From Planctomycetota bacterium (lineage in GTDB: Bacteria > Planctomycetota > Planctomycetia > Pirellulales > Pirellulaceae): DNA of 46,157 nucleotides. The DNA is taken from positions 1 to 46,157 of the forward strand of contig VGZC01000049.1 of NCBI GenBank assembly GCA_016872725.1. Reading direction: 5' to 3'. Positions 1-46,157 of the stretch are shown piece by piece. How positions within the stretch are numbered: the stretch's first letter is position 1; the number at the start of each line of letters is the position of its first letter. A model generated the notes under the pieces. It was not told the origin of the DNA and did no database searches. It saw only the letters and a list, made by a program, of their open reading frames with translations. Both the position numbers and the translations under genes were made by a program.

Positions 1-2
1 AG

Positions 3-980
3 CCCGAACCCGGTAACTTCTTCTCCTCATCGGTGAAGAAATACGCGACGATCGTCAAGATCGGAGGCGAATCCACGGGGCTCAAGCCGGGCATGACGGC
101 GGAAGTCGAGATCCTCGTCGATCATCTCAAGGACGTCCTGACACTGCCGGTCGCCTGCATCGTCGAAGATCAGGGCAAGCACTTCTGCTGGGTCGCGAAG
201 GACGGCCAACCGGAAAGACGCGCGCTCGTTCTCGGAAAAACAAATGACCAGTTCGTGGAAGTCAAGGACGGCGTCGCCGTCGGCGATCAGGTCATTCGCA
301 ATCCGCGCGCCGTTGTCGCCGCGGCGAACCAATCGTCGACCGAAACGAGCGGCGAATCCGAGCCCGCCGATGCGTCCGCTCGATTCGGTAAGGACTCGCC
401 CGGCGCCCGGGAGTCCGGAAAAGGTCCCGGCGCGGGTGGTCCCGGCGCGGGTGGTCCCGGCGCGGGTGGTCCCGGCGCGGGTGGTCCGGGTGCGGGTGGT
501 CCCGGCGCGGGTGGTCCCGGCGCGGGTGGTCCCGGTGCGGGTGGTCTGGGTGCGGGTGGTCCCGGCGGACCTGGAGGCCGACCGGGAGGTCTCGACATGA
601 CGCAGCTTGACAAGGACGGCGACGGAAAACTCTCGAAGGAGGAAGTACCGGCGTTCATGCAGTCGTTCTTCGATCGCGTCGATTCGAACGCGGACGGATT
701 CCTGGACGCCACGGAAATGACGGCCATGCGGAATCGCGCGGGAGGCCGAGGGGCCGGCGGCGGCGGCATGGGGAACCTGATGTCGTTCGACAAGGACGGC
801 GACGGGAAGGTGAGCCCTGAGGAGCTTCCCGAGCCGATGCGACCGATGTTCGAACGCATGGATGCGAACGCCGACGGGTTCATCGATCAGGCGGAAATCG
901 ACGGAATGCGGGACAAGCTCCGATCGGGAGGAGGCGGTGGCGGGTTCGGACCTGGTGGAGGCGGGCCGCCTCCCCAATAG
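3..980 (+). CDS. MacA/HlyD-type efflux adaptor, C-terminal part, with Gly-rich linker and four EF-hands (5' partial)
   Basis: The reading frame is open from the first bases of the window, so the N-terminus lies outside it. The visible start (about residues 1-100) reads as the last beta-barrel and membrane-proximal domain of a periplasmic adaptor of RND or MacAB efflux pumps, for example GLKPGMTAEVEILVDHLKDV followed by LTLPVACIVED. A run of PGAGG repeats follows, then a C-terminal domain with four canonical 12-residue EF-hand loops: DKDGDGKLSKEE (609-644), DSNADGFLDATE (681-716), DKDGDGKVSPEE (789-824) and DANADGFIDQAE (861-896). All have D/N at 1, 3 and 5, Gly at 6 and Glu at 12. The MacB-type permease gene follows 103 bases later on the same strand, which fits an adaptor-permease pair. 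The EF-hand tail is unusual for the family; calcium binding is inferred. Confidence 0.85.
   Translation, partial: PEPGNFFSSSVKKYATIVKIGGESTGLKPGMTAEVEILVDHLKDVLTLPVACIVEDQGKHFCWVAKDGQPERRALVLGKTNDQFVEVKDGVAVGDQVIRNPRAVVAAANQSSTETSGESEPADASARFGKDSPGARESGKGPGAGGPGAGGPGAGGPGAGGPGAGGPGAGGPGAGGPGAGGLGAGGPGGPGGRPGGLDMTQLDKDGDGKLSKEEVPAFMQSFFDRVDSNADGFLDATEMTAMRNRAGGRGAGGGGMGNLMSFDKDGDGKVSPEELPEPMRPMFERMDANADGFIDQAEIDGMRDKLRSGGGGGGFGPGGGGPPPQ
423..557 (+). repeat. 15-bp tandem repeat encoding PGAGG units
   Basis: Nine units of 15 bases with consensus GGTCCCGGCGCGGGT run without a break. Units 5, 8 and 9 carry one to three substitutions. In the adaptor frame they encode GPGAG, read as eight PGAGG and one LGAGG. 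The low divergence suggests recent expansion by slippage. The array forms a flexible linker between the adaptor barrel and the EF-hand domain. Confidence 0.95.
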
Positions 981-1083
981 GCGCGCGTTGGTTCGCGGAC
1001 CGCCGCCGAGCGATTCGGCGGCTTTGTGTCGGCATGCCTGGGATTCGCCGGGTTTGGCTCGAACCGGGAAGAGGTGACGTGTC

Positions 1084-2415
1084 GTGTTGGCTCGCCTGCT
1101 ACAAACGCTGCGCATCGGCGTTTTCAGCCTCCTCCTGCACAAGTTGCGGTCGGGACTCGCTGTCCTTGGCATCCTCATCGGCATCACGGCCGTCATCTGG
1201 CTGGTGGCTCTCGGCGAGGGTGTCAGCTATCAGGCGCAGCAGCAGATCAAGGACCTGGGCGCGACCAACGTGATCGTGCGGAGCGTGAAGCCGACCGAAC
1301 AAGGCTCATCGGGAGGGACGAGTTCGTTTTTTTTGGAATACGGCATCTTGCGGGACGATTTCAAGCGGATCCTCTCCAACGTGCCTGGGGTCGAGAAGGC
1401 TGTCCCGATGCGGGAGATCCGCAAGGAGATCCGGTTCCAGGAACGGAGTGTGGAATCGCGTGTGGTGGGCTGCACGCCCGACTACTTCAGCCAAAACCGG
1501 CTCACGCTCGACCGCGGCCGTTTCCTCACGCCGCTCGACGGAGCCCCTCCGACCAATGTGTGCGTGCTCGCGGCGAGCACGGCGCAGCAACTGTTTCCGC
1601 TCACGAATCCGATCGGGCAGACGGTGAAGATCGAGAACGACTTCTACGTGGTGGTCGGCCGCACGGCCGAGCGTGATCCGACGGCGGCGATCGGCGGAAG
1701 TCTCGACTCGCAGGATTTCGATTTCGACGCGTACATTCCGATCGAAACGCTTCGGGCGCGGATCGGCGACACGGTTTTCACGAGCCGATCGGGGAGCCGC
1801 GAGGGCGAAGTCGTTCAGCTCAGCCAGGTCACCGTCACCATCCGGTCGCTCGACGATGTCGATCAGGCGGCCGACATCATCAGAACGCTCATGGAGAAGT
1901 ACCACCCTCGCAAGGACTTTGGGGTGGTGGTGCCCAAAGAGCTGCTGCGGCAAGCGGAGTTACTCCGCATGATGTTCAATCTGCTGCTCGTCTTGATCGC
2001 GGGAATCTCGCTCGTCGTCGGCGGCATCGGCATCATGAACATCATGCTCGCCACCGTCACGGAGCGCACGCGCGAGATCGGCGTGCGCCGCGCGCTCGGC
2101 GCCCGAAAACGCGATATCGTGCACCAGTTCCTGATCGAAGCGGTCGTGCTGACCGGGCTCGGCGGCTCGCTCGGCGTCGGCCTTGGCGCCGCATGCGGAC
2201 CGACCGTCGACTTGGTGCGCGTCTCGGCGGAGCGGTTCTTTCCCGCGCAGATGAGCGCCCTTCCGCAGACGATCAAGGAACTCGAACCCCGCATCGCGAC
2301 CTGGTCGATCCTCGCGTCGCTCGGGATCGCCGTCGGTGTCGGCGTGGTCTTCGGCTTGTATCCGGCCTACCGCGCTGCGAACATGGACCCGATCGAGGCC
2401 CTGCGGCACGAATAG
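1084..2415 (+). CDS. MacB-type ABC transporter permease (FtsX superfamily)
   Basis: A 443-residue inner-membrane permease. The N-terminus has a transmembrane segment (about 20-45, GLAVLGILIGITAVIW) with the usual LLxHKLRSGL lead-in. A large periplasmic MacB-like core domain follows (about 50-290). Three more C-terminal helices begin with a LLVLIAGISLVVGGIGIMNI-type segment, followed by the coupling-helix motif TERTREIGVRRALGAR that contacts the ATPase. The start is GTG at 1084, giving MLARLLQTLRIG; a purine-rich GAAGAGG lies upstream. It follows the adaptor gene and probably forms a tripartite export pump with it. The MacB ATP-binding subunit is not between them and may lie upstream of the window. 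The substrate is unknown. Confidence 0.88.
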   Translation: MLARLLQTLRIGVFSLLLHKLRSGLAVLGILIGITAVIWLVALGEGVSYQAQQQIKDLGATNVIVRSVKPTEQGSSGGTSSFFLEYGILRDDFKRILSNVPGVEKAVPMREIRKEIRFQERSVESRVVGCTPDYFSQNRLTLDRGRFLTPLDGAPPTNVCVLAASTAQQLFPLTNPIGQTVKIENDFYVVVGRTAERDPTAAIGGSLDSQDFDFDAYIPIETLRARIGDTVFTSRSGSREGEVVQLSQVTVTIRSLDDVDQAADIIRTLMEKYHPRKDFGVVVPKELLRQAELLRMMFNLLLVLIAGISLVVGGIGIMNIMLATVTERTREIGVRRALGARKRDIVHQFLIEAVVLTGLGGSLGVGLGAACGPTVDLVRVSAERFFPAQMSALPQTIKELEPRIATWSILASLGIAVGVGVVFGLYPAYRAANMDPIEALRHE

Positions 2416-2494
2416 GCCGTGGGGGGGCCGATCGGATCGGAACCGCATCGTACGGCCTCGCCTCGCATCACACCCTCGACCGGAGCTTCTTGAC

Positions 2495-3829
2495 GTGATC
2501 CACCGAGCGTTTGTTGTTTGTTCGCTTTTGAGCTTGTCCCTGACCGCGGCGTTGGGAACGCGTCCCGCTTCCGCCGACTGGCCGCAATGGCGAGGCCCGG
2601 GCGGACAAGGCCACGCGGCGGCCCGCGATCTTCCCGAGACGTGGAGCGAATCGGAGAATGTGCGGTGGCGCACCGAGATCCACGGTCGAGGCTGGTCGTC
2701 GCCCGTGATCGAGGGCAACATGATCTGGGTGACGACGGCGATCGCGGCCGAGGCGCCGGAATCGGACCGCGAGAAACGGCTCACCGGCAACACGAACCCG
2801 CAGCCCCTGCATGTCGCGGACCGGGTGAGCTTGCGGGCGATCGGCATCGAGCGGGAAACGGGTAAGCGGCTCCACGACGTGGAGCTGCTCGACGTCGCGA
2901 AGCCCCAGCCGATCCACACGCTCAATTCGTATGCCTCGCCGACCCCGATCCTCTCCGACGGGAAACTCTACTGCCACTTCGGAACGAACGGCACGGCGTG
3001 CTACGACACGCGCGAAAACCGGATTGAGTGGACGAACCAGACGCTGCGCATCGCGCACGAGAACGGGCCGGGCAGTTCGCCCGTTCTCTGGCGCAACCTG
3101 CTGATCATTCCGTGCGACGGAAGCGACGAACAGTACATCGCGGCGCTCGACGCGCGGACCGGGAAGCTCGCGTGGAAGACGCCCCGCAGCGGAACGATGG
3201 ACGAGAACCCCCAGCTCAAGAAGGCGTACGGAACACCGCTGATTGTCGAGCTTGACGGACGCGAGCTCGTACTCTCGTCGGCGGCGAACTGGGTCTACGC
3301 CTACGAACCCGAGACGGGCGCGGAGGTCTGGAAAGTCGCGTACGGCGTACTGGGATTCTCGATCGTCGCTCGGCCGGTCGTCGACGACGGCATGCTCTAC
3401 GTGAGCACGTGCTTCATGCGTCCCGAGCTGCTTGCGATCCGTTTGAAAGGTCCGAACGGTCCGGAAATCGCCTGGAAATCGGAACGGCAAGTTCCCCAGA
3501 TGCCTTCGCCGCTGCTCGTCGACGGCCTGCTCTACCTCGTGAACGACAAGGGAATCGCGACCTGCCTTGACGCGAAGACGGGCGATGTCGTCTGGAGCGA
3601 TCGGCTCGGCGGCAATTTCAGTTCGTCGCCGATGTTCGCCGATGGCCGGATCTACGTCGCGAACCGCGAGGGTACGACGTTTGTGCTCGCCCCCGGCAAG
3701 GAGTTCCGTCTGCTCGCCCGCAACACGCTCGACGGAGAAATCTTCGCGACACCCGCGGCGCTCGACGGAGAACTTTACTACCGGACCGACAAGGCCCTCT
3801 ATCGGCTCGGCGGATCGCGTCCGAACTGA
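2495..3829 (+). CDS. Exported PQQ-like beta-propeller protein
   Basis: A 444-residue protein chosen to start at GTG 2495, because GGAG lies about 8 bases upstream and the product begins with a signal peptide (VIHRAFVVCSLLSLSLTAAL, then Ala-Ser-Ala at about residues 24-27). The mature protein opens with DWPQWRGPGGQG, the W-R-G-P signature of planctomycete quinoprotein-type propellers. Repeated blade motifs follow, such as LDARTGKLAWKT, EPETGAEVWKV and LDAKTGDVVWSD. These are PQQ-type W-motif repeats, but PQQ binding and dehydrogenase catalysis are not shown, and many such proteins are annotated only as outer membrane assembly (BamB)-like. The gene is about 79 bases downstream of the permease and may share its transcript. 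Confidence 0.85.
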   Translation: MIHRAFVVCSLLSLSLTAALGTRPASADWPQWRGPGGQGHAAARDLPETWSESENVRWRTEIHGRGWSSPVIEGNMIWVTTAIAAEAPESDREKRLTGNTNPQPLHVADRVSLRAIGIERETGKRLHDVELLDVAKPQPIHTLNSYASPTPILSDGKLYCHFGTNGTACYDTRENRIEWTNQTLRIAHENGPGSSPVLWRNLLIIPCDGSDEQYIAALDARTGKLAWKTPRSGTMDENPQLKKAYGTPLIVELDGRELVLSSAANWVYAYEPETGAEVWKVAYGVLGFSIVARPVVDDGMLYVSTCFMRPELLAIRLKGPNGPEIAWKSERQVPQMPSPLLVDGLLYLVNDKGIATCLDAKTGDVVWSDRLGGNFSSSPMFADGRIYVANREGTTFVLAPGKEFRLLARNTLDGEIFATPAALDGELYYRTDKALYRLGGSRPN

Positions 3830-3833
3830 TCCT

Positions 3834-3850
3834 CGCGGCGGATCGCCGCG
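3834..3850. terminator. Hairpin between convergent genes, no T-tract
   Basis: A perfect 7-bp stem (CGCGGCG / CGCCGCG) with a GAT loop sits in the 59-base gap between two convergent genes. It could act as a bidirectional transcript end. Neither side has a run of Ts, so intrinsic termination is doubtful. Confidence 0.3.
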
Positions 3851-3888
3851 CCGACCGGACGACCAATGGCATCGCGGGGACGGGCGCA

Positions 3889-6477
3889 TCAGAGGATGGC
3901 GAGCGGGTCGCGGCGTTCTTCGAGCGTGCCTCGCGTCACGCCGACTCGGTTGGCGGCCCGCAGCGTGCGCCATACGTCGCGTCCGCGCGCTCGGCCCGCG
4001 AGCAGATCGGCGTAGAGCTCGACGACGCGCCGCGCGGCTTGGCTGTCCTCGTCGAGCAGTTCCACGCGAAAGTCGCGGATGCCGTTCGCGATCAACGCGG
4101 GCACGACTTCCGCCGCGCTCTGCGCGACCGCGTTGAACAGCGTATTGCGGCAACCGACATCGGCGAGCAGCGGATGTTCCATGCCGACCCGGTCGCGAAG
4201 TCGCACGGTGTGCGCGTCGCACGGGCGCCCGCAATCCGTCCGATCGTGGCCGGGCGACATCACGGCGCAAAACACACAGTGCGCCATGTGGAATAGCGGC
4301 ATGTGCTGGTGCGCGACGATTTCGAGACCCCAGGGTCCACACGCGGACACCAGATCCGATAGTTGATCGCGGTTCAGGTCGTACGAGGGAACCACACGGA
4401 CCGCGCCCCGGTCCCGCAAGAACGCGAACGACAGGTCATTGGCCGTATTGAGCGAGAAGTCGGCGACCACGCTGATTCCGGCGTCGCGGAAGAAGGCAAG
4501 CCCCGCGAGGTTCCGAACCAGGACGCCGTCCGGTTCCAACTTCGCCATCGCGCGAAACAGGCCGATTTCACCCGGCTTCTGGATGCGCGGCGTCGCGAGG
4601 ACCAGTTCGGCCCGGGCGTTCCGCGCCAGGGACGCGGCGCGCCGCATCTCGTCGAGTGACGGGAAGTCGGCATATAGATTCCGAGCGCCGACCTCCAAGA
4701 CCGCCTCGATCTGGTGTACCGCGCGGCAAAGGACGCGCAGGATGGGCAACGAACCGCTCGGCTCCGACGGCGCGTCGCGACGCGCCGAGCGATTCCGATC
4801 GGCGCGAAGCCGTTCGAGCGAGTCCGGACTCCCGATCGTTCGCGAAGCGGGCGTGCCCGCGCTTTCTTCGAGACGCTCGATCATCGCGTGCCGGATCCGT
4901 CCGAGCATGCTCAGCGGAACCATCGGCTCGCCCTCGATGGCCCCTTCGAACTCAACCAGTTCGTAGGGGGTCGCGCCGAGCCTCCCGAGCTGCGCGGCGA
5001 GGAACGGCTGATCGGCGGGCCGATTTCGCGCGGCGGCCAACCGTTCATCCCCTCGAACCTCGCACGCGCCGCCGTTCTCCGCGCGTGCCGTGACGACGAG
5101 CGGTTCGCCGACCGCCGCGCGCACCGAGCATCGCAGGGCGATCTTGCGGCGCGGCGTTTCGCCCGCGAACGTCTTGCGCCACCGACGAGCTAGCTCGGGA
5201 TCGTCGGTCTTCCATACGACTTGTCCCGGAAAGATCGTCGATGGGTCGATGGCTCCGCGCGCGAGGACGATTTCGGCGATCCCCGAGTCGACGGCGTGCT
5301 CGACGGGCCGGTCATCGACGAACACGCCGAAGACGCGCCCGCCTTGTTCCTCGCAGCGCGCTCGATCGCCCGCGAACACGATGCCGTCGCCCGGCTTGAC
5401 CGGTCGGACGAGCCGCACGGACACGCGCCGCCCGCGCACGCGCGTGACCGTTCCAAGCCGCACGCCGCGGTTCGCGGAACCAAGGCCCGGCACGAGCGCC
5501 TTATGGTCATCGCCCCGCAGCCAGCCGGCGGAGAACCCACGGGAGAAGGCGAGTTCCATTTCGTCGACCTCGCGCGGATCCAGCCGCTCGGGCCGGCCGG
5601 CGAGCGCCGCGTCGAGCGCGTGCCGGTAATGGCTCGTGATGTTGGCCACGTACTCGGCCGTCTTGAGCCGGCCTTCGATCTTGAACGCGCCCGCGCCGGC
5701 GTCGATGAGTTCCCCGATCAGATCATGGGCCGCGAGGTCCTGGGGGCTCAGCAGGTAGCGGACGTCCCCCAGATCGACGTCCTTGCCGTCGCGGACGAGT
5801 TCGTAGGGCAAACGGCACGCCTGGGCGCATTGGCCACGGTTCGCGCTTCGGCCGCCGAGCGATTCGCTGGTAAGGCACTGGCCGGAATAGGCGACGCACA
5901 GCGCGCCGTGCACGAAGACCTCGAGCACAATACCGCACCGCCGATGGATCGCGCGGATCTCCTCGATCGACAACTCGCGCGCCAGCACGACACGCTCGAT
6001 CCCCAGCTCCTCCGCGACCAGGATGTTCTCCGCGCTCGTGAGCGACATTTGGGTCGACGCGTGGATCGGAAAGTCGGGACACACCTCGCGAATCAGACGG
6101 GCGACCCCGAGATCCTGAACGAGGACCGCGTCGGCCCCCGATTCGGCGACGCGCCGAATCGTCCGCTCCATCTCCGGAAGTTCGGCGGGAAAGACGAGCG
6201 TGTTCAACGTGACGTAGCCGCGAACGCCTCGGCGATGCAAGCCGCGCATCGTCCCTGCCAGCTCGTCGATCGGAAAGTTGACTGCCCGCGCCCGCGCGTT
6301 GAATCCATGATCGAGCCCGAAATAGACGGCATCCGCGCCGTTTTCGACAGCGGCGCGCAGGCAATCCGCGTCGCCCGCCGGCGCCAGCAATTCCGGACGC
6401 GCGGCCCGCCTCGGCGCGGCGAGCGGCTCGGCGCGATCGTTCGGGAGCGGGTCGATTCGGTTACTGGTGTCGGACAT
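3889..6477 (-). CDS. Double-domain U32 family peptidase (TrhP/RlhA-like)
   Basis: About 862 residues, the long two-module form of the U32 family, which in characterised members supports hydroxylation of tRNA or rRNA. The first U32 module (about 28-330) starts RPELLAPAGDADCL and contains the family signature HGALCVAYSGQC followed by GGRSANRGQCAQACRLPYEL, giving four conserved cysteines at about 194, 201, 217 and 221, probably iron-sulfur ligands. A middle DUF3656-like region follows. The C-terminal module carries a second cysteine set in HCVFCAVMSPGHDRTDCGRP and then C. The ATG at 6477 is preferred because the conserved part begins shortly after it; a GTG at 6501 in the same frame is possible. 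Neither has a clear ribosome site. The gene is the last of a minus-strand run. Confidence 0.88.
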   Translation of the reverse strand: MSDTSNRIDPLPNDRAEPLAAPRRAARPELLAPAGDADCLRAAVENGADAVYFGLDHGFNARARAVNFPIDELAGTMRGLHRRGVRGYVTLNTLVFPAELPEMERTIRRVAESGADAVLVQDLGVARLIREVCPDFPIHASTQMSLTSAENILVAEELGIERVVLARELSIEEIRAIHRRCGIVLEVFVHGALCVAYSGQCLTSESLGGRSANRGQCAQACRLPYELVRDGKDVDLGDVRYLLSPQDLAAHDLIGELIDAGAGAFKIEGRLKTAEYVANITSHYRHALDAALAGRPERLDPREVDEMELAFSRGFSAGWLRGDDHKALVPGLGSANRGVRLGTVTRVRGRRVSVRLVRPVKPGDGIVFAGDRARCEEQGGRVFGVFVDDRPVEHAVDSGIAEIVLARGAIDPSTIFPGQVVWKTDDPELARRWRKTFAGETPRRKIALRCSVRAAVGEPLVVTARAENGGACEVRGDERLAAARNRPADQPFLAAQLGRLGATPYELVEFEGAIEGEPMVPLSMLGRIRHAMIERLEESAGTPASRTIGSPDSLERLRADRNRSARRDAPSEPSGSLPILRVLCRAVHQIEAVLEVGARNLYADFPSLDEMRRAASLARNARAELVLATPRIQKPGEIGLFRAMAKLEPDGVLVRNLAGLAFFRDAGISVVADFSLNTANDLSFAFLRDRGAVRVVPSYDLNRDQLSDLVSACGPWGLEIVAHQHMPLFHMAHCVFCAVMSPGHDRTDCGRPCDAHTVRLRDRVGMEHPLLADVGCRNTLFNAVAQSAAEVVPALIANGIRDFRVELLDEDSQAARRVVELYADLLAGRARGRDVWRTLRAANRVGVTRGTLEERRDPLAIL

Positions 6478-6562
6478 CGGCGGACCCCGGGGCCCGGGCA
6501 CGGCCCGTCATTCACGCGCCGCGCGGGGCGCATCGGCCCGATCCGGGCCGCGGCGCGACCGA

Positions 6563-8287
6563 TTACGGCGCGGCTGGCCGAGTCGTCGGGTCGAGCAGCG
6601 CTTCCGGATGATCGAGTACGAGATAATGGCCGTGGTCCGCCGTCACGATCACGGCGGTTTGCTCCCATGCGCCCCGCGTCTCGACCCATTCCGTCACCGC
6701 GTGAAACGCATCGTCGCCGCTCATCACGGCGCCGATCGAACTGTCGATGTTGTTGGAGTGGTTCGCCCAATCGACGTCGCCCGCTTCGATCAGAAGCCAG
6801 AACGAATCCGACCGCGACGCGAGCACATCGAGCGCCGTTCGAGTCATGTCGGCGAGCGTCGGATTTTCGGCGATGTCGGCCTCCGAATACGACTCGGCGG
6901 CGACCGGCGTCAACTTGCCCGCCTTGATCGCGACCCCGGCCGTCGGATTGTGGTTTCCATCGGCCGTACGGAACGGCAAATGGCCCGTTTCCTTGTGGCC
7001 GAAGAGCCCGAAGAGCCGCTGACGGCGGTCGATGGCCGCACGCGCGGCTTGATCGAGGACCTCACGGCCCTTCATCCCGGCCGTTCGGTGCACGACGCGA
7101 TAGGGACCGCCGGTCGCCGCATCGATGGCCGCCAGATCGCTCGGCGCGATGAACCGGTTCCCGGCCTCGAAGTTCGTTCCCTGATTCGAATCCTCGGCTT
7201 TCTCCACGCCCCAGCCGGCGCCGAGCAGCACATCGACACCGGGCGACGGATGTTCGGGATGCGATACGGATCGACGCCCGAGCAGGTCCCGGGTCAGATC
7301 CTGATAGTCGTCCCGGTGCACATTGTGCGCGTACGCGGCGGCCGGCGTCGCATGGCTGATCGGAACGGACGAGACCACGCCGATCGCATAACCTATCTTC
7401 TGCAACTGGTGGGCGATCGTCTGGGCCTGGGCTCCCTGGGCGTCGACGTTGATCGAGTCGTTGTAGGTCTTGATTCCCGCCGTCATCGACGTCGCCGACG
7501 ATGCGGAATCGGTAACCGCGTGCGGGCAGTCGCGATTCTTCCCGATCAGGTATTCGCCGTTCGGGGGCACGCTCCATGGCGTCGCGCCCCCGCGCGCCGC
7601 GCTGTACCCGCCCGCCGTCTTGCCACCGGGATTCGCGACCGTCTGCGCGTTGACGTCGACCGACGTGCCGTCGTTGTGCGGGCTGGTCACCATGAATCCA
7701 AAATCGGTTGTTGCGCCGCGGTAGTCCTGGAAGTGAAGACCGTTGCCTCGGCCCGACGCATAACCCGCTTGATTTGAACGCGCGATGGCCGCCGCGCGCG
7801 TCGTTTGCCAGTCCATGCCGTCGAAGACGATCAGCACGATGAACCGCTTGCCCGCCTCCGCCGCGCGCGCCTGGAGTCGATGGACGTCGGTCTGATCGAA
7901 GTACTCCGCGCTCGAATTCACGGTTTCCTCGGGAATGCGTCCGTAGATTCGGCGGACGGCGTCTTCGCTCCGATACACGCTCCGCGCGCCGGCGACTTCC
8001 TCGAGCGTCCAACCAAACGAATAGACGGGAATCAACCGGTTGGAATGGCTCGTCCAATTCGACAATCGATCGGGACGAGTCCCCCAATGGAACGCGTCGG
8101 ACCGGCCCTGCTCCACGGCGGCCGTCTGCAGCGCCCGCAGGCGGTCCTCCGAACGCGCGGTCGACGCCGGAAACACCAAGCCGAACGCGATCAAGACGGC
8201 GCACGCGACGATGCGATCGCGTCGGAAGCGGGCCCGCATCGTCCCCGCTTGGCGTTCGCGCGAAACAGGCCCCACGACATTGGACAT
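6563..8287 (-). CDS. Alkaline phosphatase family protein, exported
   Basis: About 574 residues. A secretion signal is visible (RIVACAVLIAFGLVFPASTA). Family motifs are present in order: VFDGMDWQT (metal-binding Asp), DSASSATSMTAGIKTYN (the DSA nucleophile-serine motif), LIEAGDVDWANHSNN (metal-binding acid and His) and VTADHGHY (terminal metal ligands). It therefore probably hydrolyses phosphomonoesters outside the cytoplasm. The ATG at 8287 is chosen because GGGAG lies 9 bases upstream. An ATG at 8239 would place the signal peptide directly at the N-terminus and is a real alternative. The frame stays open far upstream, but that part is antisense-like shadow of the next gene and is not included. 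It lies 59 bases downstream of the isomerase-like gene on the same strand. Confidence 0.88.
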   Translation of the reverse strand: MSNVVGPVSRERQAGTMRARFRRDRIVACAVLIAFGLVFPASTARSEDRLRALQTAAVEQGRSDAFHWGTRPDRLSNWTSHSNRLIPVYSFGWTLEEVAGARSVYRSEDAVRRIYGRIPEETVNSSAEYFDQTDVHRLQARAAEAGKRFIVLIVFDGMDWQTTRAAAIARSNQAGYASGRGNGLHFQDYRGATTDFGFMVTSPHNDGTSVDVNAQTVANPGGKTAGGYSAARGGATPWSVPPNGEYLIGKNRDCPHAVTDSASSATSMTAGIKTYNDSINVDAQGAQAQTIAHQLQKIGYAIGVVSSVPISHATPAAAYAHNVHRDDYQDLTRDLLGRRSVSHPEHPSPGVDVLLGAGWGVEKAEDSNQGTNFEAGNRFIAPSDLAAIDAATGGPYRVVHRTAGMKGREVLDQAARAAIDRRQRLFGLFGHKETGHLPFRTADGNHNPTAGVAIKAGKLTPVAAESYSEADIAENPTLADMTRTALDVLASRSDSFWLLIEAGDVDWANHSNNIDSSIGAVMSGDDAFHAVTEWVETRGAWEQTAVIVTADHGHYLVLDHPEALLDPTTRPAAP

Positions 8288-8346
8288 CAATGAAAACTCC
8301 CGGCCCGCCGTGATCGAGCCCATGCGGTGACACGTTCCGCGCGGAT

Positions 8347-9279
8347 TCACCCTTGCGCGGCGCGGACCATTTTCTGAAAGAGGGCGCCCTGCGCGGCGAG
8401 CGCCGCGACCGGATCGGCCGGCGAACCGCTCGCTTCCAGCATCACCCATCCCTGGTAGTCCATTCCCACCAACAACCCGATCAACTCCTCGTACGGATAG
8501 TCGGGCGAATCGAGTTCCCGAACGTGGCAGGTCGCTCCGAAGCGATGCGACACGAGTTCGAAATTGCGGCGAAGGCCTTCGCCCTGGAGGTCCTGGGCGT
8601 TCGAATTCCAACAAATGGCCACGTGATCGTGGTTCGCGATGTCCAGGATGGCCCGAATCGTCGGCAGTTCCGCGCACTGGCCATGGACCTCCAACCGGAC
8701 CTGTTGGCCCAGATCCCTGGCGGCGGCGCCCAATGCGTTCAGCGTCGTTCCGATCTGTTCGATCGTCTTTTCCCTGGGCACATCCGCATGGAACCGGTCG
8801 GGCTTGACCTTCACGCCCGAGCCGCCGACATCGTGGCTCAATTGAAGGAACCGTTTGACTTCCTCGACCGCCTTGCGCAGCGAGGCCGCGTCGGGATGGT
8901 CGAGCCGCTCGTTGCCGCCGAGTCCGACGAGCTTGACGCGGCTGTCCGCGAACCGTTTCGCGACATCGGCGCGCGCCGCGCGATCGAGGTTCGGTTCCAC
9001 GCCGTGCTTGTGGGTCGTGCGGAGTTCGACGCCGAGCACATTCGCTTTGTCGCAGTTCGCGATGAGTTGTTCGAGCGTCCAGTGCTGTCCCCAAAGGTAT
9101 GTCACAAGCCCGTACGCCATCCGATCGCCCTTTTTTCGCGAGGCAGGCGCATCGGCATGGGCGAACGGAAGGAAGCGGGGAGCGAATCGTCCGGTCGGCT
9201 CGACGCCGACCGCGCCGGATCCAAGCGTTCCGAGCCACGCGGAACACCGCAAGAAGGATCGTCGCGTGCGGCCGGTCAT
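8347..9279 (-). CDS. Tat-exported sugar phosphate isomerase/epimerase-like TIM barrel
   Basis: About 310 residues. The start at ATG 9279 gives MTGRTRRSFLRCSAWLG, a twin-arginine signal (T-R-R-S-F-L-R) followed by a hydrophobic stretch. The rest is an AP-endonuclease-2/xylose isomerase-like barrel: YGLVTYLWGQHWTLEQLI, VLGVELRTTHKHG, GSGVKVKPDRFH, VRLEVHGQCAELP, HVAICWNSNAQD and GWVMLEASG. The acidic and histidine residues (E-R-T-T-H-K-H, E-V-H-G, W-N-S-N, E-A-S-G) sit where the family binds a divalent metal. These Tat-exported members are common in planctomycetes and their substrates are mostly unknown. It precedes the alkaline phosphatase on the same strand. Confidence 0.82.
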   Translation of the reverse strand: MTGRTRRSFLRCSAWLGTLGSGAVGVEPTGRFAPRFLPFAHADAPASRKKGDRMAYGLVTYLWGQHWTLEQLIANCDKANVLGVELRTTHKHGVEPNLDRAARADVAKRFADSRVKLVGLGGNERLDHPDAASLRKAVEEVKRFLQLSHDVGGSGVKVKPDRFHADVPREKTIEQIGTTLNALGAAARDLGQQVRLEVHGQCAELPTIRAILDIANHDHVAICWNSNAQDLQGEGLRRNFELVSHRFGATCHVRELDSPDYPYEELIGLLVGMDYQGWVMLEASGSPADPVAALAAQGALFQKMVRAAQG

Positions 9280-9427
9280 GGGGTCGGTCCCGGAAAGCGC
9301 GGCGGGGAAGGCGGGAACGCGGCGCACGGGCCGCCGCACGGGTCCAGCATAGGCGAGCCGCCACCCGTGTCAACCACCCGAATCCTCGCCGCGAACGGCC
9401 TCCTCGCGCCGTGCGCGCAAGGGCCGA

Positions 9428-10510
9428 TCACCGACCATGATCGGCGATGAGCGACTGGAGGAAGCGGAGGTAGTGCGTTTCGAGTTGAGCGAGATTCGCT
9501 CCAAAGACCGAGCGGAATTCGTCGACGGGGTCCACCGGTTCCGACGACCGGTTCGCCGTCCGGCGGAGGTATTCGATGTACTGCCTCGGACGCGTTTCGG
9601 AAAGGAAATGCGAGAAGGCCCACGATTCCGCGTACGCCGCGTCGGGATCGGATTCAAAAAGCCGATCGCCGGAGATCATGCCGAGCAGCGCGCCGCGTTC
9701 GCGACGCGGCAGGTGGCGCCCCATCCGTTCGAGCCGGTACGCGTTGATTCGGTCGGATGGGCTCGGGTGGTTCCTCGGGTCCCAGACTCCCGGCGCCTCG
9801 AAGAGCGTGCCAAGACCCTCGACCAGCCAACGCGGTGGAGGCCTCAGCCGATCGTGCATGCCCGTATTGAACGCCGTTTGATGGGCCGCCTCGTGGATGA
9901 TCGTCTCGATGTTGGAGATCGGCGCGTTCGGATTCGCGCTCGCCATGTCGTACATCGCGATCCGGTTCGACATCGGCGCGTAATATCCGATCACGTCGCG
10001 CGAGATGGGCATTTGGGTCCCGCGCGCGTACGCGAAATACTGGGCCTGCGACGGGAAGACGATGGCGACGAGCGGGAACCGGGGTTCGGGTACGCGCCAG
10101 CCCCGCACCGAGAAATAGTGGACAAACGCGCGATGGATCTCCTCGAATCGCCGCGCCCACTGGTTCCGCCCGCCCGCCGCGTGGACGACCAGGTAATGGG
10201 TCGTCGCCGTGATCTCGAACGATGGTCCGAACTCGGACGCGAGCTGCGCGCGCATCTCGGCCGGAGTGCACGATCGAAACGCGTCGGACACTTTTCGGTA
10301 CTGCCGGGCGTCGTTCGGCGCGAACGGGATCAGTTGGCCGTCGCGGCCGAGCAACACGATTTGCGCGTCGGACCAGTTCAGCGGTGTCCCGACGAGCGTC
10401 CGGTTCGCCAGACGGAATTCAAATGTCCACTCGGCGCTCCGTACGATCGGCGCGAGGCCGATCGCGGCGAACAGGACGGCGGCGATCCGGACGACCGATG
10501 CGCGGCGCAT
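9428..10510 (-). CDS. DUF1570-type exported zinc metallopeptidase-like protein
   Basis: A 360-residue protein with a clear signal peptide (MRRASVVRIAAVLFAAIGLA, cleaved near IVRSAEW). The central domain matches DUF1570-type proteins: THYLVVHAAGG, FPLVAIVFPSQAQYFAYAR, then the gluzincin motif IETIIHEAAHQTAFNTG with HExxH, and the downstream PRWLVEGLGTLFEAPGVW containing a Glu that could be the third zinc ligand. A C-terminal helical part with YAESWAFSHFL follows, as in peptidase MA-like families. This suggests a periplasmic or surface peptidase; activity has not been shown for most members. It is the first gene of the minus-strand run reaching down to the U32 gene, though 148 bases separate it from the isomerase-like gene. 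Confidence 0.8.
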   Translation of the reverse strand: MRRASVVRIAAVLFAAIGLAPIVRSAEWTFEFRLANRTLVGTPLNWSDAQIVLLGRDGQLIPFAPNDARQYRKVSDAFRSCTPAEMRAQLASEFGPSFEITATTHYLVVHAAGGRNQWARRFEEIHRAFVHYFSVRGWRVPEPRFPLVAIVFPSQAQYFAYARGTQMPISRDVIGYYAPMSNRIAMYDMASANPNAPISNIETIIHEAAHQTAFNTGMHDRLRPPPRWLVEGLGTLFEAPGVWDPRNHPSPSDRINAYRLERMGRHLPRRERGALLGMISGDRLFESDPDAAYAESWAFSHFLSETRPRQYIEYLRRTANRSSEPVDPVDEFRSVFGANLAQLETHYLRFLQSLIADHGR

Positions 10511-10662
10511 GCGCGGCCCTCGTGTGTCGGTTCCTTCTGGAACTCTAGCTCACACGATCCGTGCCGTTCGAACGGGCGATGCCGTCGACGCGGTTTCCCC
10601 CGGCCGATCCGGTCGCGCCGGTCGTGACGAGGGTCGGAAAAGGGCCGAACGAAGCGCCGAGG

Positions 10663-11097
10663 TCAGCATGCCTCGCACGTTGCCTCGCAACACGACTCGT
10701 CGGTTTCCCAGACAACGACCTTTGTCGCGCGGGCGGGCCCGTTTCCAAGCAGGCTCGGGCAGACGACGTCGAGCAGATACCTCGCGAGATGCTCGGCCGT
10801 CGGATTGTTCGGGAGGATGAAATACTTGGTGGGAGTCACGCTCTGGATCGCGGCGATGCCGTTATGGTCCTCGGCGCCGAGCAAGAACGCGTGATCCCAA
10901 TGTTCATCGATCCAGCCCTTGAGGACCCGTTTGAGTTCGGCGAAGTCGATGACGCGACCGACGGCATCGACGTTGGTCGACGTGATGTGGAAGTCGGCGA
11001 TATAATTGTGCCCGTGGAAGAACTCGCACTTCCCTCCGTGCCGAAGGAGCCGGTGCCCCGCGCAAAACCGGATTCGCCGCATTATGGTGAGATTCAC
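10663..11097 (-). CDS. queD: 6-carboxytetrahydropterin synthase QueD (6-PTPS family)
   Basis: A 144-residue cytoplasmic enzyme of the 6-pyruvoyl-tetrahydropterin synthase fold. QueD converts 7,8-dihydroneopterin triphosphate to 6-carboxytetrahydropterin, the second step towards queuosine. Visible residues are zinc-ligand His15 in FCAGHRLL, catalytic Cys24 and zinc ligands His28 and His30 in KCEFFHGHNY, then RVIDFAELKRVLKGWIDEHWDHAFLL and the C-terminal VWETDESCCEATCEA. The GTG at 11097 is preferred over the ATG at 11082 because AAGGA lies 7 bases before it. The tail is unusually Cys-rich (three Cys plus a terminal one). No other queuosine gene is in the window. Its 5' end overlaps the start region of the divergent gene on the plus strand. 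Confidence 0.9.
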   Translation of the reverse strand: MNLTIMRRIRFCAGHRLLRHGGKCEFFHGHNYIADFHITSTNVDAVGRVIDFAELKRVLKGWIDEHWDHAFLLGAEDHNGIAAIQSVTPTKYFILPNNPTAEHLARYLLDVVCPSLLGNGPARATKVVVWETDESCCEATCEAC

Positions 11098-11818
11098 GCG
11101 AGCGTCCTTGGGTGCCGAGCGTCCCTTCGCGCGGCCGGTCCGATCCATCTTGGCGGCCGATGGCCGATCGGGCAATGGGTGGCGGCGAGATCCCGCGTCG
11201 CCGCGCCGGACCCTGCGGGCCCTGCTTTGGATCGCGTGGATCCTCGTTCCCCGTTCCTCGGGGGCGCACGACGTGCCGCCGGGAATGGTCGAACGGGCCA
11301 TTCAGGCGACCGTCCGCGGCGACCGGCTCGAAATCGCCTACCGATTCGGCCTTCATGAAACGACGATCCGCGACGAGCTGTCTCGAGCGGGGCTCCACGC
11401 GGCGGAGAGGCTTGAGGAACTCGAACGACAGTACCTCGATTTCGCGACGGCCCGTCTCGCGGCGAAGCTGTCGGTGACGCTTGATGGAAAGCGTCTCACG
11501 GCGGCGCCGCCGGTGGGCGAACTGATCTACCAGCATCATTTGCCGTTCGAGTGCCGCCTGACGTACTGGAATCGGTTCGAGGGCTCGGAGGGCCGCCTGG
11601 TGATCGACGACGGGAATTATCGGGACCTGCCGGGTTTCTTCCGCGTCGCGTTCAAGGCGCGTGATGCGGGCCTGGTGCGATCGACGGACGCCGCTCCGAT
11701 CCTGGTCCGCGCCGAGCGTCGATCGGCCAGGCAACTCGACCCGTTCCACGCGGCGCGTCCCCGCATCGAAGCGACGCTCGGCGCCAATACCCGCCCCGAC
11801 GCCCGCGATCGGCCGTAA
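11084..11818 (+). CDS. Exported protein of unknown function
   Basis: I do not recognise this family. From the ATG at 11084 the product is about 244 residues. A signal-like segment lies well inside, TLRALLWIAWILVPRSSGA at about residues 44-62, then HDVPPGMVERAIQATVRGDR and EIAYRFGLHETTIRDELSR. The C-terminal part has an antiparallel-strand look (LVIDDGNYRDLPGFFRVAFK). The position of the signal peptide suggests the true start is further downstream, perhaps at a TTG or CTG; no convincing ribosome site settles it. With the ATG chosen, the first 14 bases overlap queD on the opposite strand. The length and codon pattern suggest a real gene. Confidence 0.55.
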   Translation: MVRFTRASLGAERPFARPVRSILAADGRSGNGWRRDPASPRRTLRALLWIAWILVPRSSGAHDVPPGMVERAIQATVRGDRLEIAYRFGLHETTIRDELSRAGLHAAERLEELERQYLDFATARLAAKLSVTLDGKRLTAAPPVGELIYQHHLPFECRLTYWNRFEGSEGRLVIDDGNYRDLPGFFRVAFKARDAGLVRSTDAAPILVRAERRSARQLDPFHAARPRIEATLGANTRPDARDRP

Positions 11819-11899
11819 GATGGCCTCGTCGCAATGCGACATCGCGAATCGGTGTGCGGGCATCCGATCGGCAATGCGTTTTCGGGGAGTGCGATCACC

Positions 11900-12034
11900 A
11901 TGAGAACAATCATCGCGTTTGCGGCGGCGCTGTTCGCCGTTCCCAACCCAACGTGGAGCGACTTGGGAGAGGTTTTGGACGGGGGAACTCGCCTCGGAGA
12001 GGCGAAAGTCGCGCGTCTCTCCGAGACGCGTTGA
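11900..12034 (+). CDS. Short signal-peptide ORF that runs into the repeat array (possibly truncated gene)
   Basis: A 44-codon frame begins MRTIIAFAAALFAVPNPTWS, a convincing secretion signal, with GGGGAG about 11 bases upstream of the ATG. After some 25 codons it enters a degenerate copy of the 48-bp repeat and the hairpin at 12012-12030, then stops. No recognisable mature domain follows. It may be a small exported peptide, but it looks more like the 5' end of a gene cut off when the repeat array arose. Confidence 0.4.
   Translation: MRTIIAFAAALFAVPNPTWSDLGEVLDGGTRLGEAKVARLSETR
12012..12030. repeat. Perfect 8-bp hairpin next to the 48-bp array
   Basis: CGCGTCTC, loop TCC, GAGACGCG. It has the same geometry as the hairpins inside the 48-bp units (8-bp stem, 3-base loop), and its loop is the complement of their GGA loop. 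This suggests a related palindromic element in the opposite orientation. Confidence 0.7.
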
Positions 12035-12037
12035 AGT

Positions 12038-12277
12038 GGGATAGGTTATGGAAGGGGGTACTCGCCTCGGAGAGGCGAGCGACTAGGGATAGGTTATGGA
12101 CAGGGAAACTCGCCTCGGAGAGGCGAGCGACTAGGGATAGGTTATGGAAGGGGGTACTCGCCTCGGAGAGGCGAGCGACTAGGGATAGGTTATGGAAGGG
12201 GGTACTCGCCTCGGAGAGGCGAGCGACTAGGGATAGGTTATGGACAGGGAAACTCGCCTCGGAGAGGCGAGCGACGG
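12038..12277. repeat. Array of five 48-bp repeats, each with a perfect hairpin
   Basis: Five contiguous units start at 12038, 12086, 12134, 12182 and 12230. Each starts GGGATAGGTTATGG and contains the palindrome CTCGCCTCGGAGAGGCGAG (8-bp stem, GGA loop) followed by CGACTA. Two sub-types alternate as A-B-A-A-B: type A has AAGGGGGTA before the hairpin and type B has CAGGGAAA. A degenerate sixth copy lies upstream at about 11965-12008. The array ends a few bases before the stop codon of the minus-strand beta-propeller gene, so it may act as its terminator region. There are no unique spacers, so this is not a CRISPR. It may be a REP-like family dispersed in the genome. Confidence 0.9.
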
Positions 12278-12282
12278 GCAGC

Positions 12283-13863
12283 TTATTCGGTCGCGATGGC
12301 GTAGAGCGTCGAGCGGTCCGTGATGTAGAGCACGCCGTTGGCGAATGAAGGCGTGCTGTAAATCGATGACCGGAACGTGATCTCGCGCAGAAGCTTCTCT
12401 TCCTTGCCCACCGCGAAAATCGAAAGGTCCCCGTCCTCGTCGCCGATGAACACCTTGCCGTCCACCACCATCGGCGATCCCCAAATGGCCGCCAATAGGT
12501 CGGCCTCCCAATAACGCTTCCCGGTCTTGAAGTCCACGCAATGCAACCGGCCGCTCAGGTCGGCCGCGTAGACCAGTCCGTCGTGGATCGCGGCCGTCGC
12601 GATCGTCCGTCGAAACACGTTCGAACCCGCTTCGCCCGTGATCGATCCGTCCGGATCCTCGCCGCCATAATGCCAGATCCGGCCCGAATTCGGATTCGGC
12701 TCGCCTTTTCCGTCACCGTCCTCGTCAAGTGCCGGACTGATGTCACCCTTCTTCGTCGCGTCGATGCGGTACAGGTGGCCGACGCCTTCACCGTGTTCCG
12801 GATCCTGCCCCATCGCCAGGACGACGCTGTTCTCGATGAAGACGGGCGTCCCAATGATGTTGTTCCGAGTCCCGCGACCGCCCAACTCCCACTTCGAATC
12901 CTTGGGGTTCAAGTCGAACTTCCAAATCAAATCGCCCTTCTGAACGTCGAACGCGTACAACCAACCGTCGCCGCCCGGCATGTAGACCTGCGGCTCGCCG
13001 TTCACGATCCCGATCGTCGGCGAGCTCCACTGGCCGTGCAGGATCTTATCGAACGGCGTGTTGTCCTCCCAAAGGACCTTGCCCGTGTTCTTGTCGACGG
13101 CCAGGAACGACGGGGCCCGCGGCGAGGGGATCTCCAAATGCGTTTCATCGACCCCGTTCGACGTCACCAGAAAAACCGTGTCGCCGTAGACGACGGGCGA
13201 ACTTGTCGCCAGATTGTGCGGGAAGACGCCGAGCTGATCGATCATGTCGAGCGACCAGATGATGTCGGCGTCCTCCGCCTCCGCGTCGACCTCGTTCACC
13301 ACCGGTCCGTCGTTTTCGCCGTCATGGAAACCCTCCATGTCGACGCAGACGAGCTCGGCGCGATTCGTCACGAGCCACGTTCGGTTCGACTCGACGATGG
13401 GCGTCGAGCAGATTCCCTGCAACGGCCAATCGTTGACGCGGCCCTGCGGCAGCTTTTCCCTCGTGAGCTGCCAGAGGAATTTTCCGGTTTTTTCGTCGAA
13501 GCAGAGCACGCACCCGCGGTCGCCCTTGTGCTTGGGACGATACTCGGCGCCGTTGTTCGTACCGACAAGAATCCTGCCGCCCGAGATGACCGGATTGCCG
13601 TAGGTTTGGGAACCGAGTTTCGCCGTCCAAAGGACCTTCTTGGCTTTCGCGGGATTTTCCGAAGGCACGAAGTCGATCGCGACGTTCGTCATGCCGTTGA
13701 CCATGTTGCGGTGGATCGTACCGCCCCACATGGGCCAGTCGCCCGTCACGACGCGTTCGCCGGTTCCCTTCGGCTCGCTTCCGATCGCGAAGTAGACCAC
13801 CGCCAGACCGGCGAGCAACGCGCCGCCTGGAAGCGAACCGGTTCGTAACAAGGAACGGCTCAT
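12283..13863 (-). CDS. Exported PQQ-like beta-propeller protein
   Basis: A 526-residue protein starting at ATG 13863, whose ATG overlaps the TGA of the upstream gene (ATGA), the classic arrangement for translational coupling. The N-terminus [20 protein letters not shown] plus AVVYFAIG is a signal or anchor. The mature part opens with [16 protein letters not shown] and shows propeller blades such as [37 protein letters not shown] and [12 protein letters not shown]. An acidic loop ([15 protein letters not shown]) resembles calcium-binding segments. PQQ binding is not demonstrable from the sequence. It lies downstream of and is coupled to a larger propeller protein, so the two may work as a pair. 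The 3' end abuts the 48-bp repeat array. Confidence 0.85.
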
Positions 13864-16085
13864 TCGTGATCCTCGAATACCTGGACGTTGTCGAAAAACA
13901 CCTCGGCCAACCCGAAAATATACAGTCCGGGGCTGCCATTGCGATTGGGGTGGGGATCGAACGCATCGAGCGTCCAGTCGGACGGCTCCTTGTCGTCGCG
14001 TTTCCAGACCTTGCCCAGGACGCGGCATCCTCCCTCGGCGTCGGCCACGGTCAGCTTCAAGGTGTACCAGACTTCCGGGTCGGCGCGGAAGCGGGTCTCG
14101 CGATCGATCCGCACGTGCGCGGGCCACGTTTGGATGCCGACCTTTTGCGTGTTCCCCTTGAGGATCAGGTTGTAACGCTGAACGGTGATCCCCGCGCTGG
14201 ACAGGCGCCGCTTGTTCTCGCGAAGGAGCACGTCGGCCTTGACGGTATAGTGGCGCATCGTATCGGGACCAAGCCAGATGTAGGTGCTTGGTTTGCCCTG
14301 CCCGCCGAGGTTATACAGCGCGACGTCGCCTCCGACGGCGGCCGGCTTGAAGTCGGCGAACGCGCTGACCCACGTGGGCGGCACATCGCGTTCCTTGTAC
14401 GTATTGAAGTTCCATGACCATGGAAGGGGCGGAAAGACGCGGACCCGGGCCTCCGCGGTCAGGTCACCCACCCGAGCGATCACGTTTCCACCCCGCTCGA
14501 CGGCGTCCGTCGGCGCCGTGAGCCGGTTCCCCGCGACTTGAAGGTCGTCGAGCCCCGATTCGACTTCGATCGTCGGCGCGATGCGTTTGAGGAACCGACC
14601 GTTTCGATCGAACGCGCGCAGGTGGTATTCCACCGATGAGCCCGCATTCAGCATGCTGTCATAGGGCACCAACTGGATCCGCGCGATCGTCTCCTCGGCG
14701 GCCCGTTCCTCGGCCATCGCCGGAACCGGATCGCAAACCGGCTCGACGCCGTCGCGACCGACGCAGATGGTTCGATCGCGCGTCACGAGGAAGATCCGGC
14801 CGTCGGCGATCGCGGGCGACGCGTAGATCTCGTCGGTTCCTTGCTCCTTGGCGGCCCGGAGCGCCACATGCGATACGCTCTCGCACGACGCGCGGCTCGG
14901 CTTCAACACGTGGATATTGCCGTTCACCTCCATGACAATCAGTCTTCCATCGGCCCACACGGGCGAGCCTTTTCCGACCGTCCCGATCCGGTATTCCCAC
15001 AACTTCCCGCCGGTCCCGCTGTCGAACGCGACAAGCTCGCCCGTATCGGTAACGACATACAGGATGCCGTCGTGAACCAGTGGACTCGCGGACCCCGCCT
15101 TGATTCCGTCGACGCGCCACACGCCGTGCGTCGCCGTGATGTCGCCGCGCCCCGTCGGATCGACGCACTGGACTCGGCCGAACTCGTTGTTGTCGATATT
15201 GTCTTCGCCGTGCGCGATGTACACGTAGCGCCCGTCGGTGACCGGCGAAGCGTTCAAGCCGCGATGGGACATGCGGAACGTCCAGAGCGGTTCTCCGGTG
15301 CGCGCGTGGATGGCGCACGCTCCGCCGTCGGCGTTGCCGCTGATGAGCATCCGCGCGCCGCCGATCACCGCGACCATCGGAGTCGAGTAGGTCGTATCAT
15401 ACGGTCGTCCTCCCGGTGTGGACGTCCAGAGTAGGTCGCCCGTGCGTTTGTCGAACGCGTGGAACCGGTGCTTGGGCGGGGGCGTCTTGAAGTTGCCCCA
15501 GTTGATCGTCAGTCCGGACACGATCACGCGGTCCTCATCGATGATCGGTGTGACCGTTCGGCCACCGTATCCCGAAATGCGTCCGTGCTCTTCGAAAAGC
15601 GACCGTTCCCAAACGAGCTTGCCGTCGCCCGTGTAGCATCGGAAGAGGCCGCTGACCGAATGGACGTAGACGTTGCCGGTCTCCGGATCGCCGACCATCG
15701 CGGCCCATCCGACGCGGGGAGCCGGAACATCGGTCTGAAACACGTTGAACGCGTCGCGCCATACGATCCCTCCCGTCCGCGCGTCCCAACAGACGACCTG
15801 CTCGCGCGCATGGACCCGATCGACGGGATCGTTGACGTCGTTCGCGGTCCGCGTATTGAGATAGACCCGGCCGTTGAGCACGATCGGAGCGGACCGGCCG
15901 CCGATTTCGGAAACCCACAGCACGTTCTTCCGCGGTTCGAGCGACCAGTCGTCGACCAATCCGCGTTCGCGGGAGACCCCGTTCTGTTCGGGCCCGCGCC
16001 AATGCGCCCAGTCGGCGGCACGCGTCGATTCGAGGGCGAGCACGCCCGTCAGGGCGAACAAGAAGGCTTCGATCGCGCCTTTCAT
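13860..16085 (-). CDS. Large exported PQQ-like beta-propeller protein with extra C-terminal domain
   Basis: A 741-residue protein. ATG 16085 is supported by AAGGAG six bases upstream and by the signal peptide [20 protein letters not shown] ending near TRA-ADW. The mature N-terminus is [18 protein letters not shown]. Propeller blades run to about residue 440 ([39 protein letters not shown]). A C-terminal region of about 250 residues follows, with an Ig-like strand region ([20 protein letters not shown]) and then a beta-sandwich with [20 protein letters not shown] and [11 protein letters not shown], resembling carbohydrate-binding or family-16-like jelly rolls. That domain suggests a surface or polysaccharide-related role (inference). 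It is the first gene of a two-gene unit with the next propeller. Confidence 0.85.
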
Positions 16086-16339
16086 GGGAACTCCTTCTTC
16101 CTTCCTTCGAATTCGTCGGAACGCGGCCGGTTGCTAAGGTTCGGGTGGCGGCCGACAATAATCCGTTTCGGGGCCCGTGCCGGGGGCCTGTATCGGGTTC
16201 TAACGCGTTGCCCAAGATTGCCAAGGGGCGAGCGGTCTGTTTCCGGGGGCGCCGTAGGCGACGACGGGCGTCGGTGAGGCCGGGAAGGCCGTGCGAAGGC
16301 GTGGATGCGAAGTGGAGTGTGCGTTGGCGGAGTGACCGG

Positions 16340-16687
16340 ATGAACGCGACATCGAACGCGGACGTCGATCCCTATCCGCGGAAGCTCGAGCGGCTTGCCG
16401 ACCGAAGGCTGCTGATCGAATGGAGCGACGGGCAGCGGCGCGCGTACACGGCCCGTGAACTGCAAGAGAACTGCCCGTGCGCGCATTGCCGGGAGAATCG
16501 GCGTCAACCGGCTCCGCCCGCCCCGTCCCTGCTCCCCGTGCTCGATACCGCGCAGGCCCGGCCTCTGGAGATCACAAGGATGGCTCCCGTCGGAAACTAC
16601 GCGTATCATATCGACTTCAACCACGGTTGCGGTTCGGGAATCTACTCGATCGAACGGCTGCGCGACCTGGGCGCGGTGGTTCGCTGA
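16340..16687 (+). CDS. DUF971 family protein (gamma-butyrobetaine hydroxylase-like N-terminal domain)
   Basis: 115 residues. ATG 16340 has GGAG about 8 bases upstream. The single small domain reads PRKLERLADRRLLIEWSDGQ, ARELQENCPCAHCRENRR and NYAYHIDFNHGCGSGIYSIE then RLRDLGAVVR, which is the DUF971 pattern with the C-x-C-x-x-C metal-binding cluster (NCPCAHC). Stand-alone members of this family have been linked to iron-sulfur assembly in some organisms; here the role is unproven. It is 12 bases upstream of the ceramidase-like gene and probably co-transcribed with it. Confidence 0.85.
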   Translation: MNATSNADVDPYPRKLERLADRRLLIEWSDGQRRAYTARELQENCPCAHCRENRRQPAPPAPSLLPVLDTAQARPLEITRMAPVGNYAYHIDFNHGCGSGIYSIERLRDLGAVVR

Positions 16688-16699
16688 AAGGGAACAGCC

Positions 16700-18073
16700 A
16701 TGCGCGTGACGCGACGCTCCGTTCTCGGCGCCGGACTGGCCTTGGCGGCCCTTCCGCGGACCACATCCAATCTGCTCGGCGGCCAGTTGGACCTGAAACT
16801 GGGCACGTTTTCATTCGACGTGAGCCCGCCGAAGGGACATTCGCTCTGCGGAGGTTGGATCAAGCCGGTCGAGGACTACGACGATCCGCTCGAGGCGAAC
16901 GGCTTCGTCCTGCTCGGAAGCGGCCAGCCGATCGTTGTCTGTTCGGTCGATTGGACGGGCCTGTTGAATTCGGCGCACGTCGCGTGGAGGACGGCGGTGG
17001 CGGAGGCGGCGGGCACCGCCATCGAGCGCGTCGCCGTGCAGTGCGTGCATCAGCACAACGCGCCGTTCGCGTGTCTCGACGCGCAGCGCATCGTCGCCCA
17101 CTATCCCGAACTGCCGGCGATCGTCGACATCGAGTTCTTCAATACGTGCCTGAGTCGGGCTCGGGACGCCGTCCGGCGGGCGATCCACGACGCGCGGCCG
17201 GTGACGCGGATCGCATCGGGGCAGGCGAAGGTCGAGAACGTCGCGTGCAATCGGCGCACGATCGACGAGAACGGCAAGCTGGTCCATTGGCGAGGCAGTT
17301 CGTCGCGCGATCCGGTCGCTCAGCAGCTTCCCGACGGGCTGATCGACCCGTGGCTCAAGACGATCGCGTTTTTCGACGGGGAAAACAAACTCGCCGCGTG
17401 CCACTACTACGCGACGCATCCGATGAGCTACTACGGTGACGGGCGGGTGAGCAGCGATTTCGTGGGTCTCGCGCGCAAGCGGCGGCAGGCCGAGGACGGA
17501 GGATGCCGGCACATCTACTTCACCGGCTGCTCGGGGAATGTCGCGGCCGGCAAGTACAACGACGGATCCCCCGCGGCGCGCGTGCAATTGACGCAGCGCA
17601 TTTATGACGCGATGGTCCGGAGCGAGCGGGACCTTCAGCCGGAACCGATCCGCCGAGCGCTCTGGTCGGCCGCGCCGATCCAGCCTCCCCCGCGCGCGGA
17701 ACTCCAGGCCGCGCAGCTCGAACAGCGGATCGCCGATGCCCAGCGCAAGGTCGTCGAGCGGAATCGGCCGAGCTACATGCTCGCGTGGCTCCAGCGCTGC
17801 GAGCGTCAACTGCCGATCGTGCTCAGCGCGCTCCACGTCAACGGCGTCTCGATGCTCCATCTTCCGTCGGAGTCGTTCATCGAATACCAACTGCACGCGC
17901 AGGCGTCGGCCCGCGACCGATTCGTCGCGGTTGCGGCGTACGGCGACGGCGGGCCCTGGTACATACCGACCGCCGAATCGTATCCCCAGGGCGGATACGA
18001 GGTCAGTGTGGCGTTTTGCGATCCGCCGATCGACGGCATCCTGCGCGGCGGCATCGGGAAACTGCTCGGTTGA
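16700..18073 (+). CDS. Tat-exported neutral ceramidase-like protein
   Basis: A 457-residue protein with the twin-arginine signal VTRRSVLGAGLALAALP. The rest resembles neutral/alkaline non-lysosomal ceramidase-like proteins of planctomycetes: FSFDVSPPKGHSLCGGWI, VCSVDWTGLLNSAHVAWR, VQCVHQHNAPFACLDAQR (His-rich metal site), CHYYATHPMSYYGDGRVSSD and IYFTGCSGNVAAGKYNDG (the G-x-S-G-N region near the catalytic Ser in the family). The C-terminus has PSESFIEYQLHAQ and ESYPQGGYEV. The substrate may be a lipid amide, but most members are uncharacterised. The start ATG at 16700 follows GAAAGGGAACAGCC, a good ribosome site. A decayed gene of the same broad family lies at 26121-26620. Confidence 0.75.
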   Translation: MRVTRRSVLGAGLALAALPRTTSNLLGGQLDLKLGTFSFDVSPPKGHSLCGGWIKPVEDYDDPLEANGFVLLGSGQPIVVCSVDWTGLLNSAHVAWRTAVAEAAGTAIERVAVQCVHQHNAPFACLDAQRIVAHYPELPAIVDIEFFNTCLSRARDAVRRAIHDARPVTRIASGQAKVENVACNRRTIDENGKLVHWRGSSSRDPVAQQLPDGLIDPWLKTIAFFDGENKLAACHYYATHPMSYYGDGRVSSDFVGLARKRRQAEDGGCRHIYFTGCSGNVAAGKYNDGSPAARVQLTQRIYDAMVRSERDLQPEPIRRALWSAAPIQPPPRAELQAAQLEQRIADAQRKVVERNRPSYMLAWLQRCERQLPIVLSALHVNGVSMLHLPSESFIEYQLHAQASARDRFVAVAAYGDGGPWYIPTAESYPQGGYEVSVAFCDPPIDGILRGGIGKLLG

Positions 18074-18094
18074 TCGAGGGGTTCACATAGCCCG

Positions 18095-19333
18095 TCACGC
18101 GCGGCGCAGGAAGTCGATCGGTTCGAAGGTTCCGCCCAGAAGTTCTTGGCTCGGGGTGTTGAGCCATCGTTCGAGGATCGTGGCGTAGACCTGCCGGAAA
18201 TCGACGGAGTGCGGAATATCGCCTTCGACGAGTTTCGTCAGGTCGGGCGGTTCGCCATGCACGCCGGCCGAAACGGCGGGCCCGGCGAGCCAAACGGGCG
18301 CGGCCGCGCCGTGGTCCGTACCCTCACTCGCGTTCTCGAACACGCGCCGCCCGAATTCGCTGAACGAAAGCAACAAAACGCGGTCCGCGTGGCCCAGATC
18401 GGAAAGGTGTCGGAAGAACGCCCCGATCGCCCCGCTCCACTGATCGAGCAGGCCCGCGTGGGCCGCCGCCTGCTGGGAATGCGTGTCGAATCCGTCGAGC
18501 ATCACATAATAGACGCGGGTCGGCAACTCGGCGCCGATCAGCTTCGCGACGGTCGCCAGTTTTTCAGCGAGGCCGGTCGAGGGATACCCGGCCGCGCCGG
18601 GCGCGTTCCGCGCGATCTCCTCGAGCTTGCGGCTCGCGTTCAGAGCGCTCGTCGCGCTCGACTGCACGAAGTCCAGGAGGCCTGTCGCCGATTCGCGGGG
18701 TGACTCGACGAGTTGCTTGACCCGGTCGTACGTGTCGTCTCCGTCCTGCAATCGGAATCGATCGATCGAAGCGATCGACGGAACGCGCAAGGTCTGTGCG
18801 GCGAGCGCGAGGGGTTGTTGTTCGGGCCCCAAGTGGATCGCGGGCAGGTCGCCGCTTCCGCTCGCCTTGGCGGAATCCAAGTACCGGCCGATCCACCCGT
18901 CGCGACGCGGAGCCGTCTTCCGCATGCACGTGTGCCAGATATCCATCGACTCGAAATGGGAACGGTTCGGCCCATCGTAGCCGACCGCCGGCACCACGGC
19001 GAAACGGCCTTCCTCGAGCAGGCCGGCGACGCCGCCGAGCGACGGATGGAATCCGAGAGCCTCGTCGATCTTCAGCACGCGATCCGAGGGGATGGCGAGT
19101 TTCGGCCGCGCCTTGCGGTATTCGGGATCGCGGAACGGAATGAGCGTGTTGAGGCCGTCGTTGCCCCCCGTCAATTGGACGACAACGAGCACGCGGCCGT
19201 CGCCGCGCGTCTCGGCCGAAGCCAGTTTCCCGAAGAGGGACGGCGCGGCGCCGCCCATCGATACAACGGCCGACGACGCGAGCGCCGATTGAAGGAACTC
19301 GCGCCGCGTGGTCATCCGACACCGTCCGCTCAT
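18095..19333 (-). CDS. DUF1501 family protein, Tat-exported
   Basis: About 412 residues. The start at 19333 (MSGRCRMTTRREFLQ) is favoured over the ATG at 19315 because GGGAG lies 7 bases upstream; both retain the Tat motif TTRREFLQSALASSAVVS. The DUF1501 signature is clear: VLVVVQLTGGNDGLNTLIPF, RSHFESMDIWHTC and LLLSFSEFGRRVFENASEG then TDHGAAAPVWLAG. The family is related to the alkaline phosphatase/sulfatase superfamily, but its activity is unknown. It follows the DUF1800 gene by 14 bases, the standard planctomycete pairing, suggesting a shared exported function. Confidence 0.92.
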   Translation of the reverse strand: MSGRCRMTTRREFLQSALASSAVVSMGGAAPSLFGKLASAETRGDGRVLVVVQLTGGNDGLNTLIPFRDPEYRKARPKLAIPSDRVLKIDEALGFHPSLGGVAGLLEEGRFAVVPAVGYDGPNRSHFESMDIWHTCMRKTAPRRDGWIGRYLDSAKASGSGDLPAIHLGPEQQPLALAAQTLRVPSIASIDRFRLQDGDDTYDRVKQLVESPRESATGLLDFVQSSATSALNASRKLEEIARNAPGAAGYPSTGLAEKLATVAKLIGAELPTRVYYVMLDGFDTHSQQAAAHAGLLDQWSGAIGAFFRHLSDLGHADRVLLLSFSEFGRRVFENASEGTDHGAAAPVWLAGPAVSAGVHGEPPDLTKLVEGDIPHSVDFRQVYATILERWLNTPSQELLGGTFEPIDFLRRA

Positions 19334-19347
19334 GACCTCTCTCCCGA

Positions 19348-20712
19348 TTAGGCGAGTTGGAATTCCGGCAGGGTCGCCATGCTGTAAAGGACCTCGCGAA
19401 AGTTCGTTTCCTGTTCGCCCCGTTCGGCGAGCCGGACCAGTTGACGCTCGACATCCGACGGGAGCGGCACGGCGAGAAGGAGCGTCGCGAGCCATCGAAC
19501 GAATCGGCTCGGCTCCGATTGATCGAACCGCCTCGCCAGTTCGACGAGACCGCCTCGACCAAACCGCGTATTCTCGTCGTTGAGCAACCGCCGCACGCTG
19601 TTGGCGCGGCCGAGCAAGGTCGCCGAATTGATCCACGCGCGCCCGCCGTCCCAGCCTTTGACGCTCGGCGGACGGAAAACCGCTTGTCCGAGCTGATCCG
19701 AGGCGTCGGCGAGGACGCGGACGTTGGCCGAGCCGTCGAGGGCGCGCAGGAGACCGACGAGGAGTTCGACGGGCGAGCGGACTTTTTGCGCGGCGGCGTG
19801 GGCGGAGAAAAACAGGCGGCTCGCGAAAATGCGCCGCAGCGCTCCGCCGACGCGCATGTTGTCGTTGCGGAGCTGTTCGGCGAGCGGTTCGAGGAGCGTG
19901 TCGGGCGCGTCGGGTTCATCGCGAACGAAGAACCGAACGAGCTTCCGCGCGATGAAACGCGGCGAGGCAGGCTCTTCCAGTATCCGCCGCACGGCGTCCT
20001 CACCGGTGAACGCGGCCGTCTCGCCGAGGATCGTTTTTTCCCCCGAATCGAATTGGTACGCATTGAACCGGAACTTCTTGCGCCGCACCTCCCAGCCGGT
20101 GAAGCAGCGGGCGACTTGGCGCACGTCCTGTTCGGTGTAGTTCCCCTCGCCGAGGCAAAACAGCTCCATGACCTCGCGCGCGTAGTTCTCGTTCGGATGC
20201 GACTTGCGGTTGGTCGCGCTGTCGAGGTAGATCAGCATGGCGGGATCGCGCGAGATGCCCTGCACCATGGCGGTGAAGTCGCCGAGCGCGTGTTCGCGAA
20301 GCAGCGCGTTCTGCTCGAACATCAACTGCCCGTCGTTGACCTTGTCCGCGCTCGTCGCGAAATGGCCGTGCCAAAAAAGGGTTGCCTTCTCGCGGAGCGG
20401 TTGGGGCGAGTGGAGCATCCGGTGGAACCACCACGGAGCCAGGTTCTTGGCGTCGCCGGTGGCGAGCACCGCGCCGCTCAGATCGCGCGATTCGCGCTCG
20501 AACGGCTCGTCGTCGGGCGGATCGGCGAAGAGTCCGTCGATCACCTCTTTCGGAGACAATTCGGCCGCGCGGCGCACCGTGTCGGGCCCCGCCGCGAACC
20601 CGGCCCGGCGCAGGAGGTGGCTCGCCCGCTCCGCGTTCCAAGGCGCCTCGCCGCGCGGCGCGTACTCGCTCCACGACCATTCCGGATCGATCGTTTGCCA
20701 ATCGAAGGCCAT
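19348..20712 (-). CDS. DUF1800 family protein
   Basis: About 454 residues. ATG 20712 is preferred because GGAGG lies 9 bases upstream; for the ATG at 20721 the same GGAGG would be directly adjacent, which is too close. Motifs of DUF1800 are present in order: ASHLLRRAGFAAGP, WWFHRMLHSPQPLREKATLF with WHGHFATSADKV, NENYAREVMELFCLGEGNYT with EQDVRQVARCFTGW, RFIARKLVRFFV and GWDGGRAWINSATLLGRANS. The family function is unknown; it is nearly always found beside DUF1501, as here. The gene is 39 bases downstream of the large exported unknown on the same strand, so the three probably form one transcript. Confidence 0.92.
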   Translation of the reverse strand: MAFDWQTIDPEWSWSEYAPRGEAPWNAERASHLLRRAGFAAGPDTVRRAAELSPKEVIDGLFADPPDDEPFERESRDLSGAVLATGDAKNLAPWWFHRMLHSPQPLREKATLFWHGHFATSADKVNDGQLMFEQNALLREHALGDFTAMVQGISRDPAMLIYLDSATNRKSHPNENYAREVMELFCLGEGNYTEQDVRQVARCFTGWEVRRKKFRFNAYQFDSGEKTILGETAAFTGEDAVRRILEEPASPRFIARKLVRFFVRDEPDAPDTLLEPLAEQLRNDNMRVGGALRRIFASRLFFSAHAAAQKVRSPVELLVGLLRALDGSANVRVLADASDQLGQAVFRPPSVKGWDGGRAWINSATLLGRANSVRRLLNDENTRFGRGGLVELARRFDQSEPSRFVRWLATLLLAVPLPSDVERQLVRLAERGEQETNFREVLYSMATLPEFQLA

Positions 20713-20751
20713 GGCCGTCATCCTCCACGCGTTCCAGATCGGAATGGACGC

Positions 20752-22587
20752 CTATTCGTTCGAGGGCTTCGCCGCGTCCGTTTGGTACGTCACGTTCATG
20801 TCGAGCGTCAATTGAGGTCCGACGGCGAGCCGCACGTCGACGCTTTGGAACGCGTCGAGCAGCGCGAACAGGCCCGCCATCTCCTTCTCCGCCTCCTCGC
20901 GCGTCTGTCCTTTTTCCAGCATGTTCTGGGCGATCAATTGGCGGCGGTTTTCGTCGAGGATCGCGCGGAGTTCCCGCAGATCCGCGCGGATGACCGTATT
21001 CGACGGGTCGGAGGCGGGAGGCAGCGGACGGGATAGGGTCTCCGCCAATTGCTTCGCGAGGGGCGTCGTGCTCGCGAGTATGACTCGGTTCCCGGAGAAC
21101 GCGAGCGACGGAGCGAAATTGAACTGGATCTTGCCTTCCTCACCCTTCTTTCGATCGACTTCGGGCAGGAAACTCGCCGTCACAATCCGCCGATCGCCGT
21201 CGGTTTCCTCGCCGAGATCCATCTGGGGCTGGCCGTTCATCGCGCTGAGCACATTCAAGAATCCGATCAAGCTCTGGAAGATGCGGCGGAGTTCCCGCTG
21301 CATGGTTTCAGGTTCCTTCAGTTCACCGACGAGCGCGAAAGCGGGGAGCCGGATCGCGGGGGTCACTTCGCGGTCGGTGAAGTCCTGGCGCGCGACGACG
21401 ATCTGCAGTTCCGGCCGAAGCGCGCCTAGTATGTCCTCGCCGAAATCGCGGCCCGAGAAGAGCGTGGCGAGATTGCTGTCCGCCTCGGCGAGCTTATCGT
21501 TCGTCCGCTGGTCGAACAGATCACCCGCCCGGAGCCACATGCCCGAAATGTCCCGGTACGCGCTGAGCGACGCGATCGTGTTGGGAACGGCGATCAACGC
21601 CGGCGCCGCGCCGCCCGATCCGGGGCCGAAGAAGAACTCGCGATCCTCGCCGATCCACGACGCGTCATGCGGAGCCAAGAGCCGAAGCTGAGCCCGCTCG
21701 TCGGTCAACGCGAAGGAACCGGACGCGAACGGCGTCTTGCGCAATGTGGCGAGCACACCACCGAGGATCAGTTCCGCGGCGGGATTGGCCTGCGTGTTCA
21801 GCGCCTCCAATCGCTTCGTCCCTTCGCCCGCCGATCGGATCGCCTCGATGTCCGCGAACGCCCATGCGTCGCCCTCCGCACCGGCGAGCGCGCGGCCTTC
21901 CTGGAACCGGGTGGACATCGCGAGTGAACTCGAATGCCGCTCCTCGTCCAACACCCGATCGATGATCTCCTTTCCGAGCTCGCTTTGGTTGGTCACGGCG
22001 AACCACGAACCGGCGACGGCGAATCGCGCGTTTCCCGCCTGGTGGGCCTCGATGCCGCGGTAGTCGGTCGATTGAAACGGATCGGGCCGTCCTTTTTGCT
22101 TGGCGTCCTGGCGGGCCATCCGAATGACCGCGTTCCGGACTTTCTTGAGCACGGCGGGATCGGACGCGCGCCCGACAAGGACGACGCCCCGCGTCTTGCC
22201 GTCCACGGCGACGGCAATCCCTCCACCCACAGCCGCATTGAGGATCTCCCGCCAATCGCCACCCACTTGGATTTCGAACAACGTGAGGGCGGCCCGAGCC
22301 GCCGTGAGTCGCGGGTTCGCCAGCGCGGTCTGGTAGTCGGGGCTTGCTTCCAGCCGGGCGCGAAGCGGGTGGTTCAAGGCCCGCGCGACGAGCGCCGCAG
22401 GGCTCGGGATTTCCGCGTACAAGACGACCGTATCGGGCAACAGGTCGGGCGCGCTCCGCGCGAAAGAGCCCGGATCGTCCGCTCCCGACGCCCGACATCG
22501 ATCGGCATGCGCCGCCGCGACGATCGCCCCGATCCCCATCACGAACAAGGTCCGAATCGCCGCGCGCCGTTCATGTCGGGTCATCAT
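20752..22587 (-). CDS. Large exported protein of unknown function (DUF3352-like)
   Basis: A 611-residue protein with a signal peptide (RTLFVMGIGAIVAAAHA, about residues 12-28). The mature start, DLLPDTVVLYAEIPSPAALV, and internal patterns such as ESSxLAMSTRFQEGRALA-type blocks, APALIAVPNTIASLSAYRDI and ILGALRPELQIVVARQDF resemble DUF3352-like proteins seen in planctomycetes. The assignment is tentative. No catalytic motif is visible. Two in-frame ATGs (22587, 22584) are adjacent, with GAGAG upstream. It is the first gene of the run leading to DUF1800 and DUF1501 and lies across a 445-base divergent gap from the DUF5010-like gene. Confidence 0.7.
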   Translation of the reverse strand: MMTRHERRAAIRTLFVMGIGAIVAAAHADRCRASGADDPGSFARSAPDLLPDTVVLYAEIPSPAALVARALNHPLRARLEASPDYQTALANPRLTAARAALTLFEIQVGGDWREILNAAVGGGIAVAVDGKTRGVVLVGRASDPAVLKKVRNAVIRMARQDAKQKGRPDPFQSTDYRGIEAHQAGNARFAVAGSWFAVTNQSELGKEIIDRVLDEERHSSSLAMSTRFQEGRALAGAEGDAWAFADIEAIRSAGEGTKRLEALNTQANPAAELILGGVLATLRKTPFASGSFALTDERAQLRLLAPHDASWIGEDREFFFGPGSGGAAPALIAVPNTIASLSAYRDISGMWLRAGDLFDQRTNDKLAEADSNLATLFSGRDFGEDILGALRPELQIVVARQDFTDREVTPAIRLPAFALVGELKEPETMQRELRRIFQSLIGFLNVLSAMNGQPQMDLGEETDGDRRIVTASFLPEVDRKKGEEGKIQFNFAPSLAFSGNRVILASTTPLAKQLAETLSRPLPPASDPSNTVIRADLRELRAILDENRRQLIAQNMLEKGQTREEAEKEMAGLFALLDAFQSVDVRLAVGPQLTLDMNVTYQTDAAKPSNE

Positions 22588-22922
22588 CCGCAGGGTCTCT
22601 CGCTTCGTGTTGCCTTGGTCTCGGTTCCAGCTTCTCGTTTCTCCGATTCGGTCCGCCGTGGTCGGCTCACGCCGTGCGGAGATACGTGGAAAGGCCTGTT
22701 CGACTTAGTTTACCCGAACTCCATGGGGAATGGTTTCAGTATTTTGCGGTTTCGATCCGATCGGGCTCCGCGGCATTCGGTCTCGCGCATCTTGATCCAC
22801 GACACACCGAACGCTCGACGGCGCGACGCCCGTCTCCGGGCCCGACGCGCAAGGCGAGGACGGTTCTTGAGCGTCCCCACCATGCCGGGCCCATCGGGTT
22901 CTCGGTCCCCTCTCGATCGCCT

Positions 22923-22928
22923 ATAATC
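22923..22928 (+). promoter_or_regulatory. Perfect -10-like hexamer upstream of DUF5010-like gene
   Basis: TATAAT stands out in this GC-rich DNA, about 105 bases before the gene at 23033. No good -35 hexamer is seen 16-18 bases upstream (nearest TTCTCG), so the call rests on the -10 alone. Confidence 0.25.
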
Positions 22929-22960
22929 GCCGTCGACCTGCCGTCCTTCGCCGATCCGGG

Positions 22961-22988
22961 CCGACGCGGGCCGACGCGGGCCGACGCA
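22961..22988. repeat. 10-bp triple repeat
   Basis: GCCGACGCGG is repeated two and four-fifths times in direct succession, probably slippage. It lies in the leader of the following gene. Any role is unknown. Confidence 0.7.
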
Positions 22989-23032
22989 AGAAATACCCTC
23001 CCGAACCGCATTCCTCGCCGAGACCTCCCGCC

Positions 23033-24697
23033 ATGCGGTCCTTCACGTTCGCCCATCATCCAAATCGAACCTCGCGGCGTTGCGCGACCGGGCGGCGCGT
23101 CCATCGACTTGGTCGCATGCTCTCCTGCGCCGTGTATGGGATCCTTGTCACGGTGACCGTTCCGTCCATCGGCAGTTGCCAGGCCGGCGGCGAACAAGGT
23201 CGGTATCCGGCGCCGCCGGGACCGAACTTCCCGATCCGGTCCGAATCGTTGCGGGATGTCGTGAGCTATCGATCGAATCAGCCGATTGTTGGAACGCACC
23301 TATTCTACTGGTACGAGGACAAGACACGCGAGCATTTCCTCGACGGCGACGGCACCGACGCGCTCACCGACCACCCCGCGCGGCCCGAGGGCTATTCGTA
23401 CCGGTCGGCGGCATGGTGGAAGGCCGAGTTATTGGATGTGGGGGAGGCGGGCATCGATTTCGTGCTGCCCGTGTATTGGGGTTCGCCCGGCGACCATGGT
23501 TCTTGGAGTTTCGCGGGCTTGCCGCCGCTCGTGCAAGCGTGGGAAGCATTGACGGCCGAAGGCAAGTCCCCGCCCAGGGTTGGACTTTTCTACGACACGA
23601 GCACGCTGCGATTCAACTCGCGCGGATACCACGCGGACTTCACGACGGAGGAAGGCAAGGAGTGGTTCTACGTATCGATCCGCGACTACTTCTCGATGAT
23701 CCCTCCGAAGATGTGGGCGGCGATCGACGGGCGGCCGCTGGTGGTGCTCTACGCGGCCGACTTCGCGAAGCGGCAGGATCCGGCCCTTTTCCCCTGGACG
23801 CGGGAACGGTTCCGGCGCGACTTCGGCACCGATTTCTTCCTGGTCAAACAGATCGGATGGCAGGGCGAATCGGACCGTACATCCTCGTGGGGCGGCGCGC
23901 TGGGGCTCAAGGCGCTCGGCGTCGCGTCGCTCGGACCCGGTTACGACCATTCGGCGGTCCCGGGCCGCGAACCGCTCGTTGTCGGCCGCGAGGGCGGCGC
24001 GTTCTACGAGCGTCAATGGAAGCGGTTTCTTTCCTACGCGCCCGAGCGGCGCGCCTCGATCGTCCTCGTCGAAACGTGGAATGAACTCCACGAAGGCACC
24101 GAAGTCTGCGACACCAAGGAATATGGCCGACAGTACATCGAGCTGACCGCCAAGTACGCTCGCCTCTTCCGCGATCGCACGCTGCTTCCCAAGGAAGGTC
24201 CGTTTGCGAAAGCCCATCGCGTGGAATGGCGGGCCGATCGGGAGGCCGAATCGAAGGGACTCGTGCTGCAACCCGCCGAGGACGGTCTGGTGCGAACCGC
24301 CGAGCTCGGCGGCCGACCGTGCCGCCGCTCGGAGTCGAGCCGGTTCCAGGGCAAGTACCTCTACTTCAACGCGGACGACGGGTTCTTGTTCGACGAGCCT
24401 GGTGTGGCGCTGCGTATCGAGATTGAGTATTTTGATGAGGGCTTCGAGTCGTTTTCCCTGGAATACGACAGCACGGACGCGGGTGCGTCGGTTCTCGAGG
24501 GCGCGTTCAAGTCGCACGCCCCGCCGATCCGCTGCGGCGGCTCGAAAGAATGGAAAAAGGCCCTCATCACGATCCCGGACGGACGATTCGCGAATCGAGG
24601 GAACCGGTCGGACTTCCGACTTGTCGTTCAAGGCGGAGATCTCGCAGTCAGTGCGGCGGCATGCGGTTTAGCTCCACGCGCGCGAGGGGACCGGTAG
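23033..24697 (+). CDS. Exported DUF5010-like protein with C-terminal beta-sandwich (possible glycoside hydrolase)
   Basis: A 554-residue protein with a hydrophobic signal (MLSCAVYGILVTVTVPSIG) after a long basic N-terminus; an ATG at 23117 would put the signal directly at the start. The body resembles DUF5010 and family-71/99-like barrels: VGTHLFYWYEDKTREHFLDG, AWWKAELLDVGEAGIDFVLP with VYWGSPGDHGSW, KMWAAIDGRPLVVLYAADFA and IVLVETWNELHEGTEVCDTK, which supplies candidate catalytic acids. The C-terminal 150 residues (KYLYFNADDGFLFDE, IEYFDEGFESFSLEYDS) look like a carbohydrate-binding sandwich. Next to a DUF4838-like gene, this suggests glycan processing; no activity can be claimed. Confidence 0.75.
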   Translation: MRSFTFAHHPNRTSRRCATGRRVHRLGRMLSCAVYGILVTVTVPSIGSCQAGGEQGRYPAPPGPNFPIRSESLRDVVSYRSNQPIVGTHLFYWYEDKTREHFLDGDGTDALTDHPARPEGYSYRSAAWWKAELLDVGEAGIDFVLPVYWGSPGDHGSWSFAGLPPLVQAWEALTAEGKSPPRVGLFYDTSTLRFNSRGYHADFTTEEGKEWFYVSIRDYFSMIPPKMWAAIDGRPLVVLYAADFAKRQDPALFPWTRERFRRDFGTDFFLVKQIGWQGESDRTSSWGGALGLKALGVASLGPGYDHSAVPGREPLVVGREGGAFYERQWKRFLSYAPERRASIVLVETWNELHEGTEVCDTKEYGRQYIELTAKYARLFRDRTLLPKEGPFAKAHRVEWRADREAESKGLVLQPAEDGLVRTAELGGRPCRRSESSRFQGKYLYFNADDGFLFDEPGVALRIEIEYFDEGFESFSLEYDSTDAGASVLEGAFKSHAPPIRCGGSKEWKKALITIPDGRFANRGNRSDFRLVVQGGDLAVSAAACGLAPRARGDR

Positions 24698-24740
24698 GCG
24701 GACTTATTGACGGAATCAACGCGCCAAGGTGGGACCTTCG

Positions 24741-25820
24741 ATGATGGACCGATGGGGTGAGGCATGCGGCCGCCGCGCGTTTCTGACGCGATGCGCCGTG
24801 GCGGCCGCCGTATCCTGGGCCGCATGCCGCCGACCCGTGTGGAGCGCCGAACCGGCGCGGCCCCGCGCGGATGCGGCGGAAGGTACGCGCGGAGTCGTGC
24901 TCGTGCCCGAGGACCTCTCGCTGGCCGACTGGCCGCGCCGAGCCAAGGACGCGGGGCTCACGACGATCGGCATTCACCATCAGAACTCGCCCCGCGCGGT
25001 GATCGCCTGGATGCAATCGGACGCGGGGCGCCGGTTCTCGAGCGACTGCGAGCGGCTGGGGCTTCACGTCGAATTCGAGCTGCATGCGATGAAGGAGCTG
25101 CTGCCTCGCGAGCTGTTCGCGAAGGACGCGGGCATGTTCCGCGTGAATGACGCGGGCGAGCGCGTCGCCGACTTCAACTGCTGCGTCCATTCGACGTCGG
25201 CCCTCGATCAGATCGCGCAGAACGCGGCGACGATCGCCAAGGTCCTTCGGCCCACGACGGGCCGCTATTTCTATTGGGGTGACGATGGAGAACCGTGGTG
25301 CCGGTGTTCCAAATGCCGCGACTTGACCGAGTCGGAGCAGGCATTGACCGTCGAGCACCAAATTCTCGCGGCGCTGCGGACCATCGATCCGCGGGCGACG
25401 CTCGCGCATCTCGCCTACCACAACACGTTGGTCCCGCCTCGGCGCGTCAAACCCGTCGAGGGGATCTTCCTGGAATTCGCGCCCATCCATCGCCGTTACG
25501 ATGTCGCGTACGCGAAGCAGGAAGATGGGAAGCTGGCCGACGGCCTCGCGGCCCTCGACGCCAACCTCGAAGTGTTTCCGACGGAAACGGCCCAGGTCCT
25601 CGAGTACTGGCTCGATGTCTCGCGGTTCTCGCAGTGGAAACGACCGGGGGTCCGCTTGCCGTGGAACGGCGACGTGTTCACCGACGATGTCGCTACGTAT
25701 CGCAAGCGGGGCATCCGGCACATCACGACGTTCGCGGCGTGGATCGACGAGTCCTACCGGTCAAGGTTTGGCGACCTTTCCTTCCTGGAGGCCTACGGCC
25801 GCGGACTTGGGGGGAATTGA
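24741..25820 (+). CDS. DUF4838-like exported protein (possible glycoside hydrolase)
   Basis: About 359 residues. ATG 24741 has AAGGTGGGA about 6 bases upstream; a GTG at 24729 is in frame but less likely. The N-terminus CGRRAFLTRCAVAAAVSWAA is Tat-like. The domain resembles DUF4838: LADWPRRAKDAGLTTIGIHH, GRYFYWGDDGEPWCRCSKCR (the W-C-x-C-x-x-C metal-like motif typical of the family), LAHLAYHNTLVPPRRVKPVE and GIFLEFAPIHRRYDVAY. The family is common in planctomycetes and placed near carbohydrate-active genes. It follows the DUF5010-like gene by 43 bases, so the two probably form an operon. A tRNA-Lys lies 96 bases downstream. Confidence 0.75.
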   Translation: MMDRWGEACGRRAFLTRCAVAAAVSWAACRRPVWSAEPARPRADAAEGTRGVVLVPEDLSLADWPRRAKDAGLTTIGIHHQNSPRAVIAWMQSDAGRRFSSDCERLGLHVEFELHAMKELLPRELFAKDAGMFRVNDAGERVADFNCCVHSTSALDQIAQNAATIAKVLRPTTGRYFYWGDDGEPWCRCSKCRDLTESEQALTVEHQILAALRTIDPRATLAHLAYHNTLVPPRRVKPVEGIFLEFAPIHRRYDVAYAKQEDGKLADGLAALDANLEVFPTETAQVLEYWLDVSRFSQWKRPGVRLPWNGDVFTDDVATYRKRGIRHITTFAAWIDESYRSRFGDLSFLEAYGRGLGGN

Positions 25821-25916
25821 TCACGCATGACGCGTCCATGCATGCCGGCCGCGCGAGGATGCGCGCGGAACCCCTTGCGAGCGCCATCGTGACTGGTACC
25901 ATGTGGATGCCTGTCC

Positions 25917-25989
25917 GCCCCGCTAGCTCAATTGGCAGAGCATCTGACTCTTAATCAGAGGGTTTTTGGTTCGAGTCCAAAGCGGGGCA
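25917..25989 (+). tRNA. tRNA-Lys (CUU)
   Basis: A 73-base cloverleaf. The acceptor stem GCCCCGC pairs with GCGGGGC. D arm GCTCAATTGGCAGAGC. Anticodon stem TCTGA/TCAGA encloses CTCTTAA, giving anticodon CUU. The T arm is TTGG-TTCGAGT-CCAA. No CCA is encoded (A then CTCC). A strong intrinsic terminator begins 9 bases downstream. Confidence 0.95.
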
Positions 25990-25997
25990 CTCCGAAA

Positions 25998-26030
25998 GGC
26001 CGTAAATCCAAATGGTTTACGGCCTTTTTT
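25998..26030 (+). terminator. Rho-independent terminator after tRNA-Lys
   Basis: A perfect 9-bp stem GGCCGTAAA / TTTACGGCC with a 9-base loop is followed directly by six Ts. This is the clearest intrinsic terminator in the window. Confidence 0.9.
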
Positions 26031-26120
26031 CGTTTTCCACCGAAAGAGGGGGGAGTGGATTGCGTTCTACCTATAGGTGCTACGGGGAGAGCTCGAAACG
26101 TGCGCCACACGCGCCTCGGA

Positions 26121-26620
26121 TCAACGATTCCACATCGTGTGGACCATGCGGATGATCCGTTCCTCGATGTCGGGAGCGAATGGTTCGGGTTGGAGTTCGA
26201 GCGCCGTGAAACGCATGGCTCCGCCCGCTTCGTATCCCCCCTCAAGACGGGCACGTCATGGTCGACGGGCCCGTCCGGATTCGGGAAGTTCTTGGAGCCC
26301 GCGGCGCTTGGCGTTCGGCGGTTCATGGCAAAGCCGCAGCGCGCGTGGCAATACGAAAGCCGCGCCGAGTCCAATCGGCCCAAGGCGTCGCCCACCACGC
26401 GTTCGAGTTTCTCCGACAGGAAGGCCGCATAACGGTCGTTCGCCGCCCGACGTTCCGCGGAGAGTCCATCGGCCTTCCATCGGGAGGCCCGGAACTCCGG
26501 TCCGCAGTGCGTGTGCGAACAGCTCATCAAGAGGGCCGCCGGGGGCAATTGGAACTTCTCGCCGACGGTCCGTTCCCGATGGTCGCGAATCACGCGCGGA
26601 ACGCTGATCAAGTCGCTCGT
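26121..26620 (-). pseudogene. Neutral ceramidase-like remnant with internal deletion
   Basis: Two pieces of one family are visible. The first (26620 down to about 26240) reads TSDLISVPRVIRDH, ALLMSCSHTHCGPEFRAS, EKLERVVGDALGRLDSARLS and GFAMNRRTPSAAG, ending PNPDGPVDHDVPVLR, as in the N-terminal half of ceramidase-like proteins. At a run of six Gs the frame shifts and a C-terminal piece follows (GGYEAGGAMRFTALELQPEP, FAPDIEERIIRMVHTMWNR, stop at 26121). About 166 codons remain of a family usually near 450. The middle has been deleted and the true 5' end replaced by an M50 protease fragment, so it cannot encode a working enzyme. Confidence 0.75.
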
Positions 26621-27013
26621 AAGGAACGGGCCCGCGGTGACGGTCAATGCGTGAATCGGTTCGAGCGACGCGGTGAACATCAACCAGGCGAACAGACCGG
26701 CCGCGATCACGACGTTGACGGCGGGGCCGGCGAGCGCGACGCCAAGCTCTTGCATGGGCTCCTCGGGCGTGCGTTCCAACCGCGCCAGTCCGCCGATCGG
26801 CGACAGCGTGATGTCGCGGGTCTTGATGCCGTATCGCGCGGCCATCAGCGCGTGGCCGAACTCGTGCAACAGCACGCACGCGAACAACGCGAGGACAAAG
26901 CCGACGCCTTCGAGCGTTTGGGTGAGATCCTGCCCGGCGGACCAGTGGCGATAGGCCACAAACACGATCAAGATCGGAAACGTCGCATGCACGTAGACGG
27001 CGATTGCGTTGAT
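26621..27013 (-). pseudogene. M50 zinc metalloprotease fragment (site-2 protease/Rip3-like), fused in frame to ceramidase remnant
   Basis: The minus-strand frame reads INAIAVYVHATFPILIVFVA, then FVLALFACVLLHEFGHALMA with the intact HExxH zinc motif, ARYGIKTRDITLSPIGGLAR, LAGPAVNVVIAAGLFAWLMF and ALTVTAGPFL. This is the N-terminal half of an M50 membrane protease. It begins abruptly (no ATG, GTG or TTG fits just upstream) and ends abruptly at GPFL, where the ceramidase sequence continues in the same frame. The second metal-site motif (N-x-x-P-x-x-D-G-G) and any CBS domains are missing. Boundaries are good to about 10 bases. Confidence 0.75.
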
Positions 27014-27016
27014 GCG

Positions 27017-27300
27017 CCGGATCGCTTGCCTCCGAACGCGGCGAGCAACGCATTCTGGCTCTGGACGCTCCGCAACCTGATTGTTCAGGACATCGACGAG
27101 GACGACGATGGAGCGCCCGACACGCCGCGGCTTCTGTTCGCGACGCCGCATGGTTGGCTGAGCGACGGCGGCGCGCTGAGTGCGGACCGGCTGCCGACGG
27201 CGTTCGGGCCGGTCTCGATCGCCGAGCGCCCGCGATGGGAGCAAGGCGAAGTCGACGCGGATGTCACACTGCCCCACCGACCCGCTCGACGGCACCTCAA
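27017..27300 (+). pseudogene. C-terminal tail fragment of a glycoside-hydrolase-like or large surface protein
   Basis: On the plus strand a frame with natural amino-acid composition reads NAASNAFWLWTLRNLIVQDI, DEDDDGAPDTPRLLFATPHG, WLSDGGALSADRLPTAFGPV, EQGEVDADVTLPHR. This resembles the C-terminal tail of planctomycete glycoside-hydrolase-type proteins (D-x-D-x-D-G, LLFATP and FGPVS patterns), which I recognise only by general style. No start or upstream domain is present; the fragment abuts the broken 5' end of the M50 fragment on the other strand. Boundaries are approximate. Confidence 0.5.
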
Positions 27301-27330
27301 GAACGGCCGACCGACGACCCGCCGACCGAA

Positions 27331-28734
27331 CTACGTGCGGCTTGTCGAGCGATCTGCCGTTTTCGCGGGCGCCTTCCGCGGCGCATTGGCGCGCGTGCGA
27401 TTCCGATTGGGAGCATCGACGGCGCTTGGCGGCGCCTGTTCGGCGTTCCAGGCGTCGTATCGCTTCTGGAGGTCGGCGACGCGATCGGCGTTCTCCCCGG
27501 CCAGATCGTCGGATTCGGACACGTCCTCCGCGAGATTGTAGAGCTCGGGTTTGCCGCTCCCGCCTTGCGAGACGACCAGTTTCCAATCGCCGCTTCGAAC
27601 GGCCCATTGTTTTCCGAACCGCCAGAAGAGGTCCTCGTGCGGTCGGCCTTGGCTCGCGCCGGTGAGGAACGGGCCAAGATCCACGCCGTCGAGCTTTGCG
27701 TCGGCGGGGGCCGAGGTTCCTGCCGCGGCGAGGCACGTGGGCAGGACGTCCAGATTCAACACGGGCTTTTCGTACGTGACGCCCTCGGGCCAAACGCCTT
27801 TCCATTGCGCGATGAACGGAACCCGAGTCCCGCCCTCGAATGTCGTCATCTTGAACCCGCGGAGCACTCCGTTGCGCGATGTCGTCGCTTGAGTCGGTCC
27901 GCCGTTGTCGGCGATGAAAAAGACGAGCGTCCGTTCCTCCTGCCCAAGATCGCGGACTTTCGCCATGACATGGCCGATCGCGTCGTCCATCGCCGACATC
28001 ATGGCCGAAAAGGTCCGCCGCTTCTCGTCCGCGATGTGCGGAAACCGGTCCAGGTATTTTCCGGGCGCCTGCAGCGGCGCGTGCTGCGCATTGAACGGAA
28101 GATACAGGAACCAGTGGCGATCCTTGTTGCGTTCAAGCCAATCGACGGCTCGCTCGGCGTACTTGTCCGTCGTGTAGAACGAGTCGTCCGTGATCTTCTC
28201 GACTTCGAGCGATTCGCGGGAATCGACAAAGAACGTCGGGTGGAAGAACGGCGTGTTGTTCAGCGTTCCGTAGAATTCGTCGAATCCTCGGTTCGTCGCG
28301 TAGTAGTCCTTCGACGCCTGCCCGCCAAGGTGCCATTTTCCGATCGCGCATGTCGCGTAGCCGAGCGTGCGGAGGCGGTCGGCGATGGTCGTTTCCTTCA
28401 AGGACAATCCCGATTGTCTCGCGACCGCGTTGAACTCGTGCCCGAATCGCGTCGGATATCGGCCCGTCATCAATCCGGCCCTCGACGGGCTGCAATAGGT
28501 CGCGGCGACGTACCCTTGCGTGAACCGAACGCCATGGCGAGCCAACGCGTCGATATGCGGGGTCGGAATCTCCTTGCATCCGTACGCGCCCGTTTCACCG
28601 TATCCAAGATCGTCGGCGTAGAAGATGAGGACATTGGGCGGAGCCGCGAGAGCGCGGGGTCCGAGGTCGCCGCGGAAAAAGAACCAGCACGGCGCGATGA
28701 GCAACCAGAACGAGCGCCGGTGTCCGCAATCCAC
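27331..28734 (-). CDS. Sulfatase, Cys-type, exported
   Basis: A 467-residue type I sulfatase. The GTG start at 28734 has GAGGTGGATC just upstream. Residues 1-32 form a signal peptide (SFWLLIAPCWFFF...ALAAPP). Motifs: VLIFYADDLGYGETGAYG (metal-binding Asp pair), YCSPSRAGLMTGRYPTR with Cys81 as the formylglycine site in C-x-P-S-R, ATCAIGKWHLGG (Lys and His of the active site), and VFFIADNGGPTQAT (Asp-Asn metal ligands). It probably removes sulfate esters from glycans or related substrates outside the cytoplasm. An anaerobic or FGE-type maturase is needed and none is in the window. The C-terminal 30 residues are Arg- and Ala-rich and run up to the graveyard, so the 3' end may be non-native. Confidence 0.92.
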   Translation of the reverse strand: MDCGHRRSFWLLIAPCWFFFRGDLGPRALAAPPNVLIFYADDLGYGETGAYGCKEIPTPHIDALARHGVRFTQGYVAATYCSPSRAGLMTGRYPTRFGHEFNAVARQSGLSLKETTIADRLRTLGYATCAIGKWHLGGQASKDYYATNRGFDEFYGTLNNTPFFHPTFFVDSRESLEVEKITDDSFYTTDKYAERAVDWLERNKDRHWFLYLPFNAQHAPLQAPGKYLDRFPHIADEKRRTFSAMMSAMDDAIGHVMAKVRDLGQEERTLVFFIADNGGPTQATTSRNGVLRGFKMTTFEGGTRVPFIAQWKGVWPEGVTYEKPVLNLDVLPTCLAAAGTSAPADAKLDGVDLGPFLTGASQGRPHEDLFWRFGKQWAVRSGDWKLVVSQGGSGKPELYNLAEDVSESDDLAGENADRVADLQKRYDAWNAEQAPPSAVDAPNRNRTRANAPRKAPAKTADRSTSRT

Positions 28735-28934
28735 GATCCACCTCGATTCAAACGACGGGAATGACGAAACGGGGGGCGAAGAAACGCTTCACCACTATAG
28801 CCGTTCGCTCGAGCAATTGTCACGTCCGCGCGCCTCCGCGCGCGAGGCCTTTTCTGGCGAGGAAGGAGATGGACTCGCGCGGAAAAGCCGGGAAGCCGGG
28901 TGAGCGGTCCAATGCGCATCGGGCCGATCGCCGA

Positions 28935-29567
28935 TCATGACGGCCTATCCGCCGATCGACCGAGTACGAACACGCAAAGCGTCTTCGCGCCTTGGGCGCC
29001 GATGACGAGCGATTGTTCGATGTCGGCCGTCTTCGACGGGCCGGAGAGAAACAGGCCGAATTCCGAGCCGCCTCGCGCGCCGTTCCATGTCAGACGGTCG
29101 TAGGCCTCGTGCATGTTGTGGACGATTTCGTCCGCTCGAACGACGAGCGCGAGATGCCGGCACAAGAAGAGGGCGGCTCGGCACGGAAGGTCGCCGCCGT
29201 CGATCCACACCGCCCCGTTTTCGGCGACGGCGAACCGACCCGGCGCGAAGACCCAGTCCATCCGTTCCAGATCCGCGAGGGGCGAATCCGAGGCAAGGGC
29301 CGCTCGGCCGACGCGCAGGCCGGGGACGGCCGACGCGCAGCGGCCGATATCAGCGCCCGAAGCGACGATCTGTTCTTTCGCGAGCGGCTCAATCGCGTCA
29401 AGGTCGGGAACGAAACGGCACGCGCCGCCCACCGATTCGACGGCGTCCGCGAATTGGCGCGACCGATCGGCGTACCGGTGCCACATTCCCCTCAGTTCGG
29501 GCAGACGTTCGGCGGGCGGTCGCTCGCGGCGCAGCGACTCAAGGATCTGTTGGCGAGCGGCGTTCAT
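28935..29567 (-). CDS. lutC: LutC-like lactate utilisation protein (LUD domain)
   Basis: About 210 residues, starting at ATG 29567 (MNAARQQILESL). A GTG at 29576 is a possible alternative start. LUD-domain patterns: FVPDLDAIEPLAKEQIVASG, GRAALASDSPLADLERMDW, FAVAENGAVWIDGGDLPCRA, CRHLALVVRADEIVHNMHEA, and the terminal GPSKTADIEQSLVIGAQGAK, the best-conserved LutC motif. With LutA and LutB it forms the L-lactate oxidising iron-sulfur complex that feeds electrons to the quinone pool. Its start overlaps the 3' end of lutB by 29 bases, indicating coupling within one operon. Confidence 0.85.
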   Translation of the reverse strand: MNAARQQILESLRRERPPAERLPELRGMWHRYADRSRQFADAVESVGGACRFVPDLDAIEPLAKEQIVASGADIGRCASAVPGLRVGRAALASDSPLADLERMDWVFAPGRFAVAENGAVWIDGGDLPCRAALFLCRHLALVVRADEIVHNMHEAYDRLTWNGARGGSEFGLFLSGPSKTADIEQSLVIGAQGAKTLCVFVLGRSADRPS

Positions 29568-30942
29568 GCGATTCACGGTACCAATCCCGAAACGATTTCG
29601 ACGGCATCGGAGGCAATTCGCGTTGGCGGCTCCACGGATTCCAGCGGCATAGGAGAATCCGGCGCGGAAGGCGGGCGATGATCCATCGGGCCGTGCGCCC
29701 CGCCCGCTCATAACGGCTCGGCGAACCGAAGACCCATCTCGCGATTTTCATGGGCCAACGCTTGCTCCACGACAGGTGCCCCGCCGCGGCGATCTCGCGC
29801 CGCATGGCGAGCAATTGATGGTGCAGATCGATGCGGACCGGGCAGACATCGGTGCACGAACCGCACAGCGTGCAGGCGAACGGCAAGTGATGATAGGCCT
29901 TGGGATCGCGCTGGGGAGCGAGGATCGAACCGATGGGGCCAGGCACCGTCGCGCTGTAACTGTAACCGCCGCTGCGCCGGTAGACGGGGCACGTGTTCAT
30001 GCACGCGCCGCACCGGATGCAATGGAGGGCTCGGCGAAACGCCCCGCGCGCGAGCAGGCTGCCGCGGCCGTTGTCGACGAGAACGATATGCAGTTCGGCT
30101 CCGGCGCGCGGGCCATGGAAATGCGATGTGTAGGTCGTGATCGGTTGACCCGTGGCGGACCGGGCGAGCAGCCGCGTGAAGACCGCCAGATCGCGGGCGC
30201 GGGGCACCAGCTTCTCGATCCCCATGCTCGCGATGTGCAGACGCGGAATGGACGCTCCCAGATCGGCGTTGCCCTCGTTCGTGCAGACCACGATGCCGCC
30301 CGTCTCCGCGATCCCGAAATTCACTCCCGTGATCGCCGCGTCGGCGGCGAGGAACCGTTCGCGGAGATGGTCGCAGGCCGCCCGCGTCAATCGCCCGGCG
30401 TCGGATTCGCCGGCGGGCGTTCCGAGCTGTTCATGAAACGTGGCGCCGACATCCGCTTTCCGAAGGTGGATCGCGGGCAAGACGATGTGGCTTGGCGGCT
30501 CGTTCCGCAACTGCACGATCCGCTCGCCCAGGTCGGTGTCGACGACTCCGATCCCGCGCGCTTCGAGATACGGATTGAGACGGCACTCCTCGGTGAGCAT
30601 CGACTTGCTCTTGACGACGCGCCGAGCGTTGTGCCGGTTGAGGATCTCCAGGACGATCCGGTTGTGCTCCTCGCCGTCCCGCGCCCAGTGTACGACGGCT
30701 CCGTTCCGCGCGGCGTTCGATTCGAATTGTTCAAGGTATTCGGGTAGCCGCGACATCAGATGGGCCTTGATGCGCGAGGCGAGCTCGCGGAGCTCCTCCC
30801 ATTCGGGAACATGCGCCGCGGCGCGGTCCCTCTTCACCCGAACGAACCAGAGCGCCGCGTCATGCCACGTCGTCCGATCGGCGTCGGCGACGAATCGGGC
30901 GGCGAGCCGGGCATGGGGAACGACGGCGCGATCCTCTTCCAT
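29539..30942 (-). CDS. lutB: LutB-like iron-sulfur subunit of L-lactate dehydrogenase complex
   Basis: A 467-residue protein: N-terminal LUD-like domain (about 70-290, with VKSKSMLTEECRLNPYLEAR and TGVNFGIAETGGIVVCTNEG), then two ferredoxin-type clusters, CIRCGACMNTCPVYRR and CTLCGSCTDVCPVRIDLHHQ, each C-x-x-C-x-x-C-x-x-x-C-P. These bind 4Fe-4S clusters that pass electrons from lactate oxidation. The C-terminal DUF3390-like tail ends SKSFRDWYRESHERR. It starts 3 bases after lutA and overlaps lutC, so the three are one transcriptional unit. Confidence 0.92.
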   Translation of the reverse strand: MEEDRAVVPHARLAARFVADADRTTWHDAALWFVRVKRDRAAAHVPEWEELRELASRIKAHLMSRLPEYLEQFESNAARNGAVVHWARDGEEHNRIVLEILNRHNARRVVKSKSMLTEECRLNPYLEARGIGVVDTDLGERIVQLRNEPPSHIVLPAIHLRKADVGATFHEQLGTPAGESDAGRLTRAACDHLRERFLAADAAITGVNFGIAETGGIVVCTNEGNADLGASIPRLHIASMGIEKLVPRARDLAVFTRLLARSATGQPITTYTSHFHGPRAGAELHIVLVDNGRGSLLARGAFRRALHCIRCGACMNTCPVYRRSGGYSYSATVPGPIGSILAPQRDPKAYHHLPFACTLCGSCTDVCPVRIDLHHQLLAMRREIAAAGHLSWSKRWPMKIARWVFGSPSRYERAGRTARWIIARLPRRILLCRWNPWSRQRELPPMPSKSFRDWYRESHERRSPTDP

Positions 30943-30945
30943 CGT

Positions 30946-31707
30946 TCACCCCGCTCGGCGCGGCAACGCGCCTCCCTCGACGAGGATCTCGGCGACGTGC
31001 ATGAACCGCATGGCGAGCTTCCCGCGACGGGCGAGCCCTTCGAGGTGCATGAGGCACGACATGTCGGCGGCCGCGATCACGTCGACCCGCGCCCGTTCGT
31101 GATCGCCGAGCCGATCGCGGCCCATCCGGCAGGAAACGGATTCCTCGTGGACGGCGAACGTTCCGCCGAATCCGCAGCATTCATCGGGCCGTTCGAGTTC
31201 GGCGAATTCGATGGCGTCGAGCCCTTCGAGGAGCGTCCGCACTTTGTCGAACGGCGCGTCGCGCCGTTCGGAGGACGAACCCAACCGCAGTTCGCGAAGG
31301 CCGTGGCAGCTCGCGTGCATGCCGACCCGAAACGGAAACCGGCCCTTCGGTCGATCGACGCCCATGACGTCGACGAGGAACTCGCACAGTTCGAACGTCT
31401 TCGCCGCCAGCGCCTCGAACTCGGCGCGGTCCGCCACAAGCTCCGCGCCGTGATGACGGACCATGGCCGTGCAACTCCCCGACGGGCAGACGACGTGCGT
31501 AAAGTCGCGGAAGACGCCCGGCATGCGCGCGGCGAGCGCGCCCGCGTCCCGCGCGCAGCCCGTATTGGCCATCGGTTGGCCGCAGCAGGTCTGCGCGTCG
31601 GGGAATCCGTAGTCGACTCCCAACCCGCGCAGCAACGCGACCGTCGCGATGCCGACGTTCGGATAGAACTGGTCGACATAACACGGAATAAACAACCCGA
31701 CGCGCAT
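30946..31707 (-). CDS. lutA: LutA-like (Fe-S)-binding subunit, CCG domains
   Basis: A 253-residue protein with the two cysteine-rich CCG domains of LutA/GlpC/HdrB-like subunits: MRVGLFIPCYVDQFYPNVGI, DAQTCCGQPMANTGCARDAG, VVCPSGSCTAMVRHH and HASCHGLRELRLG, then LERPDECCGFGGTFAVHEES. It completes the LutABC set in the order A-B-C. The ATG at 31707 lies 2 bases past the stop of the M28 peptidase gene, so the peptidase and lut genes are probably co-transcribed. No clear ribosome site is seen, consistent with translational coupling. Confidence 0.9.
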   Translation of the reverse strand: MRVGLFIPCYVDQFYPNVGIATVALLRGLGVDYGFPDAQTCCGQPMANTGCARDAGALAARMPGVFRDFTHVVCPSGSCTAMVRHHGAELVADRAEFEALAAKTFELCEFLVDVMGVDRPKGRFPFRVGMHASCHGLRELRLGSSSERRDAPFDKVRTLLEGLDAIEFAELERPDECCGFGGTFAVHEESVSCRMGRDRLGDHERARVDVIAAADMSCLMHLEGLARRGKLAMRFMHVAEILVEGGALPRRAG

Positions 31708-31709
31708 CG

Positions 31710-33593
31710 TCAATTCGATCCGGACGAGGCCGGTCGAGTGATCGCGAGCTCGACTTCCGTTTCGCCCCGTTTGACCACGACCTTGACCGGTTCGCCGGGC
31801 GAGGCCTTGCGCAGCCCTTCGGCCATCGTTTCGACGTTGGTCACGGCGACCTCTCCGATCTTGACGATCACGTCGCCCGCCTTCAGGCCGGCGGCGGCGG
31901 CCGGCGAGCCGTCGCGGACCGCGCTCAGCTTGACGCCGCCGTCGTTCGCCGAGTAATCGGGGGTGACGCCGATCGACCCGAGTCCGCGTCCGGGGATATT
32001 CGGCCTCCGGCCCGCGGGCGCTTCGGCGAATTCGATCCGCGCTTCCCGGTTCGCGACAAGCCACGCGAATTCCGACGTGTACCGCACGACCGTCTCGATG
32101 CCCGCGAGGTTGAGCGTCGCGACGTCGTCCTCGGGCGTGTGATACAGGTCGGTGAGTCCCGTGAAGAAGAACGTCACGGGGACTTTTTTCTGATAGAAGC
32201 CGAAATGATCGCTCGCCGCCATGACCGCGCCGGTCTTCTTGATTTCGACCGACACCTGCTTGGCGACCTCGTCCGCGATCGAATCGAACTCCTTGCCGCT
32301 CGACGTGCCGTGCAGCTCGAGCCGGTTCTCGCGCAGGTTGCCGATCATGTCGAAATTGAGCATGGCGACGGTGTCTTCGAGCGGGAAAAGCGGGTGGTTG
32401 ACGTAGTGATTGCTCCCCAGCAGGCCCCGTTCCTCGGCGCTGAACCCGATGAAGACGATGCGGCGCGCCGGTTTGGTTGCGCGGCCGGCGAAATTGCGGG
32501 CCAGTTCCAGCATGGCCGCCGTGCCCGAGGCGTTGTCGTCCGCGCCGTTGTGGATCTCGGTGGAACCCGCCTTACGCGATCCGAATCCGCCGTAGCCCAA
32601 GTGATCGTAGTGGGCCCCGATCACCAGCGTCTCGTTGGCGAGCGGCCCTTCGCCTTCGAGGACTCCGACGACGTTTTCGAGTTGCACGTCCTTGCGGTCG
32701 AACGCGAACTCGATGTCGGCCGTCCATCCTTCGAGCGGTTGCGAGACGGGCGCGAACCGCGCGTCGATGTGCGATTCCACCTCCGCGATGCTCGACAGCT
32801 TGGCGTCGCCCGCGGTCAGCGGCGCGGCGGCGAGCAACTGATCGGCGACGTCGAGCCGGATATGTCCGAACGGCATGTTGGCGTTGCGAAGGCCGGCGCC
32901 TTGGGCGGGCATGAGCGCGTCGCCGCCCGATTTCACGCTGAACGGATCGTTCACCATCAGCACGGCGGCCGCCTTGTGATCGAAGGCGGCCTTGAGTTTC
33001 GAAATGACGTACGAGTGCATTGTGACGCGCCGACCGTCGAACTTGCTCGATTCATTGTCCTGCTGGGGTTCGCGCCGGATGAGCAGCACGACCTTGCCTT
33101 CGACATCGAGGTCGCGGTAGTCGTCGTATCCAAGGTCGGGCGCCGTGATGCCGTATCCGACGAAGACGACCGGCGCGTTGACCGTCGCCGTTCCGCCGCT
33201 GAAGAACGGCCGATACGCCTTCTCGATTTCCAGCGTCAGGCACTTGCCGTCGGGTCCGTTCAGCACGAGCCGCGATTTCTCGGACACGGCGCTTTCGCCA
33301 AGCGAGATTTCGAACGGCTGGAAATACGAGCCGTCGGCGGCACCGCCCTTGAGCCCCAACCGTTGGAACTCGTCCCGCACATAGTCCCGCGCTTTGACAA
33401 GCCCGGCCGTTCCGGGGCCGCGACCTTCGAGTTCGTCCGAGGCGAGGAACTGGACGTCGGTCGTGAGCCGTTCCAAGGCGGTGTTGTTCGACTTCGTGTC
33501 GGCCGCGAACGCCACGCCGCGGTCCAGGGCGACGCATGCGATCGATCCGACGATCACGAATGCCAGCGCGAACCGCACATTCTTCATAACCAT
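31710..33593 (-). CDS. M28 family aminopeptidase with PA insert and C-terminal PDZ domain, exported
   Basis: About 627 residues from ATG 33593, chosen because GGGGAG lies 8 bases upstream; ATG 33587 is the alternative. Signal peptide VRFALAFVIVGSIACVALDR. A protease-associated insert spans about 120-260 (VVFVGYGITAPDLGYDDYRD). The catalytic M28 domain has GAHYDHLG (His, Asp), NGADDNASGTAAMLELA (bridging Asp), FSAEERGLLGS (general base Glu-Glu), MLNFDMIG (Asp) and DLYHTPEDD (His). A C-terminal PDZ domain (GVKLSAVRDGSPAAAAGLKA) may bind substrate tails or partners. It is probably a periplasmic dizinc aminopeptidase. It heads the unit leading to lutABC, a pairing that may be incidental. Confidence 0.92.
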   Translation of the reverse strand: MVMKNVRFALAFVIVGSIACVALDRGVAFAADTKSNNTALERLTTDVQFLASDELEGRGPGTAGLVKARDYVRDEFQRLGLKGGAADGSYFQPFEISLGESAVSEKSRLVLNGPDGKCLTLEIEKAYRPFFSGGTATVNAPVVFVGYGITAPDLGYDDYRDLDVEGKVVLLIRREPQQDNESSKFDGRRVTMHSYVISKLKAAFDHKAAAVLMVNDPFSVKSGGDALMPAQGAGLRNANMPFGHIRLDVADQLLAAAPLTAGDAKLSSIAEVESHIDARFAPVSQPLEGWTADIEFAFDRKDVQLENVVGVLEGEGPLANETLVIGAHYDHLGYGGFGSRKAGSTEIHNGADDNASGTAAMLELARNFAGRATKPARRIVFIGFSAEERGLLGSNHYVNHPLFPLEDTVAMLNFDMIGNLRENRLELHGTSSGKEFDSIADEVAKQVSVEIKKTGAVMAASDHFGFYQKKVPVTFFFTGLTDLYHTPEDDVATLNLAGIETVVRYTSEFAWLVANREARIEFAEAPAGRRPNIPGRGLGSIGVTPDYSANDGGVKLSAVRDGSPAAAAGLKAGDVIVKIGEVAVTNVETMAEGLRKASPGEPVKVVVKRGETEVELAITRPASSGSN

Positions 33594-33775
33594 GTACCGT
33601 GCTCCCCGCCCCGACGCGAAGGGGCGATTCAACGAGGACACCGAGCGACACGACCGGGGTGAGGCCCCGGCGCGGGCGCCCATCCGTCGGCCATCATAGC
33701 CGGTCCCGATCGGCCGATCGAGAGGCGGTGGGAAAAGCGTGGAGGGCGCGGCGCGGTAGTGCAGAGTCGGCGGTC

Positions 33776-34930
33776 CTAGCGCCGCGAGGCGCCCGGAGCG
33801 GGTCGTTCGGCCGTCACGCCCGGGGCGCCCACTTCATGGCCGCCGCGATACGGCTGTTCGATCAGCTTCCAACCCTTCGGAACGGACGGTTCATAGAAAT
33901 CGCGCTGCCAAAGGTTGAGACCATTGAGCAGGTCCTTGAACGTCCAATTGATCTCGCGGTTCTCGAACACGAAGACCTCGCGCTGCGACGATCGGCCGTC
34001 GTTTGTTCGGGGCACGAGGACAATGGCCTTCGGCAAATAGTCGGTCTCGGCGATCACGATCCGCGCGACGCGGAACATGGCCGCGTCCTCCTGTGTGCGC
34101 GGCGCGGCCTCGAGATGGTACTCGCCTTTCACGTCCGGCGGCGTGTCGACCCGCATCCAGAATCGAGCTCGAATCTCATCCCCTTTCGCCCGGAACAGGA
34201 ACGGAAGCGGGCCTTTCGAGATCGCTTCGCCCCGCGCATCAGGAGGCAGTTGGATCTTGCGCAGCGTCGACTGGGGATAGTCGAACTCGTAGATCCACTC
34301 GCCGTCGCAGATCCAGTGATCTCCGTGCCGTTCGACCGGCACGTCCACGTAGTCCTTCTTGGTCGCATCGAAGTTCCAGACCTTGCGAGCCTGGTACATG
34401 GCCTTGTCGGGCGCCATGTATTTGATCAGACCTTGGGAAATCTGCCGAGCCGCTTCGCGACCGCCCCTGTCGGACGCCGGTCGGCCCGCAGCATCCGTCG
34501 GCAGGTCGTAGACCCAGCGCGTGAATGTGCATTGGTAACGCTCGATCTTGCTCGAACTGTGCTCCCAGTACTTCAGGATGTCGTTCAAGTACTGTTCGTG
34601 GGCCGGAGGCAGATCGGCCCATTCGGGTTTGAGCGGCATGGCGCGATGCGACTCGTTGCCGGATGCGGGTCCGCCATGCGACGCCTCGGATTGGCTCGAA
34701 CCGGCTCGTAGCGGACGAGTTCCGGACGCCGATTGGCGCCCGGGGCCCTGCGTTTCGGAGGAACCGTCGTCCGCATGCGGCGCCGCGCCGCCCGATGGCC
34801 GCGACTGGCCCGCCGCCGTTCGCGCGTTTCCAAGATGGATCAGACCGATGGCGAACAGCGAGGCGAGTATTCCAGTGCGGCCGACACGCATCGGGTGAAA
34901 GGGGAATACTCGGACGGTGCGCGCTTCCAT
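33776..34930 (-). CDS. TIGR03009 family exported protein
   Basis: About 384 residues, recognised as the TIGR03009 family, a planctomycete-enriched group. Signal or anchor: VGRTGILASLFAIGLIHLG. A low-complexity linker (rich in Ser, Gly, Ala) precedes the domain, which begins LPPAHEQYLNDILKYWEHSS. Family stretches are KIERYQCTFTRWVYDL, WICDGEWIYEFDYPQSTLRK, RFWMRVDTPPDVKGEYHLEA and PKAIVLVPRTNDGRSSQREV. The fold is thought to be LolA/outer-membrane-lipoprotein-carrier-like; its ligand is unknown. ATG 34930 is the first reasonable start; ATG 34891 would also give a signal peptide. Confidence 0.8.
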   Translation of the reverse strand: MEARTVRVFPFHPMRVGRTGILASLFAIGLIHLGNARTAAGQSRPSGGAAPHADDGSSETQGPGRQSASGTRPLRAGSSQSEASHGGPASGNESHRAMPLKPEWADLPPAHEQYLNDILKYWEHSSSKIERYQCTFTRWVYDLPTDAAGRPASDRGGREAARQISQGLIKYMAPDKAMYQARKVWNFDATKKDYVDVPVERHGDHWICDGEWIYEFDYPQSTLRKIQLPPDARGEAISKGPLPFLFRAKGDEIRARFWMRVDTPPDVKGEYHLEAAPRTQEDAAMFRVARIVIAETDYLPKAIVLVPRTNDGRSSQREVFVFENREINWTFKDLLNGLNLWQRDFYEPSVPKGWKLIEQPYRGGHEVGAPGVTAERPAPGASRR

Positions 34931-35125
34931 GGCGGTCTCACGTGGTACGGGTCGCAATCGAGGATCCCGATCGGTTGCCGATCTCTCCGGCCGCGCGGCG
35001 CGACATGGCGCCCAGATCGACCGACGATCTCCGGTCGGCGACACGTCCCTCGTGTCACCGGGGCGGGATTGTAGCAGGCGATTCCGCGTGCACGAAGGGC
35101 GATTTCTCGTCACTGCGAACTGACA

Positions 35126-35153
35126 TTGACCCCTTGCGGCGATTCAATACAAT
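35126..35153 (+). promoter_or_regulatory. Sigma-70-like promoter for lysS
   Basis: TTGACC (35126-35131), a 16-base spacer, then TACAAT (35148-35153). Both hexamers are within one or two bases of consensus, unusual in this GC-rich DNA, and they point to lysS. Confidence 0.55.
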
Positions 35154-35256
35154 GCGGCCGTTTCCGGGACAAAACCCCCAGATTACCACCCAGGTCCCAA
35201 GTCGCCGTTGGGCGAGCCATGAACGGTAACCGGCGCTTGTATTCGAGGTGGAATGC

Positions 35257-35284
35257 GCGTGCGGAGGGGTGCGTGCGGAGGGGT
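35257..35284. repeat. 14-bp tandem duplication in lysS leader
   Basis: GCGTGCGGAGGGGT occurs twice in succession. Each copy contains a ribosome-site-like GGAGGGG, about 45-60 bases before the chosen lysS start. Confidence 0.8.
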
Positions 35285-35327
35285 GCCGGGCCAAATCAAT
35301 CGGGGTTCCCAGCGGGGATCGGGCGTC

Positions 35328-36944
35328 ATGGGCGTGTCGGAGGGCGACCACGGAAACACGGGTGGAAACACGGGCGGGACTCCGGCCGTTCGCGACGTGG
35401 GCATTCATGAAGCGGCTCGCCGTGGGAATCTCCGAAAACTCGTCGAGCTCGGCGTCGATCCGTGGGGCCATCGATGGGATGACCGGCAATGGATCGGCGA
35501 CGCGCGCGACCGCGCGAACGAGGTGCGGTTTCGCCGTGCGGACGGAACCGAGCTCGACCTGCCGACGCTCGAAGGCGAAGGGCCCATCGACTATCGCGCG
35601 TGGAAAGCGGAGCACGGGCCGGGCGAGGAAACGGGTCCGCAAGTGCGCGTCGCGGGCCGCATCCTGTTACAGCGGCCCACCGGGAAATTGATCTTCCTGA
35701 ATCTGCGCGACTGGACGGGCGACATCCAGATCTTCATCGGCCAGAAACAGGTCGGTGAGGCGAGTTGGAAGGTCGCGCAGTGCCTGGATCTCGGCGATCT
35801 CGTCGGGATCGACGGGCGGTTGGGAAGAACGAATACCGGGGAGTTGACGGTGTTCGCCGAGCGGTTGACGTTCCTGTGCAAGGCGATCGAACCTCCTCCC
35901 GAAAAACACCACGGGCTGGTCGATGTCGAAATGCGCCAGCGCCGGCGCTACGTCGACATCCTCCATACGCCGGGCGTTCTCGACACGTTTCTCCGTCGAA
36001 CGCGGATCGTGAAGTCGATTCGCCGAACGCTCGATTCCCACGATTTTTGCGAGATCGAGGGTCCCACGCTGCACACGATCGCGGGCGGAGCGGCCGCTCG
36101 GCCGTTCACGACCCACCACAATGCGCTGGGTCTCGATCTTTACATGCGGATCGCGCTCGAGCTCCACCTGAAACGGCTGCTCGTCGGCGGCATGGAGCGC
36201 GTGTATGAACTCGGGCGCGTCTATCGGAACGAGGGGATCAGCCCGAAACACAATCCCGAATTCACGATGCTCGAAGTCTATCAGGCCTTCGGCGATTACC
36301 GGTCGATGATGGATCTGACGGAGCAGATCATCGTGGATGCGATCCGCGCGATCGGAGCCGAACTCCGGTTGCCGTGGGGCCGGACGACGATCGATTTCCA
36401 GCCGCCGTTCGCGCGCAAGACGTACGACGACCTGTTCGGGGAGCATACGAACGTCGATCCGGCGGATCCCGACGCGATCGTGGCCTACGCGCGGGATCAG
36501 GGGTTGGCGGTGGACGGCAAGCACCCGGACGTGGTGAAGAGCGACGTGTTCGAGGCGTTTGTCGAGGACGGGTTGAAGGGCCCCGTTTTCGTGATGGACT
36601 ATCCGGCGAGCATCTGTCCGCTCACCAAGCGCAAGGCGGGTCATCCGGAGATCGCCGAGCGGTTCGAGCTGTTCGTCGATGGCATGGAGGTCGCGAACGC
36701 CTACACCGAACTCAACGATCCCGACCTGCAGGAGAATCTGTTCCGAACGCAGCTCGCCGGGCAGTCGGAGGAGGACTCGATGGCGAAGATGGACCACGAC
36801 TTCATCCGAGCGTTGCGGAACGGCATGCCTCCGGCGGGAGGTCTGGGGATCGGCATCGATCGGCTCGTCATGATCCTCACGAATTCCCCGTCGATACGGG
36901 ACGTGATCCTCTTTCCCCTGTTGCGCCCGGAGTCGCAGGCGTAG
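35328..36944 (+). CDS. lysS: Lysyl-tRNA synthetase, class II
   Basis: About 538 residues. Charges tRNA-Lys with lysine using ATP. An N-terminal OB-fold for anticodon binding (about 90-195, QVRVAGRILLQRPTGKLIFL) is followed by the class II core: motif 1 region KSIRRTLDSHDFCEIEGPTL, motif 2 YELGRVYRNEGISPKHNPEF, then EFTMLEVYQAFGDY, and motif 3 GLGIGIDRLVMILTNSPSIR ending DVILFPLLRP. The start is taken at ATG 35328 because the lysine-synthetase homology begins about 25 residues later; upstream in-frame codons extend into a duplicated leader, so the start is uncertain by up to 25 codons. A likely promoter lies at 35126. Confidence 0.95.
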   Translation: MGVSEGDHGNTGGNTGGTPAVRDVGIHEAARRGNLRKLVELGVDPWGHRWDDRQWIGDARDRANEVRFRRADGTELDLPTLEGEGPIDYRAWKAEHGPGEETGPQVRVAGRILLQRPTGKLIFLNLRDWTGDIQIFIGQKQVGEASWKVAQCLDLGDLVGIDGRLGRTNTGELTVFAERLTFLCKAIEPPPEKHHGLVDVEMRQRRRYVDILHTPGVLDTFLRRTRIVKSIRRTLDSHDFCEIEGPTLHTIAGGAAARPFTTHHNALGLDLYMRIALELHLKRLLVGGMERVYELGRVYRNEGISPKHNPEFTMLEVYQAFGDYRSMMDLTEQIIVDAIRAIGAELRLPWGRTTIDFQPPFARKTYDDLFGEHTNVDPADPDAIVAYARDQGLAVDGKHPDVVKSDVFEAFVEDGLKGPVFVMDYPASICPLTKRKAGHPEIAERFELFVDGMEVANAYTELNDPDLQENLFRTQLAGQSEEDSMAKMDHDFIRALRNGMPPAGGLGIGIDRLVMILTNSPSIRDVILFPLLRPESQA

Positions 36945-36973
36945 GCGCGGCCGAGGTACGAGGGGAGCCGCGC
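36945..36973 (+). terminator. Hairpin directly after lysS stop, no T-tract
   Basis: GCGCGGC pairs with GCCGCGC over a 15-base loop, starting at the base after the TAG. It may mark a transcript end but lacks Ts. Confidence 0.3.
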
Positions 36974-37091
36974 GGGGATTGCGGGCGGACAACGACGACC
37001 GGGAATCGAGGAATCGACATCATGGACTGACGCATCACGGAAGGCGTCGACGGCGAATCGACCGATCGCGACCCAAGCCAAAGGACTGGCG

Positions 37092-38636
37092 ATGTACAAA
37101 TTGTTGATCGCGTGGCGTTATCTCCGCACGCGCTATATCGCGCTTGCCTCGATCGTCAGCGTGACGCTGGGTGTCGCCACGCTGATCATCGTCAACAGCG
37201 TCATGTCCGGGTTCTCGATCGAGATGCAAAAGCGTCTCAACGGAATCCTCTCCGATATCGTCATCGAGGGGCCCGATCTGATCGGCGGGTTTCCGAACGC
37301 CGAGCGGTACATGGACGAGGTACGGAAGGTCGTCGGCGGGGACTTGGCCGGCATGACGGCGACGGTCCACATTCCGGCCATGTTGAACTTCGAGGTGCAG
37401 GGCCAGTACTTCACGCGTCAGATCAACCTGATCGGCGTCGACGAGGCGACGTATGCGACGGTGAGCGATTTCGGCAAGTACCTCCTGCATCCGGAGAACC
37501 GGCTGAGGCTCGCGTTCGATCTGCGCGAGAACGGCTATGCGCCGGACCGCCCTGGGTTTCCGCTTTCCGGCTGGCAATACCGGCGCATGCGCGCCGCGCT
37601 GCACGCGTCGATGGAGTCCCGCGCCGCCGACTCGGGCGCGTCGCGGTCCGTTCGGCCTTCGGAGGCGTCCGGCGCGGCGGCTTCGGCGCCGTCGGTCCCC
37701 GTCGATCCCACCGCGAGCCAGTTTTCCAAGGAAGAGCGCCGATTCGATCCGGCCAAGGAGCAGCATCACGGGCTGATCCTAGGGATCGCGGTCGCGTCGC
37801 GCCGGCATCGGGACGCGGACGGGACGGTCCGCGACTTCCATTACCTCCGGCCGGGCGATGATGTCCAAGTCACGTTTCCATCCGCGGCGAATCCTCCGAA
37901 GGCCGAGACGGCCGACTTCACGGTCGTGGATTTCTACGAGAGCAAGATGAGCGAATACGACTACAGTTTCGCGTTCGTCCCGCTCTGGGCGATGCAGGAT
38001 CTCCGAGGCATGGTCGATCCGGCGACGGGCTCGGCGGCCGTGACGGCGATCCAGATCAAGGTGCAACCCGGCGCGGATCTCGACGCGGTCCGCGACCGGT
38101 TGCGGTCTCGGTTCCCGCCCAACGCGTTTCCCTATTTCCGCGTCGACACGTGGCGCGACCTGCAGGGCCCCCTGCTCGCCGCCGTGCAGCTCGAAACAAC
38201 GATCCTCAACATCCTCCTCTTCCTGATCATCGCGGTCGCCGGTTTCGGGATCCTCGCGACGTTCTTCATGATCGTCGTGGAGAAGACCCGCGACATCGGC
38301 ATCCTGAAGTCGCTTGGCGCGCCGAGCATGGGTGTGATGAGCATCTTTCTGGGCTACGGGCTCTCGCTTGGAATGGTCGGATCGGGGGCGGGCGCCGTGT
38401 TGGGGCTGGTTTTCGTGGCGTACATCAACGAGGTGGCCGATCTCTTGGAGACGGTGACGGGCCGCGAGGTCTTCGATCCGACGGTCTACTACTTCCAGGA
38501 AATTCCGGCGGTTGTCGAACCGTGGACGGTCATTCTGGTCGCGGCGGGCGCGACGATGATCGCCGTCGTGGCGAGCGTCCTGCCGGCCATCCGCGCGGCT
38601 CGCCTGCATCCGGTGGAGGCGTTGCGTTATGAGTGA
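37092..38636 (+). CDS. LolC/LolE-type ABC permease (lipoprotein release or MacB-like)
   Basis: A 514-residue inner-membrane permease. AAGGA precedes ATG 37092. The start YKLLIAWRYLRTRYIALASI with SVTLGVATLIIVNSVMSGF matches the Lol signature for the first helix. A large periplasmic domain follows, carrying a low-complexity Ala/Ser/Pro insertion at about residues 170-225, then three helices with IAVAGFGILATFFMIVVEKT and RDIGILKSLGAP (the ATPase contact motif). It overlaps the LolD gene by 8 bases, so the pair forms one transporter that extracts lipoproteins from the inner membrane. Whether this is LolC or LolE is not decidable; only one permease gene is here, so it may act as a homodimer. Confidence 0.85.
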   Translation: MYKLLIAWRYLRTRYIALASIVSVTLGVATLIIVNSVMSGFSIEMQKRLNGILSDIVIEGPDLIGGFPNAERYMDEVRKVVGGDLAGMTATVHIPAMLNFEVQGQYFTRQINLIGVDEATYATVSDFGKYLLHPENRLRLAFDLRENGYAPDRPGFPLSGWQYRRMRAALHASMESRAADSGASRSVRPSEASGAAASAPSVPVDPTASQFSKEERRFDPAKEQHHGLILGIAVASRRHRDADGTVRDFHYLRPGDDVQVTFPSAANPPKAETADFTVVDFYESKMSEYDYSFAFVPLWAMQDLRGMVDPATGSAAVTAIQIKVQPGADLDAVRDRLRSRFPPNAFPYFRVDTWRDLQGPLLAAVQLETTILNILLFLIIAVAGFGILATFFMIVVEKTRDIGILKSLGAPSMGVMSIFLGYGLSLGMVGSGAGAVLGLVFVAYINEVADLLETVTGREVFDPTVYYFQEIPAVVEPWTVILVAAGATMIAVVASVLPAIRAARLHPVEALRYE

Positions 38637-39426
38637 GTCGAATTCGGTGGTGACCCGCGGATCGATCGAGTCGTCGAGCGCGGCGCGGTTCGCGCCGCGG
38701 CGCGTCGATGGACCGCACGACGCGCCCCCGGCCCCTCCCCTGCTCGCCGCACGCAGGCTCTCCAAGTCCTATCGCAAGGGCCGGCACTCGATCCCCGTGC
38801 TGCGGGGAGTGGACGTCGACGTGCGCCCGGGCGAATTCCTCGCCATCGTGGGGCAGAGCGGTTCGGGCAAGAGCACGTTGCTGCATTTGCTCGGAACGCT
38901 CGACGCGCCCGACGCGGGGCAGATCCTGTTCGACGGAAACCGCATCGATTCGCTCCCCGCCGTCTCGCGCGATCTCCTGCGCAATCGGCATTTCGGCATG
39001 GTCTTCCAGTTCTACCACCTGCTCCCCGAATTCACGACGCTCGAAAACGTGCTCGCGCCGCTCATGATCGGACACGGCGCGCTCGCCTACCTCTGGAACC
39101 GTCGGCCATTCCGGGAACGAGCCGCCGAATTGCTCGACCTCGTCGGCCTCACGCACCGGCGAACGCACCGGCCAAAGGAGCTTTCCGGCGGTGAAATGCA
39201 GCGAACGGCCATCGCCCGCGCGCTGATCGCCGAACCCCGACTGCTGCTCGCCGATGAGCCGACAGGCAATCTCGATCGGACCAACGGGCAGGAAATCCTC
39301 GGCATCCTGCGGACCTTGAACCGCCGGCGCGGGCTCACTATAGTCATGGTGACCCACGACCTTTCGATCGCCGAACAGGCCGACCGGGCGGTGCGCTTGG
39401 TCGAAGGAAAGATGGAAGCGGCGTAA
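38629..39426 (+). CDS. lolD: LolD-type ABC transporter ATPase
   Basis: A 265-residue ATP-binding subunit. Walker A GQSGSGKST, Q-loop FQFYHLLPEFTTLENV, signature LSGGEMQRTAIARAL, Walker B LLLADEPTGNLD and switch His in MVTHD are all intact. The protein has about 40 extra residues at its N-terminus, rich in Arg, Ser and Pro, before the canonical LLAARRLSKSYRKG. It overlaps the permease gene, giving coupled production. The phrase FYHLLPEFTTLENV is the usual LolD/MacB-family pattern. Confidence 0.9.
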   Translation: MSESNSVVTRGSIESSSAARFAPRRVDGPHDAPPAPPLLAARRLSKSYRKGRHSIPVLRGVDVDVRPGEFLAIVGQSGSGKSTLLHLLGTLDAPDAGQILFDGNRIDSLPAVSRDLLRNRHFGMVFQFYHLLPEFTTLENVLAPLMIGHGALAYLWNRRPFRERAAELLDLVGLTHRRTHRPKELSGGEMQRTAIARALIAEPRLLLADEPTGNLDRTNGQEILGILRTLNRRRGLTIVMVTHDLSIAEQADRAVRLVEGKMEAA

Positions 39427-39473
39427 CGGAGGCGGCGTGCGAAGGAGGAGCCCTCGAGGCCCCAACCGCTCCC

Positions 39474-40343
39474 ATGGCACTGAAGGTCCACATCGCCGGG
39501 AAACTCGTCGATAAGGACGACGCGCGGATCAGCGTGTTCGATCACGGCTTGCTGTACGGCGACGGCGTGTTCGAGGGAATACGCAGTTACCGGGGCACCG
39601 TCTTCCGCCTCGAATCACACCTGCGGCGGCTCTACGAGTCGGCCAAGGCGATCTGCCTCGAAATACCGATGACGATCGAGGCGATGGCGGACGCTGTCTA
39701 TGAAACGCTCCGAGCCAATCAGATCCAAGACGCCTACATCCGACTCGTCGTGACCCGAGGCTCGGGTACGCTCGGGCTCGATCCAAACCGATGCGGCCAT
39801 CCCCAGGTGATCATCATCGCCGATCGGATCTCGCTTTACCCGGCCGAGTTCTACGACAAGGGGCTCGAAATCGTCACGGTCAGCACGATCCGGAACCACT
39901 CCGCCGCGCTGAGCCCCCGCATCAAATCACTCAACTATCTGAACAACATCCTGGCCAAGATCGAAGGGCTCAAAGCGGGTTGCGTCGAAGCGCTCATGCT
40001 CAACAGCAAGGGCGAAGTCGCCGAATGCACGGGGGACAACATTTTTCTGGTGTCGCGCGGCAGGTTGCTGACGCCCCCCATCGACGCGGGCATCCTGGAC
40101 GGAATCACGCGCCAGGTCGTGATCGACCTTGCGCGTGAGGTGGACTGGACGGTCCTCGAAATTCCGCTCACCAAACACGACGTCTATATTGCCGACGAGT
40201 GTTTTTTGACGGGAACGGCGGCCGAGGTGATACCAGTCGTCAAGGTGGACAATCGCACGATCGGCGAGGGGGTTCCCGGCCCGCACACCCGCGAATTGAT
40301 GGACCGATTCCGTCAGGAAACGCTCTCCGGCTCCCGCGAGTGA
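39474..40343 (+). CDS. ilvE: Branched-chain amino acid aminotransferase (class IV, PLP-dependent)
   Basis: A 289-residue class IV aminotransferase, typical length for IlvE. FDHGLLYGDGVFEGIRSYRG is the family start, RLVVTRGSGTLGLDP follows, SPRIKSLNYLNNILAKIEGL holds the PLP lysine region, and ALMLNSKGEVAECTGDNIFL with GILDGITRQVVIDLA and CFLTGTAAEVIPVVKVD are conserved cofactor-binding stretches. It catalyses transamination of Ile, Leu and Val, the last step of their synthesis and first of breakdown. A D-amino acid aminotransferase is the main alternative. It lies 47 bases after lolD and may share its transcript. Confidence 0.9.
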   Translation: MALKVHIAGKLVDKDDARISVFDHGLLYGDGVFEGIRSYRGTVFRLESHLRRLYESAKAICLEIPMTIEAMADAVYETLRANQIQDAYIRLVVTRGSGTLGLDPNRCGHPQVIIIADRISLYPAEFYDKGLEIVTVSTIRNHSAALSPRIKSLNYLNNILAKIEGLKAGCVEALMLNSKGEVAECTGDNIFLVSRGRLLTPPIDAGILDGITRQVVIDLAREVDWTVLEIPLTKHDVYIADECFLTGTAAEVIPVVKVDNRTIGEGVPGPHTRELMDRFRQETLSGSRE

Positions 40344-40353
40344 ACGAGAGCGA

Positions 40354-40373
40354 ACCGCCGGCCGGCGGGCGGT
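40354..40373 (+). terminator. Hairpin after ilvE, no T-tract
   Basis: ACCGCC and GGCGGT pair across GGCCGGCG, starting 11 bases after the stop. Possible 3' processing or termination point. Confidence 0.3.
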
Positions 40374-40420
40374 GTCTCGACACAAGGGCCGTTGGCCGAT
40401 AATTTCGAGCGGGGGCCTTC

Positions 40421-40528
40421 GTGCCCGTGCCCGTGCCCGTGCCCGTGCCCGTGCCCGTGCCCGTGCTCGTGCTCGTACTCGTGCTCGTACTCGTGCTCGT
40501 ACTCGTGCCCGTGCACGGGCACGGGCAC
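40421..40528. repeat. Hexanucleotide tandem array ending in a palindrome
   Basis: Eighteen 6-base units: GTGCCC seven times, GTGCTC twice, then GTACTC alternating with GTGCTC (five units), GTGCCC, GTGCAC and GGGCAC twice. The last units are the inverse complement of the first ones (GTGCCCGTGCACGGGCAC is self-complementary), so the array could fold back on itself. The nested order of variants records stepwise expansion. It lies in an intergenic region upstream of the tRNA-tuf operon. Confidence 0.95.
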
Positions 40529-40688
40529 GACGATTCGAGTTCCAATCGCCGAACAGCGCGATGAACCCGAGCGGCAGGTCGGCCGGATTCTGAAATCAGA
40601 CGTTTTTGGCCGCCGCCGGGGCACTTTGGCCGTTCGGCCACCGGGCCGCCGGGCCGGTCGGGATCGCCGAGCCGGCCGCGATTTCGTC

Positions 40689-40716
40689 TTGCATCGCGGT
40701 GGGCCTTCGGTATATT
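40689..40716 (+). promoter_or_regulatory. Candidate promoter of the tRNA-tuf operon
   Basis: TTGCAT (40689-40694), a 16-base spacer and TATATT (40711-40716), about 40 bases before the first tRNA. Position and sequence suit a strong stable-RNA promoter. Confidence 0.5.
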
Positions 40717-40755
40717 AGCTGGTTTTGGCGGCGGAGGTATCGGCCAAATCCATTG

Positions 40756-40831
40756 GCCAGCGTAGCTCAATTGGCAGAGCAGCTGATTTGTAATCAGCAG
40801 GTTGTGGGTTCAAGTCCCTCCGCTGGCTCCA
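40756..40831 (+). tRNA. tRNA-Thr (UGU), CCA encoded
   Basis: Acceptor GCCAGCG/CGCTGGC, anticodon arm GCTGA-TTTGTAA-TCAGC giving UGU, T arm GTGGG-TTCAAGT-CCCTC with one U-U mismatch. The 3' end TCCA includes an encoded CCA, unlike the other tRNAs here. It is first in the tuf cluster, equivalent to E. coli thrU. Confidence 0.93.
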
Positions 40832-40932
40832 TGTGCGCGGATGCGGACCGTCTTGTATTGTTGCGTTTGTGTTGTTCCGGTTTGTTGGCTGGGCTCGGTT
40901 TCGGGTTGCGAAGCGGATGGCAACCGGGGCGC

Positions 40933-41014
40933 GGGGGGTTTCCCGAGCGGTCAAAGGGGTCAGACTGTAAATCTGATGGCAATGCCTTCGCAGGTTCGAA
41001 TCCTGCACCCCCCA
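40933..41014 (+). tRNA. tRNA-Tyr (GUA)
   Basis: An 82-base class II tRNA with a long variable arm. Acceptor GGGGGGT/ACCCCCC, anticodon arm TCAGA-CTGTAAA-TCTGA giving GUA, T arm GCAGG-TTCGAAT-CCTGC. No CCA encoded. Equivalent in position to E. coli tyrU. Confidence 0.95.
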
Positions 41015-41054
41015 TTGTCAACCCGGTGGTGAATACGTCACCTTGTGTTGCGAC

Positions 41055-41125
41055 GCGGGTGTAGCTCAATGGTAGAGCCACAGCCTTCCAAGCTGAAGAC
41101 GAGGGTTCGATTCCCTTCACCCGCT
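41055..41125 (+). tRNA. tRNA-Gly (UCC)
   Basis: Acceptor GCGGGTG/CACCCGC, anticodon loop CTTCCAA giving UCC, T loop TTCGATT. 71 bases, no CCA encoded. Equivalent in position to E. coli glyT. Confidence 0.93.
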
Positions 41126-41141
41126 CTGCGGCTTGCGAAAG

Positions 41142-41214
<73 letters not shown>

Positions 41215-41389
41215 CCTCCGTGCCACCCGCGTGGTGCCGCGAGTGGGTGCGGGCGGGATGGACGGCCCTTGGGTCGACGGGAGTGGGATGGGCGAGCGAG
41301 CTTGACGATGTCGCGGATGGCGAGTCCTGTCGGGGAGGCGTCGTCCGAGTCGGGTGCCCGCCGCGCGGCCCGTCGAAATAAACGTTGGA

Positions 41390-41410
41390 CCGTATTGTTA
41401 CGGGTTTTTT
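41390..41410 (+). terminator. Short hairpin with T-run between tRNA-Thr and tuf
   Basis: CCGTA-TTGT-TACGG, a G, then six Ts, 36 bases before the tuf ATG. It could be a weak terminator or attenuator that sets tuf level relative to the tRNAs, or a site separating mature tRNA from tuf mRNA. Confidence 0.45.
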
Positions 41411-41445
41411 CAGATCGAGTCATCGAGAAGGCGAGTTGAGACGAC

Positions 41446-42642
41446 ATGGCGAAGGAGGTATTCGAACGTAAGAAGCCCCACATCAATGTGGGGACCATTG
41501 GTCACATCGATCACGGCAAGACGACCCTCACGGGTGCGATTCTCGCCGTGCAAGCCGCGAAAGGAATGGCCAAGTTCCGGAGTTACGCCGAAATCGCCAA
41601 GGGCGGTACGGTCCGCGACGAGACGAAGACGGTGACCATCGCCGTGGCGCACGTCGAGTACGAGACCGCGAATCGGCACTACGCGCACATCGACTGCCCG
41701 GGACATGCCGACTTCATCAAGAACATGATCACCGGCGCCGCCCAGATGGACGGCGCGATCCTCGTCGTGTCGGCGGCCGACGGGCCGATGCCGCAGACGA
41801 AGGAACACGTCCTGCTCGCGCGGCAGGTCGACGTTCCGGCGGTCGTCGTGTTCCTGAACAAGTGCGACCTCGTCGATGATCCCGAACTGCTCGACCTCGT
41901 GGAAATGGAAATCCGCGAACTGTTGAGCAAATACGATTTTCCCGGGGAAGAGACTCCGATCACCCGCGGTTCGGCTCTTCCGGCGTATCAGAAACCGGAC
42001 GATGTCGAAGCGCGGAAGTGCATCGAGGCCCTGCTGGATACGGTCGACAGCTTTATCCCCCAACCGCCGCGCGAGGAGGACAAGCCGTTCCTCATGGCGA
42101 TCGAGGACGTGTTCTCGATCGAAGGGCGCGGAACGGTCGCGACCGGCCGCATCGAGCGGGGGCGGGTCAAGGTCGGCGAGGAAGTCGAAATCGTCGGATT
42201 GTCCGAAGCGCCGCGCAAGACGGTTTGCACGGGCGTCGAAATGTTCCGCAAAATGCTCGACGAAGGTCGGGCCGGCGATAACGTCGGTTGCCTCCTCCGC
42301 GGTATCAAACGCGAGGAACTTGAACGCGGCCAGGTCCTGGCAAAGCCGGGTTCGGTCAAGCCGCATACGAAATTCGAGGCGGAAGTCTATTGCTTGTCGA
42401 AGGACGAGGGAGGCCGCCATACGCCGTTCTTCAGCGGATATCGGCCGCAGTTCTACTTCCGTACGACCGACGTCACCGGCTCCGCCAATCTAGTCGAGGC
42501 CGAAATGTGCATGCCGGGCGACAATGTGCGCGTGACGGTCGAGCTGATCAAGCCGATCGCCATGGACGACGGCGTCCGGTTCGCGATCCGCGAGGGCGGC
42601 AAGACGGTTGGATCGGGTGTGGTCACGAAGATCATCGAGTGA
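41446..42642 (+). CDS. tuf: Elongation factor Tu
   Basis: A 398-residue translation GTPase that delivers aminoacyl-tRNA to the ribosome. P-loop [11 protein letters not shown] (19-29), DCPGHADF (G3, 83-90), [12 protein letters not shown] (G4 NKxD) and RGSALPA (G5) are intact. Domains 2 and 3 are normal ([40 protein letters not shown]). The switch I region is unusual: the canonical A-R-G-I-T-I-N is replaced by T-K-T-V-T-I-A around residues 60-66, with the effector Thr kept. The gene follows four tRNAs and precedes tRNA-Trp and secE, the standard bacterial context. Confidence 0.97.
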
Positions 42643-42777
42643 GATCGGGTGGCGAGTCCCCGCGGTCGGCTTCCCCGGCTGCGGGGCCCTTTGTTGGATC
42701 ATGGCATTCGGTCGGCATGCGGTCCCCGGCTCGGCCGTCGATCGATAGGCTCGCGTTTTGAACGTGCCGCGGGTATT

Positions 42778-42850
42778 AGGGGTGTAGCTCAATTGGCAGA
42801 GCACCGGTCTCCAAAACCGGGGGTTGCGAGTTCGATCCCCGCCACCCCTG
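42778..42850 (+). tRNA. tRNA-Trp (CCA)
   Basis: Acceptor AGGGGTG/CACCCCT, anticodon arm CCGGT-CTCCAAA-ACCGG giving CCA. The T stem GCGAG/CCCGC has one A-C mismatch. Discriminator G, no CCA encoded. It lies between tuf and secE, a common bacterial arrangement. Confidence 0.93.
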
Positions 42851-42951
42851 CTGATCCAGTGCGCGGGCCGGAGTCCCTGTCCCCGGGCACCGGACGCCGG
42901 GCCCGCGGAATCGCGGTGGCCCGTTGATCGAGAGGGGAATGCGATTCGGCT

Positions 42952-43368
42952 ATGGGCGCGTTTTTTCAGGAATTGTTTCAGGTTGGCCTGTACAAGCGGT
43001 CGCAAGGCCGCGTGACGCGCCAAGTGACCTGGGCGGCGCTGGCGGGCGCCTGCCTGTTCGGCTGCGCGCAGCTCATGGCGCGCCTGGTCGAGCAACCGGC
43101 GGCCGTTCGCTATGGCGTTCCGTTGCTGATCTTCGCCTGCTGCGCTTGGATCAGTTATCGCATCGTCAATCTGCCCCGATTCGCCGACTTCCTGATCGCC
43201 GTGCAGGCCGAGATGAACAAGGTGTCGTGGCCGACGCAGGCCGAGTTGATCCGAAGTTCGATCGTCGTGATCTTCGTGATTTTTTTCCTGGCGGTGATCC
43301 TGTGGGGGTTTGACCAGGTGTGGATGCTCCTGTTCCAAATCCTTGGTTTGCTGGGGAGGGAACCGTGA
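42952..43368 (+). CDS. secE: Preprotein translocase subunit SecE
   Basis: A 138-residue inner-membrane protein of the SecYEG channel. The family signature EMNKVSWPTQAELIRSSIVV and the following helix IFVIFFLAVILWGF are clear. Two extra hydrophobic segments precede them (AALAGACLFGCAQLMARLV and YGVPLLIFACCAWISYRIV), so this is a three-helix form, longer than the single-helix SecE of many bacteria. The TGA overlaps the GTG of nusG (GTGA), so the two are coupled. Confidence 0.93.
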   Translation: MGAFFQELFQVGLYKRSQGRVTRQVTWAALAGACLFGCAQLMARLVEQPAAVRYGVPLLIFACCAWISYRIVNLPRFADFLIAVQAEMNKVSWPTQAELIRSSIVVIFVIFFLAVILWGFDQVWMLLFQILGLLGREP

Positions 43369-44195
43369 GCAGCGACTCGATCGAAAATCGTTCCGCGGGT
43401 TCGGATGCGGTTTCCGAGGCGAACGTCGCGCCGGAGGGCGTCGCGCGTGATCCGGCGTCCGTCAGCCATCCGCGATCCGACGTCGGCGAAGGCGGCCCGT
43501 TCGAATCGGACAAGGGCGCCGATCTTGACGGCGAAGCCGAAGGGTCGGCCGATGCCGATGGCGGTGGCGTCGATCTGAGCGATCTGACCGACGAATTCGT
43601 TGGGCATGCCGAGCCGATCGAGGAGGTTTCGTCCGAACCGACCGGCGAGGAACTTGAATTCCACTGGTATATCCTGAAAGTTCAGGTCAACCGCGAGGAT
43701 TCGATCCGCGAGGCGTTGCATCGGCGCGTCGCGCGGGACGGGCTCGAACGGTATTTCGGCGAGATGATCATTCCCACCGAGGATGTGGTCGAGTTCACCA
43801 AGAGCGGCAAGAAGCGCACGGTCAAACGGAAGCTCTTTCCGGGCTACCTCATGGTCCATATGGCGCTCAACGACGACTCGTGGTTCCTCGTCCGCGAGAC
43901 GCCCGGCATCGGCGATTTCACGGGGTCGGCGGGAAAGCCGACCCGCATGGATCCGAACGAGGTCCGGCGTTTGATCAAGACGAAGGATGTTTCGGGCGAG
44001 GCGACCGAGGACGTGCGCATCGCGATCCCCTTCAACGTGAGCGATCGCGTTCGCGTCAAGGAAGGCTACTTCCAGAATTTCGAGGGGGATGTCCACTCGA
44101 TCGACGCCACGAACGGACGCGTGACGGTGATGATCAACATCTTCGGTCGCTCGACCCCCGTGGAATTGCAGCACTGGCAGATGGAGCGGGTGTGA
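43365..44195 (+). CDS. nusG: Transcription termination/antitermination factor NusG with acidic N-terminal extension
   Basis: A 276-residue protein starting at GTG 43365, supported by GGAGGG four bases upstream. The first 98 residues are Asp/Glu/Gly/Ser-rich with no predicted domain. Then the NGN domain (FHWYILKVQVNREDSIREAL, KLFPGYLMVHMALNDDSWFL then VRETPGIGDFTG) and the KOW domain (VSDRVRVKEGYFQNFEGDVH, VTVMINIFGRSTPVELQHWQ) follow. It regulates RNA polymerase pausing and links transcription to translation and Rho. The usual NusG is about 180 residues. The core has about 10 extra residues before the KOW domain. Confidence 0.95.
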   Translation: MSSDSIENRSAGSDAVSEANVAPEGVARDPASVSHPRSDVGEGGPFESDKGADLDGEAEGSADADGGGVDLSDLTDEFVGHAEPIEEVSSEPTGEELEFHWYILKVQVNREDSIREALHRRVARDGLERYFGEMIIPTEDVVEFTKSGKKRTVKRKLFPGYLMVHMALNDDSWFLVRETPGIGDFTGSAGKPTRMDPNEVRRLIKTKDVSGEATEDVRIAIPFNVSDRVRVKEGYFQNFEGDVHSIDATNGRVTVMINIFGRSTPVELQHWQMERV

Positions 44196-44198
44196 GGC

Positions 44199-44213
44199 CC
44201 CTCGCGGCGAGGG
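44199..44213 (+). terminator. Hairpin just after nusG stop
   Basis: CCCTCG-CGG-CGAGGG, a perfect 6-bp stem 3 bases past the TGA, no T-tract. It may be a processing or pausing site between nusG and rplK. Confidence 0.3.
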
Positions 44214-44214
44214 C

Positions 44215-44262
44215 GGCATGCGGCGCGGACGGCATGCGGCGAGGGCGGCATGTGGCGAGGAC
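44215..44262. repeat. 16-bp triple direct repeat between nusG and rplK
   Basis: Three near-identical units (consensus GGCATGCGGCGAGGAC), starting at 44215, 44231 and 44247, with two or three differences between them. They sit in the 159-base nusG-rplK gap, just after the hairpin. Confidence 0.8.
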
Positions 44263-44354
44263 GGACGAACGGTCGGGAACAGGTGCGGAAACGTCAGTAC
44301 GGCAACCTTAAGGACTAGAACCAAGACCCATACGCGGTTGGACGGATACTGGAT

Positions 44355-44780
44355 ATGGCGAAGCAAATGGTGGGACAGGCGAAGTTCCAGGTGCCCGGCG
44401 GCCAAGCGACGCCGGCGCCTCCCGTCGGAACGTCGCTCGGACGGTTCGGCATCAATCTCGGCCAATTCGTGCAACAGTTCAACGAACGGACGCGGGATTA
44501 CAACGGAACGCCGATCCCGGTGATCGTGAGCGTCTACAGCGATCGATCGTTCGACTTTGTGACCAAGAGCCCTCCCGCGGCGTCGCTGCTCAAACAGGCG
44601 GCGGGGATCGCGAAAGGGGCCGGCGTTCCGAACAAGGAAAAGGTCGGAACGGTGACCCGGGCTCAGGTCGAGGACATTTGCCGCAAGAAGATGGCGGACT
44701 TGAACGCGCGCGATCTCGATCATGCCCGGCGCATGATCGAGGGAACGGCGCGCAGCATGGGCATCACGGTGGAGGGCTGA
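44355..44780 (+). CDS. rplK: 50S ribosomal protein L11
   Basis: A 141-residue protein, the usual length. [20 protein letters not shown] then [20 protein letters not shown] is the L11 N-terminal domain that contacts the GTPase centre; [20 protein letters not shown] and [16 protein letters not shown] form the rRNA-binding C-terminal domain. It binds 23S rRNA helices 43-44 and is required for ppGpp synthesis by RelA-type enzymes. It is 3 bases upstream of rplA. Confidence 0.96.
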
Positions 44781-44783
44781 TTC

Positions 44784-45461
44784 ATGGCCAGGCATTCACG
44801 CCGATATAAGACGCTCGCGGCGAAGGTCCCCGCTCAGGCGGTCGACATCGAACAGGCCGTGACCGTGCTGAAGCAATTCGGAAACACCAAATTCGATCAG
44901 TCGGTCGAGATCCACATGCGGCTTGGAATCGATCCCAAGCAGGCCGACCAATTGGTCCGCGGCAGCGTGGTCCTGCCCCACGGGATCGGCCGGACGCAGC
45001 GCGTGGTTGTTTTCGCGAAAGGGGATTTGGCGGAGGCCGCGAAGGCGGCGGGCGCCGACGTCGTCGGCCAGGAGGATCTGGCGGCTCGGATCAAGGAGGG
45101 CTGGACCGACTTCGATGCCTGCATCGCGGCTCCCGACATGATGGGCCTCGTCGGACCGCTCGGCCGAGTGCTCGGCCCCCGAGGCCTCATGCCGTCGCCC
45201 CGCGCCGGTACGGTGACGCCCGATGTCGGACGGGTGGTCCGGGAATACAAGGCGGGCAAGGTCGAATTCCGCAACGATTCCGGCGGCAATGTCCACGCCG
45301 TTGTCGGCAAGGTCAGTTTCGAACCCGCGAAACTGTGTGACAATATTCGGGCATTCCTCGATCACCTCAACGCCATCAAGCCCCAGGCCGTCCGCGGAAC
45401 CTACGTGCGGGGCGTCTCGGTCTGCACGACCATGGGACCGGGAATCCTCGTCGCCGCGTAG
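44784..45461 (+). CDS. rplA: 50S ribosomal protein L1
   Basis: A 225-residue L1 stalk protein. [60 protein letters not shown] and [20 protein letters not shown] are the conserved blocks. The usual GLMPNPKxGT appears here as [10 protein letters not shown]. In many bacteria L1 represses its own rplK-rplA mRNA; a site for that is expected before rplK but I could not identify it with certainty. Confidence 0.96.
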
Positions 45462-45508
45462 CCGAACGAGTTCGTCGAACCGCCTCACAGAACCTTCCTG
45501 TCGAAAAT

Positions 45509-45525
45509 CGCACGCATCGCGTGCG
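45509..45525 (+). promoter_or_regulatory. Hairpin in the rplJ leader overlapping the ribosome-site region
   Basis: CGCACGC-ATC-GCGTGCG, a perfect 7-bp stem ending 11 bases before the rplJ ATG. The 75-base gap between rplA and rplJ is where L10 or the L10-L12 complex binds its mRNA in other bacteria. Here the fold could control access to the GTGCGGG region; this is inference. Confidence 0.4.
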
Positions 45526-45536
45526 GGTGAACCATC

Positions 45537-46157
45537 ATGAGCCGTCACGTCAAAGACCTGATTACCCGTGATCTCGCGCGGCGCCTGGAGGGCGTCGAGG
45601 ACGCCTTGCTGGTCGACGTGATCGGCCTCGATTCGGCGGCCACCTACCGGCTCCGCAAGGAGCTCCGCGAAAAGGACGTCCGCCTGATGGTGGTCAAGAC
45701 GAGCCTCGCGGGCCGCGCCGCGGCGGGAACCCGGTTGGCTCCCGCGTTCGAGGGCGCGAACGGTCCGGTCGCCCTTGTTTGGGGCGGCGAGGATTTCATT
45801 GCGTTGTCCAAGACGATCACCAAGGTGCTCAAAGGCGGAAAGTACGACAAGCTCGCCGCCCGAGGCGGCGTGATGGATGGCGAACGGTTAACGCCAGAGC
45901 GGGTCGAGCAGATCAGCAAGTGGCCCAGCCGCGCGGGACAGTTGTCGATCCTCGTCGGCCAGATCCTCGCTCCGGGCGCTCGGCTCGCTTCCCAGCTCAA
46001 CGCGCCCGGCGGCGCGCTCGTCAGCCAGCTCGATACGATGGTCGACAACGCGAGCGGTTCGGAGGCTGGCGAGTCGAGTGGCGAGCCGGCGGCGGGCGCG
46101 GAGCCGGCGGCGGGCGCGGAGCCGGCGGCGGGCGCGGAGCCGGCGGCGGGCGCGGAG
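45537..46157 (+). CDS. rplJ: 50S ribosomal protein L10 (3' partial)
   Basis: ATG 45537 opens a frame that stays open to the window end (207 codons seen). MSRHVKDLITRDLARRLEG, ALLVDVIGLDSAATYRLRKE, RLMVVKTSLAGRAAAG and GPVALVWGGEDFIALSKTIT are L10 motifs; the protein forms the base of the L7/L12 stalk. The C-terminus ends in tandem E-P-A-A-G-A units, an added tail not seen in most L10 proteins. rplL and rpoB are expected just beyond the window. Confidence 0.9.
   Translation, partial: MSRHVKDLITRDLARRLEGVEDALLVDVIGLDSAATYRLRKELREKDVRLMVVKTSLAGRAAAGTRLAPAFEGANGPVALVWGGEDFIALSKTITKVLKGGKYDKLAARGGVMDGERLTPERVEQISKWPSRAGQLSILVGQILAPGARLASQLNAPGGALVSQLDTMVDNASGSEAGESSGEPAAGAEPAAGAEPAAGAEPAAGAE
46083..46157 (+). 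repeat. 18-bp tandem repeat at the 3' end of rplJ
   Basis: GAGCCGGCGGCGGGCGCG repeats four times from 46083 and continues into the window end. It encodes EPAAGA units in the L10 frame. All four copies are identical, indicating recent expansion. Confidence 0.95.

Follow-up and report, generated by a model that had tools for sequence, protein, structure and literature searches.

Prokaryotic pseudogenes are treated in general accounts (PMC522871 and PMC9336565), and the phenomenon described here, most probably pseudogene remnants produced by deletion, is of a kind that is already known. The genes that left the remnants also have relatives among known enzymes. For one of them, the full-length homologue is a Ceramidase_alk member that matches the solved neutral ceramidases 2zws (E 3.6e-13) and 4wgk (E 1.5e-11). 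In M50 site-2 proteases, the relatives of another, a later D-G motif gives the third zinc ligand. The locus considered here lies in the window, i.e. the whole stretch of 46,157 nucleotides that was analysed, which is contig C49. The genome to which it belongs amounts to 5.24 Mb in 100 contigs, is 95.8 % complete and is probably a MAG. Between a tRNA-Lys gene and an apparently intact sulfatase gene, four gene pieces from three unrelated families are found within ~1.2 kb, adjoining one another with little or no spacer (Table 1). With high confidence, this stretch can be regarded as a cluster of pseudogene remnants that deletions have left behind, and as an instance of ordinary gene decay.

An earlier note on this DNA had described three gene families, each present as a piece only, within 1.2 kb beside tRNA-Lys and its terminator. 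Both of the latter are indeed in place, and homology upholds the description while enlarging it to four pieces, the addition being a C-terminal ceramidase piece that had not been named. The composition of the region is uniform with its surroundings (GC 0.658, vs 0.651 for the window), and GC at the third codon position of the minus frame is 0.76-0.90 in windows from 26160 to 27029. Two observations concern the tRNA genes of the contig and their surroundings. Thirty-four bases of the terminator-like hairpin stretch (26000-26033) recur at 94 % identity on contig C3 (G000:C3:42497-42530; L002 1501-1534), with the C3 copy sitting after tRNA-Gln and the window copy after tRNA-Lys. Farther along, at 40756-42851, genes for tRNA-Thr, Tyr, Gly and Thr are followed by an open frame of 398 aa and then by tRNA-Trp, which we take to resemble the common tRNA/EF-Tu cluster.

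Table 1. Features of the remnant locus and its borders, by position in the window
Feature	Position	Strand	Remarks
tRNA-Lys (CTT)	25917..25990	+	Left-hand border; ARAGORN and Rfam
Terminator-like hairpin 3' of the tRNA-Lys gene	25994..26028	+	
C-terminal piece of ceramidase-like gene, with stop codon	26121..26246	-	Frame differs from that of the middle piece
CTTGAGG, 7-base overlap of the homology of both ceramidase pieces	26240..26246	-	
Middle piece of ceramidase-like gene	26240..26620	-	Covers about residues 91-217 of L016, a homologue of 467 aa
N-terminal piece of M50/CBS site-2 protease gene	26621..27019	-	Pfam PF02163 and homologues; right edge approximate
Near-C-terminal piece of an unnamed protein of ~750-800 aa	27026..27300	+	Right edge approximate
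Sulfatase, apparently intact	27331..28734	-	Right-hand border; Pfam PF00884, profile 1-300 of 301

Within the minus-strand open frame at 26240-27013, Pfam finds Peptidase_M50 (PF02163) at E 5.9e-15, which passes the cut-off. The HExxH motif, which in this family lies in a membrane segment, is intact as HEFGH, and M50 membership is based on that motif together with the Pfam match. Taken alone, the M50 half is 71-76 % identical to the intact homologues L004, L005 and L029, and its seven best matches in named genomes belong to six planctomycete MAGs and one genome labelled Deltaproteobacteria; these matches and the gene content suggest that the window is planctomycete DNA. In pairwise alignments, homology with the two closest homologues (L004, L005) ends at GPFL. 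Past this point, intact homologues have a DGG motif (FPMDGGRVLRA; L004/L140, L005), which is the later D-G motif, and two CBS stretches, all of which are gone from the piece. The native start is gone as well, the homologues starting ~8 residues ahead of the surviving part.

It had been claimed that an M50 N-half with its HExxH passes, in the same frame and at about 26620, into a ceramidase-like segment, the junction running GPFL then TSDLIS. Pfam and the homologue alignments confirm the passage, and the pairwise alignments confirm the junction, M50 homology ending at GPFL and ceramidase homology starting at (L)TSDLIS. The profile search suggested for this frame was successful for M50 but not for ceramidase, as the middle piece alone has no Ceramidase_alk match in Pfam, only a sub-threshold BBP2_2 match at E 0.0095. 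That piece is nonetheless 54 % identical, over all 127 residues, to an intact ceramidase-like protein in a relative (E 1e-44). L018 and L019 align with the ceramidase half from the GPFL boundary onwards; for L016 and L017, weak alignment continues beyond it into the M50 half, and this we take to be chance extension. The C-terminal piece (matched at 26133-26258) shows 60 % identity to residues 424-465 of the intact homologue (E 7.9e-10), and its stop falls at the natural place, where the homologue ends. With this second piece lying in another frame, the ceramidase gene appears to have undergone a deletion in its interior that also shifted the frame. At the overlap, CTTGAGG is read as V-L-R in the middle piece and as L-E-G in the C-terminal piece, and is presumed to be the microhomology of a deletion between 7-base repeats. 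In homologues, the two ceramidase motifs that are joined here stand 191-238 residues apart (8 distinct proteins, from 13 rows including repeats; 18 loci were scanned, five of which gave none). The gene has lost ~90 N-terminal residues and ~206 internal codons, such that, in place of a complete Ceramidase_alk domain, only about residues 91-217 and 424-465 of 467 are present, in two frames.

That a frame is open over both the M50 and the ceramidase piece, with conserved residues kept, might suggest a real two-domain protein, expressed and functional, but such a protein is scarcely credible given the absence of the protease start, the DGG motif and the CBS domains, along with the ceramidase N-terminus and ~206 internal codons, the ceramidase C-terminus being out of frame. 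None of the marks of a functional two-domain gene, i.e. a start, a promoter and a fusion conserved in relatives, was found. There is no in-frame start codon between 27120 and 26992, the first being GTG at 26992, which borders on the first hydrophobic segment and has no ribosome-binding site evident by eye. No sigma-70 consensus promoter occurs at 25800-27600, although planctomycete promoters may differ. Among the best 80 of 207 relatives from genome contigs, all of which match the M50 half, there is no fusion; the one that extends furthest past the junction, L063, is the only match reaching residue 159, and it has no ceramidase homology (score 25, vs a mean of 27.8 for 200 shuffles). Because the parts that each activity needs are absent from both halves, the fused frame would, judging by its sequence, make no working protease or ceramidase, and the in-frame join is a one-in-three coincidence. 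It is likewise barely conceivable that the deletion gave birth to a young chimeric membrane protein, uniting M50 membrane segments with part of a ceramidase, made from the internal GTG and kept for a new, non-catalytic role.

Read in the plus-strand frame 27032-27304, the third piece is matched strongly in four genomes, at 45-53 % identity and with E from 3.9e-22 to 1.4e-15; three of the matches lie in open frames of 761-797 aa and the fourth, in G204, in a stop-broken frame. Matches to this protein at E up to 0.001 occur in 8 of 198 genomes of the class, own included, and strong ones in 4 of the 197 others. Neither Pfam nor NCBIfam has a match for the family at E up to 0.01; our guess is that its members (e.g. 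L146 9758-12148) may be carbohydrate-active enzymes. The left edge of the piece, LPPN, corresponds to residues 653-656 in two long open frames seen whole, as counted from the stop preceding each frame. From LPPN to the end of those frames there are 142-144 residues, ~91 of which are kept here, so that the gene has lost about its last 50 codons plus some 600-650 N-terminal codons. Frames starting at 27028 and 27040 were also tried for this piece, and their weak matches (E 2e-5 to 0.01) were set aside as noise, the right frame being 27029/27032. The copy in G204 (L145 9738-11660) has four in-frame stops (two TAG and two TAA) in an otherwise continuous 42 % match, and owing to those stops the gene may be a pseudogene in that genome too.

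The order and orientation of the pieces fit a collinear array reduced by deletions alone. The ancestral order would have been tRNA-Lys (+), ceramidase (-), M50 protease (-), third gene (+) and sulfatase (-), and the array would have collapsed by four deletions with no inversion. The first of these may have removed ~0.6 kb inside the ceramidase gene; the second, at least ~0.95 kb from the M50 C-half to the ceramidase N-terminus; the third, at least ~1.8 kb comprising the start of the M50 gene and the N-terminal four fifths of the third; and the fourth, the final ~50 codons of that third gene. By homologue lengths, the total loss would be at least ~3.5 kb, and at least one deletion probably proceeded via the 7-base microhomology. 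The proposal of a deletion between two minus-strand genes is thereby supported, and is extended to four deletions in one array.

Searches of the same genome for the missing parts bear on how the pieces came together. For the C-terminal part of the M50 protease, four rows at E up to 1 include no orthologous copy, the best matches being at 31 % in the CBS region (residues 104-209 of 228) and at 42 % over residues 6-55, the latter in a distant paralogue on contig C6. That paralogue, at 34 %, is also the only relative of the M50 piece itself in the genome. For the third protein, 600 residues from the N-terminal side gave no match at E up to 1, in a search that had no positive control. The whole ceramidase gave 17 rows, two at the locus and the others at most 43 % identical, with no orthologous copy, and the genome has two other nearly full-length ceramidase-like genes, at 43 % (C5) and 37 % (C13). 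More broadly, the ceramidase-like family is expanded in this genome (G000), with 14 further places (15 rows, two on C3 being counted once) at E up to 2.3e-5, save one weak row. Thus, as is expected of deletion remnants, intact homologues exist elsewhere while no orthologous copy of the missing parts turned up in a genome that is 95.8 % complete.

A join of unrelated contigs or strains in metagenome assembly, which the earlier note had entertained as a join of unrelated reads, would be in keeping with a genome that is in 100 contigs and is probably a MAG. It is disfavoured and improbable, as it would need four joins within 1.2 kb, no stray halves turn up elsewhere in the assembly as orthologous copies, a single gene accounts for two of the four pieces, which keep its order and natural stop, and both GC and the codon-position pattern are uniform. 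Moreover, a comparison of 26000-27330 with all other parts of the assembly, at E up to 0.001 (where shorter repeats are invisible), returned only the 34-base terminator match. It is also conceivable, albeit very improbable, that the pieces reached the site beside the tRNA gene by capture, as filler DNA or through a mobile element, and are not what deletion left of resident genes. Several unrelated pieces do lie end to end beside a tRNA, and the ancestral array was not found in relatives. Against capture, there is no second copy of the 18-base tRNA 3' stretch within the window at up to three mismatches, no intact donor of the M50 subfamily or of the third gene was found in the genome, the ceramidase order and natural end are kept, and the arrangement of the pieces fits deletions alone. 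The suggested insertion and excision of an element at tRNA-Lys is therefore unsupported, with no second tRNA end in the window and the natural end of the ceramidase gene still beside the tRNA.

Comparison of the locus with relatives, also proposed at the outset, went part of the way. M50, ceramidase and third-protein homologues do stand as separate genes, but neither an intact fused gene nor a shared neighbourhood appears in 96 loci. None of those 96 has any two of the three together at tblastn E up to 1e-8; the loci overlap in part, are in some cases only 3-6 kb long and include the uninformative L137, which came from the wrong stretch of its contig. No tRNA gene is present in 16 stretches of relatives (L132-L147, L137 again being uninformative). 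For M50, the 39 other genomes compared as relatives include none of the same genus.

To return to remnants left by deletion as the preferred reading, the pieces have been little altered. No stop codons occur inside them. Of the columns that are conserved at 90 % among 90 homologues, the M50 piece keeps 43 of 44, and of those conserved at 95 % it keeps all 34; the homologues themselves, left out one at a time, miss 0 to 6 and 0 to 3, respectively. With only the 15 nearest homologues as reference, 3 of 61 columns are missed (G5A, L73S and W93G; homologues 0-7), and the figures are 2 of 55 against 25 homologues (0-5) and 1 of 49 against 40 (0-7). The ceramidase keeps 18 of 18 columns conserved in 13 homologues, whose own misses are 0-2. 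No excess erosion over intact homologues is thus seen in the conserved columns, and point-mutational decay was abandoned as a line of argument. Because internal stops are absent, third-position GC is of the coding type and conserved residues are unspoiled, the loss looks recent, at least as far as sequence can tell. Unspoiled residues and open frames are also expected of a protein under selection, and it is the missing parts that speak against function.

The practical consequence lies in annotation, since automated gene finding could report a protease-ceramidase fusion here, while the open frame should be annotated as pseudogene remnants. Past this, the locus has little import, other than as an example of gene loss caught early, with conserved residues still unspoiled. 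A survey of the sulfatase family, to which the right-hand border gene belongs, gave 26 rows, with 21 spanning nearly the whole profile and the other five coming from three places, where the open frames measure 408, 667 and 954 aa; in this one family, there is no sign of common short fragments.

In comparison with known systems, the M50 piece resembles the M50/CBS site-2 proteases L005, L004 and L029, with 71-76 % identity over the surviving part and HEFGH kept, and differs from them in being without a start, the DGG motif and both CBS stretches. L016, a neutral/alkaline ceramidase-like protein from the same bacterial family, is matched at 54 % by the middle piece and at 60 % by the C-terminal piece, whereas the ceramidase here is without the N-terminal ~90 and ~206 internal residues and its frame is broken. 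Finally, the locus as a whole is like the remnants of bacterial deletion pseudogenes in its truncated pieces, lack of starts, missing catalytic parts and join at a short overlap. It does not differ from them in kind, the in-frame join and the missing spacers being striking only by chance.
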